Shown: positions 1-57,957 of the stretch, in pieces
Position numbering within the stretch: position 1 is the stretch's first letter
How the letters are laid out: each line of letters opens with the position of its first letter
Assembly: GCA_017552435.1 (NCBI GenBank)
Contig: JAFZPZ010000047.1
Location: 1-57,957 of the forward strand
Source of the DNA: Bacteroidaceae bacterium
Lineage (GTDB): Bacteria > Bacteroidota > Bacteroidia > Bacteroidales > Bacteroidaceae
Length of the DNA stretch: 57,957 bases
Reading direction: 5' to 3'
Position numbers and translations under genes: made by a program
The notes under the pieces: generated by a model
Seen by the model: only the letters and a program-made list of their open reading frames with translations
Told to the model about the DNA's origin: nothing
Database searches by the model: none

Positions 1-230
1 ACCCCGTATTTCACCTCTAAATCGCCTCAGAATCGCTTCAAACCCCTTCGGGGTATATTGTATCACCCCGGACGAAAAACACGCTCAGAAACGCCTTAAA
101 ACGCGAAATTAAAATTCTTTGAATTTTAAGTCTTAAATTTCGTCGTTTCCTATATCGAAAATAAGAAAGCAAGAATGTAGCTCCTGTTCATTGTCTTTAT
201 GATTATTTTCTCGATTATTTTCGTAAAAAG
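1..230. other. Intergenic, no gene recognised
   Basis: No convincing reading frame was found here. Two inverted repeats are visible: ACCCC-TTC-GGGGT at 42-54, and an AT-rich hairpin at 109-129 (TTAAAATTC/GAATTTTAA, 3-nt loop) inside outer arms CGAAATT (104-110) and AATTTCG (136-142). Either could be a terminator for a gene lying left of the window, but neither has a clean T-tract. GATTATTTTC occurs twice (201-210 and 213-222). Confidence 0.5.
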
Positions 231-246
231 TATCGAAGTTTCGATA
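231..246. promoter_or_regulatory. Palindrome at -33 region, candidate operator
   Basis: TATCGAA-GT-TTCGATA is a perfect 7-bp inverted repeat. It lies just upstream of the -7 box at 255-262 and so overlaps where the Bacteroidetes -33 element should be. It is absent from the second copy of the downstream repeat at 57030, so it is specific to the restriction-modification leader. A repressor site is an inference; no control-protein gene is seen in the operon. Confidence 0.4.
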
Positions 247-250
247 ATAA

Positions 251-350
251 TTCGTAACTTTGTGGCAAGTATCGCTGTTTTCGTCACAAAAGACGCATGC
301 TTTCAGCATGAAATCAAGTCCCTGAGCGCAGGGAGGCGGTATGATCTTAT
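251..350 (+). repeat. 100-bp promoter + structured RNA repeat, copy 1
   Basis: 97 of 100 bases match 57030-57129. Predicted RNA from about 269: closing stem GTATCGC (269-275) with GCGGTAT (336-342, two wobbles); hairpin CGTC 282-285 / GACG 292-295; hairpin CATGCT 296-301 / AGCATG 305-310 with loop TTC; hairpin CCCTG 320-324 / CAGGG 329-333. The A-to-G change at 293 in copy 2 keeps pairing as a wobble. It may be a small RNA gene or a mobile leader. A 26-codon micro-ORF starting at ATG 341 is present here but not in copy 2. Confidence 0.6.
255..262 (+). promoter_or_regulatory. Bacteroidetes -7 box (TAACTTTG)
   Basis: Matches TAnnTTTG. Transcription is expected to begin around 269, the first base of a closing stem in the structured repeat. 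The corresponding box in the second copy (57034-57041) is TAAATTTG, which differs only at a free position. Confidence 0.6.
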
Positions 351-383
351 CTGTAAAACATAGCGTTCTGCTATTTATTCAAG

Positions 384-505
384 ACGAATCCAAAGTTTGG
401 CCACTAAGGAAACCTTGTTAAGAATGAATCAGCGAACGTTCACGCATGGCGTGGACGTCTCGTTTTCGTCTTACAAGGTCGGTTAGGCCAAACACCGGGA
501 TTCGT
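384..505 (+). ncRNA. Long multi-part hairpin in R-M leader
   Basis: Four nested stems stack into one rod: 384-391/498-505 (ACGAATCC/GGATTCGT), 395-402/486-493 (GTTTGGCC/GGCCAAAC), 412-418/473-479 (ACCTTGT/ACAAGGT) and 436-445/449-458 (ten pairs, loop ATG). Downstream segments can compete: 523-530 (CGTCCACG) can pair with 450-457, and 543-549 (GTTTGGC) with 487-493. This would suit a switchable leader or a discrete structured RNA. I do not recognise an RNA family. Confidence 0.55.
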
Positions 506-569
506 GGATGGAAACAATGAGTCGTCCACGTTTCTTGTTTGTGTTTGGCAACAATCGCGTCAGAGCGTG

Positions 570-603
570 ATTGATAGTTGAATGCTTTTAACTAACTATC
601 AAT
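570..603 (+). promoter_or_regulatory. Stem-loop at the methyltransferase start
   Basis: ATTGATAGTT (570-579) and AACTATCAAT (594-603) form a perfect 10-bp inverted repeat with a 14-nt spacer, ending two bases before the ATG at 606. It would occlude ribosome loading, or act as an operator. A weaker hairpin at 553-559/566-572 overlaps its 5' arm and is mutually exclusive with it. Confidence 0.5.
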
Positions 604-605
604 TC

Positions 606-1598
606 ATGGCTAACAAGAACCTGAATGCTGCCAAAGAAGCGAAGAAGGATGAGTTCTATACGCAGTTGGAGGACATTAATAACGAATTGAAGCATTATCG
701 TGAGCATTTTCGTGGAAAGACTGTTCTTTGTAACTGCGATGATCCACGTGTATCGAATTTCTTCACTTATTTTGCTTATAACTTTGAGTTCCTTGGCTTA
801 AAGCGGCTTATAACAACCTGCTATAAGAACCAAAACATGGACCTGTTCAGTCAAAATAAGTGTGAACAGGCCATCTATCTGATTTATGATGGGGACAAGA
901 ACGGTAATAACATTCCTGACCCAGAGGAAATAGGCATTCATCCTTTGAAAGGTGATGGTGACTTTCGCTCGAAGGAATGTGTCGAACTTCTGAAACAGGC
1001 AGACATCGTGGTCACAAACCCACCATTCTCGTTGTTCCGTGAATATGTAGCTCAGTTGATAGAGTACGATAAGAAATTCTTGATTATTGGTCATCAGAAT
1101 GCCATCCACTACAAAGAAATCTTTCCTCTAATAAAGGAAAATAGAGTTTGGTTGGGCTATGGATTTAAAGGCGGTGCAGCTCATTTTATTTCACAATATG
1201 AAGATGTTGCTACAGCTGGGGATCATAAAGAAGGAATGATTCGAGTTTCAGGTGTACAATGGTTCACGAACTTAGAAATAAAGAAAAGGCATGAGGACAT
1301 CATTCTATATCGCCTCTACTCTCCTGAGACTTATCCTCATTACGACAATTATGATGCCATAGATGTTGGAAAGACTGAAGATATTCCATGTGATTATGAT
1401 GGAATAATGGGTGTTCCCGATACTTTCCTTGAAAAGTTCAATCCTGACCAATTCGAAATAATAGGTCTGGGGAATGGCGATTTGGCAAAACAAGCAGGTG
1501 TGTCCAAAAACTACAGAGGCCGCACAGACCTTGCCTATACAATTAACGGCATACACAAATGTCCTTATAGTAGAATCTTAATCCGAAGAAAGAATTAA
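606..1598 (+). CDS. EcoRI-family adenine-specific DNA methyltransferase
   Basis: Probably transfers a methyl group from SAM to adenine N6 within a recognition site, protecting host DNA. The 330-residue protein begins MANKNLNAAKEAKKDEFYTQ and has the amino-methyltransferase motif NPPF at about residue 140 (VVTNPPFSLFREY), as in the EcoRI methylase family. An in-frame ATG at 582 would add eight residues but lies inside the start-site stem-loop, so 606 is preferred. It is the first gene of a three-gene operon; the next gene starts one base after its stop. No specificity can be assigned from sequence. The long structured leader upstream suggests post-transcriptional control. Confidence 0.85.
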   Translation: MANKNLNAAKEAKKDEFYTQLEDINNELKHYREHFRGKTVLCNCDDPRVSNFFTYFAYNFEFLGLKRLITTCYKNQNMDLFSQNKCEQAIYLIYDGDKNGNNIPDPEEIGIHPLKGDGDFRSKECVELLKQADIVVTNPPFSLFREYVAQLIEYDKKFLIIGHQNAIHYKEIFPLIKENRVWLGYGFKGGAAHFISQYEDVATAGDHKEGMIRVSGVQWFTNLEIKKRHEDIILYRLYSPETYPHYDNYDAIDVGKTEDIPCDYDGIMGVPDTFLEKFNPDQFEIIGLGNGDLAKQAGVSKNYRGRTDLAYTINGIHKCPYSRILIRRKN

Positions 1599-1599
1599 C

Positions 1600-2709
1600 A
1601 TGGAAATCAAACTGCAATCAATCCGAGTTCGTGACCTTGTTGCTGGTTACGAGAACGATGCCGACAAAGGTGTGTGGGGCTATGGCGGACGTCTTGATAT
1701 CAGACCTCCATATCAGCGCGAGTTCCGTTATGACTTGAAACAAAAACAGGCAGTTGTCAATACGATATTGAAAGGTTTCCCACTCAATATCATGTATTGG
1801 AGCGTAGTTGGTAACGACAAATATGAGATGATTGACGGTCAGCAGCGCACACTAAGCATTTGTGAATATCGTTATCATGACTTCAATATTGTTGACCCAG
1901 AACGTGGGGTGCTATTCTTCGCCTCACTCACAGACAAGGAGAAAGAAGATTTCTTAAACTATGAACTATCGGTTTATTTCTGCACCGGTACGGATAAAGA
2001 GAAGCTTGACTGGTTCCGTGTCATCAACATAGCTGGTGAACGTTTGCTTGACCAGGAACTACTGAACGCCATCTATGTTGGGCCATTCATTAGCGATGCT
2101 CGTCGCCACTTCTCCAAAAATGGATGCCCTGCATACAAAATGGCAAATGACTTGTTAAATGGCAATGCTATCGAACAAGCTTATCTGGCAACCATACTTC
2201 ATTGGGCAGCTCGTCGTGATGGTGTGAAAGAGGTGAGCGAATATATGTCGAAGCATCAGAACGATGTCAATGCCAACCAGCTTTGGGCCTACTTCTCGGC
2301 TATCGTCACTTGGGTACGCTCTACATTCATCAAGTATCGCAAGGAGATGAAGGGTTTGGATTGGGGCTATCTCTATGACACTTACCACGAACAGATCTAC
2401 GATACTGCGCGGTTGGAGCAACTTATCCATGACTTGATGGAGGATGACGAAATTATGAAGAAGTCGGGCATTTATAGTTATGTACTTAGTGGTGATCTTC
2501 GTGACCTCAGTTTTCGCACCTTCGACAAGAAACAGAAGCGAGAAGCCTACGAACGGCAAGGCGGCATCTGTCCTATCTGCGGCAAACACTTCGAGCTGGA
2601 AGAGATGGAAGGTGACCATATTACCCCGTGGGCAGAGGGAGGTGTCACAAGTGCAGAGAACTGCCAGATGCTGTGCAAGGAATGTAACAGAAGAAAAGGA
2701 GCAAAATAA
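1600..2709 (+). CDS. DUF262 (GmrSD/ParB-like) protein with C-terminal HNH nuclease
   Basis: The N-terminal half shows the DUF262 signature: RPPYQREFRYD near residue 36 and the nucleotide-binding motif DGQQRTLSICEY near residue 89. The C-terminal ~55 residues are an HNH domain with zinc-knuckle cysteines (CPICGKHF ... CKECNRRKG) and core GDHITPW. DUF262 proteins include modification-dependent nucleases such as GmrSD, in which DGQQR supports NTP hydrolysis. Coupling to the methyltransferase one base upstream suggests a restriction or target-sensing subunit of the same system. Whether it cuts modified or unmodified DNA cannot be told from sequence. Confidence 0.8.
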   Translation: MEIKLQSIRVRDLVAGYENDADKGVWGYGGRLDIRPPYQREFRYDLKQKQAVVNTILKGFPLNIMYWSVVGNDKYEMIDGQQRTLSICEYRYHDFNIVDPERGVLFFASLTDKEKEDFLNYELSVYFCTGTDKEKLDWFRVINIAGERLLDQELLNAIYVGPFISDARRHFSKNGCPAYKMANDLLNGNAIEQAYLATILHWAARRDGVKEVSEYMSKHQNDVNANQLWAYFSAIVTWVRSTFIKYRKEMKGLDWGYLYDTYHEQIYDTARLEQLIHDLMEDDEIMKKSGIYSYVLSGDLRDLSFRTFDKKQKREAYERQGGICPICGKHFELEEMEGDHITPWAEGGVTSAENCQMLCKECNRRKGAK

Positions 2710-2722
2710 ATAAAGATATACT

Positions 2723-4249
2723 ATGATAGAAAAATGGAACTACTTCGTTTATGACCTATGCGAGGCCAAAAAGAAGGATGTTGATGAAGATAGCTTTCAT
2801 GCTCTCATCGAAACCCAATTACAACACTTAGGTTGGGCAAAATTCAAGGGCGAGATATGTCATAAGCAAAATATTCACCTTGGAAATAGCAATCGCATTG
2901 AACCTGACATCTTAATAAAGAAGGATGGAGAAGACGAATTTGTAATTGAGGTAAAACGCCCATCACATAAACAGATTAAGAAGGACGTTGATCAGCTACT
3001 ATCATATATGCGTATCTTAAAGCTTAATGTGGGCATATATATAGGTGAATACATTGAGGTCTTTTACGATATGCCTACTAGCAAGGAAGCTGTTTCTGTA
3101 ATGAAGGTTCCATTGGAAATTAATAACAAGTATGGGGCAAAGTTTGTTGAACAGTTCGATAAAGAGAACTTCAGCCAAGAATCCATCGTGAATTTCTGTG
3201 AAGAACGCCTTCAAGAGATACAACGCCAGAACAGCTTGAATGAAATCAAGGAAAGCTTGATTGCTGATGCTCAAACACAGATAGCAGATAGTCTGAGACC
3301 TTATCTGATGGACAAATATGGCAGTAGTTTCTCTGAGGATGAAATCAAAGGCATGTTGGAAACTATGCGGTTTACCGCTTCAGTTGATGGAAGCAAACCA
3401 GAGTCCAAAGTGGTTGTTCCCAAGTCTCAACCTAAGCCAAAATCGAAAAGCAGTCTTATCAAGTGTTTCCTAACCAGAAATGCTGATGCCAAGGGACTTT
3501 TTAATCCAACGGATCAATCGTTGACGGTTTTAGCTGGTAGTAGAATCAATCCTGTGCATCTTGACAAGATTAGTCCGGCAGGAAGAAAGAAGCGCGACAT
3601 ACTATTCGCGAAATATACGGAATACAGAAATGGCGAAAGAACTGTCAAGGAGGATATTTGCTTCGACTCGCCCAGCGGCGCAGCGCAGTTCTGTGTCGGC
3701 GGCTCTTCCAACGGATGGTGTCAATGGAAAGATGAAGATGGGCGTGAATTGAACGAATATCGCATCAACGACGGTACGCGCAAGTCAGAAAGTCGTTTCG
3801 ACACAAACAGGGTAACAGACCCACGCAAGTTCCAGCTGGACTTCTGGACGAAATTCAAAAACAAGACAGAGGCAACGGGAAAGATTCCTACTTTACAAAC
3901 ACCCCAGCCCCACAATTGGTATGACGTGAGGATAGGACGCTCGAACATCTTGTTGAACCTTGTTTGCAACACACAGAAGAACTTTGTTGGTGTGAAATTG
4001 TATATCAGGAAGCCCGCTGTAGATAAGTACTATCCTGCATTAGAAGCCAGGAAAGATGAGATAAACCGTGCTCTCGGATGTGAACCGAAGTGGAATGCTA
4101 ACCCATCAGCTCAAGATAAGACAATCGCCCTGTTCTACCAAACAGATCTAACAGACCCGCAGAAAGAGGAGAAAGCACTCGACTGGCTGGTTGAGCAAAC
4201 CATCATCTTTTACAATGTTTTCTCAGAAGAAGTGAAAGGAATAAATTAA
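2723..4249 (+). CDS. PD-(D/E)XK nuclease with DUF4357 and DUF4268 regions
   Basis: The N-terminal ~130 residues resemble the type I HsdR N-terminal nuclease fold, with the catalytic pattern EPDILIKKDGEDEFVIEVKRP (Asp, then Glu-X-Lys), here quoted only as far as needed: EPDILI and EFVIEVKRP. A DUF4357-like segment follows around residue 310 (SPSGAAQFCVGGSSNGW). The last ~150 residues look like DUF4268, common in restriction-associated proteins. There is no helicase motor, so it is not a full HsdR. Starting 13 bp after the HNH gene, it is probably the main endonuclease of the island. Its stop overlaps, tail to tail, the stop of a truncated gene on the other strand. Confidence 0.78.
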   Translation: MIEKWNYFVYDLCEAKKKDVDEDSFHALIETQLQHLGWAKFKGEICHKQNIHLGNSNRIEPDILIKKDGEDEFVIEVKRPSHKQIKKDVDQLLSYMRILKLNVGIYIGEYIEVFYDMPTSKEAVSVMKVPLEINNKYGAKFVEQFDKENFSQESIVNFCEERLQEIQRQNSLNEIKESLIADAQTQIADSLRPYLMDKYGSSFSEDEIKGMLETMRFTASVDGSKPESKVVVPKSQPKPKSKSSLIKCFLTRNADAKGLFNPTDQSLTVLAGSRINPVHLDKISPAGRKKRDILFAKYTEYRNGERTVKEDICFDSPSGAAQFCVGGSSNGWCQWKDEDGRELNEYRINDGTRKSESRFDTNRVTDPRKFQLDFWTKFKNKTEATGKIPTLQTPQPHNWYDVRIGRSNILLNLVCNTQKNFVGVKLYIRKPAVDKYYPALEARKDEINRALGCEPKWNANPSAQDKTIALFYQTDLTDPQKEEKALDWLVEQTIIFYNVFSEEVKGIN

Positions 4250-4410
4250 GAAGCTGACCAGGATTCAGGGGTTATGCTTATGCACAGCATGGTGAGGTCG
4301 TCGTTGGGTTCTGCACCGTTGCGGTGCTGTTCGACGGCGGCCTTGAGGATTTTGATCACTTGGCAGGCGGTCTTGTCCAGATTCTTTGCAACGATGTCGA
4401 TGATGCGATT
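4246..4410 (-). pseudogene. C-terminal remnant of a SpoIIE/PP2C-type phosphatase
   Basis: Reading leftward from 4410, immediately after the stop of the next gene, the frame encodes NRIIDIVAKNLDKTACQVI and ends with GAEPNDDLTMLCISI. The NDDLTMLCI segment is the typical last metal-binding motif of PP2C/SpoIIE phosphatases. Only ~54 residues remain; the catalytic domain is missing and there is no start codon. The stop lies at the 3' edge of the restriction-modification island. The gene was probably lost by deletion or rearrangement when the island arrived. Confidence 0.6.
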
Positions 4411-4411
4411 A

Positions 4412-4678
4412 TCAGCGGCGGCGTTTGCGGCGGCCGAAGAGGAAATACAAACCGGCCAGGACGCTGGCGCAGATGCGAACGCCCTTGTAGATGGTGATGC
4501 CGTTGGAAACAAATCGGCTGATGTTCTGCGCTTTGTTGGTGGCTTTGGGCAGGGGACCAGTCAACAGATTGGTCGTCTCCACGATGTGCTGGCGCGAAGC
4601 CTTCAGCTTCAGACTTGTGGCTTTCTTCCTCTGCTGTATGGCAGCAAGGATGTCGGGGGAGTTCAGGATGCTGTTCAT
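4412..4678 (-). CDS. Small basic membrane-associated protein, unknown function
   Basis: An 88-residue protein beginning MNSILNSPDILAAIQQRKK. It has a basic amphipathic N-terminal half and one probable membrane segment near the end (GVRICASVLAGLYFLFG), followed by an arginine-rich tail. The start overlaps the stop of the upstream gene as ATGA (4675-4678), so the two are translationally coupled. Downstream position in a YtxH and holin-X-like operon suggests an envelope-stress or membrane role, but no domain is recognised. Confidence 0.6.
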   Translation of the reverse strand: MNSILNSPDILAAIQQRKKATSLKLKASRQHIVETTNLLTGPLPKATNKAQNISRFVSNGITIYKGVRICASVLAGLYFLFGRRKRRR

Positions 4679-5040
4679 GGCTGCTCCTCCTCTTCCTCTT
4701 TGTCGTGAATAAACAAGCTGGCAACAAGGCGTGTCAGGGGTTGGATGATCCACCGTTTGCGCCCTGCATAGAAAATTACCATTGCCAGCAGTAGTAGAAC
4801 ACCCATTGCCAGGTAGCCCAACATGACGTTACCCGCCATGTGCCCAAGCCAAGCGGCCAAGGCGAATAGCAGGAAGAACAGCGCCACCATCCCGAGCATC
4901 AGGCAAACAGCGGCTGTGGCTACTGCAGAGAGGAGCACACTCAGTTTCTCTGCAGTATCCAGTGCCAAATACTGTTTCTGCAACTCCAGATAGGTCTTGA
5001 CTTCCTTCCAGAGCGACTGCAAATTGTCGGAGTAGTTCAC
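4675..5040 (-). CDS. Holin-X/phage-holin-3_6-like membrane protein
   Basis: 121 residues starting at a GTG that overlaps the previous stop (GTGA, 5037-5040). It has two hydrophobic membrane hairpins (about residues 33-60 and 70-92), a charged amphipathic N-terminus and an acidic tail (HDKEEEEEQP). This layout matches the putative holin-superfamily proteins that travel with YtxH genes in Bacteroidetes. There is no evidence that it is a lytic holin; it is a chromosomal small-operon member. Confidence 0.65.
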   Translation of the reverse strand: MNYSDNLQSLWKEVKTYLELQKQYLALDTAEKLSVLLSAVATAAVCLMLGMVALFFLLFALAAWLGHMAGNVMLGYLAMGVLLLLAMVIFYAGRKRWIIQPLTRLVASLFIHDKEEEEEQP

Positions 5041-5249
5041 TCTTCCTCCTTCGCTGCTTGCAACTCTTCGGCAATCTCGTCAACCAGATCGGTCATTTCC
5101 TTGCGGTTGAGCTTGATGCCGCGTTTGCGCAGGGCTTCTGCAATTTTCTCACGCAGGTCGCTGCCCTTTTCGGGGGCAAAGAGCAAACCACAAGCAGCAC
5201 CAACGACTGCACCGCCAACGAAGGCAACCAGAAAATCTAAAGCTTTCAT
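5037..5249 (-). CDS. YtxH domain-containing protein
   Basis: 70 residues. A glycine-rich hydrophobic segment (FLVAFVGGAVVGAACGLLFA) is followed by the YtxH hallmark APEKGSDLREKI and a charged helix. YtxH proteins are small membrane-anchored, often stress-induced proteins of unclear mechanism. It is first in a leftward operon of three overlapping genes. A good Shine-Dalgarno (AGGAG) precedes the ATG, and a -7 box reads leftward at 5299-5306. Confidence 0.8.
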   Translation of the reverse strand: MKALDFLVAFVGGAVVGAACGLLFAPEKGSDLREKIAEALRKRGIKLNRKEMTDLVDEIAEELQAAKEEE

Positions 5250-5298
5250 TACTATTCTCCTTTCTCAATTATGTATGTGTTTTGTGCGTTTCTGCCTA

Positions 5299-5306
5299 CA
5301 AATATA
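5299..5306 (-). promoter_or_regulatory. -7 box for the YtxH operon
   Basis: The minus strand reads TATATTTG, 50 bp upstream of the YtxH start. It is divergent from the plus-strand box at 5402. Confidence 0.55.
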
Positions 5307-5401
5307 GCTCTTTTTATCATTCGAACAGCATAAAATGAAGAAAAAATGAGTTAAAGACAGAAATTTCTGCTTGTTTTGTTGTATTTATGCAGGAAAAACA
5401 C

Positions 5402-5409
5402 TACCTTTG
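5402..5409 (+). promoter_or_regulatory. -7 box for the SPOR lipoprotein gene
   Basis: TACCTTTG, 46 bp before the ATG at 5455, matching the Bacteroidetes TAnnTTTG consensus. Confidence 0.65.
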
Positions 5410-5454
5410 CACGGTAAAATGAAGTAAAAGTAACCAAATAATATAAAACAACTT

Positions 5455-5946
5455 ATGAAAAAGATTCTTTTGTTTGGCGCTGCTGCTTGCGCTGTGTTCA
5501 TGATGTCGTCTTGTAAGAGCAAAGAAAGTGCATACAAGAAAGCTTACGAAAAGGCAAAAGCTCAGCAGACAGAGCAAACAGTGACAACAACAACACCTGT
5601 TCAGCAGGTTACCACCACCCAGACCGTAACTCCGGTCACCACGACTCCTGTGGCTGATTACAGTAATGTTGCCGTTCGCAACGAGAGTGTTTCCTTCGTG
5701 GAGGGCAGCCCTCTGAAGCAGTATGGTGTGGTTGTGGCATCTGTCACCATCAAGAGCAATGGCGTGGCTCTCATGCAGAAGCTCGCCAGTCAGGGCTATA
5801 ACAGCTGTGTAGCTCAGGCTCAGGTGAATGGCCAGACCTTCTATCGCGTTGTTGCCTGCAGCTACGATACCAAGCCTGAAGCAGCTCAGAAGCGTGCCCA
5901 GCTGGAGGGACAGTATCCCGGTGCTTGGCTGCTGTATAAGAAGTAA
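5455..5946 (+). CDS. SPOR-domain lipoprotein
   Basis: 163 residues. The signal peptide ends in a lipobox-like MMSSC (Cys20), so lipid anchoring is likely. A charged, then Thr/Val/Gln-rich linker (residues 24-68) precedes a C-terminal SPOR domain (about 88-163; KQYGVVVASV, YRVVACSYDTKPEA). SPOR domains bind denuded glycan strands at the division septum, so a role in envelope or septal peptidoglycan is likely. It has its own promoter and is followed 37 bp later by ruvX. Confidence 0.8.
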   Translation: MKKILLFGAAACAVFMMSSCKSKESAYKKAYEKAKAQQTEQTVTTTTPVQQVTTTQTVTPVTTTPVADYSNVAVRNESVSFVEGSPLKQYGVVVASVTIKSNGVALMQKLASQGYNSCVAQAQVNGQTFYRVVACSYDTKPEAAQKRAQLEGQYPGAWLLYKK

Positions 5947-5983
5947 AAAAGCCTCACCCCAGCTTCTATTATATATAGATAAT

Positions 5984-6406
5984 GTGGGAAGAGTACTGGC
6001 AATAGACTACGGGGTCCGTCGCACCGGTTTGGCTGTGACGGACCCTTTGCAGATTATTCCGGGAGGTCTGACAACGGTGGAAACGCCACAACTTTTGGCC
6101 TACCTGAAAAACTACCTTTCCCGGGAAGAGGTGGAACGTTTCGTGGTGGGTCTGCCCAGACAGACAAACGGACGGGATAGCGAGAACCTGCCTCGCGTCC
6201 AAGCCTTCGTGGCACAACTGCAAAAGACTTTCCCAACGGTACCCGTCGATATGTGGGACGAGCGCTACACCAGCGTTCTGGCCCAACAGACTATCCTGCA
6301 AAGTGGCATCGGCAAAATGGCCCGCCGCAACAAAGCCCTCGTAGATGAGGTGAGCGCTACAATCATCCTGCAAGGGTGGATGGAGCATTTAAAGTTTAGA
6401 GTTTAA
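5984..6406 (+). CDS. ruvX: YqgF/RuvX family putative pre-16S rRNA nuclease
   Basis: 140 residues with the RNase H-like core: N-terminal VLAIDYGVRRTGLAVTD (catalytic Asp), VVGLPRQTNG, and WDERYTS late in the chain, as in YqgF, which processes 16S rRNA. The start is GTG at 5984; the frame is open further upstream but homology begins here, and the length fits the family. The last residues (LKFRV) and the stop codon are read from a heptamer-like repeat array that continues to about 6455. Confidence 0.85.
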   Translation: MGRVLAIDYGVRRTGLAVTDPLQIIPGGLTTVETPQLLAYLKNYLSREEVERFVVGLPRQTNGRDSENLPRVQAFVAQLQKTFPTVPVDMWDERYTSVLAQQTILQSGIGKMARRNKALVDEVSATIILQGWMEHLKFRV

Positions 6407-6455
6407 AGTTTAGAGTCAGTTTAAGAGTTTAAGAAGTTCAAGAGTTTAAGAGTTC
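6388..6455. repeat. GTTTAAA/GAGTTTA heptamer-octamer array
   Basis: Short iterations of AGAGTTTA and AAGTTTA span the end of ruvX and the gap before def. The same kind of array recurs at 35600-35674. ruvX terminates inside it. Confidence 0.6.
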
Positions 6456-6505
6456 GAGGGCGGTAGCAAATTCTTCACTCTTCATTCTTAATTCTTCATT
6501 TCACA

Positions 6506-7063
6506 ATGATATTACCAATATATACTTACGGTCAGCCTGTGCTCCGGCAGGAGGCTGAGGAAATAGACAAGGACTATCCCGGGCTGGAGCAGCTCATCAA
6601 GGATATGTACGAGACCCTGGAACGCAGTGAGGGCATCGGTCTGGCAGCACCACAGGTGGGACTTCCCATCAGGCTGGCTGTCATCAATCTGGATGTTATC
6701 AGCGAAGACATGCCTGAATACAAGGGCTACATCAAAACGTTCATCAATCCCTACATCGAGGAGTACGACGAGACGGAGATGGATGTGTCGGAAGAAGGCT
6801 GTCTCAGTCTGCCCGGCATTCACGAGAAGGTGAAGCGCCCCAAACGCATTCGCGTCACTTACCAGGACGAACAGTTCAAGGAACATGACGAGTGGGTGGA
6901 GGGTTACCTGGCCCGTGTAATGCAGCATGAGTTCGACCACCTGGATGGTGTGGTCTTTACCGACCACCTGCAGGGCCTGCGCCGTCAGCTCACCAATCCC
7001 AAGCTTCAGGACATCAGAAAGGGAAAGTTCTCATGCAACTATAAGGTGAAGGTGAAAAGGTAA
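6506..7063 (+). CDS. def: Peptide deformylase
   Basis: Removes the N-formyl group from nascent proteins using a metal-activated water. All three family motifs are present: GIGLAAPQVG near residue 43, EEGCLSLPG near 97 and QHEFDHLDG near 139, giving Cys and two His metal ligands plus the catalytic Glu. At 185 residues it is a normal type 1 enzyme. It follows ruvX on the same strand, as in many Bacteroidetes. Confidence 0.95.
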   Translation: MILPIYTYGQPVLRQEAEEIDKDYPGLEQLIKDMYETLERSEGIGLAAPQVGLPIRLAVINLDVISEDMPEYKGYIKTFINPYIEEYDETEMDVSEEGCLSLPGIHEKVKRPKRIRVTYQDEQFKEHDEWVEGYLARVMQHEFDHLDGVVFTDHLQGLRRQLTNPKLQDIRKGKFSCNYKVKVKR

Positions 7064-7067
7064 AGAC

Positions 7068-7102
7068 CTAATTGACAATTGACAATTGATAATTGACAAT
7101 TG
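7068..7102. repeat. ATTGACA heptamer array
   Basis: Four to five near-perfect copies of AATTGAC/AATTGAT fill the def-TPR gap. Similar arrays occur at 54326-54360 and 55085-55110, and as fragments inside coding regions. Confidence 0.7.
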
Positions 7103-7108
7103 GAAGCT

Positions 7109-7194
7109 ATGAGGGTTAAACGGATATCTTTGATTGTGGCTATGCTTTTCGGCATGCTCAACTTTCATTGGCGCATGATTAATGGTCAATGGTC
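7109..7194 (+). other. Out-of-frame signal peptide with duplicated AATGGTC heptamer
   Basis: ATG 7109 opens a frame encoding a typical signal-peptide start (MRVKRISLIVAMLFGML), but the frame leaves the TPR protein at the tandem heptamer AATGGTC (7181-7187 and 7188-7194). Removing one 7-bp unit fuses the two frames and gives ...MINGQCISAQINTDRV, where SAQINTDRV is the expected mature start. As sequenced, the TPR protein can only start at the internal ATG 7182 and would lack an export signal. Confidence 0.6.
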
Positions 7195-9125
7195 AATGCA
7201 TTTCCGCCCAGATCAATACCGACCGGGTGCTGCTGATGGGGCGCAATGCTTTGTATTACGAAGACTATGTGCTTGCCATCCAGCGCTTCAATATGGTCAT
7301 CAATGCGAAGCCTTGGTTGGGAGAACCCTATTTTTATCGCGCTGTTGCCAAGTTCTATCTGGAAGACTATCAGGGCGCGGAAATCGATTGCAATAACGCC
7401 CTGGAGCGCAATCCATACGCCATGAACCATTATGTTCTGCGTGCCCTTTGCCGCATCAACCAGAACCGTTATGCTTTGGCAAAGGAAGACTACAGCAAGG
7501 CAATCTCCATCAATCCGATGGATCATGGCTCCTGGCACAACCTCGTGCTTTGCCAGATGGAGCTGAAGGAATACGAACAGGCAGACTCCTCGCTGGATGT
7601 CATGATACGTTATTGGCCGAGGGAAACCGAGCAATACACCCTGAAGGCACAGGTTTCCCTGCTACGCACAGATACCGTCCAGGCGGAGAAATGGACTGAC
7701 CACGCCCTCGAAATGGATGAATACGACGGTCGGGCCTGGAGCCTCAAGGCCATGTTTCAGGCAAACCGTGAGAAATACAAGGAGGCCGAGGAATCGCTGG
7801 ACAAAGCCATCATGCAGATGCCGCGAGTGGCGGGCCTTTATGTCAATCGCGCCCTGACGCGATACAATCAGGACAACCTGCGTGGAGCGATGTCCGACTA
7901 TGATGCCTGCCTCGACCTGGAACCGAATAACTACATCGCCCATTACAACCGAGGTTTGCTCCGGGCCAGTGTGGGCGAAGACAATATGGCCATCGAGGAC
8001 TTCAACTTTGTTCTTAACCTTGAACCCGACAATACAATCGCCCTCTACAACCGAGCTCTGTTGCTGGACAATATCGGGGACTACAACGGAGCTATCCGGG
8101 ACATCAGCGCCGTCATTAAGGACTATCCCGAGTTCTGGGACGGCTACCGCCAAAGGGCTGCCATAAAGCGGAAGATTGGCGATACAAACGGAGCTGAGCG
8201 GGATGAGTTCAAAGTGCTGCAGGCACGACTGGATGCGGCAGCAGGTAAGAAGATGCCCGTCCGAACCCGGAAAAAGAGCGAACGCAACATCGAGGACTAT
8301 GCCGCGCTTGTCGAGGAAGACACTCACGAAGAAGAGAACGAGTACGTCAGCGAATATCGCGGCAAGGTGCAGAACAGACAATCTGAACTGCGGCCAGAAC
8401 CCATCTTTTCTCTTTCCTATTACAGACGTACCTCCGAGACGAATACCTATGTCGCTTTTTGCCCGCAAGTAGAAGAGCTGAACGTTCGTCACGTGCTTCC
8501 GCATCAGTTGTATCTGACCGACAACGAAGCTCCAATGACAGCACAGCAGACAGAAGCACATCAGACCTCGATAGGTGTAATCTCTGAACAGATTGACCAT
8601 ACACCTGGAGACCTCAACCTGCTCATGCGTCGGGCTCTCGATTACTATCACATCCGCGATTTCGAGGATGCAGTTGCCGACATGAATGCGTTTATCCAGG
8701 AGGCTGACAATGAATCCCAGACGACGACCGATGTTGCTTTGGCGTTTATATTGAGAGCTCAGTGCCGTTTTGCCCAGCTTGAAGTGTCCCGCACTACGGC
8801 TTCCGCTTCCGACCTCCGTCTTGGCTATCTGATGGCTGTGCAGGACTATTACAGGGCTTCCGACCTTATGCCTGACGTTCCTTTCCTGCACTATAACATC
8901 GGTTGCTTGCAGATACAGTTAGCCGATTATACCGCAGCACAGAAGTCCTTTACCCAGGCTCTTCAAATCGACCCGCATTTTCCAAGTGCCTATTATGGAA
9001 GAGGGGTAGCCTATATTCTGGGTGGACAAACCGAACAGGGATTGGTTGATCTCTCCCAGGCAGGCGAATACGGACTTTATACTGCCTACAACCTTATCAA
9101 GAAATACTCCCAGACAAAGAAGTAA
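7182..9125 (+). CDS. Large TPR-repeat protein, signal peptide out of frame
   Basis: 647 residues built of tetratricopeptide repeats from about residue 20 to 360 and again from about 465 to 640 (for example YFYRAVAKFYLEDYQGAEID, AHYNRGLLRASVGEDNMAIE). A charged low-complexity linker (residues 370-420, KKMPVRTRKKSERN, EEDTHEEENEY) lies between. TPR superhelices bind partner proteins. Bacteroidales homologues are usually exported, and the out-of-frame signal peptide upstream (7109) agrees with that. ATG 7182 is the only start in this frame near the mature N-terminus. It may be switched off or cytoplasmic in this sequence version. Confidence 0.75.
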   Translation: MVNGQCISAQINTDRVLLMGRNALYYEDYVLAIQRFNMVINAKPWLGEPYFYRAVAKFYLEDYQGAEIDCNNALERNPYAMNHYVLRALCRINQNRYALAKEDYSKAISINPMDHGSWHNLVLCQMELKEYEQADSSLDVMIRYWPRETEQYTLKAQVSLLRTDTVQAEKWTDHALEMDEYDGRAWSLKAMFQANREKYKEAEESLDKAIMQMPRVAGLYVNRALTRYNQDNLRGAMSDYDACLDLEPNNYIAHYNRGLLRASVGEDNMAIEDFNFVLNLEPDNTIALYNRALLLDNIGDYNGAIRDISAVIKDYPEFWDGYRQRAAIKRKIGDTNGAERDEFKVLQARLDAAAGKKMPVRTRKKSERNIEDYAALVEEDTHEEENEYVSEYRGKVQNRQSELRPEPIFSLSYYRRTSETNTYVAFCPQVEELNVRHVLPHQLYLTDNEAPMTAQQTEAHQTSIGVISEQIDHTPGDLNLLMRRALDYYHIRDFEDAVADMNAFIQEADNESQTTTDVALAFILRAQCRFAQLEVSRTTASASDLRLGYLMAVQDYYRASDLMPDVPFLHYNIGCLQIQLADYTAAQKSFTQALQIDPHFPSAYYGRGVAYILGGQTEQGLVDLSQAGEYGLYTAYNLIKKYSQTKK

Positions 9126-9169
9126 AATGATACGCCTGCGTACGCAGATATTAAGAAAAGTGTATTGAG

Positions 9170-10390
9170 ATGAATAGATACAACAGATTATCAGGGGTGT
9201 TTTTTTTCATTGTCCTGCTATTTGTGATTGCCGGCAGAACTTTGGCCTGTACATCGTTTGTCGTCTCCGGAAAAGCCACCAAGGATGGACGACCGATGAT
9301 TTTCAAGAACCGTGATACGGGCGAAGTGAACAATGTCGTTGTGGTTGAGCAAGGTGAACTATACCGATACATGGGTATCACCGCTTATTCTGACAAGAAG
9401 CCGAACGAGATCTGGGGCGGACATAACGAAGCGGGATTTGCCATCATCAATACTGCTGCATACAACCTGAACGGATGCAAAGGTAAAGATACGGATCATG
9501 ACGGCATTTTGATGCGTCGCGCTTTAGAAGTGTGTCGCACGCTTGCCGACTTTGAACACCTGCTCGATACGCTACCCAAACCGATGGATTTGAATTCGAA
9601 CTTCGGTGTGCTTGATGGCGAGGGTGGATGTGCTTACTATGAGACAGGAGACAGCAGTTATGTGAAGTTTGATGCCAACGATCCCCTTGTGGCTCCCGAC
9701 GGCTATCTGGTGCGCACAAATCACGGATTGTCGGGCTGTCGCGACATAGACAGCGGTGTGGAGCGTTTTATGGCAATTAGCGACTTCATGACCGAGGCTT
9801 ACCGCGAGAATCATTTAGATTGCCAGTATCTGCTCACTCATGTGCCTCGCTATCTGACACATGGCCTTACCAATCAGAATCTCTATGATGACCTGCCCGC
9901 AGATGAGACAGATACGCGTATAATTCCTTTTCTTGACTTCATTCCCCGTTATATCAGCAGCTCTTGCCTCCTGGTACAGGGTGTGGCAAAAGGTGAATCA
10001 GTCAGCCATACTGTCAGTTGGACCAACATAGGATGGCCTTGCGCTTCGGTGGCAATTCCTTTGATGATAGGGTCTGATGTGACGTTGCCGTCTATTGTCC
10101 AGCGTGATGAAACGGGTAAAGCCTGGCTCTGCACGATGTCCATTGCACAGAAGCAGAAAGTGTTCTCCCTCAAGCGTGGAAATACACGCAATTACATCGA
10201 CCTGTCCAAACTCGTCAATGTCAGCGGTACAGGCATTTTGCAGCGGACGGCAGCACTGGAACAGGAAGTGCTCCGGCGCGGTGTGGAAGCTGTAAAGAAA
10301 GTCCGCAAAGGGAAGTCTGTTTCAGAGACACTGTGTGATTACTACCAATGGGTGGACGAATACATCAGGACACATTACCCACAGGACTGA
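9170..10390 (+). CDS. Secreted Ntn-hydrolase (C45/linear amide C-N hydrolase-like)
   Basis: 406 residues. A signal peptide (residues 1-26, FFFIVLLFVIAGRTLA) is followed directly by CTSFVVSGKATKDGRPMI. In this superfamily the cysteine becomes the N-terminal nucleophile after cleavage. Other typical segments are FKNRDTG and the internal NFGVLDGEGGCAYYET. Relatives include penicillin-acyltransferase-like and choloylglycine-type amide hydrolases; the substrate cannot be assigned. The periplasmic or outer-surface location is inferred from the signal. It lies 44 bp after the TPR gene and may share its transcript. Confidence 0.7.
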   Translation: MNRYNRLSGVFFFIVLLFVIAGRTLACTSFVVSGKATKDGRPMIFKNRDTGEVNNVVVVEQGELYRYMGITAYSDKKPNEIWGGHNEAGFAIINTAAYNLNGCKGKDTDHDGILMRRALEVCRTLADFEHLLDTLPKPMDLNSNFGVLDGEGGCAYYETGDSSYVKFDANDPLVAPDGYLVRTNHGLSGCRDIDSGVERFMAISDFMTEAYRENHLDCQYLLTHVPRYLTHGLTNQNLYDDLPADETDTRIIPFLDFIPRYISSSCLLVQGVAKGESVSHTVSWTNIGWPCASVAIPLMIGSDVTLPSIVQRDETGKAWLCTMSIAQKQKVFSLKRGNTRNYIDLSKLVNVSGTGILQRTAALEQEVLRRGVEAVKKVRKGKSVSETLCDYYQWVDEYIRTHYPQD

Positions 10391-10497
10391 TCTGCCACAC
10401 ATAGGATCGAAGCAATAGAAAAGCCGGAAAAAGTACGAAAACAGCATGAAAACCAATAATTTTTCACTTTTCACTTTTCTCTTTTCACATTTTGTTG

Positions 10498-10505
10498 TAT
10501 CTTTG
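10498..10505 (+). promoter_or_regulatory. -7 box for thrS
   Basis: TATCTTTG, 29 bp before the thrS ATG, with a TTTG at 10491-10494. It is preceded by repeated TTTTCACTTTTC tracts. Confidence 0.65.
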
Positions 10506-10534
10506 CACCCCGAAATTAGTTAATTAGGCATAAA

Positions 10535-12487
10535 ATGGTAAAAATAACCTTCCCCGATGGCTCGGTTCGTGAGTACGAGAATGGCGTTACTGGCTATGAG
10601 ATAGCACAGAGTATTTCACCCCGTCTGGCACAGGACGTTGTTGCTTGTGGAGTGAATGGCGAGACAACAGAACTGAACCGTCCCATCAACGCGGATGCAA
10701 GCATCAAGCTCTATAAATTTGAGGACGAAGAGGGCAAGCACGCTTTCTGGCACACCAGTGCCCACCTGCTTGCTGAGGCTCTTCAGGAACTCTATCCCGG
10801 CATTCAGTTCGGTTTTGGTCCCGCTATCGAGAACGGCTTCTTCTACGATGTGCTTCTGCCCGACGGCAAACAAATCGGCGAGGGCGACTTCAAGGAAATC
10901 GAGGACAAAATGCTCGAGCTTGCCCGCAAGGACGAGGCTGTAGTGCGTAAGGAAGTAGGCAAGGCCGATTGTCTTGCTCAGTTCAAGGCTGCTGGTCAGA
11001 CCTACAAGTGCGAGCATATCGACCAAGACCTCGAGGACGGCAGCATCACCACCTATACCCAGGGCAACTTCACCGACCTTTGTAAGGGTCCGCATATCGT
11101 CAGCACCGGCATCATCAAGGCTGTCAAGCTGATGAGCATCGCAGGTGCCTTCTGGCGCGGCGACGCTACGAAGGACCAGATGCAGCGTCTCTACGGCATT
11201 TCCTATCCCAAGAAAAAGATGCTCGACGAATACCTTGTCATGCTCGAAGAGGCCAAGAAGCGCGACCACCGCAGAATCGGCAAGGAAATGGAGCTGTTCA
11301 TGTTTAGCGAGCGCGTCGGAAAGGGCCTTCCCATTTGGCTTCCCAAAGGCACCGATCTGCGTCTTCGCCTTCAGGAAATGCTTCGCAAGATTCAGAAGGA
11401 GTACGGCTATCAGGAGGTGATTACGCCCAACATCGGTGGTAAGAACCTTTACATGACTTCCGGCCACTGGGACCACTACGGCAAGGACAGCTTCCAGCCC
11501 ATACAGACGCCCGAAGAAGGCGAGGAGTATCTGCTGAAGCCCATGAACTGCCCCCACCACTGCGAGATATTTGCCAACCGTCCCCGCTCCTACAAGGAAC
11601 TGCCTTTCCGTTGTGCTGAGTTTGGTACTGTCTATCGCTACGAGCAGAGCGGCGAGTTGCACGGCTTGACCCGAGTTCGTTGCTTCACTCAGGACGATGC
11701 ACACATCTTCTGCCGTCCCGACCAGGTGAAGAGGGAGTTCATCAACGTGATGGACATCATCCAGCGTGTCTTTGCTACGTTCAACTTCAGCGAGGAGAAC
11801 GTAGAGGTGCAGATTTCTCTGCGTGATCCCAACAACAAGACCAAGTACATCGGCTCCGATGAGGATTGGGCAACTGCCGAGCAGGCTATTATCGATGCTT
11901 GTGCCGAGAAGGGTATGAAGGCACGTCAGGAACTTGGCGAAGCTGCTTTCTACGGTCCTAAGCTCGACTTCATGGTGAAGGACGCCATCGGTCGTCGTTG
12001 GCAGCTCGGTACCATTCAGGTCGATTATCAGTTGCCCCAGCGTTTCCAGTTGGAGTATATCGGCGAGGACAACCAGAAGCACCGTCCTGTGATGATTCAC
12101 CGAGCTCCCTTCGGTTCAATGGAGCGTTTCGTTGCGGTGCTTATCGAGCACACAGCAGGTCACTTCCCCCTTTGGCTCACACCCGACCAGGTTGCCATCC
12201 TGCCCGTCAGCGAGAAGTATCAGGAGTATGCAGAGCAGCTCAAGGCTTACTTCGACACCCAGGATGTTCGCAGCGTCATCGATGACCGCAGCGAGAAGAT
12301 TGGGCGCAAGATTCGCGACACCGAGCTGAAGCACATCCCATATATGCTTATCGTGGGTGAAAAAGAGCAGGCAGAAGGTTCCGTAAGCTTCCGTCAACGT
12401 GGCGGAGGAGAGCAGGGAACGATGAAATACGAAGATTTTGCAAAGAAAATCATCGAAGAAGTGCGAAAAATGACAGAAAAGTGCTAA
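10535..12487 (+). CDS. thrS: Threonine-tRNA ligase
   Basis: Charges tRNA-Thr with threonine. The full-length 650-residue protein has an N-terminal TGS domain ([20 protein letters not shown]), the HxxxH editing site ([11 protein letters not shown]), class II core motifs ([13 protein letters not shown], then [11 protein letters not shown]) and a C-terminal anticodon-binding domain. It heads the conserved thrS-infC-rpmI-rplT block. Its TAA stop (12485-12487) forms the first three bases of the TAAATTTG box that should drive infC. Confidence 0.97.
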
Positions 12488-12492
12488 ATTTG
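12485..12492 (+). promoter_or_regulatory. -7 box for infC overlapping the thrS stop
   Basis: TAAATTTG lies within the imperfect hairpin GTGC-taaattt-GCAC (12481-12495). It would allow infC-rpmI-rplT to be transcribed separately from thrS with a leader of only about 20 nt. Confidence 0.5.
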
Positions 12493-12512
12493 CACCCGCT
12501 TAAATAAATTTA

Positions 12513-13169
12513 ATGAAGAAACCTAACCTGAAACAACAGTATCGCGTCAACGAGCAGATTCGTGGTGTCCGCGATGTTCGTATCGTAGGCGACGATATCG
12601 AAAGTACCGTAGTATCAATCTCCAAGGCGTTGCAGATAGCCGAGCAGAAGGGCGTAGACCTCGTGGAGATTTCGCCCAATGCAGAGCCTCCAGTATGCCG
12701 GCTCATCGACTACAGCAAGTTCATTTACCAACAGAAAAAGCACCAGAAGGAGATTAAGGCCAAGCAGGTGAAGGTCGATGTCAAGGAAATTCGTTTCGGA
12801 CCTCAGACTGACGACCACGACTACAACTTCAAGCTTAAGCATGCTCAGGGCTTCCTCAGCGATGGTGACAAGGTGAAGGCCTACGTTTTCTTCAAGGGAC
12901 GCAGCATCCTTTTCAAGGAACAAGGCGAAGTGCTCTTGCTGCGTTTTGCAGCAGACTTGGAGGAATACGGCAAGGTGGAGCAGATGCCTCAGCTCGAGGG
13001 CAAGCGCATGATTATGTTCCTCGCCCCGAAGAAGCAGACAGGCGGCAAGAAGCCTCAGGAAAATGAAGAAATGGTTGAAGTTCCTGTTCGCGAGAAAAAA
13101 GCTCCGCAGCAGAAGGCTCGCAAGGAATACACGGGACCCAAGGTTGAGGGAGAGGATTTTGACGATTAA
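12513..13169 (+). CDS. infC: Translation initiation factor IF-3
   Basis: 218 residues. The N-domain ([18 protein letters not shown]), the lysine-rich linker ([20 protein letters not shown]) and the C-domain are all present, followed by a ~40-residue basic/acidic extension ([20 protein letters not shown]) common in Bacteroidetes. IF-3 binds the 30S subunit and checks start-codon pairing. The start is a plain ATG, unlike the AUU of enterobacterial infC, so that form of autoregulation is not expected. Confidence 0.95.
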
Positions 13170-13252
13170 AGAAAAAGATTGTGCGTAACGCCCTGGTATA
13201 TGCGTTGCCACGTCATTATAATTCAAAATTTATAAATTCAAATTTCAAAAAA

Positions 13253-13450
13253 ATGCCAAAAGTAAAGACTAACTCCGGCGCAAAGAAAAGATTCACTTTC
13301 ACCGGAACCGGCAAGGTAAAGCGTCACCACGCCTACCACAGCCACATTCTGACGAAGAAGACAAAGAAACAGAAGCGCAACCTCGACCACAGCGCTATCG
13401 TTGTGACAGAGAACATGAAGCAGGTCCGCGACCTCTTCTGCCTCCGCTAA
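13253..13450 (+). CDS. rpmI: 50S ribosomal protein L35
   Basis: 65 residues, [20 protein letters not shown]..., with the conserved basic core ([20 protein letters not shown]). The ATG at 13253 gives the exact family N-terminus; the 24 in-frame codons upstream are leader sequence. It lies between infC and rplT, as expected. Confidence 0.97.
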
Positions 13451-13552
13451 ACCTCTGAATCAGAAGGAAACAGTTTTAACTTTAGTTATTAACCGAATGC
13501 TTAGCACATAAAGACCGCCAAGCGGCGCTAACATTCAAAAAGAAACAAAATT

Positions 13553-13897
13553 ATGCCAAGATCAGTAAATCATGTAGCTTCAAGAGCTAAGAGAAAGAAA
13601 ATTCTGGGTCTGACCAGAGGTTACTTCGGTGCCCGCAAGAACGTGTGGACCGTTGCCAAGAATACTTGGGAGAAGGGTCTCACTTACGCATTCCGCGACC
13701 GTCGCACCAAGAAGCGCAACTTCCGCGCCCTGTGGATTCAGCGTATCAACGCTGCCGCCCGCATGGAAGGCCTCAGCTACAGCCAGCTAATGGGTCTGCT
13801 GCATAAGGCAGGCATCGAGATCAACCGCAAGGTGCTCGCTGACCTCGCTGTCAACTACCCCGAGGCTTTCAAGGCTATCGTAGCAAAAGTCAAGTAA
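13553..13897 (+). CDS. rplT: 50S ribosomal protein L20
   Basis: 114 residues beginning [19 protein letters not shown], with the family core [15 protein letters not shown] and [15 protein letters not shown]. It binds 23S rRNA early in 50S assembly. The ~100-nt gap after rpmI could hold an L20-responsive leader, but no clear mimic structure was found. A terminator follows at 13949. Confidence 0.97.
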
Positions 13898-13948
13898 GTT
13901 AAGACCCCGAGAAGAAACGACCTCACTCGAGATTTACAAAATCAAAAG

Positions 13949-13990
13949 AAAGGAGGAGAACGACATACGCCGTTTCCCTCTTTTCTGTTT
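13949..13990 (+). terminator. Terminator after rplT
   Basis: AAAGGAGGAGAACG (13949-13962) pairs with CGTTTCCCTCTTTT (13971-13984) with one mismatch and two wobbles, followed by a T-rich tail. Confidence 0.6.
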
Positions 13991-14151
13991 ATATGTGGTA
14001 GAAAACTTTTGTAATGACGAGATGAACTGCGTTGTGACCATTATATGTTAACGTGTATGACTGTTATCTATCGAACCTTTGTGCGAATTCCGAAATTCGT
14101 AAATTATATGAAAAATTGGGCTCCGTTGCTTGTTATTTTAAGAAATAAATG

Positions 14152-14159
14152 TACCTTTG
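14152..14159 (+). promoter_or_regulatory. -7 box for the polyene-like operon
   Basis: TACCTTTG, 36 bp before the first ketosynthase ATG, with a TTG at 14130-14132 giving 19-bp spacing. It is the only obvious promoter seen ahead of the 17 same-strand genes to 33161. The rest of the gap from 13990 holds no gene. Confidence 0.65.
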
Positions 14160-14195
14160 CATAATTAAACATAGAATTTCTATAATTAGACAGTA

Positions 14196-15422
14196 ATGAC
14201 GGGAAGAGTTGTAATAACCGGAATGGGGATTTGGTCATGTCTCGGAACAAGCATTGCCGAAGTAAAGGAGGCACTTTACGAAGGACGGTCAGGCATTGTT
14301 CTGGATGGCGACAGGCTGAGCTACGGTTATCGTTCGGGCCTCACAGGTCAAGTGAAGACACCTGTACTGAAGGGACTCCTCGACCGGCATCTTCGCCGAG
14401 GCTTCTCCGAAGAGGCCGAGTATGCTTACATGGCAAGCCTCGAGGCATTTCGGATGGCACAAATTGACGATGTCTATCTGCTCGGGAACGAGGTGGGCTG
14501 CATCTTCGGCAACGACTCATCGGCAAAACCCGTCATCGAGGCATCAAAGATTATGGAAGAGAAGCGGGACTCTGAACTGCTCGGTCAGAACTACATCTTC
14601 CAGTCTATGAACTCTACTGTAAACATGAACCTGAGCACTGCCTTCCACCTAAAGGGTGTGAACTTCAGCGTCAGCGCGGCTTGTGCCAGCGGCAGCCACT
14701 CTGTCGGTCTGGCCTATTTGCTCATCAAGCAAGGTCTTCAAGAAATGATCCTGTGTGGCGGCGCCCAGGAGACCAACTACTACAGTATGGCTTCCTTCGA
14801 TGCCATCGGAGCTTTTTCCCGTCGGATGGATGAGCCTACTAAAGCTAGCCGCCCCTTTGACCGTGACCGCGATGGACTTATTCCAAGCGGAGGTGCAGCG
14901 GCACTGGTCCTTGAAGACTATGATCACGCTCTGGCTCGCGGAGCCAACATTCTGGCGGAGATCAGGGGATACGGTTTCTCGTCGAATGGTACGGCAGTTA
15001 TCAGCCAGCCCTGCGATGAAGGCTGTGTCATCGCCATGTCGCGCGCCATGAAGGATGCTGGTTTGGAAGCATCGGACGTCGATTACATCAATGCCCATGC
15101 CACCTCTACACTTCAGGGCGACATGTTTGAGGCTATTGCGTTGGATCGTCTATTCCACGGACAGCACGCCCTCATCAGTAGCACTAAGGGAATGACTGGC
15201 CATGAATGCTGGATGGCGGGAGCCAGTGAAATTGTCTATTCGCTCATCATGATGCAGAATAACTTTGTAGCGCCAAACCTGAACTTCGAGAACCCTGACC
15301 AGTACTCCGAAAAACTTAATATTGCTACTCGGACGACAGAAGCCGACATCCGCACTGTCCTTAGTAATTCCTTCGGTTTTGGCGGCACAAACAGCGCCTT
15401 GGTGATAGCGAAAAGTGAATGA
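14196..15422 (+). CDS. FabF-type beta-ketoacyl synthase, stand-alone
   Basis: 408 residues with a complete Cys-His-His triad: SAACASGSHS (Cys163), NAHATST and the KGMTGHECWMAGASE segment, plus the glycine-rich end SNSFGFGGTNSALV. It condenses ACP-bound chains by decarboxylative Claisen reaction. It is the first gene of the operon and the only KS here without a fused C-terminal domain. Aryl-polyene and flexirubin clusters typically carry several divergent KS genes; this one is probably a chain-extending or initiating enzyme of the pathway. Confidence 0.9.
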   Translation: MTGRVVITGMGIWSCLGTSIAEVKEALYEGRSGIVLDGDRLSYGYRSGLTGQVKTPVLKGLLDRHLRRGFSEEAEYAYMASLEAFRMAQIDDVYLLGNEVGCIFGNDSSAKPVIEASKIMEEKRDSELLGQNYIFQSMNSTVNMNLSTAFHLKGVNFSVSAACASGSHSVGLAYLLIKQGLQEMILCGGAQETNYYSMASFDAIGAFSRRMDEPTKASRPFDRDRDGLIPSGGAAALVLEDYDHALARGANILAEIRGYGFSSNGTAVISQPCDEGCVIAMSRAMKDAGLEASDVDYINAHATSTLQGDMFEAIALDRLFHGQHALISSTKGMTGHECWMAGASEIVYSLIMMQNNFVAPNLNFENPDQYSEKLNIATRTTEADIRTVLSNSFGFGGTNSALVIAKSE

Positions 15423-15498
15423 CATGTAACCGCTGTATAAATAGTCAAAAAGATAAATAGATAATTAATTGTAAATCGTCAAATAGCGAAATAAAGTA

Positions 15499-16602
15499 GT
15501 GCATCTCTTTCCTAACATAGAAAAAAGATACACCTCCGAGCAATTCTCTGCCCGCGAGGCTCAAAGGCAGGCTGAGTTCATCGCATGGGGGCCAATCGTG
15601 TTCCAAGCCACAAGGCTCATGCTGAAGTTCGGCATACTGCAGTTGCTTCGAGATAGTGACAACGGACTTACGGAAGCAGAGGTGGTGGAGAAGATTGGGC
15701 TCTCCAGGTACGCGGTGAAGTGCTTGCTGGAGGCCTCTCTCAGCATAGGCACTGTGCTCATTGATACCCAAACCGACCGTTACTCTATCTCCAAGACGGG
15801 CTGGTTTCTGCTAAACGATCCCGCCACGAAGGTCAACATTGACTTCAATCATGATGTTAACTACCTCGGGTTGTTCCATCTGGAAGAGGCGCTCCTGGAA
15901 GGTCGACCTGTAGGCCTGAAGCACTTCGGCGACTGGCCAACTATCTACGAAGGCCTTTCTAGCCTTCCAAGGCAAGTGCAGGACAGCTGGCTTAACTTCG
16001 ACCATTTTTATAGCGACTCCTCCTTTTCCGAGGCCCTGAAGATTGTCTTCGACCAATATCACGTCCGTTCCCTCTACGACGTAGGTGGCAACACCGGCAA
16101 GTGGGCACTTCAGTGCGTCGGCTACAACAAGGACGTGGAGGTGACTATTCTCGATCTGCCCCAACAGATAGAAATGATGCAGCGGAACATCATCGGCAAG
16201 CCTGGAGCTGACCGCATCAAAGGCCACAGCATAAACCTGCTTGATAAAGGAGTTCGCTTCCCACGACACAGGGGTATCCCCGACGCCATCTGGATGTCGC
16301 AGTTCTTGGACTGCTTCAGTGCGGAAGAGATTGTCAGTATACTCTCTCGCGCAAAGCAGACGATGGGTTATGATACGCACCTCTTCATCATGGAGCTTTT
16401 CTGGAACCGTCAGCGCTTTGAGCCCGCCGCCTTCTGTCTCACGATGACCAGTTTATACTTTACTGCCATCGCCAATGGCAACAGCAAGATGTATCATTCC
16501 GATGACATGAAACGGCTTGTTCGTGAAGCAGGTTTGGAGATTGAGACTATCTACGACGGACTAGGGTGGGGGCACAGCATTATGGTATGCAAAACTATAT
16601 AA
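15499..16602 (+). CDS. SAM-dependent O-methyltransferase (wHTH-dimerisation type)
   Basis: 367 residues from a GTG start. The N-terminal ~120 residues form the winged-helix dimerisation domain (FQATRLMLKFGILQLL, GLSRYAVKCLLEA). The SAM-binding motif YDVGGNTGKWALQ lies near residue 196, then VTILDLPQQI. This is the class that methylates aromatic hydroxyls and occurs in many polyketide clusters, so methylation of an aryl head group is the likely role. It follows the KS by 76 bp. Confidence 0.8.
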   Translation: MHLFPNIEKRYTSEQFSAREAQRQAEFIAWGPIVFQATRLMLKFGILQLLRDSDNGLTEAEVVEKIGLSRYAVKCLLEASLSIGTVLIDTQTDRYSISKTGWFLLNDPATKVNIDFNHDVNYLGLFHLEEALLEGRPVGLKHFGDWPTIYEGLSSLPRQVQDSWLNFDHFYSDSSFSEALKIVFDQYHVRSLYDVGGNTGKWALQCVGYNKDVEVTILDLPQQIEMMQRNIIGKPGADRIKGHSINLLDKGVRFPRHRGIPDAIWMSQFLDCFSAEEIVSILSRAKQTMGYDTHLFIMELFWNRQRFEPAAFCLTMTSLYFTAIANGNSKMYHSDDMKRLVREAGLEIETIYDGLGWGHSIMVCKTI

Positions 16603-16614
16603 AACATTCGAAAT

Positions 16615-16872
16615 ATGAGTAGAACCGAGATTGAAGAAAAAGTAAAAGAATTTTTGATTGAAGACCTTGAAATCGACGAGGAGAAAATTTATCCTGAAGC
16701 CAAGTTGAAGGACGATATGGGCATCGACAGTCTCGACCTTGTCGATATTGTGGTTATCGTTGAGAAGAACTTCGGATTCAAGTTGAAAGCAGAAGAAATG
16801 GCTGGCGTAGATACATTTGCCAAGTTTTGTGACTATATTGAGCGTAAGGTGAGTGAAAAGTGCTGCGCCTGA
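16615..16872 (+). CDS. Acyl carrier protein 1
   Basis: 85 residues, acidic and helical, with the phosphopantetheine site GIDSLDLVD (Ser39). It carries the growing chain for the KS enzymes. It starts 12 bp after the methyltransferase. Its C-terminal CCA and stop run into a small GC repeat (CTGCGC...GCGCAG) that fills the gap to the next gene. Confidence 0.9.
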   Translation: MSRTEIEEKVKEFLIEDLEIDEEKIYPEAKLKDDMGIDSLDLVDIVVIVEKNFGFKLKAEEMAGVDTFAKFCDYIERKVSEKCCA

Positions 16873-16906
16873 GCGTAAGCGCAGCTTCGCCTTCGCCTGA
16901 ACGTTA

Positions 16907-17803
16907 GTGAAGAAGATGAGTGACGAGCAAAAATGGGCAGGAACGACGTATGGCAACGACTGGATGCACCGGTGGCTCATCCGTATGCTTCGCTATGTCG
17001 ATACACGGGTATTCTACCTTTTTGTAGCAGTCTTTGTCATCCCTGTCTGCTTATTTTTGAATCCGAGTTCCGGTATTTGTTACCGTTATTTTCACAGACG
17101 CATCGGATATGGTAGACTGAAGTCTTCATGGATGACTTACGTCAACCATTGTCTTTTCGGACAGGTCGTAATTGACAAATTCGCCATGTATGCGGGAAAG
17201 AAGTTTGACATTGAGATTGAAAACTTCGATGCCCTCCTTCGTCTGGTTACCAAGAAAGAAGGTTTCGTACAGATGAGTGCACATGTCGGCAATTATGAGA
17301 TAGCTGGCTATACGCTTCCTATCCAAAACAAACGATTAAATGCTTTGGTTTTTGCCGGCGAAAAGGCATCCGTCATGAGAAATCGCGACAGGATGTTTGC
17401 AGACACGAACATCCACATGATTGCCATTCGTCAGGACATGAGCCACCTCTTTGAAATAGAAAGGGCACTGGCCGATGGTGATATAGTCAGTATGCCTGCC
17501 GACCGCATCTTCGGCTCACAAAAGTTCATCGAGCATGATTTCCTTGGTGCAAAGGCAAGATTCCCGCTCGGTCCGTTTTCTGTTGCCACGATGCGCGAAC
17601 TCGATGTTCTGACTGTAAATGTTATGAAAACTTCGCTCCGAAGCTACAAAATCTACGTCACACCCCTCCATTACGACAAGACAGCTACACGCAAGGAACA
17701 GATAAGGCAGCTATCCTTGTCGTATGCCAGCGAATTGGAGAAACGCGTCCGCCAGTATCCCACACAATGGTACAATTATTTTGAGTTCTGGAAGAATGAT
17801 TAG
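16907..17803 (+). CDS. LpxL/HtrB-like lysophospholipid acyltransferase
   Basis: 298 residues with one N-terminal membrane segment (VFYLFVAVFVIPVCLFL) and the HX4E catalytic motif in SAHVGNYEIAG. This is the lauroyl/myristoyl acyltransferase family that moves acyl groups from ACP to a lipid acceptor. In aryl-polyene clusters such an enzyme is thought to attach the polyene chain to the lipid anchor. ATG 16916 is an equally good start. It overlaps the next KS gene by 8 bp. Confidence 0.8.
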   Translation: MKKMSDEQKWAGTTYGNDWMHRWLIRMLRYVDTRVFYLFVAVFVIPVCLFLNPSSGICYRYFHRRIGYGRLKSSWMTYVNHCLFGQVVIDKFAMYAGKKFDIEIENFDALLRLVTKKEGFVQMSAHVGNYEIAGYTLPIQNKRLNALVFAGEKASVMRNRDRMFADTNIHMIAIRQDMSHLFEIERALADGDIVSMPADRIFGSQKFIEHDFLGAKARFPLGPFSVATMRELDVLTVNVMKTSLRSYKIYVTPLHYDKTATRKEQIRQLSLSYASELEKRVRQYPTQWYNYFEFWKND

Positions 17804-19469
17804 CATCCTATCTACCAACATCACATCGCCTTTGGGTTTCACGACAGAGCAGAACTATCGGACCGTCCGCTCCGGAGTATTTGCATTGCGGCGCTATGAG
17901 GGTCTGTGGGGGGTACCAGAACCTTTCACCGCTTCCCTCTTCAGCGAGGAGCAAAGAGCAGCACTTGCCACCCCCGGATATACGTTCTTCGAAGCCATCG
18001 CCATTCATTCCGTTCGCGAGGCACTTTCTCGTGTCGCGCTCGACCTCGCCTCACCCCGGGTCATCTTCATCTTGAGCACCACAAAGGGTAACATCGGACA
18101 GTCACCCACCCTGGCGGCACAAAGGATAGCAGAGGCCGTCGGAATAACGACAAAGCCTATTGTCGTCTGCAACGCCTGTGTCTCAGGCCTTTCTGCCCAG
18201 TTGCTCGCCGACCGCCTTCTATCTGCAGGCCTCTACGATTATGCCATTGTGATTGGGGCTGAGGAACAGTCGGCATTCATCGTATCGGGCTTCCAGTCGC
18301 TGAAGGCAGTTTCGGATAATCCTTGTCGCCCCTTCGACATCGAGCGCATCGGTCTCAATCCAGGTGAAGCGGCCGCCACCATCATCTTCGGACCTCCAGC
18401 TTCGAGTTCCTGGACATTCGTGGGGGGAGCGGCCCAGAACGATGCCTACCACAACATTTCCCCGTCGCCCCGGGCCGATGGGTGCATCCTTGCTATCCTG
18501 GCCGCCATTCACGACTGGGACATGTCCCTGTTAGCCACAGTTTGTGTGCATGGCACAGCCACCCTATACAACGACCAGATGGAATCCATCGCCATACAAA
18601 GGACAGGACTCTCGGACATCCCTCTGTCAGCTCTGAAGGGCTATTATGGTCATACGATGGGAGCAGCCGGAGTGCTAGAGACCATCTTGACCATGTGTGC
18701 CACAGACGAAGGTATAGTCCTTTCCCCGAAAGGTTTTACGGAACTTGGCGTCAGCGGAAAGGTCCGCATCAGCAGCGGGAGCTGTCCGAACCGTGGAACC
18801 TCTTTCCTGAAACTCCTCTCAGGCTTTGGCGGTTGCAACGTTGCGGGGTTGTATGCAAAGGATTCTCGGGCACCCTTCGGGAGGAGTGATTGCCGGCCGT
18901 CAATTGCCAATTGTCAAGTCATTAAGACACATACCGTGAGCATTACGCCTCAGTGGGCTACTATCGACGGGCAGAAGCTGCCAGTCATGGAAACCGGAAA
19001 AGAGTTGCTGACGGAAATCTACAGAAAGCAGATTGGGAACTATCCCAAGTTTTACAAGATGGACATTCTGACGCGTCTGGCTTTTGTGGCATCCGAACTG
19101 CTCATCAAAGTTGTGGGGGAAATTGGGGAAGAGCCGGCCATCATCCTCTTCAATCACTCCTCCTCCCTTGCCCAGGACCGCAAGTTTCTTAAGAACATCA
19201 GCAATGCGGATAACTTTTTCCCCAGTCCTTCCGTTTTTGTATATACCTTGCCCAATATTACCACAGGTGAAATAGCTATCCGCCATCACTATCAGGGCGA
19301 GACCTCGTTCTATATTCTTCCCGAAAAAGACGAAATCCTGATGCAGCAGATACTGGAAGCAACCCTGAACCAGGGCGGTGCCTGTGCTGCCATCAGCGGA
19401 TGGGTGGATGCAGAAACAGATACATCATTCGAATGTGAACTGTCAACCTACGTGACAAGTAAATTATAA
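17796..19469 (+). CDS. Ketosynthase fused to a second, short KS-like domain (A)
   Basis: 557 residues from ATG 17796, overlapping the previous gene by 8 bp. The N-terminal ~365 residues are a KS with VVCNACVSGLSA (Cys128), VCVHGTATLYND (His252) and KGYYGHTMGAAG (His286). After a linker (about 366-385) containing a heptamer-repeat scar (18900-18918), a ~170-residue region with LFNHSSSLAQDRKFL and SPSVFVYTLPNITTGEIA follows. It resembles the small ketoacyl-synt_2 proteins found as separate genes in aryl-polyene clusters. The partner domain seems to lack a KS nucleophile and may be a chain-length-type partner. Confidence 0.8.
   Translation: MISILSTNITSPLGFTTEQNYRTVRSGVFALRRYEGLWGVPEPFTASLFSEEQRAALATPGYTFFEAIAIHSVREALSRVALDLASPRVIFILSTTKGNIGQSPTLAAQRIAEAVGITTKPIVVCNACVSGLSAQLLADRLLSAGLYDYAIVIGAEEQSAFIVSGFQSLKAVSDNPCRPFDIERIGLNPGEAAATIIFGPPASSSWTFVGGAAQNDAYHNISPSPRADGCILAILAAIHDWDMSLLATVCVHGTATLYNDQMESIAIQRTGLSDIPLSALKGYYGHTMGAAGVLETILTMCATDEGIVLSPKGFTELGVSGKVRISSGSCPNRGTSFLKLLSGFGGCNVAGLYAKDSRAPFGRSDCRPSIANCQVIKTHTVSITPQWATIDGQKLPVMETGKELLTEIYRKQIGNYPKFYKMDILTRLAFVASELLIKVVGEIGEEPAIILFNHSSSLAQDRKFLKNISNADNFFPSPSVFVYTLPNITTGEIAIRHHYQGETSFYILPEKDEILMQQILEATLNQGGACAAISGWVDAETDTSFECELSTYVTSKL
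18898..18920. repeat. Heptamer-repeat scar inside a KS gene
   Basis: TCAATTGCCAATTGTCAAG is a two-unit version of the intergenic ATTGACA-type arrays. It encodes SIANCQ in the linker between the two KS-like domains and keeps the frame. Confidence 0.5.
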
Positions 19470-19491
19470 ATGCTAAATCAAAAATGAATAG

Positions 19492-19752
19492 ATGGAACAG
19501 TTAATCAACGACTTGAAACTCCAAATCAAAGAAGCCCTCAACCTGGAAGAACTTACCGTGGAGGATTTCGATGAGAATGCACCACTCTTCGGAGAAGACG
19601 GCATCGGCCTCGACTCCATCGACATTCTTGAACTCATTGTGTTGCTTGAGAAGCAATATGGCATACGTTTGTCTAACCCGAAAGAAGGTAAGGCCATCTT
19701 TCAGAGTGTTAAGACTATCGCCGAATACGTACAGGCAAATCGCAAAAAATAG
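19492..19752 (+). CDS. Acyl carrier protein 2
   Basis: 86 residues with the carrier motif GIGLDSIDILELIV (Ser42) and acidic helices. It differs clearly from ACP 1 and ACP 3, which suggests each ACP serves a separate step, such as starter loading, extension or transfer. It sits between the two fused KS genes. Confidence 0.9.
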   Translation: MEQLINDLKLQIKEALNLEELTVEDFDENAPLFGEDGIGLDSIDILELIVLLEKQYGIRLSNPKEGKAIFQSVKTIAEYVQANRKK

Positions 19753-19788
19753 AGCCCAATTCCCTTTAAGATGATTTGTTAACAGTAA

Positions 19789-21531
19789 ATGGAAGGTATT
19801 GCAATAACAGGATACGGCATCGTCTGTGCTATTGGCAACGACGCATCGTCTGTCCTCCGTTCTCTTCGGGCAAAGCGAACGGGGATAGGATCCATGCGCT
19901 ATCTCCAGTCCTGTCACCGGGAATTGCCTGTTGGCGAAGTTAAACTTTCAAACGGGGAGATGAAGCGGATGCTTGGAATGGATGATGCAGCCATCATCAG
20001 CCGCACTGTCCTGATGGGAGCCATCGCTATCCGTCAGGCTATGAATCATGCCAATCTTTCTATAAAGGGGAAGCGAGTGGTAGTTATCTCCGGCACAACT
20101 GTCGGTGGGATGGATATCACCGAGCGCTATTTCCTGCGGATGCAGGAAGACGATACCCTGCTTCCTCTTATTGAGAAGCACGATTGCGGCAGCTCCACCC
20201 GCGAGATGGCAGACCTCGCCGGCCTAAAGGAAGCGGAAGTATGCGCCATCTCTACTGCCTGTTCCTCTGCTGCCAACGCTATCATTGTCGGCTCAGAGAT
20301 GCTTCAAAATGATGAGGCTGATATCGTCATAGCTGGCGGTACAGAGGCATTGAGCCGCTTCCACCTGAGCGGGTTCAATTCATTGATGATTCTGGACAGG
20401 GAATGTTGCCGTCCTTTTGATAAGAAACGTGCAGGGTTGAATCTGGGCGAAGGAGCCGCCTATGTCGTGCTCCAGAAAAGACTCTCTGGAGAGCTCTTTG
20501 TCCGCGGTTATGCCAACCGTTGCGATGCCTTTCACCAGACAGCATCCTCGGAGAACGGCGAAGGAGCCTTCCTTGCTATGAGCGAAGCTTTGCAGATGGC
20601 AGGCCTTAAACCCCAGAATATCCAATACATCAATGCACACGGAACAGGTACGCCCAACAATGATTCCAGCGAGAGTGCGGCCATCCGTCGCATTTTCGGA
20701 GAGCATATTCCACTTGTTTCAAGTACGAAAGGTTTCACAGGACATACTACTTCTGCTTCAGGCTCCATAGAGACTGTCATCAGCCTGTTAGCACTCCAAA
20801 ACGACTTTGTTCCCGCAAGTCTTGGCTGTCAGGAACAGGACGATGCCTGTATCGCCCCAACTCAAAGTGTTGATACCATTTCGTTGGAGAATATCCTCTG
20901 TAACTCCTTTGGTTTTGGTGGCAATGACTCGGCGTTGGTAATTAGTAAAACTCCAGCTCCTCTCAGAGTAGATAGGAAATATAAAGAGGCAGAAGCGAAA
21001 GTTCTCGCAGAAGAGACTATTACTGATATAGATCAATTGAAAGACTACCGCGAATTCATTTCTGCTGGAGAGAGTCGCCGTATGGGTAGGCTCATGAAGG
21101 CAGCCACCATTACATCGCTCAAGGCTCTTCGGAAGGCTGGCATAGAACGTCCGGATGCCATTATCACTGCCACAGCTTATGGTATGCTCGAGACAAGCGA
21201 GAAGTTTCTCATCGATATGTTGGAGAATGGTGAGGATACACTCAGCCCGACGCTCTTCATGCAAAGCACCCACAATACATTGAGTTCCGCAATTGCCATT
21301 CGGACAAAATGTCATGGTTACAATGTAACGTATTCCCAGGGTACTCACTCGTTTGCATGGGCACTTCGTGATGCTCGGCGACTGATAGAAAGTGGAAAGG
21401 TAAAGACAGTTCTTGTGGGGTGTCATGACGAAGCAACTCCCACGTTTCAGGATTTCTTCCGTCGCCAGGGAAAGCCTGTGCCACCAACACTCTATTCGAA
21501 AAGTATAGTTCTTGGATGCATAACTTCTTAA
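19789..21531 (+). CDS. Ketosynthase fused to a second, short KS-like domain (B)
   Basis: 580 residues. The N-terminal KS has STACSSAANA (Cys158), NAHGTGTPNND and KGFTGHTTSASG, ending in NSFGFGGNDSALVIS. From about residue 395 a second region (RMGRLMKAATITSLKALRKA, SPTLFMQSTHNTLSSAIA, YSQGTHSFAWALRDARRL) matches the ketoacyl-synt_2 pattern, where the nucleophile is replaced. It is organised like protein A upstream, so the pair may act as KS/KS-like heterodimers. The stop is followed by a TTTTAACTTT-type short-repeat array. Confidence 0.82.
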   Translation: MEGIAITGYGIVCAIGNDASSVLRSLRAKRTGIGSMRYLQSCHRELPVGEVKLSNGEMKRMLGMDDAAIISRTVLMGAIAIRQAMNHANLSIKGKRVVVISGTTVGGMDITERYFLRMQEDDTLLPLIEKHDCGSSTREMADLAGLKEAEVCAISTACSSAANAIIVGSEMLQNDEADIVIAGGTEALSRFHLSGFNSLMILDRECCRPFDKKRAGLNLGEGAAYVVLQKRLSGELFVRGYANRCDAFHQTASSENGEGAFLAMSEALQMAGLKPQNIQYINAHGTGTPNNDSSESAAIRRIFGEHIPLVSSTKGFTGHTTSASGSIETVISLLALQNDFVPASLGCQEQDDACIAPTQSVDTISLENILCNSFGFGGNDSALVISKTPAPLRVDRKYKEAEAKVLAEETITDIDQLKDYREFISAGESRRMGRLMKAATITSLKALRKAGIERPDAIITATAYGMLETSEKFLIDMLENGEDTLSPTLFMQSTHNTLSSAIAIRTKCHGYNVTYSQGTHSFAWALRDARRLIESGKVKTVLVGCHDEATPTFQDFFRRQGKPVPPTLYSKSIVLGCITS

Positions 21532-21572
21532 CTTCTAAACTTTATAACTTTTAACCTTTTAACTTTGAGTTA

Positions 21573-21923
21573 ATGCCTCTCTTACTATTAGCTATCATAC
21601 AGAGTCTCTTGCTGGCCGGAGGCCAGGTTTTTTTGAAGCTTGCACTTTCACGGATGGATCCTTTTGGCTGGAACTGGGGCTTTTGGGGCTCTTTGCTCAC
21701 GAATTGGCACTTTGCCCTTTGCGGATTATTATATGGCGCAAGTACGCTGCTTTGGTTCTATATCATCAAACACTTCCCATTCAGTATGGCATATCCTCTG
21801 GTGTCGCTGAGCTATGTGTTTGGCATGATAGCAGCGATGATAATTTTTCACGAAGAAGTAAGCGTAACAAAATGGGCAGGTGTCTTGCTCATCATGGCTG
21901 GATGTTACTTTATAGCAAAATAA
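21573..21923 (+). CDS. Four-helix SMR/EamA-like membrane transporter
   Basis: 116 residues with four membrane segments, beginning LLLLAIIQSLLLAGGQVFLK, and a PLVSLSYVFGMIAAMIIF segment typical of small multidrug-resistance or ArnE-like half-EamA proteins. By analogy with ArnE/F it could flip a lipid-linked intermediate across the inner membrane. LolA follows 4 bp later. Confidence 0.7.
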   Translation: MPLLLLAIIQSLLLAGGQVFLKLALSRMDPFGWNWGFWGSLLTNWHFALCGLLYGASTLLWFYIIKHFPFSMAYPLVSLSYVFGMIAAMIIFHEEVSVTKWAGVLLIMAGCYFIAK

Positions 21924-21927
21924 GGAA

Positions 21928-22533
21928 ATGAGAACGCTATTATTTTCTATTATCTATTGCTTATCTGTCAGTCTCTCGGCACAGACCCTGAGTGAGCAGG
22001 ATATTATACAGAGAATGGCATCTGCTGCAGATGAGATAAAAACTATTCAATGCAACTTCACCCAGACTAGGCACATGAAGATGCTGGGCAAGGGACAGGT
22101 TTCAAAAGGCAGAATGTATTGCAAGCAGCCCGACAAGCTTCGATGGGAATACACCACACCTCGTACCAATACCCTTATCATGAACGGTGCCGATGTTCGC
22201 TTACGGAAAGAAGAAACAGCCAATACTAGCAAGAATAGGTTCATCGAGGAGATGGCGCGAATGATAATGAATAGCGTCGCTGGGAAATGCTTAACAGATA
22301 ACAAGTCTTTCCAAGTGACTGCCAATGAAATGCCGAAAGAGTATGTCGTGACTCTTCTTCCGTTGAGAAAAGAAATGAAGAGGATTTATTCCAAGCTTGT
22401 CCTGCATTTTGACATAAAGCAATCTACAGTAACAGAGGTGGAACTGTTCGAAAAGAGCGGTGATTCCACGGTTATCGAACTATATGACATTCAAATCAAC
22501 GGGCAAATCAATCCAGAGATGTTCGTTTTTTAG
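21928..22533 (+). CDS. LolA-like periplasmic lipoprotein carrier
   Basis: 201 residues. A signal peptide ends around SLSAQ; the mature part has the LolA pattern (IKTIQCNFTQTRHMKMLGKG, QPDKLRWEYTTP, IMNGADVRL). LolA chaperones lipoproteins across the periplasm. Dedicated LolA homologues accompany aryl-polyene clusters, where they are thought to help move the lipid to the outer membrane together with an MMPL exporter (29067 here). Confidence 0.8.
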   Translation: MRTLLFSIIYCLSVSLSAQTLSEQDIIQRMASAADEIKTIQCNFTQTRHMKMLGKGQVSKGRMYCKQPDKLRWEYTTPRTNTLIMNGADVRLRKEETANTSKNRFIEEMARMIMNSVAGKCLTDNKSFQVTANEMPKEYVVTLLPLRKEMKRIYSKLVLHFDIKQSTVTEVELFEKSGDSTVIELYDIQINGQINPEMFVF

Positions 22534-22558
22534 TGTCAATAAGAAAAAAGGGTAAAAC

Positions 22559-24058
22559 ATGAACCTTAATCAACGTCAAACACTTCACGACCGGGGTATC
22601 TGTGTGGTAATTCCTACATACAATAATGCAGGAACCATCGCCGATGTCGTTCAACATGCTCTTGTGCAGTGCCTTGACGTGATTGTCGTCTCTGACGGTT
22701 GCACCGACAATACACTTGAAATTCTTCGAGAGATTGAAGGTATTACGATTGTTGCGTATGAGAAGAATGCGGGTAAAGGTATAGCCCTTAAGCGAGGTCT
22801 CCGCAAAGCACTTGATATGGGCTTCGCCTATGCCATAACAATGGATGCCGACGGTCAGCATTTTCCAGAGGACATTCCCCTCATGCTTCGTGCCAACCAG
22901 CAGCACCCTGGTGCTCTCATAATTGGACAGCGGAAACAACTTGAAGAGGCGGAACGTAGCGCAGGTAGCAAGTTCGCAAATTCTTTCAGCAATTTCTGGT
23001 TTGCTGTTCAGACAGGTCATTACCTTCGGGATACACAGACGGGATACCGACTCTATCCTTTGAAGAAGTTTTACGGGCTGTCTCTGCTTACTTCACGTTA
23101 TGAGGCGGAGCTCGAGCTGCTTGTCTTCGCTTCATGGCACGGCATCAAGTTGGTTTCTACGCCCGTGAGTGTCTATTATCCTCCATCGGAAAAGCGTGTG
23201 TCGCATTTCCGTCCAGCCTGGGACTTCTCACGCATTTTCATCCTTAACACAATTCTATGGGTTTTGGCTGTTGTTTATGGATTGCCACTAGCGATTTGGC
23301 GCAATTTGATGATTGTGTTGCGTACCATTTACTCTCTACTTTTCTTTGTCATTTCCATCTTTTTCATTGTTACCCCGGCTGCAATGCTTTGTGTGTTGAC
23401 AATCAGGAATCTGGAGAAAAAACGTCTTAGCATTCATTACATGCTTTGGAATTTTGCCCGGTTCGTCACTTTGTGGCACGGCATCCCCGGTGTCAAATTT
23501 TCCATCTGCAATCCATATAACGAAGATTTTCAGAAACCTGCCATCATCATTTGCAATCATCAATCACACCTCGATTTGTTGACTATGCTTATACACACAC
23601 CCAAACTCGTGTGCTTGACCAAAGATTGGGTATGGAACAACCCCTTTTATGGTTATATCATTCGCAATGCAGAATATTATCCTGTGTCAGAAGGCTTGGA
23701 CAAATTGATGCCTAAGTTGCGGTCGCTCATTGGCAGAGGCTACAGTATCGTTATATATCCTGAAGGGACACGCTCTCCAGATTGCTCAATCACTCGCTTT
23801 CATCAGGGCGCTTTCTATTTAGCCAAACAACTTAATGTGGATATTCTTCCACTTGTATTATACGGAGCAGGGAAGGCACTGCCAAAGAAGGGGTTACACC
23901 TTCGTAAATGGCCCATTAGAATCGAGATTGATACTAGAATTAGCCCCGAAAGGCTTCAGTCTTTGGGACAGACGCCAATAGAGCAGGCCTCCAGCTTGAG
24001 GAAGTACTATAAACATAGATATACCGATATTGCAAACTGGGTAGAACAGGATGTCTAA
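22559..24058 (+). CDS. Glycosyltransferase family 2 fused to PlsC-like acyltransferase
   Basis: 499 residues. Residues 12-230 are GT2: VVIPTYNNAGTI, VSDGCTDNT, ITMDADGQHF (DxD-like) and QTGYRLY. Two membrane segments (about 225-275) follow. The C-terminal part is a PlsC acyltransferase with HX4D in NHQSHLD, and YPEGTRS. One polypeptide may therefore glycosylate and acylate the same lipid at the inner membrane. It overlaps the next gene by 8 bp. Confidence 0.85.
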   Translation: MNLNQRQTLHDRGICVVIPTYNNAGTIADVVQHALVQCLDVIVVSDGCTDNTLEILREIEGITIVAYEKNAGKGIALKRGLRKALDMGFAYAITMDADGQHFPEDIPLMLRANQQHPGALIIGQRKQLEEAERSAGSKFANSFSNFWFAVQTGHYLRDTQTGYRLYPLKKFYGLSLLTSRYEAELELLVFASWHGIKLVSTPVSVYYPPSEKRVSHFRPAWDFSRIFILNTILWVLAVVYGLPLAIWRNLMIVLRTIYSLLFFVISIFFIVTPAAMLCVLTIRNLEKKRLSIHYMLWNFARFVTLWHGIPGVKFSICNPYNEDFQKPAIIICNHQSHLDLLTMLIHTPKLVCLTKDWVWNNPFYGYIIRNAEYYPVSEGLDKLMPKLRSLIGRGYSIVIYPEGTRSPDCSITRFHQGAFYLAKQLNVDILPLVLYGAGKALPKKGLHLRKWPIRIEIDTRISPERLQSLGQTPIEQASSLRKYYKHRYTDIANWVEQDV

Positions 24059-25541
24059 GGTTATCATTATAGGCTCGGGATTTGGCGGTCTCTCTTGCGG
24101 CTATATCCTCCAGAAGAACGGATACGACGTAACCATTCTTGAGCAAGGAATGCAGATAGGAGGATGTCTGCAATGTTTCTTCCGTAATGGCGTCAAGTTC
24201 GAGACAGGAATGCACTTCATTGGCAGCGCTGCCAAGGGGCAGACGATGCATCGAATGATGAACTTCCTTGGATTGACCAACGTGAGACTAAGTGCCCTCG
24301 ACCCCCAAGGCTATGACACTATTGCTCTCGCCGGCGAACATTTTCGTTTCCCTAACGGGAGAGAAGCATTCATCGAACAGATGAGTGGCTATTTCCCAAA
24401 AGAGCAGGACAATCTCCGGCGTTACATGGACCTTGTCAATCGCATCGCATCGGCTTCGACCCTCAATTCTTTAACCTCTGCAGAACGCGATCTTGCGGCA
24501 AATACCGAGTATCAAACGCGAAGCATCAACCAGGTTCTCGAAGAGTATTTCCACGATGAAATGCTGCGAAATGTCCTTGTTGGCAATTTACCTCTCTATG
24601 CTGCCGAATGGGATAAGACACCTTTCTCCCAGCATGCTTTCATAATGGATTTCTATAACCAAAGTGCTTTTCGTATTGTTGGCGGTAGCGATGCTATAGC
24701 TCATTCTCTTACAAACTCTATTCATGAGATGGGAGGACAAGTTCTCACAGGCAAGAAAATCTGCCATATTTCCTGCAATAACACCCAAGCCATAGGTGTT
24801 GAGACTGCCGACGAATGCTTCCTTCCTGCTGATTATGTTATTAGCACCGTTCATCCGGCGCGTCTCTTGGAGATGTTGGATACAAGGCTTATCCGTCCTG
24901 CGTTCCGCAATCGTCTGGCGGGTATCTCAAATACTGTCGGCTGTTTTTCGCTCTATGTTAAGTTTCGGGAGAATGCGATGCCATACATGAATACCAACTA
25001 TTACGGCTATCGGACATCAAAGCCTTGGAACTGTGAGCGCTATTCGAGGAATGAATGGCCGAAAGGTTTTCTATACATGCATATGTGTCACGAAGATGGA
25101 GCGCGCTATGCTCGTAGCGGAGTGGTGCTGTCATATATGAATATGGAAGATGTCGCAAAATGGAAGGAAACGACTGTCGGTCATCGTGGTTCCGACTACG
25201 AGGACTTCAAACGTTGTTGTGCCGAACGTCTCATTGAAGAGGTCGAAAAACATCATCCAGGTTTCGCTTCTGCCATAGAGTGCTACAATACTTCAACGCC
25301 TCTCACATATTTGAATTATACGGGTACCGAGGATGGATCAATGTATGGTGTGGCAAAGGATATCTCTTCAGGCCCTGCTGGACGTGTTCCGTATCGTACC
25401 AAGATTCCAAATCTTCTGCTTGCTGGACAGAACGTTAATTCGCATGGCATGATGGGTGTTCTTGTCGGTACAATTGTTACTTGTAGCGAGCTAATTTCTG
25501 CGAAGAAACTGCAAGAACAGATTGAAGCTAAAGATAATTAA
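24051..25541 (+). CDS. RetSat/CrtI-like FAD-dependent oxidoreductase 1
   Basis: 496 residues. The FAD-binding N-terminus VIIIGSGFGGLSCGYIL continues into IGGCLQCFFRNGVKFETG, a pattern of retinol saturases and carotenoid isomerases/desaturases. The C-terminus GQNVNSHGMMGVLVGTIVT fits the same family. It probably reduces, desaturates or isomerises double bonds of the polyene. About 30-35% similar by eye to the next gene, consistent with an old duplication. Exact chemistry is unknown. Confidence 0.8.
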   Translation: MSKVIIIGSGFGGLSCGYILQKNGYDVTILEQGMQIGGCLQCFFRNGVKFETGMHFIGSAAKGQTMHRMMNFLGLTNVRLSALDPQGYDTIALAGEHFRFPNGREAFIEQMSGYFPKEQDNLRRYMDLVNRIASASTLNSLTSAERDLAANTEYQTRSINQVLEEYFHDEMLRNVLVGNLPLYAAEWDKTPFSQHAFIMDFYNQSAFRIVGGSDAIAHSLTNSIHEMGGQVLTGKKICHISCNNTQAIGVETADECFLPADYVISTVHPARLLEMLDTRLIRPAFRNRLAGISNTVGCFSLYVKFRENAMPYMNTNYYGYRTSKPWNCERYSRNEWPKGFLYMHMCHEDGARYARSGVVLSYMNMEDVAKWKETTVGHRGSDYEDFKRCCAERLIEEVEKHHPGFASAIECYNTSTPLTYLNYTGTEDGSMYGVAKDISSGPAGRVPYRTKIPNLLLAGQNVNSHGMMGVLVGTIVTCSELISAKKLQEQIEAKDN

Positions 25542-25551
25542 ATGTAATAAT

Positions 25552-27036
25552 ATGAATGCGCTCATTATAGGCGGTGGACTTGGTGGCCTCTTCACAGGAG
25601 CCATCTTGGCGAAGGAAGGATTGAAAGTGACTATCATCGAAAAAAATGCAACAGTTGGTGGAGGACTCCAGAGTTTTACGCGTTTTGGAGAAGTCTTTGA
25701 TACCGGCATGCATGTCATCGGTGGTATGCAACGTGGAGGCAATATTCGTCGAATCTGCGACTTTTTAGGAATAATGGATAAGGTTCAAATCGCCGATTTA
25801 GATAGTGATTTTACTGATGAATTATATTTTGCAGAAGATGGTAAGCGTTATCGCCTGGCCAAAGGGCGAGAAGGATTCGTTAATACGTTGGCTCGTCAGT
25901 TTCCTCATCAGCGTCAGGAACTGAAGAATTATGTAGATGCAGTGTATCGTTTGACTAACGAGGTTGACATCTTTTTCCTTCGCCCCACAGATAGCCATAT
26001 TCCTGTACATTCCTCTGAGTTTATGATGGCGGCTGATGCATTTGTGACTAAGTATATTACTGACTCCAAGTTACGCAGTGTGGTGGCGTACATGAATCCG
26101 CTTTATTCCGGTCGTGCCGATATGACTCCAGCCTATGTACATGCTATTATTACATCCCTTTACATTGATGGCCAGAGTCGTTTCGTAGGTGGTAGTTATC
26201 GTTTTGCTGAGACCTTAAGCAATTTCATCACTTCACAGGGAAGTACTATTATCAAAGGTGATGGAGTGGAGCATGTTCATTCGGCCGATGGCTTAATTAG
26301 TGGTGTTACTACAAAGAAAGGGCATACGTTGTATGCTGATTATTATATCTGTGCCATACATCCATGCAACTTCATGAAGTTGCTGGACGATCCAACGATA
26401 TTGCCCAAAGCTTATCGTAATCGTTTGGATTCTATACCAAATTCCTATTCGGCTTTTACACTTAATCTCAAGTTAAAGCCCAACAGCTTTCCATATCTAA
26501 ATCATTCAGGATACTACATGACTCGATATGATGATATTTGGAATTTTGGACGTTCCGATCGTAAGTGGCCACTGGGTTTTCTTTACATGACCCCACCTGA
26601 GGAAAAGCAAGGGCCATATTCCACCAAGATGATTGTTACCTCCCCCATGCTATGGGACAATGTTCAAAAGTGGGAAAATACTACTGTGGGGAATCGCGGT
26701 AAAGATTATATTGTTTGGAAACAAAAATGTGCCGAGAAACTGCTGGATCAAATGGAACAGATGTATCCAAACTTCCGTGACTGTGTAGAGCAGATTAATA
26801 TGGCATCACCTCTGACCATTCGCGATTATTACGGTGTAAAAGAGGGCGCAATGTGTGGATTTTCAAAAGACTATAAGAATATACTCCTTTCTCAGGTTCC
26901 CGTGGTTACAAAAGTAAAGAATCTGTTACTTACTGGCCAGTGCAATAATCTTCATGGTTTTTGCGGAGTGCCCCTTACTGCTATCAATACCTGCGAAGCC
27001 ATACTTGGCAGGAACTATGTGATTAACAAACTATGA
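25552..27036 (+). CDS. RetSat/CrtI-like FAD-dependent oxidoreductase 2
   Basis: 494 residues from ATG 25552, giving MNALIIGGGLGGLFTGAILA with the GxGxxG FAD site right at the N-terminus. FDTGMHVIGGMQRGGNI and the C-terminal LTGQCNNLHGFCGVPLTAIN parallel the upstream paralogue. Base composition is visibly more AT-rich than the neighbours. Two tandem flavoproteins of this kind suggest sequential or heteromeric action on the polyene. Confidence 0.8.
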   Translation: MNALIIGGGLGGLFTGAILAKEGLKVTIIEKNATVGGGLQSFTRFGEVFDTGMHVIGGMQRGGNIRRICDFLGIMDKVQIADLDSDFTDELYFAEDGKRYRLAKGREGFVNTLARQFPHQRQELKNYVDAVYRLTNEVDIFFLRPTDSHIPVHSSEFMMAADAFVTKYITDSKLRSVVAYMNPLYSGRADMTPAYVHAIITSLYIDGQSRFVGGSYRFAETLSNFITSQGSTIIKGDGVEHVHSADGLISGVTTKKGHTLYADYYICAIHPCNFMKLLDDPTILPKAYRNRLDSIPNSYSAFTLNLKLKPNSFPYLNHSGYYMTRYDDIWNFGRSDRKWPLGFLYMTPPEEKQGPYSTKMIVTSPMLWDNVQKWENTTVGNRGKDYIVWKQKCAEKLLDQMEQMYPNFRDCVEQINMASPLTIRDYYGVKEGAMCGFSKDYKNILLSQVPVVTKVKNLLLTGQCNNLHGFCGVPLTAINTCEAILGRNYVINKL

Positions 27037-27053
27037 ACTATTAAGGAAGAATT

Positions 27054-27917
27054 GTGAGTTGTCGGTTGTTTATAATACTGTTTTTTATCTGTCTTCGATC
27101 ATTTGGATTGGAGAAGGTGCGACTTTGGGCAGGTACGGATGTCCGGGCAAGATCTGTCACTTTGACACCGTATATTGCCTCTGCTCCTCTTCCTTCTGAG
27201 CCTTCTGTCATTGTTTGCCCTGGTGGCTCATATAGTTGGCATGATATGAAGACGGAGGGAGCTAAGGTTGCCCGATGGCTTCAGGAAAACGGCATCTCAG
27301 CTTTTGTCCTGAAGTACCGTGTGCAGGGTTATGTGCCGTTTTTCACTCATTCGCGATTCTTGTTCTCCGGACACCAGCACCCCGATATGATTGCTGATTT
27401 GCAGCGTGCTATCCAATATGTGCGTGAGAATGCTTCCGAATATGGCATCAATCCGCATCAGCTTGGTGTAATGGGTTTTTCCGCCGGAGGGCATCTGGCA
27501 ATGTATTCTGCCGAGCAGGGAGCCGGGGACGTGGAGTCGCTCCGACCTGACTTTGTCGCTGCCATTTACCCTGTAGTGAGCATGTCACATTCCGTCAGCC
27601 ATAAACGGTCTCGTCGGGCTTTGCTTGGTGAACGCCGAAAGAATGACCGGGTTCTGCGTGACTCTCTCTCTCTGGAGAAGCATGTCCCCGTGGATTGTCC
27701 CCCTGTCCTTCTGGTAAACTGTAAGGATGACCCTGTTGTGAATTATCGTAACTCAGAACTCTTGGATTCAGCCCTGACTGCCCAAGGTGTCAGCCATCGG
27801 TATATCCAATATCGTACAGGAGGACATGGCTTTGGCGTATCGAAGAAGAAGGGCACACCGGAATGCCGTGCATGGAAGGATGAGTTTCTGAAATGGTTGG
27901 AGGGCTATGGAAAATAG
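27054..27917 (+). CDS. Secreted alpha/beta-hydrolase, acetyl-esterase-like
   Basis: 287 residues from a GTG start preceded by AAGGAAGA. The hydrophobic N-terminus looks like a signal peptide. The esterase pattern is complete: oxyanion segment VCPGGSYSWHD, nucleophile elbow GFSAGGH (Ser about 143), Asp in CKDDPVV and His in TGGHGFG. In the operon it may deacylate or release a lipid intermediate. It overlaps the next gene by 11 bp. Confidence 0.75.
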   Translation: MSCRLFIILFFICLRSFGLEKVRLWAGTDVRARSVTLTPYIASAPLPSEPSVIVCPGGSYSWHDMKTEGAKVARWLQENGISAFVLKYRVQGYVPFFTHSRFLFSGHQHPDMIADLQRAIQYVRENASEYGINPHQLGVMGFSAGGHLAMYSAEQGAGDVESLRPDFVAAIYPVVSMSHSVSHKRSRRALLGERRKNDRVLRDSLSLEKHVPVDCPPVLLVNCKDDPVVNYRNSELLDSALTAQGVSHRYIQYRTGGHGFGVSKKKGTPECRAWKDEFLKWLEGYGK

Positions 27918-29070
27918 TATGTTCGAAGATATTCGTCCGTATTACGAAGAGGAAATCCCGGCTGCTATGGGGCGCATTGCCAGTAGCAGGGAGTTTCCTT
28001 TGTTGGCTTCCTACGTTTTCCCCGAGCGTCCCGTAGAGGAGGTGGCTCGGGAGGTGATGGGCTACACGACGGTACGTGAGTTCCAGCTTGGCGTGATGTA
28101 TCATGCCAACAGACAAATCCTTCAGAGAAGCACGACTGGTTTCTCTGTATCCGGCATAGAGGCTTCTTCGGAGGAATCTCGTAGCCTTTCACCCGAGAAG
28201 AATTATCTTTTCGTATCTAACCATCGCGACATCATGCTCGATGCTTCGCTGATGCAGAATGTGCTGACAGACAATGGCTTCGATACTTGCGAGATTACCT
28301 TTGGCGAGAATCTGATGCAGGGACAACTGGTGATTGACGTGGGCAAGAGCAACAAGATGTTCCGGGTTGCCAGGCCCGGGGGAAATGCCCGGGAATTCTA
28401 TAGGAACTCGCTTCTGCTTTCAAGATATATTCGCTGGACGTTGACGGAGAAACACCAGTCAATCTGGATTGCTCAGCGCAACGGGCGGACGAAAGACGGT
28501 ATGGATCGTACGGATCAGGGTATCATCAAGATGTTCGCTATGTCGTACCCGGGGAACAGGATTGAAGCTTTGGCAGAGTTGAATATCGTGCCTCTCAGTA
28601 TCTCATACGAATGGGAGTCCTGTGATGTCCTGAAAGCTATAGAGCTATACGAGCGTCGTAGGGGACCGTACACCAAAAAGCCGGGCGAGGACTTGAACAG
28701 CATCCTCACGGGAATCACTCAGCAGAAAGGACGTGTGCATCTGGCTTTCTGTGAACCGGTAACCAGCGACCATCTGCGCCAGTTGGAAGACTGCGCAGGG
28801 GGTGAGTTCCATAAGGGAGTGGCAAGGATGTTGGACGAGCGCATATGCTCGGCTTACCGGCTTATGCCCAACAATTACATTGCCCATGACCTGCGCAGCG
28901 GTAAGGATGAGTTTCGCGAGATGTACAGCCGCGAGGAGAAGGATGCATTTGTCGGGCGTATGTCCATCCTTTCCCTCTACAAAGGGAAATACGACCTGGA
29001 TGAGCTTACCGATATCTTCCTTGGTATTTATGCGAATCCCATTGACAGTAAAAGAATGTTTGCAAAATGA
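27907..29070 (+). CDS. Bacteroidetes glycerol-acyltransferase-like protein (operon copy)
   Basis: 387 residues with the acyltransferase core FVSNHRDIMLDASLM, then IAQRNGRTKDGMDRTDQG and VPLSISYEWESCD. The spacing is His-X5-Asp if the second Asp is used, one residue longer than the classic HX4D; this looks typical of the family because the paralogue at 37781 has the same motif. It probably esterifies the lipid anchor of the polyene. It overlaps the MMPL gene by 4 bp (ATGA). Confidence 0.8.
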   Translation: MENSMFEDIRPYYEEEIPAAMGRIASSREFPLLASYVFPERPVEEVAREVMGYTTVREFQLGVMYHANRQILQRSTTGFSVSGIEASSEESRSLSPEKNYLFVSNHRDIMLDASLMQNVLTDNGFDTCEITFGENLMQGQLVIDVGKSNKMFRVARPGGNAREFYRNSLLLSRYIRWTLTEKHQSIWIAQRNGRTKDGMDRTDQGIIKMFAMSYPGNRIEALAELNIVPLSISYEWESCDVLKAIELYERRRGPYTKKPGEDLNSILTGITQQKGRVHLAFCEPVTSDHLRQLEDCAGGEFHKGVARMLDERICSAYRLMPNNYIAHDLRSGKDEFREMYSREEKDAFVGRMSILSLYKGKYDLDELTDIFLGIYANPIDSKRMFAK

Positions 29071-31565
29071 TTTTTAGGATTTTTGATTTTTTCCGGGGAC
29101 ATGCCTTGGCGCGCCGTTTCGGGCTTCTTGTCATCACGCTGGCACTGCTAGTGCCCCTGATGCGTCTGTCTTATAAGGAGGATATTCAGGACTTCCTGCC
29201 CTTGAATACGGCTGACAGGGAACGTATGGCTGTCTATCAGGATATTTCCGGCATGAACCGCCTCTACGTCGTTTTTGCAAGTCCTAAAGACCATCAGCCT
29301 CCTTCGGAGGGAGTGGAGCAGACAGTGCGGGCTATTGAATGCTTCGCGGGTGCTGTGCAGGAGCGTGATACGGCAGGGTGGTGCCGGGACCTCCAGACGA
29401 CTTTCGACGTGGAGTCGCTCGCCGAGGCGGTGGATTTCGTCTATGCCAATATCCCCCTTTTCCTTACGCAGAAGGATTACAATCGGATGGATAGCTTGCT
29501 CTGCTTACCCGGCTTTATGGATAATAAGCTTCAGGACGACCTGAATGCCCTGATGTTCCCCACGGGAAGCTTTCTGAGTCAGAGCATCGCCAGTGACCCG
29601 CTGGGATTGTTCGCGCCTGCTCTGGAAGCGCTGCAGCAGAAGGGGCAGCATTTCCGTATGGAGATGTACGACGGCTATATCTTTACGCCCGATATGTCCC
29701 GCGCCATTGTGATGCTTTCCTCGCCCTTCGGTAGCAGCGAGTCGGAGATGAATGCCCAGCTCGTCGCTCTGTTGGATGGTGCCATCGAGAGGATGAATGA
29801 GGACTTTCCTGAGATAAAGGCCAGTGTCATCGGCGGCCCGCAGATTGCCGTGGGGAATGCACGGCAGATCAGGCACGACAGCATCCTGGCCATCGTACTG
29901 GCAGCCTCCCTGATCCTGGCACTGTTGCTTTATGCCTTCCGCCGGTTCCGGGATATCCTGCTGATTGCCCTCTCCGTCGGTTGGGGTTGGCTTTTTGCCC
30001 TCGGCGGTATGGCATTGGTGCATGACAGCATCTCGTTGATTGTGATAGGCATATCCAGTGTCATTATTGGCATTGCCGTTAACTATCCTCTCCATCTTAT
30101 CAGCCATACACAGCATCAACCCGACATCAGACAGGCACTTCGTGAGATAACGACACCGCTCCTCGTTGGCAATATCACTACGGTTGGAGCTTTCCTTGCC
30201 CTTGTGCCGCTGAAGTCTTTGGCGTTGCGCGACCTGGGCCTTTTTGCATCCTTCCTCCTTTTGGGCACCATCTTGTTCGTGCTTGTATGGCTGCCGTTTT
30301 TCCTGAAGAAGCAGACAAATTGTCAAATTAGCAAGTGTCCCGATCTCCTTGATCGCCTGGCTTCTCTTCAGATCGACAGGAAGCGATGGATTGCCTGCCT
30401 GGTGGCTGTCCTCACTCTTGTCTTTGGCTATTTCAGCCTCACAGCGGGGTTTGACACCGACATATCGAACATCAACTATATGACTGCCGAACAGAAAGAG
30501 GATATGACCTATTTCGGTAATCTCTTTGGCGGGGACAACTCGGCAGACAAGGTTACGCTGTATCTGCCATCTTCTGCTTCTGATTTCGATGGGGCTCTTG
30601 CCTGTTCCGAGTCGAAGCAGGCCACGATTGATTCCCTGATGTCTGTCGGTCTTATTGTGAACCACCAGGGCGTAAGCCGGTTCCTGCCTTCGAAGGCCGT
30701 GCAGGCGGAACGCATCGCGAGATGGAACGAATGGCTCGGTGAGCATCCTGGGCTTCTGAGTGACCTGAATGTCGTCGGCTCGAAGTATGGATTTGCTGTA
30801 GATGCTTTTTCCGATTTTGCTGCTATCATCGGGACAGAACACACCGTGCGCTCCTTCGATTACTTCTTGGATGCTTTAGCACCAAGGCGGCGTTGTAGCG
30901 CCGGAACGCTTCCTCTGACATCCCAGTTCTTTGCAGGAAATGTCTCTCTGGCTGGCCAGGAAGGGCATCCCGTTATAGCTGAAATGCTTACTGTTCGGAA
31001 AGAAGATGCAGAACGGGTCAAGGCACACCTCCCGGATGCCTTTGACATTGCTTCCCTTCATTCGGCTATGGCCGACGCTCTCTCCGATGACTTCAACTAT
31101 GTCGGATGGGCATGCTCCCTGATTGTCTTCTTCTTCCTCTGGATTTCGTTCCGCCGCATAGAGTTGGCAGTTATCTCATTCATACCGATGCTGGTAAGCT
31201 GGATCTGGATTCTGGGCATCATGTCCATCCTGGGCATTAAGTTCAACATTGTCAACATCATTCTGGCGACTTTTATCTTCGGTCAGGGCGACGACTATAC
31301 CATCTTCATGACCGAGGGTTGCATATCGGAGTATATACATGGCCGGCCGGTGCTTGTTTCCTACAAGCGCAGCATCATCCTCTCTGCCCTGATTATGTTT
31401 ATTGGCATAGGCTCCCTCATCTTTGCCCGCCATCCGGCCCTCCATTCGCTGGCCGAAATCACCATCATAGGCATGTTCTCTGTCGTGTTGATGGCATACC
31501 TGATTCCGCCTCTGCTATTCAAATGGTTGATGAGGCATTTCCCAAAACGATTTGAAGGAATTTGA
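29067..31565 (+). CDS. MMPL/RND-family lipid exporter
   Basis: 832 residues with the RND plan: one N-terminal helix, a periplasmic domain, six helices around residues 270-430, a second periplasmic domain, then helices from about 680 to 825 (IAVNYPLHLISH, QGDDYTIFMTEG). MMPL proteins move complex lipids to the outer surface and recur in aryl-polyene clusters. Two repeat scars lie in the coding sequence: 30315-30338 (heptamer type, encoding TNCQISK) and 30864-30882, identical over 19 bp to 55005-55023. Confidence 0.82.
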   Translation: MIFRIFDFFRGHALARRFGLLVITLALLVPLMRLSYKEDIQDFLPLNTADRERMAVYQDISGMNRLYVVFASPKDHQPPSEGVEQTVRAIECFAGAVQERDTAGWCRDLQTTFDVESLAEAVDFVYANIPLFLTQKDYNRMDSLLCLPGFMDNKLQDDLNALMFPTGSFLSQSIASDPLGLFAPALEALQQKGQHFRMEMYDGYIFTPDMSRAIVMLSSPFGSSESEMNAQLVALLDGAIERMNEDFPEIKASVIGGPQIAVGNARQIRHDSILAIVLAASLILALLLYAFRRFRDILLIALSVGWGWLFALGGMALVHDSISLIVIGISSVIIGIAVNYPLHLISHTQHQPDIRQALREITTPLLVGNITTVGAFLALVPLKSLALRDLGLFASFLLLGTILFVLVWLPFFLKKQTNCQISKCPDLLDRLASLQIDRKRWIACLVAVLTLVFGYFSLTAGFDTDISNINYMTAEQKEDMTYFGNLFGGDNSADKVTLYLPSSASDFDGALACSESKQATIDSLMSVGLIVNHQGVSRFLPSKAVQAERIARWNEWLGEHPGLLSDLNVVGSKYGFAVDAFSDFAAIIGTEHTVRSFDYFLDALAPRRRCSAGTLPLTSQFFAGNVSLAGQEGHPVIAEMLTVRKEDAERVKAHLPDAFDIASLHSAMADALSDDFNYVGWACSLIVFFFLWISFRRIELAVISFIPMLVSWIWILGIMSILGIKFNIVNIILATFIFGQGDDYTIFMTEGCISEYIHGRPVLVSYKRSIILSALIMFIGIGSLIFARHPALHSLAEITIIGMFSVVLMAYLIPPLLFKWLMRHFPKRFEGI
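30864..30900. repeat. GCTTTAGC.CAAGGCG repeat copy inside the MMPL gene
   Basis: TTCTTGGATGCTTTAGCAC (19 bp) is identical to 55005-55023 at the end of the VirE gene and is followed in both by AAGGCG-containing sequence. It encodes FLDALAP in frame. Confidence 0.5.
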
Positions 31566-31590
31566 ATTTTGAATTTATTTATTTTGAATT

Positions 31591-31815
31591 ATGAGAAACC
31601 GTATTATTGAGCTTCTGAGCGCAGCTTTGCCGATGGTCAACCTCGATTCGGACTTCCTTTTCGCCGAGTTGGATTCCCTCGGAGTGACGACTATCCTGAT
31701 GGTGCTGTCCGAGGAATACGGCATTGTGCTGGATGCAAAAGACGCCACACCCAGAAACCTGAAGACCATCGATTCCATTGTCCGAATGGTCGAGAATAAA
31801 CTTGCAATGAAATGA
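31591..31815 (+). CDS. Acyl carrier protein 3
   Basis: 74 residues, a short ACP with the phosphopantetheine site AELDSLGVTT (Ser29). It overlaps the AMP-ligase gene by ATGA (31812-31815), so the two are translationally coupled. This suggests it is the carrier loaded by that ligase, probably with the aryl starter unit. Confidence 0.85.
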   Translation: MRNRIIELLSAALPMVNLDSDFLFAELDSLGVTTILMVLSEEYGIVLDAKDATPRNLKTIDSIVRMVENKLAMK

Positions 31816-33161
31816 GTCTCGAGCAGCGTATTGAGCACTTTGCCAAGCATACTCCCGACAAGGCGGCAGTTATCTGTGGCGGCGAGACGCTGTCCTATTC
31901 CTGCTTGTGGGAACGTATCCGGAAGAGGGCTCAGCAACTTACAGAGGCGGGACTTTGCGCAGGGCAGCCGCATTTTTTCCTGGCCACACAGGATGCCGAC
32001 TTCATTGTGACGTATTGTGCCGTGCATCTCTGTGACGCAGTTTGTGTCCCCCTGGAAAGTTCTATGCCCCAGGAACGCCAGCAGCAAATCCGCGATGAGC
32101 TCAATGATAAATACTCTCCCCCTAAAGGTGGTCGGAGTGTCTCCGATATTCTCTACACCACCGGCACTACCGGCATGGCCAAGGGCGTCATGCTGTCATC
32201 GGAGGCTTGGACAGCCAATGCTGAGAACCTTATTGACCGGCTTGGCTTTTCCTCGGAGTTGCTGTTTATCGTTTGCGGCCCTCTGAATCATCTGGGCAGC
32301 CTCTCCAAGATATATCCCACGCTGATGACTGGCGGCACGCTATATCTGCTGGAGAGTCTCAAGGATATGAGCGCTTTCTTCTCTGTCTTTACGCTGCCAT
32401 TCAGCAGGTTTGCTACCTTCCTCGTTCCCTCCAGCATCAGGATGCTGTTGCAGTTTGCCCGGAAAGAGCTGACAGCCGTCGCACCCAAGGTGGAATTCAT
32501 CGAAACAGGAGCTGCCCCTATCTCCGGGCACGACATGGAATTGCTTTGCCAAACGCTTCCGCATTCCCGTCTCTACAATACCTATGCATCAACCGAGACA
32601 GGCATCGTTTGCAGCTACGAGTTCAGTAAATACGGCCCGCAGCCAGGGCTTTTGGGTACTCCGATGAAGCACTCTCGGGTTCGTATCACCGAGGACGGTA
32701 GGGTAGTGTGCTCGGGCGAAACGGTCATGTCGGGGTACGCAGGTAGTCCCGAGGCGACAGCCCAAGTCCTCCAGAATGGTGAGGTCTATACCTCCGACAT
32801 CGGATCAATCGACGAAAATGGTATGCTTCGCTTACAGGGGCGGATGGATGACGTTATCAACGTCGGGGGGTACAAGGTGAACCCGTCGGATGTGGAGGAT
32901 GCGGCCAGCGCCTACGGCCTTATTCAGGATTGCATCTGCATCCCTGTCCCGCACATCGTCCTCGGCACTGCCCCCAAACTGCTTTATGTTCCCAGACAGG
33001 GTCAAACCATTGAGCCAAAGAATATTGCCGATTTCCTGAGGGGACGCATCGAGAGTTACAAGATACCTCTCTTCTACGAAGCCGTCGATGCTATCCGGCG
33101 CACCTACAATGGAAAACTCGACCGCAAGGCATATCTCGCGCACCAACAAAGAAAAGGATAA
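31812..33161 (+). CDS. AMP-dependent acyl/aryl-CoA or aryl-ACP ligase
   Basis: 449 residues, compact for the ANL superfamily. Motifs: ILYTTGTTGMAKG (phosphate-binding), YASTETG, TSDIG and the C-terminal RTYNGKLDRKAY lysine. It adenylates a carboxylic acid, probably the aromatic starter, and transfers it to a thiol carrier; the coupled ACP upstream fits. An in-frame copy of the GC palindrome repeat (32117-32142) encodes SPPKGGRSVS just before the nucleotide-binding loop. Confidence 0.85.
   Translation: MSLEQRIEHFAKHTPDKAAVICGGETLSYSCLWERIRKRAQQLTEAGLCAGQPHFFLATQDADFIVTYCAVHLCDAVCVPLESSMPQERQQQIRDELNDKYSPPKGGRSVSDILYTTGTTGMAKGVMLSSEAWTANAENLIDRLGFSSELLFIVCGPLNHLGSLSKIYPTLMTGGTLYLLESLKDMSAFFSVFTLPFSRFATFLVPSSIRMLLQFARKELTAVAPKVEFIETGAAPISGHDMELLCQTLPHSRLYNTYASTETGIVCSYEFSKYGPQPGLLGTPMKHSRVRITEDGRVVCSGETVMSGYAGSPEATAQVLQNGEVYTSDIGSIDENGMLRLQGRMDDVINVGGYKVNPSDVEDAASAYGLIQDCICIPVPHIVLGTAPKLLYVPRQGQTIEPKNIADFLRGRIESYKIPLFYEAVDAIRRTYNGKLDRKAYLAHQQRKG
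32117..32142. repeat. CCCCCTAAAGG palindromic repeat inside the ligase gene
   Basis: A degenerate copy of the TCCCCCTAAAGGGGG + TCGGGGGGTCT family found intact at 39047-39072, 51564-51590 and 52308-52335. It stays in frame and adds about nine residues in front of the TTGTTG loop. Confidence 0.6.
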
Positions 33162-33206
33162 AAAAACGCTCAAAGCGAAAAACTTTCAACTTTCAACTTT
33201 TCTTTG

Positions 33207-33214
33207 TAACTTTG
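33207..33214 (+). promoter_or_regulatory. -7 box for the secreted protein gene
   Basis: TAACTTTG, 21 bp before ATG 33236. Because it lies here, apparent in-frame starts upstream of 33236 would be untranscribed. It is preceded by an ACTTTCA heptamer-like array (33181-33200). Confidence 0.6.
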
Positions 33215-33235
33215 CACCGCATTATACCAATCTGT

Positions 33236-33868
33236 ATGAAGAAATCATATATTCTCTTGCTCGCAGCCCTCGTTTGGGGCTCTGTTTGGGCAGAAGACGA
33301 TAATAGCTTCTACTTCACCGATGCTATCGTTATGCTCGGCGAGAAGACAAGCATCGAACTCTGCATGAGAAACACGGCAACCGACCTGACTTGCCTCGAG
33401 GCAGAGATTCAGTTGCCCGAGGGCGTTTCTGTCGTTTGCGACGAAGAGGGCAATCCCCTTGCAACACTCTATCGCAACCGTACCTCCAGTCATGAGATTA
33501 TGACCAATGTCCTGGAGAATGGCAACCTCAAGCTTCTCGTCAGTTCCATCGATGGCAATTTGCTTAAAGGCGCAGAAGGTCCGCTTCTCTGCTTCAGCGT
33601 GCTGGCAGCAGAAACAGCTCCCATCGGGGAAAGTACGGTCGAGACCGTTGGCGAGTCACTCCTCGTGAACAGCAAAGCCGAGGCTTATTATAGTGTTGGT
33701 GTAACGGGAAATGTCCTGATAACGGACGATCCGACCTCTGTAAATGAAGAATTAAGAATGAAGAATGAAGAATTGGAGGGGGCCATTTACAACCTTGCAG
33801 GTCAGCGGATTAGTAAGAAGCAAAAAGGAATCAATATTGTCGGCGGCAAGAAGGAGCTGAAGAAGTAA
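33236..33868 (+). CDS. Secreted protein, cohesin-like domain with Prevotella C-terminal tail
   Basis: 210 residues. The signal peptide is MKKSYILLLAALVWGSVWAE. A beta-rich, cohesin-like region (IVMLGEKTSIELCMRN, LTCLEAEIQLPEGVSVV, LLCFSVLAAE) follows. The end reads IYNLAGQRISKKQKGINIVG, like the C-terminal tails of many secreted Prevotella proteins. Before the tail, VNEELRMKNEELEG is encoded by four GAAGAAT/TAAGAAT heptamers (33745-33778). Function unknown; outer-surface location is likely. Confidence 0.65.
   Translation: MKKSYILLLAALVWGSVWAEDDNSFYFTDAIVMLGEKTSIELCMRNTATDLTCLEAEIQLPEGVSVVCDEEGNPLATLYRNRTSSHEIMTNVLENGNLKLLVSSIDGNLLKGAEGPLLCFSVLAAETAPIGESTVETVGESLLVNSKAEAYYSVGVTGNVLITDDPTSVNEELRMKNEELEGAIYNLAGQRISKKQKGINIVGGKKELKK
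33745..33778. repeat. GAAGAAT heptamer array within a CDS
   Basis: Four near-identical 7-mers (AATGAAGAATTAAGAATG and onward) translate in frame as VNEELRMKNEELE, a linker in the secreted protein. Confidence 0.6.
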
Positions 33869-33880
33869 AGCACAATAAAC

Positions 33881-33925
33881 AATAAAAAAGGGCTTCTGAT
33901 TTCTCAGGAGCCCTTATTGTTTTTG
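33881..33925. terminator. Bidirectional terminator
   Basis: Stem GGGCTTCTGA (33890-33899) / TCAGGAGCCC (33904-33913) with loop TTTC, flanked by A-tract and T-tract. It serves the convergent secreted-protein gene and efp. Confidence 0.85.
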
Positions 33926-33940
33926 CAGAAGTGTATCCAC

Positions 33941-34504
33941 TTACTTCACGCGGCCCAGATAGCTGCCGTCGCGGCTGTCGATTTCCACGGTCTCGCCTTC
34001 CTCGATGAAGAGAGGTACACGAACCTCGGCACCGGTCTCGACGCGGGCGGGCTTCAGGGTGTTGGTGGCTGTGTCGCCCTTCAGGCCGGGCTCTGTCCAT
34101 ACAATCTGCAGATGAACCTTTACGGGAACGTCGGCATAGAGCACTGTCTCGGTGCTGGCATCAACGACAACTTCCACGTTCTCACTCTCCTTGAGGAACT
34201 TCACACCGTTCACCTGGTCGGGAGCGATGGTAATCTGCTCGTAGGTCTCGTTGTTCATGAATACCAGGTCGTCACCGTCCTTGTAGAGATACTGGTAGGG
34301 GCGACGCTCTACACGTACGTCCTCGAGACGTTCGCCAATGTTGAAACGCTTCTCGATTACGCCGCCGTTTACAACGTCCTTCAGGGTTACGTTCATGATG
34401 GTGTTGCCCTTTCCGGGTTTGCGGTGAAGGAAGTCGATGCAGAAATAGAGCTTGCCGTCCATACGGATGCAGGTGCCCTTCTTGATGTCCTGTGAATTAA
34501 TCAT
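33941..34504 (-). CDS. efp: Elongation factor P
   Basis: 187 residues with the N-terminal KOW-like domain carrying the loop HRKPGKGNT (about residues 28-36), whose second lysine is the site usually modified, and two OB domains (YLYKDGDDLVFMNNETYEQ; C-terminal EVRVPLFIEEGETVEID). It relieves ribosome stalling at polyproline. A leftward -7 box lies at 34548-34555. Confidence 0.96.
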   Translation of the reverse strand: MINSQDIKKGTCIRMDGKLYFCIDFLHRKPGKGNTIMNVTLKDVVNGGVIEKRFNIGERLEDVRVERRPYQYLYKDGDDLVFMNNETYEQITIAPDQVNGVKFLKESENVEVVVDASTETVLYADVPVKVHLQIVWTEPGLKGDTATNTLKPARVETGAEVRVPLFIEEGETVEIDSRDGSYLGRVK

Positions 34505-34547
34505 AAAAAATACTTTGTTTTATTATACCTTATTGAATTTTGTGCTG

Positions 34548-34555
34548 CAAAGGTA
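34548..34555 (-). promoter_or_regulatory. -7 box for efp
   Basis: The minus strand reads TACCTTTG, 43 bp upstream of the efp start. Confidence 0.6.
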
Positions 34556-34630
34556 TGAAAAAAAGATTAAAGATTAAGGATTAAGGAATAAAAAAGTTGC
34601 ACAATACTTGCGTAAATGAAAAAAAAGGCT

Positions 34631-34638
34631 TAATTTTG
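34631..34638 (+). promoter_or_regulatory. -7 box for rpmH
   Basis: TAATTTTG, 46 bp upstream of the L34 start codon. Confidence 0.6.
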
Positions 34639-34684
34639 CACCCCGAATCTTGATGCGCATATAAATAATTAAGCAACAATAGAT

Positions 34685-34840
34685 ATGAAAAGAACATTTC
34701 AACCCCACAACCGTCGCCGCAACAACAAGCACGGTTTTCGTCAGAGAATGACAACTCCAAATGGTCGCCGTGTATTGGCTTCCCGTCGCGCAAAGGGCCG
34801 CAAGAAGCTCACCGTTTCAGACGAGAGACACGGCAAGTAA
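34685..34840 (+). CDS. rpmH: 50S ribosomal protein L34
   Basis: 51 residues, [20 protein letters not shown]..., ending [12 protein letters not shown]. It is very basic, with the family-typical N-terminus and the [13 protein letters not shown] core. A dedicated promoter (34631) and terminator (34864-34899) make it a single-gene unit. It is not next to rnpA or dnaA here, which is usual in Bacteroidetes. Confidence 0.97.
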
Positions 34841-34863
34841 ATACATTTTTTTGGAAAATAGAA

Positions 34864-34899
34864 AAAGAAGTAAGGGGAACTTTACTTCTTTTCTTTTTT
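34864..34899 (+). terminator. Terminator after rpmH
   Basis: AAAGAAGTAA (34864-34873) pairs with TTACTTCTTT (34882-34891), followed by a long T-tract. Confidence 0.8.
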
Positions 34900-34905
34900 T
34901 ATTAC

Positions 34906-34913
34906 TATCTTTG
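34906..34913 (+). promoter_or_regulatory. -7 box for the PASTA-rluD-ddl group
   Basis: TATCTTTG, 46 bp before ATG 34960. Confidence 0.6.
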
Positions 34914-34959
34914 CAGGGAAAAATAAAAAGAAAAGGGAAGTTAAAGAAGTAAAATTATT

Positions 34960-35598
34960 ATGGCTCTGGAAGAATTTCGCAAGAAGCTGTTCGGCCCTGT
35001 TGTCTATTGGAACCTGATAGCGATGGTGCTTGTCGGTGTGGCTCTCTGCATCGGTCTTTGGGTGTGGATGACACAATATACTATGCACGGCGAAAGCATT
35101 GACGTCCCCGATGTGAAAGGAATGACAATCAATGATGCCGAGTATGCTCTGGAGAATCTGGAACTGATGCCGGTCGTAGTGGATTCTGCATACGTCCGGG
35201 AACAGCCGGCCGGCATAGTGCTGGAGCAGAAACCCGATGGCGGTAGTCGCGTCAAATCGGGCCGGGAAATCTATCTGACCATCAACCAGAAACAGACTCC
35301 TACCCATACAATCCCCGATATTGCCGGTAACTGCTCGCGCAGAGAGGCGGAAGCCCGTCTGCGAGCCCTCGGATTCAAGATAGGTCCGATGGAGTTCGTT
35401 CCTGGCGACCCTGACTGGGTGATTGCCCTCAAGGTGAACGGACACGAGGTATATAGCGGAGAGCGCGTGCCTTGCGATGCGCCGGTAACTCTAGTTGTCG
35501 GCAACAGCAACTCGGGCAGCTCGGAAGAGGATGACGACTGGTTGATAGACGGCGATGATGCAACGGAGGTGGAAGACGGCTACGAGGAGGAACTCTGA
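34960..35598 (+). CDS. PASTA-domain membrane protein
   Basis: 212 residues. One N-terminal membrane helix (YWNLIAMVLVGVALCIGLWV), then PASTA repeats (IDVPDVKGMTINDAEYALEN; HTIPDIAGNCSRREAEARLR) and a third, weaker one. The end is acidic (SSEEDDDWLIDGDD). PASTA domains bind peptidoglycan stem peptides or beta-lactams. There is no kinase domain. The link to rluD and ddl downstream suggests a cell-wall role. Confidence 0.85.
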   Translation: MALEEFRKKLFGPVVYWNLIAMVLVGVALCIGLWVWMTQYTMHGESIDVPDVKGMTINDAEYALENLELMPVVVDSAYVREQPAGIVLEQKPDGGSRVKSGREIYLTINQKQTPTHTIPDIAGNCSRREAEARLRALGFKIGPMEFVPGDPDWVIALKVNGHEVYSGERVPCDAPVTLVVGNSNSGSSEEDDDWLIDGDDATEVEDGYEEEL

Positions 35599-35599
35599 T

Positions 35600-35674
35600 A
35601 AAGTTGAGAGTTGAAAGTTGAGAGTCGGTTTAATAGTTTAAGGGTTTAAGAGTTTAAGAGTTTAAGAGTTTAAG
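35600..35674. repeat. GAGTTTAA octamer/heptamer array
   Basis: GTTGAGAGTTGAAAGTTGAG is followed by four or more AGAGTTTA units, filling the gap between the PASTA gene and the GTG start of rluD. Confidence 0.65.
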
Positions 35675-35676
35675 GC

Positions 35677-36723
35677 GTGGAAGACATACTGCTCGACGAT
35701 GATGAGCTGTTGGAGGAAATCCCGCAGGAAGAGCATGAGCATTGGCGCATAGAAGTGGATAAGGGGCAGAGCTCCGTCCGCGTCGATAAGTTCCTGATGG
35801 ATCACATGCCCGGCACCAGCCGCAACCGCATACAGAAAGCAGCAGAGGCGGGTAGCATCCGGGCCAACGACAAGCCCGTCAAGAGCAACTACAAGGTCAA
35901 GGCGGGCGACATCATCACACTCGTCCTGGATTATCCCAAGCGCGATTGGGAAATCGTTCCCGAGGACTTGCCCCTCGATGTTGTCTATGAAGATGAGGTC
36001 CTGCTCGTCATCAACAAGCCAGCGGGCTTGGTGGTGCATCCCGGTTGCGGCAACTATAGCGGCACGCTGGTCAACGCTTTGGCGTGGCATCTGCGCGACG
36101 ATAAGGACTTCGACCCGAACGACCCGACTGTAGGCCTGGTGCACCGCATTGACAAGGACACAAGCGGGCTGTTGGTCGTTGCCAAGACTGCCGATGCCAA
36201 GACACATCTGGCAAAGCAGTTCTTCTACCATACCTGCCGACGCGAGTACAATGCACTTGTCTGGGGCCCCTTTGCCGACGACGAGGGAACCATAACGGGC
36301 AACATAGGCCGACATGCAAAAGACCGACTGCAGATGGATGTCTATCCAATGGACGGTGAGGTGGGCAAACCTGCCATCACTCATTATAAGGTGTTGGAGC
36401 GCTTCGGGCCTGTCACGCTCGTGGAATGTCATCTTGAGACAGGAAGGACGCATCAGATCAGGGCACACATGCGGCACATAGGGCATCCGCTCTTCGGCGA
36501 CGAACGCTACGGAGGCTGCCAAATCCTGCGTGGAGAGCAGACGGCATCCTACAAGGCATTCATCCATAACTGCATGGAGCTCTGCCCACGTCAGGCTCTG
36601 CATGCAAAGACACTCGGTTTCGTACATCCTGTAACAGAAGAGGAGATGTTCTTCTCGTCGGAATTACCGGAAGATATGAGTGCATTACTGAATAAATGGA
36701 GGAAAAGGACGGCCCCCCTCTAA
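35677..36723 (+). CDS. rluD: RluA-family 23S rRNA pseudouridine synthase
   Basis: 348 residues from GTG 35677. The N-terminal S4 domain (RVDKFLMDHMPGTSRNRIQ) precedes the catalytic motif HRIDKDTSGLLVVAK (Asp) and the RluA signature LETGRTHQIRAHM. RluD-type enzymes modify helix 69 of 23S rRNA; assignment to RluD rather than another RluA paralogue is by context. The C-terminus TAPL and the TAA stop are encoded by the left arm of an inverted-repeat element (36711-36787). Confidence 0.85.
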   Translation: MEDILLDDDELLEEIPQEEHEHWRIEVDKGQSSVRVDKFLMDHMPGTSRNRIQKAAEAGSIRANDKPVKSNYKVKAGDIITLVLDYPKRDWEIVPEDLPLDVVYEDEVLLVINKPAGLVVHPGCGNYSGTLVNALAWHLRDDKDFDPNDPTVGLVHRIDKDTSGLLVVAKTADAKTHLAKQFFYHTCRREYNALVWGPFADDEGTITGNIGRHAKDRLQMDVYPMDGEVGKPAITHYKVLERFGPVTLVECHLETGRTHQIRAHMRHIGHPLFGDERYGGCQILRGEQTASYKAFIHNCMELCPRQALHAKTLGFVHPVTEEEMFFSSELPEDMSALLNKWRKRTAPL

Positions 36724-36787
36724 CTCCCCCGAGGGGGAGGAAACAACGAACAGAAAGTCTCCCCTCGGGGAGATTTAGAGGGGGGCC
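36711..36787. mobile_element. 77-bp element with 13-bp terminal inverted repeats
   Basis: GGCCCCCCTCTAA (36711-36723) and TTAGAGGGGGGCC (36775-36787) are perfect inverted repeats. Inside are two further hairpins: CTCCCCC-GA-GGGGGAG (36724-36739) and TCTCCCC-TC-GGGGAGA (36758-36773). It resembles a MITE/REP element or a transcriptional stop. It sits between rluD and ddl, and rluD ends in it. Confidence 0.6.
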
Positions 36788-36803
36788 ATAAATAGTAAAC
36801 AAT

Positions 36804-37784
36804 ATGAAGAAGACAGTTGCAATAGTTTGCGGGGGCGACAGCTCGGAGCATGATGTAAGCATGCGCAGCGCGGAGGGTATCGCCTCGTTCATCGATCCTG
36901 CGCGCTATAATATATATAAGGTGGAGATTCATGCCGGCAAGTGGGAGGCCCTGCTTCCCGACGGCAATCGCTCTGCCGTCAACAAGGACGACTTCAGCTT
37001 CATGGTTGAAGGTAAACGCATACGTCCCGATTTCGCTTACATCACCATTCACGGTGCTCCGGGCGAGAACGGCGAACTGCAGGGCTACTTCGACCTCATC
37101 AAGATGCCTTACTCTACCTGCGGCGTACTCGTTGAGGCAATGACATACGATAAGTTCGTGCTCAATAACTATTTGCGTGCCTATGGCGTGTCTGTTGCCG
37201 ACAGCCTGCTCATCAAGATAGGCCGTGACAAGGAGGTGAGCGACGAAGAGATTGTTTCGCGCATAGGGTTGCCCTGCTTTGTGAAGCCCTCTCGCGGTGG
37301 CTCCTCTTTCGGCACAACCAAAGTGAAGACCATCGAGGCACTTCGTCCTGCCATCGACCTTGCGCTGAAGGAAGGCGAAGATGTGATGGTGGAGGCTTTC
37401 ATGGGAGGAACAGAGTTGACCTGCGGCTGTTACAAGACAAAGGCGAAGAGCGTCGTGTTCCCCATCACAGAGGTCGTTTCAAAGAACGAATTCTTCGATT
37501 ATGCCGCTAAATACAACAATGAAAGCGACGAAATCACGCCTGCCCGCATCAGCGAGAGCCTTGCGGAGCGCGTCAGCAAACTGACATCCATGATATACGA
37601 CATCTTGGATTGTCACGGCATCATTCGTATCGACTATATCATCACAGCCGGAGATAAGATTAACCTGCTGGAAATCAACACCACACCGGGCATGACAGCT
37701 ACCAGCTTCATCCCGCAACAGGTTCGTGCCGCAGGGCTTGACATCCGCGACGTGATGACGGATATCATAGAAGATAGGTTATGA
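36804..37784 (+). CDS. ddl: D-alanine--D-alanine ligase
   Basis: 326 residues. Makes the D-Ala-D-Ala dipeptide for peptidoglycan, using ATP. ATP-grasp features: VCGGDSSEHDVSM at the N-terminus, KPSRGGSSFGTTKV, EAFMGGTELTCGCYK, RIDYIITAGDKINLLEINTT and PGMTATSFIPQQ. It overlaps the following acyltransferase gene by 4 bp (ATGA). Confidence 0.95.
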   Translation: MKKTVAIVCGGDSSEHDVSMRSAEGIASFIDPARYNIYKVEIHAGKWEALLPDGNRSAVNKDDFSFMVEGKRIRPDFAYITIHGAPGENGELQGYFDLIKMPYSTCGVLVEAMTYDKFVLNNYLRAYGVSVADSLLIKIGRDKEVSDEEIVSRIGLPCFVKPSRGGSSFGTTKVKTIEALRPAIDLALKEGEDVMVEAFMGGTELTCGCYKTKAKSVVFPITEVVSKNEFFDYAAKYNNESDEITPARISESLAERVSKLTSMIYDILDCHGIIRIDYIITAGDKINLLEINTTPGMTATSFIPQQVRAAGLDIRDVMTDIIEDRL

Positions 37785-38935
37785 ACCACGAATTCGACGA
37801 AATTCGTCCCTATGCAGAGGGTGAGGTAAAGCAGGCCGTCGAGTCCCTGCTTGCCGACAGACAGTTCTCGCGAGTGCTGAAAGGCTTCGTGCCTTGGATG
37901 CCGGGCTGGATGCGCAACGGGTTGGTGCGCCTGGCTTTCGTTGGCGTCAACACACCTCTGCAGTTCCAGTTGCGCTACATGAGACCTGTGGCGAAACACC
38001 TCTTGCGCAAATGCAGTAGTGGCTGTAGTTTTTCCTACAGCGGCATCGCACCCGGACCTGATCGCTATACTTTCATCAGCAATCATCGCGACATCGTGCT
38101 CGACAGCGCTATCCTCAGCCTGATGCTTTACGAGCACCATTTCCCAACGACCTGCGAGATAGCTATCGGTGACAACCTGCTCATCTATCCTTGGATCAAG
38201 ACACTTGTCAAGCTCAACAAGGCCTTCACCGTGAAGCGAGGATTGAGCCCTCGTGAACTGTTGAAGAGCAGTGAGCTCATGAGCCGCTACATGCACTATG
38301 CCATTCAGGAGAAGCACGAGAACATCTGGATTGCACAGCGCGAGGGACGTGCGAAGGACAGCAGCGACCAGACACAGGAATCCTTGCTGAAGATGTTCGC
38401 GATGGCGGGCGAGGGGAGTATCATAGATCGGCTCAAGGAACTTTGCATCGTACCCCTTAGCATCAGCTACGAATACGATCCCTGCGACTACCTCAAGGCA
38501 CAGGAATTCCAGCAGAAGCGCGACAATCCTGCTTTCAAGAAAAGCAAACAGGACGATCTGGACAATATGAAGACCGGAATTTTGGGACAGAAAGGCCGCA
38601 TCCACTACGAGGCGATGCCTCCAATCAATACCTGGCTCGACGAATTGGCAGAACTGCCCAGAACCGAAGTGTTCGGGGAGGTGGCTCGACGCATCGACCA
38701 ACAGATACATGCCGGCTATCAGCTCTTCCCAGGCAATTATGTGGCTGCGGATATACTCAGTGGCACTTCGACCTTTGCCAAGGAATATACCGAAGAGGAG
38801 CGGAAGAGCTTCGAGGCATACCTGCAGAGCCGTATCGACCTGGTGAAGCTAGAGAACAAGGATGAAGCATTCCTGCGCGAACGCATTCTGACGATGTATG
38901 CAAATCCGGTTATCAACAAAATGAAGACCCCCTAA
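37781..38935 (+). CDS. Bacteroidetes glycerol-acyltransferase-like protein (core copy)
   Basis: 384 residues, clearly paralogous to the protein at 27907: FISNHRDIVLDSAIL, IAQREGRAKDSSDQTQES and VPLSISYEYDPCDYL. It probably acylates glycerol-phosphate or lysophosphatidate in phospholipid synthesis. The spacing in NHRDIVLD is the same variant as in the operon copy. Coupled to ddl by an ATGA overlap. The stop codon (38933-38935) falls in a GC repeat (38926-38950). Confidence 0.8.
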   Translation: MNHEFDEIRPYAEGEVKQAVESLLADRQFSRVLKGFVPWMPGWMRNGLVRLAFVGVNTPLQFQLRYMRPVAKHLLRKCSSGCSFSYSGIAPGPDRYTFISNHRDIVLDSAILSLMLYEHHFPTTCEIAIGDNLLIYPWIKTLVKLNKAFTVKRGLSPRELLKSSELMSRYMHYAIQEKHENIWIAQREGRAKDSSDQTQESLLKMFAMAGEGSIIDRLKELCIVPLSISYEYDPCDYLKAQEFQQKRDNPAFKKSKQDDLDNMKTGILGQKGRIHYEAMPPINTWLDELAELPRTEVFGEVARRIDQQIHAGYQLFPGNYVAADILSGTSTFAKEYTEEERKSFEAYLQSRIDLVKLENKDEAFLRERILTMYANPVINKMKTP

Positions 38936-38950
38936 CCCCCTTTAGGGGGA
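38926..38950. repeat. CCCCCTAA palindromic repeat at an ORF end
   Basis: GACCCCCTAACCCCCTTTAG and the following GGGGA form a copy of the GC family. The TAA inside it terminates the acyltransferase frame. Confidence 0.6.
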
Positions 38951-38976
38951 ATACCTGATATAACTGACAAAAACGC

Positions 38977-39651
38977 ATGATCAGTGAAATAATTAATAAC
39001 TTGAAATCAATCATTTCTCCCCCTAAGGGGGGGCGGGTGGTCTCTCTCCCCCTAAAGGGGGTCGGGGGGTCTCTTCTCCTTCTCCTCCTTATTTCCTGCA
39101 AGGGCGACGACTCTTCCGACTTCTACCCAAACGTCATAACCGAGTTCGCCATGATACGTACGGATGATGCCGGTACGATGGTCGAACTCACCACCGACGA
39201 CGAGCGCACATATACTATTTCTAATCCGCGCAGTGGCTATGACAAGAATGTCAACTATCGTGCTGTCTGTGGCTTTGTGCCAGATGGGCAGTCGTGTATG
39301 CTCTATAATGCTACAGGTGCCTATTTGCTTCGCGACTCGACGGAATTGGATTATGAACCTGATGCTGTGGGTGTGGTCAGTGTGTGGCGCTCGGGTCAGT
39401 TTATCAACATGCAACTCTCGCCGCTCACCCAGGGCGGTAAGCAATATTGGGGCTATCGCATTGACGGTGTTAGTGGCAATACCACACACATCAGCCTTCA
39501 TCACCGGCAGAACGGCGACCCTCTGTCCTATACTCAAACCGTTTATGCCAGTCTTCCCATCGATAACCTCGATATAGTTCCTGTGGGCGACTCCATTGCC
39601 CTCCACGTCAAGACTTTCAATGGAGACAAAGTATGGAAATTCAAGAGATAA
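38977..39651 (+). CDS. NigD-like lipoprotein
   Basis: 224 residues. After a lipobox-like LLISC (Cys41), the mature part begins [16 protein letters not shown] and continues with beta-rich segments ([35 protein letters not shown]), resembling the NigD family of Bacteroidales outer-membrane lipoproteins, whose function is not established. The n-region of the signal peptide ([18 protein letters not shown]) is encoded by two tandem GC palindromic repeats at 39017-39072. Confidence 0.7.
39017..39072. repeat. Two tandem CCCCCTAAAGGGGG repeats in a signal peptide
   Basis: Copies at 39017-39043 and 39047-39072. Both read TCCCCCTAAGGGGG followed by a (G)CGGGTGG or TCGGGGGG tail. They are translated in frame just before the hydrophobic LLLLLLISC segment of the NigD-like lipoprotein. 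Confidence 0.75.
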
Positions 39652-39902
39652 AAGGGTCAGTTGCCGTCCTGATTTCCGGAGGCGTCGATAGCGCAGTCGT
39701 TGTGCATCTGCTTTGCGAGGCAGGTTTGAAGTCTGATCTCCACTATATTAAAATAGGTATGGATGGAGAGGACTCGTCATGTACGGCAGAGGAAGATATT
39801 GAACTCTCGCAGGCAAAGACTTCGCAAGGTGTGTTAGTAGCAACTTACAACAAAAATGTGAATTTTGTAAATTGTAAATTCAGGGGTATTATCAATTATT
39901 AA
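39633..39902 (+). pseudogene. Truncated tRNA 2-thiouridylase (mnmA-like) fragment
   Basis: The frame starts inside the upstream gene (ATG 39633) and gives [20 protein letters not shown], the PP-loop ATP site of Bacteroidetes MnmA-type thiouridylases, then [20 protein letters not shown]. Family similarity stops near residue 60; the last ~30 residues come from AT-rich repeat-like sequence. A full enzyme needs about 350 residues and its catalytic cysteines, all absent. The break abuts the leftward glycan genes, suggesting an insertion or deletion there. Confidence 0.7.
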
Positions 39903-40998
39903 TTATCAATGGTTGTCGAACGGTCTGCATGAAGCTTTCTATGCGGGATTGCCATTCGGCCTGGGAACGCACGTCGAACTCGCTCCAGGCGGCACCGAAC
40001 CAGTAGTGGAAACGTCCGCCCTGATAGTTGCGGATGATGCCCATTCCGTGCCCTTCCATCGTGGTAATCTCCACCGGCTGGTCGGGGAACAGCAGCGCCA
40101 CATAGATCTGGAACTGATGACGCTCGGGGTCAACCGTGGGGTCGGCATAGTGGATGTAGCCTTCACCCTTCACCACAGAGGTCGTGTCAGTAGAACGTAT
40201 GGGAAAGCCTGCTGCTACATCCGCAGGTTCCTTCAGGCCGTCGTACCATACCGTAGCCTTGCAGAAGTTCGAGCCTTTGTCGAGCGACAGGATGCGATGC
40301 TCGGTGATGCCGTCGGAACTCTTGGGGAAATCGACCTGAACGGTAAAGCGGAGCGGCCCGTTGTCAAGTATCCTGTAGGTCTCGTAGCACCAGGGATAGA
40401 CAATCTTCCCGTCGCGGATGAGGGCCGGCGTGCCACAGCCCAGCGTGGGACCTACGCCGTAGCAGTCGAGTCCCTTGCCATAGTCCAGATGGAATGACAT
40501 GCGCGGGTTGTTGCGGTACAGCTCCTCGAGGATGAGTTCTGTGGTACGCTTCACCCACACATCGTGGCCGAATCCTCTCTCGCCTCTGCGCTGCAGGGCA
40601 GGACCATAGAGGCGGAAACCGATTCGGTCATTCTCGAAGGCGATGTCGTCGAGGCGCTCGGGGTATTGCCTTCCGCTGACCCAGGAACGCACAGGAGCAG
40701 GCTGCCCTGCCTGTATGGTATAGGTGGCGGTGGAATGGGGCCGCACATGCACGTCGAGCAGGAACTGCCCGTCGTAGGTGAGCTGACTGGCTTGCTCGAT
40801 TCCAAAGGCATCGCGCACCACAGCACCCTTGCTGACGTCGATTCCCAACCGGCTGGCATCGATGCTCACCAGCTCCTGGCGCTGCCTGTCTGTCGGGTTG
40901 GTGACGGTGATGGTCTTCCGCCCCTCGGTGGAACCGGTTTCCTGTGCCATTACAAAAAACGGCAACAGACCGCAGAGAATGAAAATTATACGTTTCAT
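39892..40998 (-). CDS. Secreted DUF4861 protein
   Basis: 368 residues. The signal peptide [19 protein letters not shown] nearly duplicates that of the upstream gene. The mature part matches the DUF4861 pattern: [20 protein letters not shown], then [21 protein letters not shown]4861 proteins often sit in polysaccharide-utilisation loci beside lyases or unsaturated glucuronyl hydrolases; activity is unproven. ATG 41002-41004 is an alternative start two codons upstream. It begins about 10 bp after the beta-helix gene and shares its operon. Confidence 0.75.
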
Positions 40999-41008
40999 CG
41001 GCATTTTT

Positions 41009-42691
41009 TCATCGGTAACTGTTATTTCCCAGGCGTATGCCGCGGCAGTTGCGCTGCTGAATTTCGTGCCCGTTCACAAAGGTGTTGCTGTAAATCTCCA
41101 CGTCCTGGGCATCGTGCAACAGGATGGCCACAGAATGGCTGCCCTCGACGTTGTTGTTACGTATCAGGATATTGCGATTCACATGAGGCGGCGTCTCGGG
41201 CGACTCGGTAGTGACCATAACGCCTGTAGCCCGGTAGCCGCTGTCCGTCCCTGCGCCTCGGATGTCGTTGTCCTCCACCACCACATGCTCCACAGGGCCT
41301 GCCTCGTGCCAACTGAGCTCAGCGCCCAGTTTGATGGCCGACAGGGTGCTGCGCCCGATGCGGTTGCCGCGTACCACCACATCGCGGGCTTTCAGCAGGA
41401 AGGCCCTGCCGTTGTTGTAGTCGTCCACATTATTCAGTATCTGCACGCGTGGAAAGCGCGAGTAGTTGTACATCAGCAGTTGATTGCAATCAGCCGTGGG
41501 CAGCGGACGATCCAGAGTGACATCCACGCGCCAGGCCTCGGCATTTGTGTTGCAGGAACGGGTCACAAAGCGCCCTACCTCCTGCATATTTCTGCGATTC
41601 AGTAGAATCAGCGTATCTCCCACCAAGGGATAATCTAGCGCCTGGGCATGCAGGTCGGCACCTTCCACACGCACCTCTATCCGGCTGAGGTCCGATGCAT
41701 CGGGCGTGATATGCCAGTAGTAGTTGTGGATATTCGTGCAGTCGTCGCCATTCCCGGCAAAGAAAGAATGAGAAATAGTCAGGTCGCCGCTGCAGGATGT
41801 GAAGTGCGTGGCATCTGTGGATGTCGAGCTGACCCTTCCCTCCTCGGGAATGACATTCAGGCTGTCTATCAGGATGTTGTGGCACAGATGCCCCACGACA
41901 CCCATACCGGGATAGCTCCGGATGGAGAGCCCCCGCAAGGTGATGCCCTCCGATTCGCGAAGCATCACGCACGGGCGGTAGTGCCCTCCGTAGCGAATCA
42001 CGCAGATGTCGCCTACGGGAGGCTGTACCTTCGATGTCATGCGCACCAAGCCAGGGCGCAGCAGTTCAGCTTCCTGTATGCCTCCGTAGTAGAAATGCCT
42101 GCGCTCGCTGCTGTAGAAATAGTAGCGCCCCTGCACGATGCTGTCGATATAGGTATAGAGCGCAGGGTCGTACTCTATGTCGAAGTCCTTCTCCGAAGTG
42201 CGAACCACCTTGCCCTCTGTGGCAGCAGGACGGCGATAGGTGATTTCCATGTCGTTCATCTTTACCCCCTTACAACCCACAAAGGAGAGCACCTGCATCC
42301 ATCCTTCCACCTCAAGTCGTGCACCTCTCGCCTCGATGGTGAGGCCCTCGCAACCCGTAAAGTCCAGACCTGTGACGTAGGGCTTCTGCGGCTGGAAGAG
42401 TGCCCATTGTACCTCAAGGCCCCTTCCCAAGGCTCCGCTGATGGCCCGTCGCTCTATGTCGATGGCCACAGGGTCGTCCAACTGGTAGGTACCGACAGGA
42501 AAGAGAAGTGTTGTCTGCGGATGCTTGCGGCAATAGGCAGCAGCCCGCCGCAAAGCCTCCGTGTCGGACTTGCCGTCGTCAGGCCGCGCCCCGAACTTTG
42601 CAACAGATACTGTTCGCGGTTGATTCGAGATTCCACCAGCCATCACAACAAGCGGCAGCAGACCGCAGAGGAAGAATAATATACGTTTCAT
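41009..42691 (-). CDS. Secreted right-handed beta-helix glycoside hydrolase (GH110-like)
   Basis: 560 residues with signal peptide MKRILFFLCGLLPLVVMAGG. The pectate-lyase/GH28-like N-terminus VAKFGARPDDGKSDTEALRR is followed by many beta-helix turns. Around residue 300 the stretch DATHFTSCSGDLTISHSFFA, then GNGDDCTNIHNYY, resembles the catalytic region of GH110 alpha-1,3-galactosidases. Assignment to GH110 is probable, not certain; a lyase or GH28 relative is the alternative. It is the first gene of the leftward pair, with a -7 box at 42731. Confidence 0.7.
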   Translation of the reverse strand: MKRILFFLCGLLPLVVMAGGISNQPRTVSVAKFGARPDDGKSDTEALRRAAAYCRKHPQTTLLFPVGTYQLDDPVAIDIERRAISGALGRGLEVQWALFQPQKPYVTGLDFTGCEGLTIEARGARLEVEGWMQVLSFVGCKGVKMNDMEITYRRPAATEGKVVRTSEKDFDIEYDPALYTYIDSIVQGRYYFYSSERRHFYYGGIQEAELLRPGLVRMTSKVQPPVGDICVIRYGGHYRPCVMLRESEGITLRGLSIRSYPGMGVVGHLCHNILIDSLNVIPEEGRVSSTSTDATHFTSCSGDLTISHSFFAGNGDDCTNIHNYYWHITPDASDLSRIEVRVEGADLHAQALDYPLVGDTLILLNRRNMQEVGRFVTRSCNTNAEAWRVDVTLDRPLPTADCNQLLMYNYSRFPRVQILNNVDDYNNGRAFLLKARDVVVRGNRIGRSTLSAIKLGAELSWHEAGPVEHVVVEDNDIRGAGTDSGYRATGVMVTTESPETPPHVNRNILIRNNNVEGSHSVAILLHDAQDVEIYSNTFVNGHEIQQRNCRGIRLGNNSYR

Positions 42692-42730
42692 CGAATAGTA
42701 ATTATCCTCGTTTCTAATGCAACGAGGTTG

Positions 42731-42738
42731 CAAATATA
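42731..42738 (-). promoter_or_regulatory. -7 box for the beta-helix/DUF4861 operon
   Basis: The minus strand reads TATATTTG, 40 bp upstream of the start at 42691. Confidence 0.6.
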
Positions 42739-42804
42739 ATGATTTTTTTTTGATTATCCCAAGCTTTCCTGCGCATAATCAGCATAAAATTGGATATTTT
42801 GACA

Positions 42805-42927
42805 TTTTTATTTTGTATTGTTCTCGCTTACTCGTAACTTTGACCTTGTCGAAATTACTTTCGCTCGACAATAATAATAAAAAAAGCGATTTTTATTTTG
42901 TATTGTTCTCGCTTACTCGTAACTTTG
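42805..42927 (+). promoter_or_regulatory. Tandem 38-bp promoter duplication
   Basis: The sequence from TTTTTATTTTGTATTG through TCGTAACTTTG occurs identically at 42805-42842 and 42890-42927. Each copy contains a TAACTTTG -7 box (42835-42842 and 42920-42927) and an upstream TTTTG. Two start sites 85 bp apart are predicted for the HAD phosphatase-ribokinase-permease operon. Confidence 0.7.
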
Positions 42928-42954
42928 CACTCAAAACCAAAGAATAATCAACAA

Positions 42955-43737
42955 GTGAAGTACGCCCTGTTCTTTGATATAGACGGGACTTTGGTGAGTT
43001 TCAAGACACACGAAATCCCGCCATCAACGGTATTCGCTCTCGTCCAAGCCAAAGCCAATGGTCATAAAGTGTTTGTCTCGACAGGCCGTCCTCCACTGAT
43101 AATAACCAACCTCGGGGCAATAGAACACCTGATTGACGGCTATGTGACCATCAACGGAGCTTTGTGCTTTGTCGGCGATAAAGTGGTCAGATGCATGGAT
43201 ATTCCCAGAGATGCTGTTCAGTTGGTTGTGAAGGATGCACAGGAGAAGAACTACGGGCTGATAGTGGTGGGAGAGAAAGATATGGCTGTGCTTGACCCAA
43301 AAGGAGAGGCTGAACAGCTATTCCGCGCAGAGATAGACGTAGAGATTGCTCTCAAAGCAAAACCACTGGATGTTGTCCTCGGGCAGCGAATCCTTCAACT
43401 GACGCCCTTTTTCTCGGAAGCGTATGAGCATAAACTGATGAAGCGTATTCCAAGTTGTACCTCTGGCCGATGGCATCCTGCTTTTACAGACATTACGGCA
43501 AAAGGAGCCGACAAAGGAGAAGGAATCGGGGCTATGGCTGCTCACTTAGGGCTTGATTTCCGATACACGATAGCCTTTGGCGACGGAGGCAACGACAGCT
43601 CCATGATAAAGGCCGCAGGTATTGGCGTAGCGATGGGGAATGCGCTGGAATCATTAAAAGCTGAGGCAGATTATACGACTACTTCAGTTGACAATGATGG
43701 CGTCCTGAATGCTTTACGTCATTTTGAGTTGGTATAG
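42955..43737 (+). CDS. Cof-type HAD-IIB sugar-phosphatase
   Basis: 260 residues from GTG 42955, giving MKYALFFDIDGTLVSFKTHE with the HAD nucleophile DIDGT at the N-terminus. Motif II is in VSTGRP, then a Lys in TDITAKGADKGEGI and the acidic motif FGDGGNDSSM. Members dephosphorylate sugar phosphates or flavin precursors. Upstream in-frame codons overlap the second promoter and are not used. It precedes ribokinase by 37 bp. Confidence 0.85.
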   Translation: MKYALFFDIDGTLVSFKTHEIPPSTVFALVQAKANGHKVFVSTGRPPLIITNLGAIEHLIDGYVTINGALCFVGDKVVRCMDIPRDAVQLVVKDAQEKNYGLIVVGEKDMAVLDPKGEAEQLFRAEIDVEIALKAKPLDVVLGQRILQLTPFFSEAYEHKLMKRIPSCTSGRWHPAFTDITAKGADKGEGIGAMAAHLGLDFRYTIAFGDGGNDSSMIKAAGIGVAMGNALESLKAEADYTTTSVDNDGVLNALRHFELV

Positions 43738-43774
43738 ACTATATAATCGCCAATTGCGTAGAAGAGTAGAAGAT

Positions 43775-44674
43775 ATGATAGTAGTTATTGGAAGTTCAAA
43801 CACAGATATGGTCATGCAGGTGCGGGAATTCCCCCTACCGGGCGAGACCATAATGGGATGCGGATTTATGCAGAACCAGGGTGGCAAAGGAGCTAATCAG
43901 GCTGTTGCTTGTGCTCGCTTGGGAGCCGACACCTGTTTCATCGGCAAGCTGGGATGTGACCCGTTGGCCCAGAATACCATATCCATGCTCCGACAGGAAG
44001 GCGTGGATGTCAGCCATTTGACGCAGACTTCGGAATCTCCGTCTGGGACAGCTTTCATTATGGTCGATTCCCACGGAGAGAACAGCATTATTGTCAATTC
44101 CGGTGCCAATGCCTGTCTCACACCTGCCGACATCGATGACGCGGCTGCTCTCATAAGCAAAGCCTCTGTGGTGCTGATGCAGCTGGAAACGCCTGTTCCA
44201 ACCCTGACACATGCCGCCCGATTGGCTAAGGAAAGTGGAGCTGTCGTGGTGCTGAACCCGGCTCCAGCACCCCTCACTGGGTTGCCGGATGAATTGCTGA
44301 AGCATGTGGATATCCTTGTCCCCAACCAGACAGAGGCGGAACGTCTTTCCGGCGTATGTGTAAGGGATGACGAGACACTTTTAGAGGCTATACACAAGTT
44401 TCAGGAGATTGGGGTAGGGCAGGTGGTAGTAACATTGGGTTCTCGCGGATCGATGACTGTCATCGACGGTAAGCCCCTGATGGTGCCTGGTTTCAAGGTT
44501 GAAGCAGTGGACACCACCGCTGCAGGCGACACCTTCTGCGGAGCATTATGCGTGCGACTTTCTCAGGGTAGCGACGTTGAGGAGGCTATGCGCTTTGCCT
44601 GCAAGGCAGCTTCGCTGACAGTAACCCGAATGGGTGCCCAGCAGAGCATCCCATACCTTTCAGAAATATCTTAA
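43775..44674 (+). CDS. rbsK: Ribokinase
   Basis: 299 residues from ATG 43775: MIVVIGSSNTDMVMQV. PfkB-family signatures: GGKGANQAVACARLGADTCF and the C-terminal DTTAAGDTFCGAL with the catalytic Asp. It phosphorylates ribose (or a related sugar) to the 5-phosphate. The GRP-type permease follows 21 bp later, giving a compact ribose uptake and entry unit. Confidence 0.88.
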   Translation: MIVVIGSSNTDMVMQVREFPLPGETIMGCGFMQNQGGKGANQAVACARLGADTCFIGKLGCDPLAQNTISMLRQEGVDVSHLTQTSESPSGTAFIMVDSHGENSIIVNSGANACLTPADIDDAAALISKASVVLMQLETPVPTLTHAARLAKESGAVVVLNPAPAPLTGLPDELLKHVDILVPNQTEAERLSGVCVRDDETLLEAIHKFQEIGVGQVVVTLGSRGSMTVIDGKPLMVPGFKVEAVDTTAAGDTFCGALCVRLSQGSDVEEAMRFACKAASLTVTRMGAQQSIPYLSEIS

Positions 44675-44695
44675 ACCTTTAAACCTTTCCCTCCC

Positions 44696-45703
44696 ATGTT
44701 TATCGTCAACAGTTATGTTCTTTCCGTTGTTCTTTGTTTTATAACAATGATTTGCTGGGGCTCCTGGGGGAACACCCAGAAGCTGGCAGCCAAATCCTGG
44801 CGCTATGAGTTGTTCTATTGGGACTATGTCATTGGTATGGTTCTTTTCGCAATTCTGTTGGGGTGTACCCTTGGCAGCAATGGCGATGAGGGTCGTCCCT
44901 TCCTGACTGATCTCGCACAGGGCAACCAGGCCAGTTTCCTGTATGTGCTGCTTGGCGGTGCCATCTTCAATGCCAGCAACATCCTGCTCTCTGCCTCCGT
45001 TTCGATGGCTGGTATGACGGTCGCTTTCCCCTTAGGGGTTGGCATAGCTCTCGTGTTGGGTGTTGTCATAAACTATCTTGGGGCTCCATCTGGCGATTGG
45101 AAACTATTGGCACTGGGCGTGTTGTGTATCGTCTGTGCCATCGTGTTCAATGCCAAGGCCTCGGCTCTGATGAACGAGGGAAAAGAACAGGCTTCACATA
45201 GCCGAAAGGGCATTATGGTGGCTATTCTGGCAGGTGTGCTGATGTCTTTGTTCTACCGTTTTGTGGTGATGGGAATGGATATAAATAACTTTATTTCTCC
45301 AGCAGAAGGCAAGTTCACGCCGTACGGTGCGATTTTTGTTTTCTCGATAGGCGTGCTGGTCAGCAATTTCATTTTCAACTCATTAGCTATGCGATTCCCC
45401 TTCGTTGGCGAACCTGTGGGCTATGGAGCCTACTTCCGTGGCAGTCTTGCCACACATGCCACAGGTATGCTGGGTGGATGTATCTGGTGTCTGGGTACCG
45501 GACTTAGCTACATCGCATCGGGTCAGGCTGGTCCTGCCATCTCATACGCATTGGGGCAGGGTGCACCTATGGTAGCTGCATTATGGGGTATATTCGTGTG
45601 GAAGGAGTTTCGCGGGGCATCCCGTTCGGTAAATACTTTGCTGCTGACAATGTTTGTCGCCTTCCTAACCGGTCTTGCCCTCATCATAATTGCAGGAATG
45701 TAG
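44696..45703 (+). CDS. GRP-family sugar permease (RbsU/GlcU-like)
   Basis: 335 residues with about ten membrane segments, the N-terminal ITMICWGSWGNTQKL typical of the glucose/ribose porter family, and LGQGAPMVAALWGIFVWKEF near the end. Members take up glucose or ribose by proton symport. Linkage to ribokinase makes ribose the likely substrate. It is not related to the EamA gene that follows on the opposite strand. Confidence 0.8.
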   Translation: MFIVNSYVLSVVLCFITMICWGSWGNTQKLAAKSWRYELFYWDYVIGMVLFAILLGCTLGSNGDEGRPFLTDLAQGNQASFLYVLLGGAIFNASNILLSASVSMAGMTVAFPLGVGIALVLGVVINYLGAPSGDWKLLALGVLCIVCAIVFNAKASALMNEGKEQASHSRKGIMVAILAGVLMSLFYRFVVMGMDINNFISPAEGKFTPYGAIFVFSIGVLVSNFIFNSLAMRFPFVGEPVGYGAYFRGSLATHATGMLGGCIWCLGTGLSYIASGQAGPAISYALGQGAPMVAALWGIFVWKEFRGASRSVNTLLLTMFVAFLTGLALIIIAGM

Positions 45704-45727
45704 TGCTCCAGTCCATCTTTGCACTGG

Positions 45728-46660
45728 TTAGCTTTTCCCCTTATTTATCACATAGATACCCGCGGTAGTCAGTGTGGCGGCTACGGCATAATTCCAAACG
45801 AAAGCCTCGTGGAGGCACAGACAGGAGGTGACAGCTCCCACAACGGGTATCAGTGAGTTCCATATCGCTATCTTGCCCACAGGATTGCACGTAAGCAGTT
45901 TGTTGTAAAGCGTAAAGCCTATCGTGGAGATACCGATGAGCATCAGCAGGTAAAAGAGACCTACGATGGTGATGTGAGGCAACGTACCACCCATCAACAA
46001 GCCAGGTATCACCAACAAGGCGCCACCGATACCAAGACTGTAGCCCGTACCAACAAACATATCCACACGCTTCGCTACGCCCCTCGTCATCAGTCCTGCA
46101 CAGGCACCACATAGTGCATTGAGGATAATCATGCCGTCGCCAAGCAAGGTGAAGGAACCGCTTTCCTCACCGCTCAGATTCAGTGTGAGGATACCCGCAA
46201 AACCGATGGCACAGCCTATCCCCTTTCTGAGAGTCAGTTTGTCGCTCTTGAAGAACATGCAGGCAAGGAGAACTAGCACAAACACACTCAACGAGTTCAG
46301 GATGGCGGCACGACTGCCCTGACTGTGCGACAATCCGATGTAGAAACAGGCATAGTGCAGCGTCGTGTTCAGCAGCGTGAACGCCAACAGGAACAAGCCA
46401 CTCCCCCAGATATTTGCTTTGGCGGCTTCCTTCAGGCCAAACGAGCGATGAGCCATGCGAGCGACAGAAAGGATGATGAGGCCCGACAGGAAAAACCGGA
46501 TGCCGGCAAAGAGCATCTTGCTGCCTGTCATCTCTGTGGTAATCTCAAACTCAGCGAACCCGAGCTTGATAAGCGGATAAGCCCATCCCCATAGAAATGC
46601 AGCCGTAAACGCAAAGGCTGCGGCCCAAACCGGACGCTGAAATATACTTGGTTTTGTCAT
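45728..46660 (-). CDS. EamA-family (DMT) transporter
   Basis: 310 residues, ten membrane segments in two EamA repeats: AFTAAFLWGWAYPLIKLGFA in the first, NALCGACAGLMTRGVAKRV in the second. The substrate is unknown; relatives export amino acids or metabolites. It converges with the sugar permease and diverges from the metallophosphoesterase gene. A leftward -7 box (TATTTTTG) lies at 46689-46696. Confidence 0.82.
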   Translation of the reverse strand: MTKPSIFQRPVWAAAFAFTAAFLWGWAYPLIKLGFAEFEITTEMTGSKMLFAGIRFFLSGLIILSVARMAHRSFGLKEAAKANIWGSGLFLLAFTLLNTTLHYACFYIGLSHSQGSRAAILNSLSVFVLVLLACMFFKSDKLTLRKGIGCAIGFAGILTLNLSGEESGSFTLLGDGMIILNALCGACAGLMTRGVAKRVDMFVGTGYSLGIGGALLVIPGLLMGGTLPHITIVGLFYLLMLIGISTIGFTLYNKLLTCNPVGKIAIWNSLIPVVGAVTSCLCLHEAFVWNYAVAATLTTAGIYVINKGKS

Positions 46661-46688
46661 ATAAAGCTACAGCTGTGCAATTCGTTTG

Positions 46689-46791
46689 CAAAAATAACAC
46701 TTTTCCAACCCATTCTTCTCAACACAATAACAAAAAAATCATAAATTAATCACGTATGATTTGAGAACCTCATAAAAAAACTGTACTTTTG
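46689..46791. promoter_or_regulatory. Divergent promoter region
   Basis: The minus strand has TATTTTTG at 46689-46696 for the EamA gene. The plus strand has TACTTTTG at 46784-46791 with TTTG at 46760-46763 (20-bp spacing) for the metallophosphoesterase gene, 24 bp before its ATG. Confidence 0.6.
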
Positions 46792-46814
46792 TAGCGGAAA
46801 GAATATTCAGAACC

Positions 46815-47849
46815 ATGAGATTCCTCCTTTTCGGAATAGTAATCATTAGTGTGCTGCTTGCGCTGCTGACACACATTATATATGTATTGGCAAAACTGAT
46901 TGGGATAGTCGTACATTTCCGCGTCAGCTACCGTCCTTTCGGGATAGCAGCTCTTTTACTTGTTGTGGTATGGGTGCTGACAGCAATTTATGGCAACGTA
47001 TATGGCCGCTTCCGCCACGAGGTAAAGCAGGTGCAGCTGAGTTTTGAGAGTCTGCCGGCCTCCTTCGACGGTCTGCGCATCGTCCATGTCTCCGACCTTC
47101 ACCTTGATGGTTGGTTGGGGCACGAAAAGGAATTGCAGCAGCGTGTTGATGAGATTAACGCCCTATGCCCTGATATAATCTGCTTCACGGGCGACCTTGT
47201 CTCGATGTCACCTGACGAACTGAGGCCTTTCGTCCCTATCCTCCGACAGCTACGCACCAATTCTTCCCTCCTTCGGGGGGATGAGAGGGGGGCTGTTTAT
47301 GCCGTTCTGGGCAATCACGACTACATGCCATATTCCCGTATTGGCGTTCGCGAGCGAAATACGGCTGTGGCCGAACTTGTCCGTATGGAACGTGAAGAAC
47401 TGGGTTGGAAAGTGTTGCTCAACGAGGCGGACGTCATCCGACGAGGCGGTGACAGCATCGCTATCCTTGGTTGTGAGAACCAAAGTGTGGGCGCACATCC
47501 TGTTATCCAGCGAGGCGACCTCCGCAAAACCATTCAGGGCGTAGATTCAATGTTCAATGGTCAATGTTCAATGTTTTCCGTCCTTCTCACCCACGACCCC
47601 TCGCAGTGGCGAAAAGAAGTGCTTCCAGAAACCGACATCCCCCTGACGCTCTGTGGTCACACTCATGCCATGCAGTTGCGTCTTTTGGGCTTCACACCCT
47701 CCAAATGGATATATCCTGAATGCGACGGCCTTTACTCAGAGGGGCAACAATACCTTTATGTCAATATTGGCTTGGGCGGCACCCTTCCCTGGCGCATCGG
47801 CGCTACACCTGAAATAACCCTAATTACATTGAAAAAAACAATTTATTGA
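46815..47849 (+). CDS. Membrane-anchored metallophosphoesterase
   Basis: 344 residues: two N-terminal membrane helices, then a calcineurin-like domain with VSDLHLDGW, TGDLVSMSP, LGNHDYM and CGHTHAMQLRL. Relatives include YkuE/LpxH-type enzymes acting on phospholipid or nucleotide phosphates. Two repeat scars are translated in frame: a GC palindrome at 47265-47293 (SSLLRGDERG) and an AATGGTC/AATGTTC heptamer array at 47549-47571 (MFNGQCSMF). Both fall between catalytic motifs, probably in surface loops. Confidence 0.82.
   Translation: MRFLLFGIVIISVLLALLTHIIYVLAKLIGIVVHFRVSYRPFGIAALLLVVVWVLTAIYGNVYGRFRHEVKQVQLSFESLPASFDGLRIVHVSDLHLDGWLGHEKELQQRVDEINALCPDIICFTGDLVSMSPDELRPFVPILRQLRTNSSLLRGDERGAVYAVLGNHDYMPYSRIGVRERNTAVAELVRMEREELGWKVLLNEADVIRRGGDSIAILGCENQSVGAHPVIQRGDLRKTIQGVDSMFNGQCSMFSVLLTHDPSQWRKEVLPETDIPLTLCGHTHAMQLRLLGFTPSKWIYPECDGLYSEGQQYLYVNIGLGGTLPWRIGATPEITLITLKKTIY
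47549..47571. repeat. AATGGTC/AATGTTC heptamer array inside a CDS
   Basis: TTCAATGTTCAATGGTCAAT and onward is the same unit that is duplicated at 7181-7194. Here three units fit the reading frame. Confidence 0.65.
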
Positions 47850-47858
47850 ATTATATAT

Positions 47859-49631
47859 ATGAAGAAGATTGGATTAGTGATTGCCTTGGCCTTTACGATG
47901 AGTAACGGCAGTTTGGCAAAAAAGATTAAGCCTTGCGGCCCTGTGCCTACGGAGAACCAGTTGCGTTGGCAGGAGATGGAGATGTATGCTTTCATCCACT
48001 ACTCGCTGAACACTTACACCGACCAGGAATGGGGCTTCGGTAATGAAGACCCTAAGCTGTTCAACCCCAGCAACCTTGACTGCCGACAATGGGCACGTGT
48101 CTGCAAACAGGCAGGTATGAAGGGTATCATCTTTACCGCTAAGCACCATTGCGGCTTTTGCATGTGGCCCTCGAAATATACGGAGTATTCCGTGAAGAAT
48201 TCGCCGTGGAAGAATGGCAAGGGCGACGTGGTGCGCGAATTGGCTGAGGCTTGCAAAGAGGAAGGACTGAAATTTGCCGTCTATCTCTCGCCTTGGGACA
48301 GAAACCATCCTGAATACGGACGACCGGAATATGTGACCTATTTCCGCAACCAGCTGCGTGAGCTGCTGACGGAATATGGCGACATGTTCGAGGTCTGGTT
48401 CGACGGAGCCAATGGTGGCGACGGCTGGTACGGCGGTGCCAATGAAGTCCGTAAGATAAACAAGGACTATTATGGCTGGCCCGAGACTTTCAAGATGATT
48501 CGTGAGCTACAGCCCAAGGCGCTGATATGGAGCGATGCGGGCGGTGATCGTGGCGACCTTCGTTGGGTGGGCACAGAAGCTGGCTTCATCGGAGAAACGA
48601 ACTGGAGCCTGGTGCCGCGCGAGGGAAGGATGGACTATAAGATCCTGCACTATGGCGATGAGAACGGCGAATTATGGGTAGCTGGCGAGACTAACACCAG
48701 CATCCGTCCGGGCTGGTTCTACCACGAGACGGAGAACGAGAACGTGAAGAGTCTGTCGAAACTGATGGACACTTATTATAAATCGGTGGGACGCAATTCG
48801 TGCCTGCTGCTCAATTTCCCCATCGCTCCCAACGGACGCATCCATCCAACGGACTCTCTGCGAGGCATCGCCTTCAAGAAGATGATTGACGAAGTCTTTA
48901 AGACCAACCTCGCCAAAACGGCACTGGTCACCCCCCCTCCTCTCCATAAAGGGCGGGAAGTAGATGCCGCTGCACACGAAGGAACTTGGCTTATTAATTT
49001 TAGGGAACCCACCACCTTCAACCGCTTCGTAGTTAAGGAGGATATCCGTTATGGACAGCGGGTGAAGAAGTTCTCATTAGAGGCTGAGGTGGACGGGCAG
49101 TGGGTGCCTTTGAAGGATGAACTCGTGGATAATGGCGACGGATTGACCACCATAGGCCATCGCCGCATCATCTGCTTCCCTAATGTGACGGCCACTCGTC
49201 TGCGCTTTAAAGTGCTTGAATCAAAATGCGAACCTATCGTCAAGATAGTTGGGGTCTATTTAGCTCCAGACATCACTCAGGACATCCCCAACAGCGGCGA
49301 GAAACACGCCTCGGACTACTATATCTTCTTCGGTGCCGACAAGATGATGTTCGTAACCCTCAAGGATGAGGCTACTGTGACGGGTTTCCGCTATCTGCCT
49401 CCACAAGATACGAAGGAGGGTCTCGTTACCCACTACCGCATCTCAGCCACTACCGACTGGAAGACGTGGGAGACGCTGGGCGAAGGCGAGTTCTCGAACA
49501 TCGTGAACAATCCCATCTGGCAGACCGTCCGTTGCAAGCCTACCCGTGCCAAGGTCATCCGTGTAGAGGGTCTGCGTCTGGCACAGGGCGACCGCATGGG
49601 CTATAGCGATGTGGAAGTGGTAACGGAATAA
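47859..49631 (+). CDS. Alpha-L-fucosidase, GH29, with C-terminal F5/8C-like domains
   Basis: 590 residues with signal peptide. The GH29 core shows AFIHYSLNTYTDQEWGFG, TAKHHCGFCMWPSKYTEYSV and the nucleophile region FEVWFDGANGGDGW; the latter layout fits the alpha-1,3/4-specific subfamily. C-terminal beta-sandwich regions (about 370-470 and 490-590) resemble carbohydrate-binding F5/8 type C modules. A GC palindrome scar at 48929-48958 encodes TPPPLHKGREV at the junction of core and accessory domain. It acts on periplasmic or surface glycans. Confidence 0.88.
   Translation: MKKIGLVIALAFTMSNGSLAKKIKPCGPVPTENQLRWQEMEMYAFIHYSLNTYTDQEWGFGNEDPKLFNPSNLDCRQWARVCKQAGMKGIIFTAKHHCGFCMWPSKYTEYSVKNSPWKNGKGDVVRELAEACKEEGLKFAVYLSPWDRNHPEYGRPEYVTYFRNQLRELLTEYGDMFEVWFDGANGGDGWYGGANEVRKINKDYYGWPETFKMIRELQPKALIWSDAGGDRGDLRWVGTEAGFIGETNWSLVPREGRMDYKILHYGDENGELWVAGETNTSIRPGWFYHETENENVKSLSKLMDTYYKSVGRNSCLLLNFPIAPNGRIHPTDSLRGIAFKKMIDEVFKTNLAKTALVTPPPLHKGREVDAAAHEGTWLINFREPTTFNRFVVKEDIRYGQRVKKFSLEAEVDGQWVPLKDELVDNGDGLTTIGHRRIICFPNVTATRLRFKVLESKCEPIVKIVGVYLAPDITQDIPNSGEKHASDYYIFFGADKMMFVTLKDEATVTGFRYLPPQDTKEGLVTHYRISATTDWKTWETLGEGEFSNIVNNPIWQTVRCKPTRAKVIRVEGLRLAQGDRMGYSDVEVVTE
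48929..48958. repeat. GC palindromic repeat scar in the fucosidase gene
   Basis: CACCCCCCCTCCTCTCCATA followed by AAGGGCGGG is a degenerate member of the GC family, in frame at a domain boundary. Confidence 0.5.
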
Positions 49632-49641
49632 CCATAAGCTC

Positions 49642-50871
49642 ATGACCAGGGAAGCGTATAAGCAGATGATGCGAGGATTCTTTTTGTTAATCGTACTGCT
49701 ATGTTCCGCCAGAGTGTCGGCTCAGGACAAGGCTTCTCGGTGGGTGGAGACCATCAAGGTGCTTTCTCCTGCTCCGTGTTCCGATATTAGCGGACGGGTG
49801 AAAGTCAACTTGCAGGCAGAGGGAATGAAGCAGTTGAAAGCACAATGCTATGTGGCTGATGAAGGAATTCCGCGGAAGCTGGTGCTAACGCCCCATGATT
49901 TCAAGGTTGATAAGGACGGGGTGGGGAGCTTCTGGCTGAATGCAAAGAAGCTTCCTCACGGTCCGCTGACGGTTCAGATTACCGGCAATAACGAGGCTGG
50001 TGAACAAGACCTCTTTGAGTTGCAACTCTACAATACGACGGGAAGGGCGACAGCGGCTGGCATCCCAGACACCATCCCTTCGGCAGCGAGAGGTATGCGA
50101 CTGGTGTTCAGCGACGATTTCGACGGCCCGCTGTCTATCTCGCGCGACGGAAGGGGAGCTCGCTACAACGCGCACAAGCCAACGTTCGGGGATTTCAGCG
50201 GCTGGCCCTTCTGCGACCCAGAAGGTTCACAGAATCCGTTCAGGCAGCGGGATACCTATTTAATTATCCGTGCACACAAGGCAGAAGGCACTCGGGGCAG
50301 TACAGGCCTGATAGCTACCGTTGATATGGACGGCAACGGCTTCCGCGCCACGCCGCCCTGCTATATGGAATGCCGCTTGATGGCTCACTCCGCGCCTGGC
50401 ACATGGCCTGCTTTCTGGACGATTACCAATATTCATCGAGGCGAAGGCGACGAGCTGGACATCCTCGAAGCTTACGGCGGTTGGGGAGAAGGCAATCCCA
50501 GCAATACGGGTTATCATGTGACGTCTCACTTCTGGGGACAGAAAGATGCGGATGGAGAACCGCTCAAGCATCCGGGCAAGCTCATCGAGATGACAAAGGG
50601 CAGGTTGGGAACCTCGTGGAGCCAGACCTTCCACACCTACGGCCTTTTGATCGAAACAGAAAAAACCACCTACTATCTCGATGATGAGGAAGTGTGGAGC
50701 CACCCCACCAACAGCTACTCCTACCAGCAGCCCCACGTTCTGCTCGTCAACTACGCCATTGGAGGTGCCAGTGGTTGGAAAATTAATCTCGAGCGCTACA
50801 ACAATACCTCAGAGATGTACGTCGATTACCTTCGCGTCTTCGAGCACGCGAAACAAGACAGCATTAAATAA
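49642..50871 (+). CDS. GH16-family secreted glycoside hydrolase
   Basis: 409 residues. The signal peptide (GFFLLIVLLCSARVSAQ) is preceded by alternative starts at 49642, 49666 and 49669. An N-terminal beta-sandwich (40-130) precedes a GH16 jelly roll beginning MRLVFSDDFDGPLSISRDGR, with the catalytic ExDxxE in GDELDILEAYGG. GH16 enzymes cleave beta-1,3/1,4-glucans or galactans; substrate unknown. It follows GH29 by 10 bp, so both likely attack the same glycan. Confidence 0.85.
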   Translation: MTREAYKQMMRGFFLLIVLLCSARVSAQDKASRWVETIKVLSPAPCSDISGRVKVNLQAEGMKQLKAQCYVADEGIPRKLVLTPHDFKVDKDGVGSFWLNAKKLPHGPLTVQITGNNEAGEQDLFELQLYNTTGRATAAGIPDTIPSAARGMRLVFSDDFDGPLSISRDGRGARYNAHKPTFGDFSGWPFCDPEGSQNPFRQRDTYLIIRAHKAEGTRGSTGLIATVDMDGNGFRATPPCYMECRLMAHSAPGTWPAFWTITNIHRGEGDELDILEAYGGWGEGNPSNTGYHVTSHFWGQKDADGEPLKHPGKLIEMTKGRLGTSWSQTFHTYGLLIETEKTTYYLDDEEVWSHPTNSYSYQQPHVLLVNYAIGGASGWKINLERYNNTSEMYVDYLRVFEHAKQDSIK

Positions 50872-50999
50872 ACATGACGTATCAGTTCCCGCGTCCCGAT
50901 TATCCCTTCAACATCATTCTTCCCAATCAAAAGCCAGGCCCGCATCATTGCGACACGAGCCCAGCCGACATTTTGAATTTTGAATTTTATAATTTTGAA
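50872..50999. other. Gap without recognised gene
   Basis: A plus-strand open frame from 50874 has no recognisable content and is crossed by a TTTTGAATTT heptamer-like array (50972-51000). It may contain the ends of the convergent GH16 and smalltalk transcripts. Confidence 0.4.
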
Positions 51000-51101
51000 T
51001 TAAAGAAGCCCCATGCAACTGGTGACTCCCAGGCTGGTTGCGATAGCCGTCAGAATGGCGATTATCGTCTGAATGATGAATTTCCAAGTTTCCTTTTTCA
51101 T
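51000..51101 (-). CDS. Smalltalk-type miniprotein
   Basis: 33 residues, MKKETWKFIIQTIIAILTAI... ending ATSLGVTSCMGLL. It matches the Bacteroidetes 'smalltalk protein' pattern: short basic N-terminus, one hydrophobic helix, and LGVTSC, a lipobox-like end. These genes are regularly found beside a lysozyme/amidase and an HU-HIG gene, as here. Function unknown; a holin- or spanin-like role would be speculative. Confidence 0.8.
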   Translation of the reverse strand: MKKETWKFIIQTIIAILTAIATSLGVTSCMGLL

Positions 51102-51134
51102 AGCTGTAGGTGTTAATTTTGAATTTTGAATTTA
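51102..51134. repeat. TTTTGAA heptamer array
   Basis: GTTAATTTTGAATTTTGAAT followed by TTATTAATTTTG fills the gap between the smalltalk and lysozyme-like genes and continues into the last codons of the latter. Confidence 0.55.
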
Positions 51135-51545
51135 TTAATTTTGAATTTCTTTGAACATCTCGAAGGCCTTTTCTATAAGAGAATTCGAGAGTTCAATGCT
51201 GCATTCTTGGCGGGCCATTGCGCGGACGAGGGCGGGCCAGTCGGATTCTGTGAGGCGCTGCATGCCGCCGAAGCCTGACCAGCGGCAGACGTTGCAGATG
51301 TAGCGGTTGGTGTCGTTCTCGCTTGGCGGTGCCCAGCGCGTGATGATGTCGGCGATGCAGTTCAGATGGTACTTCCTGCTGTAGGTGCGGAGCAGACAGA
51401 AGGCTGCGCGAATGCCCCATTCTATGCTCTCGAATTGGACGAACTCCTTGTCTGTCTGTTCTGCCCGTTGCCCTTTCCAGGTAGTACCTGCAACCCGCCG
51501 AATGTTCAACGGGTTGCAGTTTCTAATATCTCGGTTCATTGTCAA
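51135..51545 (-). CDS. Phage-type lysozyme-like/structural-protein-P5-like protein
   Basis: 136 residues (or 134 from the second Met). The conserved start RNCNPLNIRRVAGTTWKGQ, then FESIEWGIRAAFCLLRTYSR and IITRWAPPSENDTNRYI, is the signature of a lysozyme-like domain found in phage virion and plasmid-encoded proteins of Bacteroidetes. It probably acts on peptidoglycan. There is no signal peptide. It sits between the smalltalk and HU-HIG genes in a leftward operon. Confidence 0.75.
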   Translation of the reverse strand: MTMNRDIRNCNPLNIRRVAGTTWKGQRAEQTDKEFVQFESIEWGIRAAFCLLRTYSRKYHLNCIADIITRWAPPSENDTNRYICNVCRWSGFGGMQRLTESDWPALVRAMARQECSIELSNSLIEKAFEMFKEIQN

Positions 51546-51563
51546 TTATCAATTGTCAATTCC

Positions 51564-51590
51564 TCCCCCTAAAGGGGGTTGGGGGGTCTA
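51564..51590. repeat. CCCCCTAAAGGGGG palindromic repeat
   Basis: TCCCCCTAAAGGGGGTTGGG and GGGTCTA, an intact copy between the lysozyme-like and HU-HIG genes. The HU-HIG stop codon (TTA on plus, 51588-51590) lies at its right edge. Confidence 0.7.
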
Positions 51591-52199
51591 TTCAGCATCG
51601 CCAATTGGGCCGTCACCGCCGCCGTTGCCGTCACCGCCACCGTTGTCGTCACCTTCACCTCCGGTAGTTCCACCGTTATTCTCCCCTCCTTCGGAGGGGT
51701 TGGGGGAGGCTCCGCCGTTGCCGGTGTTTTCACCGCCTTCGCCGGTGTTGTCCGGATCTTCCACGGTGCCGTCGTCGGCGCTGGTCACGCGCTTCACGAT
51801 TTCGCCGTTGCGGTCGTAGCAGGTGATCTGGATGCTGGTGTTGGCCAGTTCCTCCTTCAGGTCCACATCGGGGGTGAACACGATGCGGCGGCACTTGATG
51901 AGGCTGGTCTTCACCTTGTTCACGTCGGCCACTGCCTTCGAGCGGACGGTGAATCGCATGGTGCCCAGTCCGGGGATGGCTACAGAGTGCCCTTCGGTGG
52001 CCCAAGCCTTGATGACTTCGCCGGCTGCGTCCCAGCAAGCTTGCATCACGCCCTTGTTCACACCGCTGCGCAGGGCAGCTTCCTTGATCACCTTGTCCTT
52101 GTTCAGAGCGATGTACAGCTCGGGGGTCATCACGTAGTAGTAACCTGGAGTCTTACCTATCTTAAGGTTCGTCTCCCTTGCATTGATTTTGATTGCCAT
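51588..52199 (-). CDS. HU-HIG family DNA-binding protein with glycine-rich tail
   Basis: 203 residues. The N-terminal ~125 residues are an HU/IHF-like fold (MAIKINARETNLKIGKTPG, EAALRSGVNKGVMQACWDAA, GLGTMRFTVRSKAVADVNKV), the Bacteroidetes HU-HIG class. The last ~65 residues are Gly/Asn/Asp/Glu-rich (GGENNGGTTGGEGDDNGGGD). Part of this tail (ASPNPSEGGENN) is encoded by a GC palindrome repeat at 51681-51711. It probably bends DNA; the phased repeat array and iterons nearby are possible targets. Confidence 0.85.
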   Translation of the reverse strand: MAIKINARETNLKIGKTPGYYYVMTPELYIALNKDKVIKEAALRSGVNKGVMQACWDAAGEVIKAWATEGHSVAIPGLGTMRFTVRSKAVADVNKVKTSLIKCRRIVFTPDVDLKEELANTSIQITCYDRNGEIVKRVTSADDGTVEDPDNTGEGGENTGNGGASPNPSEGGENNGGTTGGEGDDNGGGDGNGGGDGPIGDAE

Positions 52200-52408
52200 A
52201 GTTTTTTGATTTTGTTAAGTTTTTGGTTGTTTGTTTTTGTTAATACTCTCTATATTGAAACCGGTTTTCTCTTAATTTTTAATTTTTCATTTTTAATTTT
52301 TCATTGTTCCCCCTAAAGGGGGGTTAGGGGGTCCTATTGTTTTCCCTTAAGGGCTGCAAATTTTCCCTCTAGGGGGAGCCTGAATTTCCTTGCTTTTGAA
52401 TTACGATG
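52200..52408 (-). other. Long AT-rich leader with repeats upstream of HU-HIG
   Basis: No gene. It contains a TTTTTAATTTTTCA heptamer-like array (52271-52306), an intact GC palindrome CCCCCTAAAGGGGGG + TTAGGGGGTCC (52308-52335) and a degenerate one (TCCCTCTAGGGGGA, about 52365-52380). If the -7 box at 52409 is used, this is a ~200-nt 5' leader for the HU operon. Confidence 0.5.
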
Positions 52409-52416
52409 CAAAGTTA
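52409..52416 (-). promoter_or_regulatory. -7 box for the HU/lysozyme/smalltalk operon
   Basis: The minus strand reads TAACTTTG. It is divergent from the plus-strand box at 52524, with the phased repeat array between them. Confidence 0.6.
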
Positions 52417-52435
52417 CGACAGTTCCAGATACCAT

Positions 52436-52475
52436 TGTCCACATCTGTCCACTTGTGTCCAGATAAGTCCAGATA
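52436..52475. repeat. Four 10-bp direct repeats between divergent promoters
   Basis: TGTCCACATC, TGTCCACTTG, TGTCCAGATA and AGTCCAGATA follow each other at exact 10-bp spacing, about one helical turn. The array starts 20 bp upstream of the leftward -7 box, where the -33 element should be. It looks like an operator or iteron array for a DNA-binding protein of the module. Confidence 0.65.
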
Positions 52476-52523
52476 ATATGCGAAATTGTTCTGATTTTTC
52501 TTGCGCAATCCAGAAAAATATCG

Positions 52524-52531
52524 TACCTTTG
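52524..52531 (+). promoter_or_regulatory. -7 box for the DUF4248 gene
   Basis: TACCTTTG, 46 bp before ATG 52577. Confidence 0.65.
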
Positions 52532-52576
52532 TAGTGGTATTGGAAATGCCACTTAAACTTTTTAAACTCTCACTTC

Positions 52577-52756
52577 ATGAGAAGCGCCTACAAATACGAG
52601 CTTGCCGAAGCGGCAGGAGTGAATTACAAGACTTTCCAGCGTTGGATGTCAAACAACCGTGCTGCACTTTCTCGCCTTGGTGTTCGCCGCACCAGCAAGA
52701 TGTTGCCCCCAAGGGCAGTGCAATGGATATGTTTGCAGTATGGCATTGATTTTTAG
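52577..52756 (+). CDS. DUF4248-like small DNA-binding protein
   Basis: 59 residues, MRSAYKYELAEAAGVNYKTF... ending PPRAVQWICLQYGIDF. The ELAEAAGVNYKTFQRWM segment is a helix-turn-helix-like pattern shared with DUF4248 proteins, which accompany HU-HIG and VirE/DUF3987 genes in Bacteroidales. It is a good candidate for the regulator that binds the phased repeats just upstream. Its own promoter lies at 52524. Confidence 0.75.
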   Translation: MRSAYKYELAEAAGVNYKTFQRWMSNNRAALSRLGVRRTSKMLPPRAVQWICLQYGIDF

Positions 52757-52792
52757 AGCATTACGACAGAAATGGCCCACTGGAAAGTATAC

Positions 52793-52930
52793 AAGGTTAC
52801 ATAGTTACGTAACCAAAAAATGTAACCCTTCCCCAGTTTTTAAGGCCTATTATTATAATTATAATAATAGACTTTCTTTTCCGTTGTAGGGTACCTATTT
52901 TTAGATATGAAACTATGTAACCATGTAACC
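52793..52930. other. Origin-like region: TGTAACC iterons around a 24-bp palindrome
   Basis: A 37-bp repeat unit (52793-52829, containing GGTTAC, GTTACGTAACC and TGTAACCC) lies left of a perfect 24-bp AT palindrome at 52847-52870 (CTATTATTATAA and its complement). On the right, ACTATGTAACCATGTAACC (52910-52928) gives inverted copies. The 37-bp unit recurs at 56877-56913. AT palindrome plus iterons ahead of primase-like genes suggests an origin or a conjugation/recombination site. Confidence 0.5.
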
Positions 52931-52983
52931 TAGATTTGTCAGAGAAATTGTAGTATCGAGACTATGACGGTACTACTTATATA

Positions 52984-53021
52984 TATATTTGTACCCGCGT
53001 TTTAGTAAAACCAGACGCGGG
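52984..53021 (+). promoter_or_regulatory. -7 box and leader hairpin before the 53107 gene
   Basis: TATATTTG at 52984-52991 is followed by stem CCCGCGT (52994-53000) / ACGCGGG (53015-53021) with a 14-nt loop and then ATTTTAT. The hairpin right at the transcript start could be an attenuator or stabiliser. Confidence 0.55.
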
Positions 53022-53106
53022 ATTTTATATAACCAGAGTGGAGTGAGAATCTCTCGAGAGTTGAAGCTGTGCAGCGTTCACTGCTCTTCTCACAACACGA
53101 AGGTAA

Positions 53107-53583
53107 ATGAAGACAAACTTCAAGCAAGTCCGTCCCGAGGACTTTGACGTGGAGGCGCTGAAAGCGGCAGCACGGGAAGGAAGACTGTATGTTGACGAGA
53201 GCAAGGAAGCAGTCTGTAAGGAACAGGTAATAAAAGCAGTATATGCGTATGTGAAACGCATCAAGGTGTTTGTTACGCCTAAATTTCAATCTTCAGTTGA
53301 TAAGCTGTGGGATCAGATTCTGGCCAACGATGATTTTGTGGATTTACTGATGCCGGGACCGAAAGCAAGGAAGTGCAGGGATTTCGACAAATACAATGTG
53401 ATGCGCATTATTGGCGTATTGCGCGAGAAAGGCGTGTATGAGCTTTATAGCGACCGCAAGTACGATGCAGTACTGGAACCGGACGGGAAGGAAAGTCCCT
53501 ACAGGCGCTATCTGGGAATAGGGTTTGAACAGCATGCTTTACTGATAAAAATACGTGAAATCGTGGCAATTCACAATTCTTAA
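53107..53583 (+). CDS. Unknown protein of the VirE/DUF3987 module
   Basis: 158 residues, mostly helical and charged, no signal or membrane segment. Notable segments are RPEDFDVEALKAAAREGRLY, KFQSSVDKLWDQILANDDF and ESPYRRYLGIGFEQHALL. I recognise no domain. It has its own promoter and hairpin leader, and precedes the OB-fold-like gene by 113 bp, so it probably serves the same replication-like module. Confidence 0.6.
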   Translation: MKTNFKQVRPEDFDVEALKAAAREGRLYVDESKEAVCKEQVIKAVYAYVKRIKVFVTPKFQSSVDKLWDQILANDDFVDLLMPGPKARKCRDFDKYNVMRIIGVLREKGVYELYSDRKYDAVLEPDGKESPYRRYLGIGFEQHALLIKIREIVAIHNS

Positions 53584-53626
53584 CATTTGGGTAAAATAAT
53601 TCTTTTTACCCATTTGATATTCATCA

Positions 53627-53634
53627 TAATTTTG
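53627..53634 (+). promoter_or_regulatory. -7 box for the OB-fold-like gene
   Basis: TAATTTTG, 62 bp before ATG 53697. It may serve the group 53697-56888. Confidence 0.55.
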
Positions 53635-53696
53635 CGGTGTCAATCTGCAGAAAGACAAGATTAATTTAAAATTATTAAACTCAAAAATCAAAAGTT

Positions 53697-53972
53697 ATGA
53701 AAGTAGAAAATATTCTAATCAAAAGAGTGAGTGATGTTAAGTCCGGCACGTCGGATACAACAGGAAACAAATGGGCATCCAGAAACATACTGCTTGCTTT
53801 CGAGGATGAAACAGGCGAGTCCTACATCAGCGCAGCTGTGGATGAAGATGTATGGAAAAACCTCGGATTCCAGGAGGGACAGACTGTATCGCTGAACCTC
53901 AAGTTCAGAACAAAGCGATTCTCGAATGGCTTCATCTCTAACAAAATCAGAATCATTGCCCCACAAAATTAG
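53697..53972 (+). CDS. Small OB-fold-like (possible ssDNA-binding) protein
   Basis: 91 residues: MKVENILIKRVSDVKSGTSD, then KWASRNILLAFEDETGESYI and QTVSLNLKFRTKRFSNGFIS. The alternating beta pattern, SGT motif and length are like the DUF3127/SSB-type OB folds of Bacteroidetes. It could bind single-stranded DNA for the primase-like proteins downstream. It has its own -7 box at 53627. Confidence 0.55.
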   Translation: MKVENILIKRVSDVKSGTSDTTGNKWASRNILLAFEDETGESYISAAVDEDVWKNLGFQEGQTVSLNLKFRTKRFSNGFISNKIRIIAPQN

Positions 53973-54017
53973 AGATTAAATAGTAAATAGTAAATCATTA
54001 AATCGTAAAATGTAGTT

Positions 54018-54338
54018 ATGAAATCAACAATTAATGGTGTTAAACTCACTATAGAGTCTAAGAAGAATCGTCTTCCAGTTGGTAATGGAATCTTCGGGTT
54101 CCTGAAGTTAAAACACGATCTGACAACTGCCAGTTTCAAGGAGGAATGGCCCTCGGCCGTCTTCGAGAAGAAAACCATCCGTCTGAAACAAGGACCGGGA
54201 TATAGCGTGAGGTTCAATCCCGAAAAGAATCTCTACCGCATTTGCATCAGCATAGATGCAGACAACCCCGCCTGGATGACGGTCGTGGAGAACTTCGGAA
54301 ACTGCATGAACTTTGTTGAAAAAAGAATTGACAATTGA
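54018..54338 (+). CDS. Unknown small protein of the module
   Basis: 106 residues: KSTINGVKLTIESKKNRLPV, ASFKEEWPSAVFEKKTIRLK, ending NCMNFVEKRIDN. No domain recognised; beta-rich N-terminal half. The last residues RIDN and the stop are encoded by an ATTGACA heptamer array (54326-54360). It lies between the OB-fold-like and VirE genes. Confidence 0.6.
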   Translation: MKSTINGVKLTIESKKNRLPVGNGIFGFLKLKHDLTTASFKEEWPSAVFEKKTIRLKQGPGYSVRFNPEKNLYRICISIDADNPAWMTVVENFGNCMNFVEKRIDN

Positions 54339-54360
54339 TAATTGATAATTGACAATTATA
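54326..54360. repeat. ATTGACA/ATTGATA heptamer array
   Basis: AATTGACAATTGATAATTGA followed by TAATTGACAATTA. It provides the end of the upstream frame and the whole gap before the VirE gene. Confidence 0.7.
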
Positions 54361-54363
54361 ACT

Positions 54364-55020
54364 ATGAACTCTAAAGAATATTCTCCTTGCGATTATGTGA
54401 TTGGTGTGATGGACAATAAGCCCAAACCACTGACGAAAGAGATCTTCAACTCTCTGCTGGACGGGATGGATGTCCGGATGAACATAGAGAAGGTACGCGA
54501 GCACACGCCCCAGTCCGACAACTACAAACGCGCTTTGCCAGGCATCACCTGGCAGAGCAAGTTTGGCGGCCAGCCCAGAACAGACAAGAACGCCGAAAGC
54601 TCCGGACTCTTCTGCCTGGATGTGGACATCCACCACGAAGACCACTTCAGGGAACTTCTCAACACGAAGGGTGCGGATGCGGCCTGGGAATGGGGCGAGA
54701 AGGAAGCCCGCGAACGCATCGCCAGATGGACGGCTATGGCGGAAGCCGAGGAGTCCCAGCCGGCCAAACCAGGCGAAGAACTGGACATCGTGGCCATCCA
54801 CTTGAGCCCTCAAGGGGCAGGTGCCCACGTCATAGCCCTCTGCCAGCCCTACTGCAACTCGATAGAAGAGGACCAGGCGCGATTGGCCCGACTGCTCGGC
54901 ACCAGCTACGACAGGGTCTGCAAGGATGCAGCACGCACGTTCTTTATCGCTCCCAGAGAGGACTGGATGTATCTGGATATGGAAACGCTCTTTCCAATTG
55001 ACAATTCTTGGATGCTTTAG
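54364..55020 (+). CDS. VirE N-terminal/BT4734-like primase-associated protein
   Basis: 218 residues from ATG 54364. Core segments are YKRALPGITWQSKFGGQPRT, SSGLFCLDVDIHH (acidic, metal-binding-like), LSPQGAGAHVIALC and CKDAARTFFIAPREDW. This is the VirE_N/BT4734 fold, related to archaeo-eukaryotic primases and usually paired with a DUF3987 ATPase, as here. The C-terminal IDNSWML and TAG stop are encoded by repeat sequence (heptamer, then the 19-bp unit shared with 30864), so the end may be truncated relative to relatives. Confidence 0.75.
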   Translation: MNSKEYSPCDYVIGVMDNKPKPLTKEIFNSLLDGMDVRMNIEKVREHTPQSDNYKRALPGITWQSKFGGQPRTDKNAESSGLFCLDVDIHHEDHFRELLNTKGADAAWEWGEKEARERIARWTAMAEAEESQPAKPGEELDIVAIHLSPQGAGAHVIALCQPYCNSIEEDQARLARLLGTSYDRVCKDAARTFFIAPREDWMYLDMETLFPIDNSWML

Positions 55021-55069
55021 CACACAAGGCGCGATGTTCTTACACGCTTTAGCGGAAAGGCGCAATGTT
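55005..55069. repeat. Tandem GCTTTAGC...AAGGCGC.ATGTT repeats
   Basis: Two imperfect units: 55014-55038 and 55046-55069. The first 19 bases (55005-55023) are identical to 30864-30882 inside the MMPL gene. The VirE stop codon lies in the first unit. Heptamer array sequence follows at 55085-55110. Confidence 0.6.
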
Positions 55070-55112
55070 AGTTGCGGATGTCGCGGAAAACAATTGATAA
55101 TTGACAATTAAA

Positions 55113-56888
55113 ATGAAACAGATAAAAGTAAAACGAGACTATCAGGCTGCGCCCAAAGGGGGCGCAGCCGTACCAATTGGCACACCTGCCCCACAAGTTC
55201 CTTTATCCTCACTTCCCGCCTATCACGGTATTCCCTACTCGGAGATTGTGGATGCCTGGTTGGGCGGCAAGGCGGTGGCAATAGGCGACAGGCACTACAC
55301 ATCGCTGATGCTGGCCGACCAACTGCGCTACATCACGGAAAACGACCCGGTACTCATCGAACAGATCCTGCGCGCGACGCCGTTCGTGGATGAGATTGTG
55401 AGGGAGAGGAACGAGAATGTGGCCCAGACGGTGAAGAGCGCAATGGATTATGAATTCCTGAAGGGCATACCGAAACGGATGCAGGAGGCGATTGAGAAAG
55501 TGAAAAATGAAAAATTAAAAATTAAAAATGAGGACGGGCAACAAGAGACGGAAGACGACAGGGATTTGGCGGAGCTGACCGAGGGCTGGAACCCGCCAGC
55601 ATTGCCACAGAAGCTGCCGCGACTTATCGCCCTGCTCATCAAACCTTTCCCGAGCCAGTACCACCCCATGCTCGTGGTTACTGCATGCGTCATCCTCGGC
55701 ACCATCGCCAGCCACTACCGCAGCACTTACATCGACGGCCGCACCATAGCAGCCAATCTCTATGCTGCCATCATCGCAGGTAGCGGAAAGGGAAAGAGCT
55801 GGGTATCGATGCTATTGGAACTGATGTGCAGGAACACCCTACAGACGTGGGACGATGCCGAGTGGCGCAAGGTGCGCGAGAACCAGGAGATGCGCGACAA
55901 GATGGCAAACGCCAAGGACAAGCCAGCCAAATATCACCCGCGTTTCCGCATCATGGAAACCATGTCTAAGACCTCTCTCCTTGAGGTGCAGACAAACCTG
56001 GGAGAGAACGGTATGCTGCTCTGCAACTACACCGAAAGCGACGAGCTGGCAAACGCATCGCGGGCGCAGTTCAGCAACATCTCCGTATTGCTCCGCAAGG
56101 CATGGGACCTCGACACACACCGCCAGTTCTACATGAGCGACAACTCGTGCAGCACCCAGTGCCGACTCTGTGCTGCCATCCTGCTCACAGGTACCCCGAA
56201 GAGTGTCCTTTCCCGTCTCTTCTCTGACACCGAGAACGGCATGATGCAACGCTTCCTGCCCATGATGATGCCGAAAATCAAACGCACCTTCCGCCCGCCT
56301 GTATTCACCTCTCTTCCTGCTGACGAGGAAGCTGAACGCGACGGACTGCTCGCGAGTCTCTGGCAGAAAGACCTCTCGCTGGGCGACGGCACACTCCTGC
56401 TGGAGATGCCCAAGACGCAGAAGATGATCCAGCAGTGGTACGACGAGTTGGAAGAGCGCTATACAGAAGGAGCACTTTCTGAAGCAGAAGCCGACCTCAG
56501 CCACCGTGTGGGACAGTTCATGCAGCGGGCAGCCATCCCCTTCGTGGCCCTATACGGGGAAGAGCAGAAGGAGGTCATCGACCTGGCGCGCTGGCTCGGA
56601 GATTTCGCCTACTACAACATCTGCCACATCTTTGCATCGCGCGTCGCCCAGGACATGAGGGAATCGGAACAGATGCTTCAACAGCAGTCGGATGGGCGAA
56701 TCACAGCAGAACCTCTGTTAAACCGCATGCCCGACATCTTCACCGCCCAGCAGTTCCGCGAAGAACGCATCCGGCAAGGCCAAAGCAGCGAAGTGAAGGT
56801 ACTGCTCTCACGATACTGTAAAAGCGGAAAGATAGAACGGATAGAAAAAGGCGTTTATAGAAAAATTAAAAATGAAAAGGTTACATAG
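55113..56888 (+). CDS. DUF3987 primase-helicase-like ATPase
   Basis: 591 residues from ATG 55113. The central part has a Walker A-type loop IIAGSGKGKSWVSMLLELM near residue 230 and further DUF3987 features (ILLTGTPKSVLSRLFSDTEN, MMQRFLPMMMPKIKRTF). DUF3987 proteins partner VirE_N proteins on plasmids, prophages and chromosomal islands. Oddities: a GC hairpin (55145-55169) in the 5' coding region, an AAAATTAAAAATGA array (55500-55530) encoding KNEKLKIKNED, and a 3' end inside a second array plus the 37-bp TGTAACC repeat. Confidence 0.82.
   Translation: MKQIKVKRDYQAAPKGGAAVPIGTPAPQVPLSSLPAYHGIPYSEIVDAWLGGKAVAIGDRHYTSLMLADQLRYITENDPVLIEQILRATPFVDEIVRERNENVAQTVKSAMDYEFLKGIPKRMQEAIEKVKNEKLKIKNEDGQQETEDDRDLAELTEGWNPPALPQKLPRLIALLIKPFPSQYHPMLVVTACVILGTIASHYRSTYIDGRTIAANLYAAIIAGSGKGKSWVSMLLELMCRNTLQTWDDAEWRKVRENQEMRDKMANAKDKPAKYHPRFRIMETMSKTSLLEVQTNLGENGMLLCNYTESDELANASRAQFSNISVLLRKAWDLDTHRQFYMSDNSCSTQCRLCAAILLTGTPKSVLSRLFSDTENGMMQRFLPMMMPKIKRTFRPPVFTSLPADEEAERDGLLASLWQKDLSLGDGTLLLEMPKTQKMIQQWYDELEERYTEGALSEAEADLSHRVGQFMQRAAIPFVALYGEEQKEVIDLARWLGDFAYYNICHIFASRVAQDMRESEQMLQQQSDGRITAEPLLNRMPDIFTAQQFREERIRQGQSSEVKVLLSRYCKSGKIERIEKGVYRKIKNEKVT
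55145..55169. repeat. GC hairpin in the DUF3987 gene
   Basis: GGCTGCGCCC and GGGCGCAGCC are perfect 10-bp arms around a 5-nt loop, encoding QAAPKGGAAV about ten codons after the start. It could be an inserted REP-like unit or a translational control hairpin. Confidence 0.5.
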
Positions 56889-56913
56889 TTACGTAACCAA
56901 AAACAGTAACCCT
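56877..56913. repeat. 37-bp GTTAC/GTAACC repeat, right copy
   Basis: 35 of 37 bases match 52793-52829 in the same orientation. The DUF3987 stop codon (56886-56888) is inside it. The two copies bracket a 4.1-kb segment holding the five module genes from 53107 to 56888. Confidence 0.7.
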
Positions 56914-56924
56914 ACTCAATCAGG

Positions 56925-56957
56925 CGGTCATCGGATTGTATTTCGGTGGCCGTTTTT
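56925..56957 (+). terminator. Terminator of the DUF3987 operon
   Basis: CGGTCATCGGA (56925-56935) pairs with TTCGGTGGCCG (56942-56952) through 11 pairs including wobbles, followed by TTTTT. Confidence 0.75.
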
Positions 56958-57029
56958 GTCGGTTCTATATGCCAAAGGTTCTGAACCTAGCAAACTTTTC
57001 CGCGAAATCCTTGCTTGGTGTCTCTTTTA

Positions 57030-57129
57030 TTCGTAAATTTGTGGCAAGTATCGCTGTTTTCGTCACAAAAGGCGCATGCTTTCAGCATGAAATCAAGTCC
57101 CTGAGCGCAGGGAGGCGGTATGATTTTAT
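57030..57129 (+). repeat. 100-bp promoter + structured RNA repeat, copy 2
   Basis: Matches 251-350 with three differences: within the -7 box at a free position (TAAATTTG, 57034-57041), A-to-G at 57072 that keeps stem pairing, and one base after the closing stem. Similarity does not extend upstream of 57030 or downstream of 57129. The region to 57250 has no recognised gene. Confidence 0.6.
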
Positions 57130-57253
57130 AGATGTAATTTTGCGTTAGGAAAAGTACGTCAAAACAGCTAAAAGTCGTTTGAAAAATAACGGTGGTTTTA
57201 TAAAAAGTCGCTAAAAAAATAACAAATAATTTTGCAGACTCGTTGGAATTTTG

Positions 57254-57394
57254 TATTTTTGCACCTGAAAGCCGCGATTAAGCGAGGGAGAAGCCGAATC
57301 TAATTCGAGCTTTTCCGAGCGAAAGCGGGTTCGAAGGTTTAGCTCGACGGCCCGAAGGGGAAAGTCAACGAAGTTCAAATAATGTGGTAATATT
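57254..57394 (+). promoter_or_regulatory. Promoter and structured leader of the AAA_14 ATPase
   Basis: TATTTTTG (57254-57261) with TTTG at 57231-57234 (19-bp spacing) precedes a ~130-nt leader. Small hairpins are visible: CGAAT (57295-57299) / ATTCG (57303-57307) and GCTTT (57309-57313) / AAAGC (57322-57326). Confidence 0.5.
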
Positions 57395-57957
57395 ATGTTA
57401 AGACGTAGAATATCAGTACTGTTGGAACAATGGAAGGCAAAACCTAACCATAAGCCGCTCGTTATTATGGGCATTCGGCAATGCGGAAAGACCTTCATTG
57501 CACAACAGTTTGCCAACGAAAACTACAAGCACGTCATCTATATCAACTTTTTCAAGGAAGAGGAGCGGAAGACGGCTTTTTACGGTTCCAAGGATGTGGA
57601 CAATATCATCATGCTCCTGTCTGCCCAGATGCGTAATGCCAAGTTCGTTCCGGGTGAGACATGCATCATCCTTGACGAAATACAGGAATGTCCAGAAGCC
57701 CGCACAAGCCTGAAGTTTTTCAAAGAGGACGGCCGCTACGACATCATCGCCACCGGCTCGCTTTTGGGTGTGCTGGGATATGGCCAGGAGCAGAAGAAGC
57801 GACGTAAGAGAGGTGTCGCCAAGCAGGAGAAGGGCAGCACATCCATCCCTGTGGGTTACGAGGAGATAGTGGAGATGTACCCGCTCGACTTCGAGGAGTT
57901 CCTCTGGGCGAACAACATGAGCGAGGAGGTTATCGATGTCTTGAGGCGATGCTTGGC
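57395..57957 (+). CDS. AAA_14/DUF4143-type ATPase, cut by window end
   Basis: 187 residues are visible, MLRRRISVLLEQWKAKPNHK onward. Walker A is GIRQCGKT (near residue 28), Walker B is CIILDEIQE, and sensor-like IIATGSLLG follows. MYPLDFEEFLWA is the family hallmark before the DUF4143 domain, which lies beyond the window. These ATPases are common, variable accessory genes of Bacteroidales, of unknown cellular role. A basic insert (EQKKRRKRGVAKQEKG) sits after the sensor motif. Confidence 0.85.
   Translation, partial: MLRRRISVLLEQWKAKPNHKPLVIMGIRQCGKTFIAQQFANENYKHVIYINFFKEEERKTAFYGSKDVDNIIMLLSAQMRNAKFVPGETCIILDEIQECPEARTSLKFFKEDGRYDIIATGSLLGVLGYGQEQKKRRKRGVAKQEKGSTSIPVGYEEIVEMYPLDFEEFLWANNMSEEVIDVLRRCL

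Follow-up and report, generated by a model that had tools for sequence, protein, structure and literature searches.

The 100-bp sequence found twice in the 57,957-bp stretch of Bacteroidaceae DNA analysed here (the window) appears to be the promoter and the 5' domain (D1) of a longer cis-acting leader RNA, which measures about 330 nt at the first copy. D1 and the domain that follows it (D2) make up, as judged by comparison of sequences, a real, large and apparently uncatalogued family of cis-leader RNAs, marked by covarying, mutually exclusive helices. That they act as expression switches is likely, though unproven, and the reading that fits best, and that we favour with some confidence, is that of a new family of cis-acting switching leader RNAs.

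The copies at 251-350 and 57030-57129 are identical at 97 of 100 positions by direct comparison. A preliminary description, made from the letters of the window, had located both and regarded their three differences as neutral. Both statements hold: a C/A change falls at a free position of the promoter (TAAcTTTG), an A/G change in hairpin 1 retains a wobble pair, and a C/T change lies past the fold. The search of the own genome proposed at that time retrieved six copies, 95-100% identical to the first one. Two are those of the window (contig C67), and four, 95-98% identical, reside in contigs C26, C86 and C92 (two, one of which covers bases 1-92 only); homologues were found also in other genomes. 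Because of the four further copies elsewhere in the genome, the match is not due to chance. Similarity outside the 100-mer, said to be lacking, is indeed lacking for the pair in the window, but bases 1-250 have a nearly identical counterpart at the start of C86 (G000:C86:1-250). Since nearly the same ~350 bases open both C67 and C86, the contig end marks an assembly break inside a longer repeat, which reaches upstream of the promoter.

At the first copy the structured region continues past 350 towards the start codon at 606, and the D2 domain spans 354-537; the second copy has no such continuation. R2, a model of D2, matched the window at 354-510 only, and no D2 match was obtained at the second copy at E 0.001, so that the 57030 copy is made by D1 alone. 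Features of the window are listed in Table 1.

Table 1. Leader elements and neighbouring genes in the window
Feature	Position	Strand	Evidence
Promoter -7 element TAACTTTG, copy 1	255..262	+	sequence; TAnnTTTG statistics over D1 loci
D1, 5' domain, copy 1	267..350	+	R1 match 267-382, 89.4 bits; this copy (L001) is itself in the model
D1 helices P1; H1; H2; H3	269-276/335-342; 282-285/292-295; 296-301/305-310; 320-324/329-333	+	
D2 arm	354..510	+	R2 match, 56.2 bits, copy absent from the model; family covariation
H4 hairpin ATAGC/GCTAT, start of D2	360..374	+	sequence; helix 4 paired in 76.4% of cells
D2 helices P5; P6; P8	384-391/498-505; 395-402/486-493; 436-445/449-458	+	
P9 strand CGTCCACG and T-rich run (531-540), terminator-like alternative helix T	523..540	+	complementary to the 3' strand of P8 (450-457); family-wide covariation of the T helix
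EcoRI-type adenine methyltransferase	606..1598	+	PF13651, E 3.9e-139; ORF opens at 582, start of homologues fits 606
GmrSD_N and HNH endonuclease	1600..2709	+	PF03235, PF01844
DUF4268/DUF4357 protein, HSDR_N match under its cut-off	2723..4249	+	Pfam
Promoter -7 element TAAATTTG, copy 2	57034..57041	+	sequence
Copy 2, solitary D1 without D2	57046..57129	+	R1 match 57046-57158, 68.7 bits
AAA_14 ATPase gene 3' of copy 2, open at the window end	57395..57957	+	PF13173

The preliminary description had considered a stand-alone small RNA of ~80 nt ending near 350. Most D1 loci continue into D2, which extends almost to the start codon, and a free small RNA has been rejected because D2 adjoins D1 downstream. 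The alternative then offered, a structured and putatively mobile leader ahead of defence-like genes, comes close to the result, except that the repeated element is only the 5' domain of a longer leader. Both copies had been placed ahead of accessory genes. This is true of the first, as its leader (D1 and D2) precedes the EcoRI-type methyltransferase/GmrSD-HNH operon, but not of the second, a D1 on its own, and the AAA_14 gene found after it has a TAnnTTTG-like sequence of its own (by eye). The region upstream of the second copy (55101-56885) encodes a DUF3987 protein with a weak AbiEi_4 match under cut-off.

The TAnnTTTG promoter recognised early on at the repeat start is present in 69 of 87 D1 loci vs 18 of 939 control windows, and sits 4-5 nt ahead of the start of the D1 model in 64 of those 69 loci. 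The model R1, which includes D1 and H4, was built from 24 regular loci. In these RNAs 92.4% of the cells are paired, and 32 cells feature double changes, vs 11 in shuffled alignments (0/500). Changes are located in P1, H1 and H4, and H3 is near-invariant. Of the closing stem and three hairpins drawn at first, P1 and H1 are backed by covariation, H2 is predicted, and H3 hardly varies. Four loci (L033, L037, L046, L048) carry at the tip of H1 a short insert of the CGCTCGGCTCTGCCGCTT...AGCGAAGCGAG type, which leaves the stem intact and resembles a small mobile repeat.

The conserved-hairpin pattern of D1 was identified at 37 loci, at least one of which (L029) resembles a chance match, in genomes named Prevotella, Prevotellaceae, Bacteroidaceae, Bacteroidales and Xylanibacter, many of them ruminant-derived. 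Within the own genus it matched 11 of 139 genomes, including the one analysed here. R1 matches (E <= 0.01) were found in 32 of 399 genomes of the family, and in 7 of 30 genera. The exact D1 pattern had no match in viral_contigs, nor had window 251-590 in plasmids, and a phage or plasmid origin is unsupported. Two D1 copies of the own genome have no D2, the one at 57030 and one in C92 (L126), located before a gene that we take to be RhuM-like. At the latter site a D1 plus D2 element is found 1.3 kb further on, and the gene it leads belongs to the N6_N4 methylase cluster; L047, from another genome, begins with the same order.

The second structured region, met by reading on from D1, ends close to the start codon. 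D2 is made by an arm of ~155 nt (P5-P6-P7-P8), preceded by the H4 hairpin and followed by the P9 strand and a U tract. Duplex folding revealed P5-P6 in the 74 leaders examined, which remained after 14 irregular or truncated entries had been set aside by name; the duplex is weak in one (L037). In an alignment of 39 leaders 98.3% of the cells are paired (100% in P6), and 203 cells feature double changes, vs 53 in shuffled alignments (0/500). The number of pair types did not exceed shuffles, either in this alignment (351/500) or in a second family count (131/500). Covariance modelling and covariation testing, both suggested in the preliminary description, were thus positive for D1 and D2. Compensatory changes exceed those in shuffled and slid controls for D1, D2, P8 and the T helix described below, as in structured RNAs.

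D2 is more widely distributed than D1. At E <= 0.001, R2 (155 positions) matched 206 of the 301 genomes sampled in the family, 130 of 393 in the order and 42 of 247 in the class; in a phylum-wide draw matches were found in 11 of 198 genomes, ten of them of the own class. Draws overlap and contain the own genome. Copy numbers are lower bounds, because only 7-15 candidates were scored per genome. The own genome, in which 150 candidates were scored, hosts 14 D2 elements, four joined to a copy of the 100-mer (C67, C26, C86, C92). In others (L215, L217, L224, along with L216 and L222) a different 5' module containing ATG(A/G)CATAAA replaces D1 before D2; these elements lead secreted-looking genes, in part BspA-like by eye. 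Similar ATGACATAA strings are found upstream of D2 in other families (L164, L167, L171, L172). In L225 (C113 of the own genome) another D1-like stem, containing CCTCAGCGGAGG, stands before D2; by eye it is similar to the second D1 kind of other genomes. Tandem D2 pairs (L170, L174) are found in G675 and G572, genomes of the same genus, and the first copy is near-identical between the two.

The 3' strand of P8 takes part in two helices. Alignment A8 includes 50 loci of a wide sample of 60 D2 loci, taken by hand from matches listed for the order and the family (30 each); ten irregular or near-duplicate loci were left out by hand. In A8, P8 is paired in 94.7% of the cells, with 31 double-change cells vs 10.0 expected. 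The T helix, in which the same strand pairs with P9, is paired in 93.0% of the cells, with 19 double-change cells vs 3.1 expected. For each helix both values were reached in 0/500 shuffles, and both helices lie far above slid controls over the 50 RNAs. When P8 pairs having a double change were counted, shuffles reached the count in 34/500. The two helices share columns 119-126 of A8, and hence exclude each other. Two mutually exclusive helices, both under selection, are thus found, as in attenuators and riboswitches. In the window the alternative helix joins 450-457 to 523-530 and is followed by TTTCTTGTTT. P9 is followed by five or more T in 44 of the 60 loci of the wide sample, where shuffles average 10 and peak at 19; for the 66 near leaders the count is 28, against a shuffled average of 9 and a peak of 20. 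The pairing of one strand either with the 5' strand of P8 or with a strand adjoining the U tract is, in its predicted layout, the anatomy of an attenuator. The U tract and the covarying stem recall an intrinsic terminator, in which a GC-rich stem with a short loop stands right before such a tract. In RNAs truncated at this point, however, the arm has the lowest energy in 50/50, forcing T has a median cost of 13 kcal/mol, and its loop measures 50-61 nt; T therefore hardly looks like an ordinary terminator, and its formation would call for some aid or a pseudoknot. Stable local folds (-5 kcal/mol or lower) ahead of the T run are common among near RNAs (39 of 57) and rare in the wide set (6 of 52).

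The 3' half of the arm is complementary also to strands beyond the U tract, and to bases just before the start codon, in the 66 near leaders, drawn from the 74 mentioned above. The downstream pairs proper to each leader beat all 1,000 permutations, both overall (66 leaders) and within classes (61 leaders; groups are coarse, and one holds 39 leaders), which two controls did not. In the wide sample, too, none of 1,000 permutations equalled the S3-downstream complement. A control permutation, the 5' part of H4 against the strand flanking P8, was positive in both sets (0/1000), which indicates that relatedness can inflate the test; for this reason the T helix has been based on direct counts. Direct counts for the downstream state lie slightly above shuffles in two classes, beta (9 RNAs; 0/500 for paired cells and 33/500 for the covariation score, only 48.6% of cells being paired in its P8:Z helix) and gamma (10 RNAs; 4/500 and 2/500); in class alpha (11 RNAs, 87.6% paired) covariation is not above shuffles. 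Downstream pairings are thus supported by permutation, and less by direct counts. The putative pairing of the 3' flank of H4 with the strand before P8 (0/1000, equalled by its control) is unproven. A pseudoknot of strands pkA and pkB has been ruled out, as both nest within the downstream state. Of 63 full leaders folded, 33 have a minimum-energy fold that differs from the downstream state by no more than 0.5 kcal/mol, and 11 have one that comes equally near to the arm; the predicted accessibility of the start codon is alike in the two folds (0.44 and 0.43). As the arm is minimal at the U tract, and the downstream state often nearly so in the full leader, the order arm first, alternatives later suggests co-transcriptional switching.

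The same RNAs could be viewed as constitutive structured 5' UTRs, in which arm and alternatives serve mRNA stability or processing and no switching takes place. The prevalence of the arm at the U tract in all 50 RNAs is in line with this, a D1 stem-loop at the 5' terminus could protect the mRNA, and direct counts support the downstream state weakly. Against a UTR that never switches stand the covariation of both P8 and T, which share a strand, over 50 RNAs, and the T tract kept in 44/60 loci, and we regard this explanation as unlikely.

The genes found behind the leaders have been sorted by Pfam domains of cluster representatives. In Xylanibacter brevis ATCC 19188 (L020), for example, a D1-D2 leader precedes an hsdM gene. 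D1 entries are 88 (one locus is entered twice), and for 79 an ORF, the longest starting within 450 nt downstream, was picked; the duplicate and three D1-only entries removed, 75 D1-D2 loci remain. ORFs of 67 belong to clusters of the restriction-modification (R-M) type, featuring EcoRI_methylase, HsdM/N6_Mtase, N6_N4_Mtase, C5 methylase, MethyltransfD12, MmeI/Eco57I, ResIII or SNF2/Helicase_C domains; 15 SNF2-type loci within the 67 are R-M-like by domain only, and some SNF2/Helicase_C-type representatives carry a PLD nuclease domain. The remaining loci include two in a DUF4011 cluster, the tested member of which has an MTES_1575 nuclease domain, and six with other genes. In the wide sample at least 15 of the 60 genes are of the R-M type (three under the Pfam cut-off), and 19 pass a crude signal-peptide rule, which also admits membrane proteins; among the families listed (25 of 36), BspA-type LRR_5 repeats are found in 3/60 and SprB repeats in 1/60. 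D2 may therefore be viewed as a general leader, and the D1-bearing form as the R-M-biased one.

Position relative to the gene is constrained. Among 48 loci with full flanks, mostly highest-scoring matches, 39 have the start of a same-strand ORF (100 codons or more) 40-140 nt downstream, and two have no ORF. On the other side, in opposite orientation, an ORF at such distance is found in one locus (19 have none). One orientation, a narrow distance to the ORF and, in D1 loci, a promoter at the 5' edge are as in cis-acting leaders. A conserved leader peptide starting at GTATGAT has been discarded, as the ATG and the frame vary among loci (by eye).

D1 and D2 behave as separate modules. The median identity of D1 is 0.88 within genomes and 0.70 between genomes, and pairs at least 85% identical are 28 of 51 within, vs 55 of 3,519 between. 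For D2 the medians are 0.66 and 0.65, and the corresponding pairs 0 of 36 and 74 of 2,890. Several genomes (G397, G434, G031) host two D1 kinds each, every kind as a near-identical pair of its own. As D1 follows the genome and D2 does not, the near identity of the repeat is explained by a 5' module specific to the genome, joined to D2-gene modules that are unrelated to one another. Gene conversion among D1 copies would produce this pattern, and so would the acquisition of new D2-gene modules downstream of a D1 already in place.

Such modularity, the location of some copies at contig ends, and R-M genes being typical mobile accessory genes, would also suit a DNA element, an integron-like recombination or insertion site capturing accessory gene cassettes, in which hairpins act as DNA. 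G-U pairs are nonetheless frequent in covarying helices (25 U-G at one P8 pair), and single orientation, narrow distance before the ORF and a promoter element at the 5' edge are at odds with a DNA site, which makes this explanation quite improbable. A trans-acting RNA (sRNA or guide) made beside R-M genes is no more probable. P6 and P7, which vary freely in sequence yet mostly stay paired, may resemble a specificity region, but neutral compensatory drift yields the same picture, the RNAs keep a narrow position and a single orientation ahead of the ORF, and downstream strands up to the start codon join pairings that beat permutation.

No description of the D1-D2 leader was found in the portions of the open PMC literature consulted (PMC2864571 and PMC8040213 included); an unnamed fragment may figure in supplementary tables of candidate RNAs. 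Rfam 15 (4,227 models) was searched for models reaching the gathering threshold over D1 or D2. The window gave 0 matches, six loci gave four matches at E <= 5, all far under thresholds, 15 loci one tRNA, and 20 loci one DUF805 RNA outside D2; D1 and D2 were unmatched. The DUF805 RNA (RF03081), listed in Rfam as a cis-regulatory element, lies in a far relative (L172, 704-773) between D2 and the start codon, and is a separate downstream element unmatched by D1 or D2, present in one of the 20 loci scanned; L171 looks alike by eye.

In trp-type attenuators and riboswitch expression platforms, 5' leaders form mutually exclusive helices which share a strand, one next to a U tract. D1-D2 leaders feature the same arrangement. 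They differ in having no evident conserved leader peptide (by eye) and a T loop of 50-61 nt, and because one leader type, a candidate switch with no assigned ligand, serves many unrelated operons. R-M operons may be regulated by C proteins, dedicated DNA-binding proteins. D1-D2 would similarly be a dedicated control layer before R-M genes, but is RNA, and is common to several R-M types and to other genes. LoaP and UpxY are NusG paralogues mediating leader-RNA-dependent antitermination. A common trans factor of this sort, hypothetical for D1-D2, would account for the presence of a single leader type ahead of many operons.

In the mechanism we propose, D1 is a stem-loop domain at the predicted 5' end of the transcript. 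The arm and one exclusive alternative, the T helix formed when the 3' strand of P8 leaves P8 to pair with P9 beside the U tract, are backed by covariation. In the D1-bearing leaders of Bacteroidaceae the 3' half of the arm is predicted to pair also with strands past the U tract, as far as the bases that immediately precede the start codon. The leader would decide, during and after transcription, whether the downstream operon is transcribed and translated. Folding first, the arm would correspond to the on-state; if it is disturbed, T or the downstream pairings would form, and expression would fall. Operons so regulated would be mostly restriction-modification ones, and in wider relatives also those for secreted and surface proteins. 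D1 tends towards homogenisation within a genome, some genomes holding two kinds, and is combined with different D2-gene modules.

Restriction-modification must stay balanced, lest host DNA be cut, and the regulators described for it are mostly proteins. The D1-D2 leader is common to several R-M types (HsdM, EcoRI/C5/D12 methylases, MmeI/Eco57I, N6_N4 methylases), to helicase-type and to other genes. A bolder view, which we consider doubtful, is that one ancient family of Bacteroidia leader RNAs provides common post-initiation control of R-M systems and surface proteins, and that a single signal or trans factor, for example one linked to phage attack, retunes defence and phage-exposed surface together; D1 would be the genome-specific docking part, D2 the gene-borne switch. 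If the switching-leader reading is true, these elements would be a large uncatalogued family of regulatory RNAs, and would offer a direct handle on defence levels in Bacteroidia of the gut and rumen.
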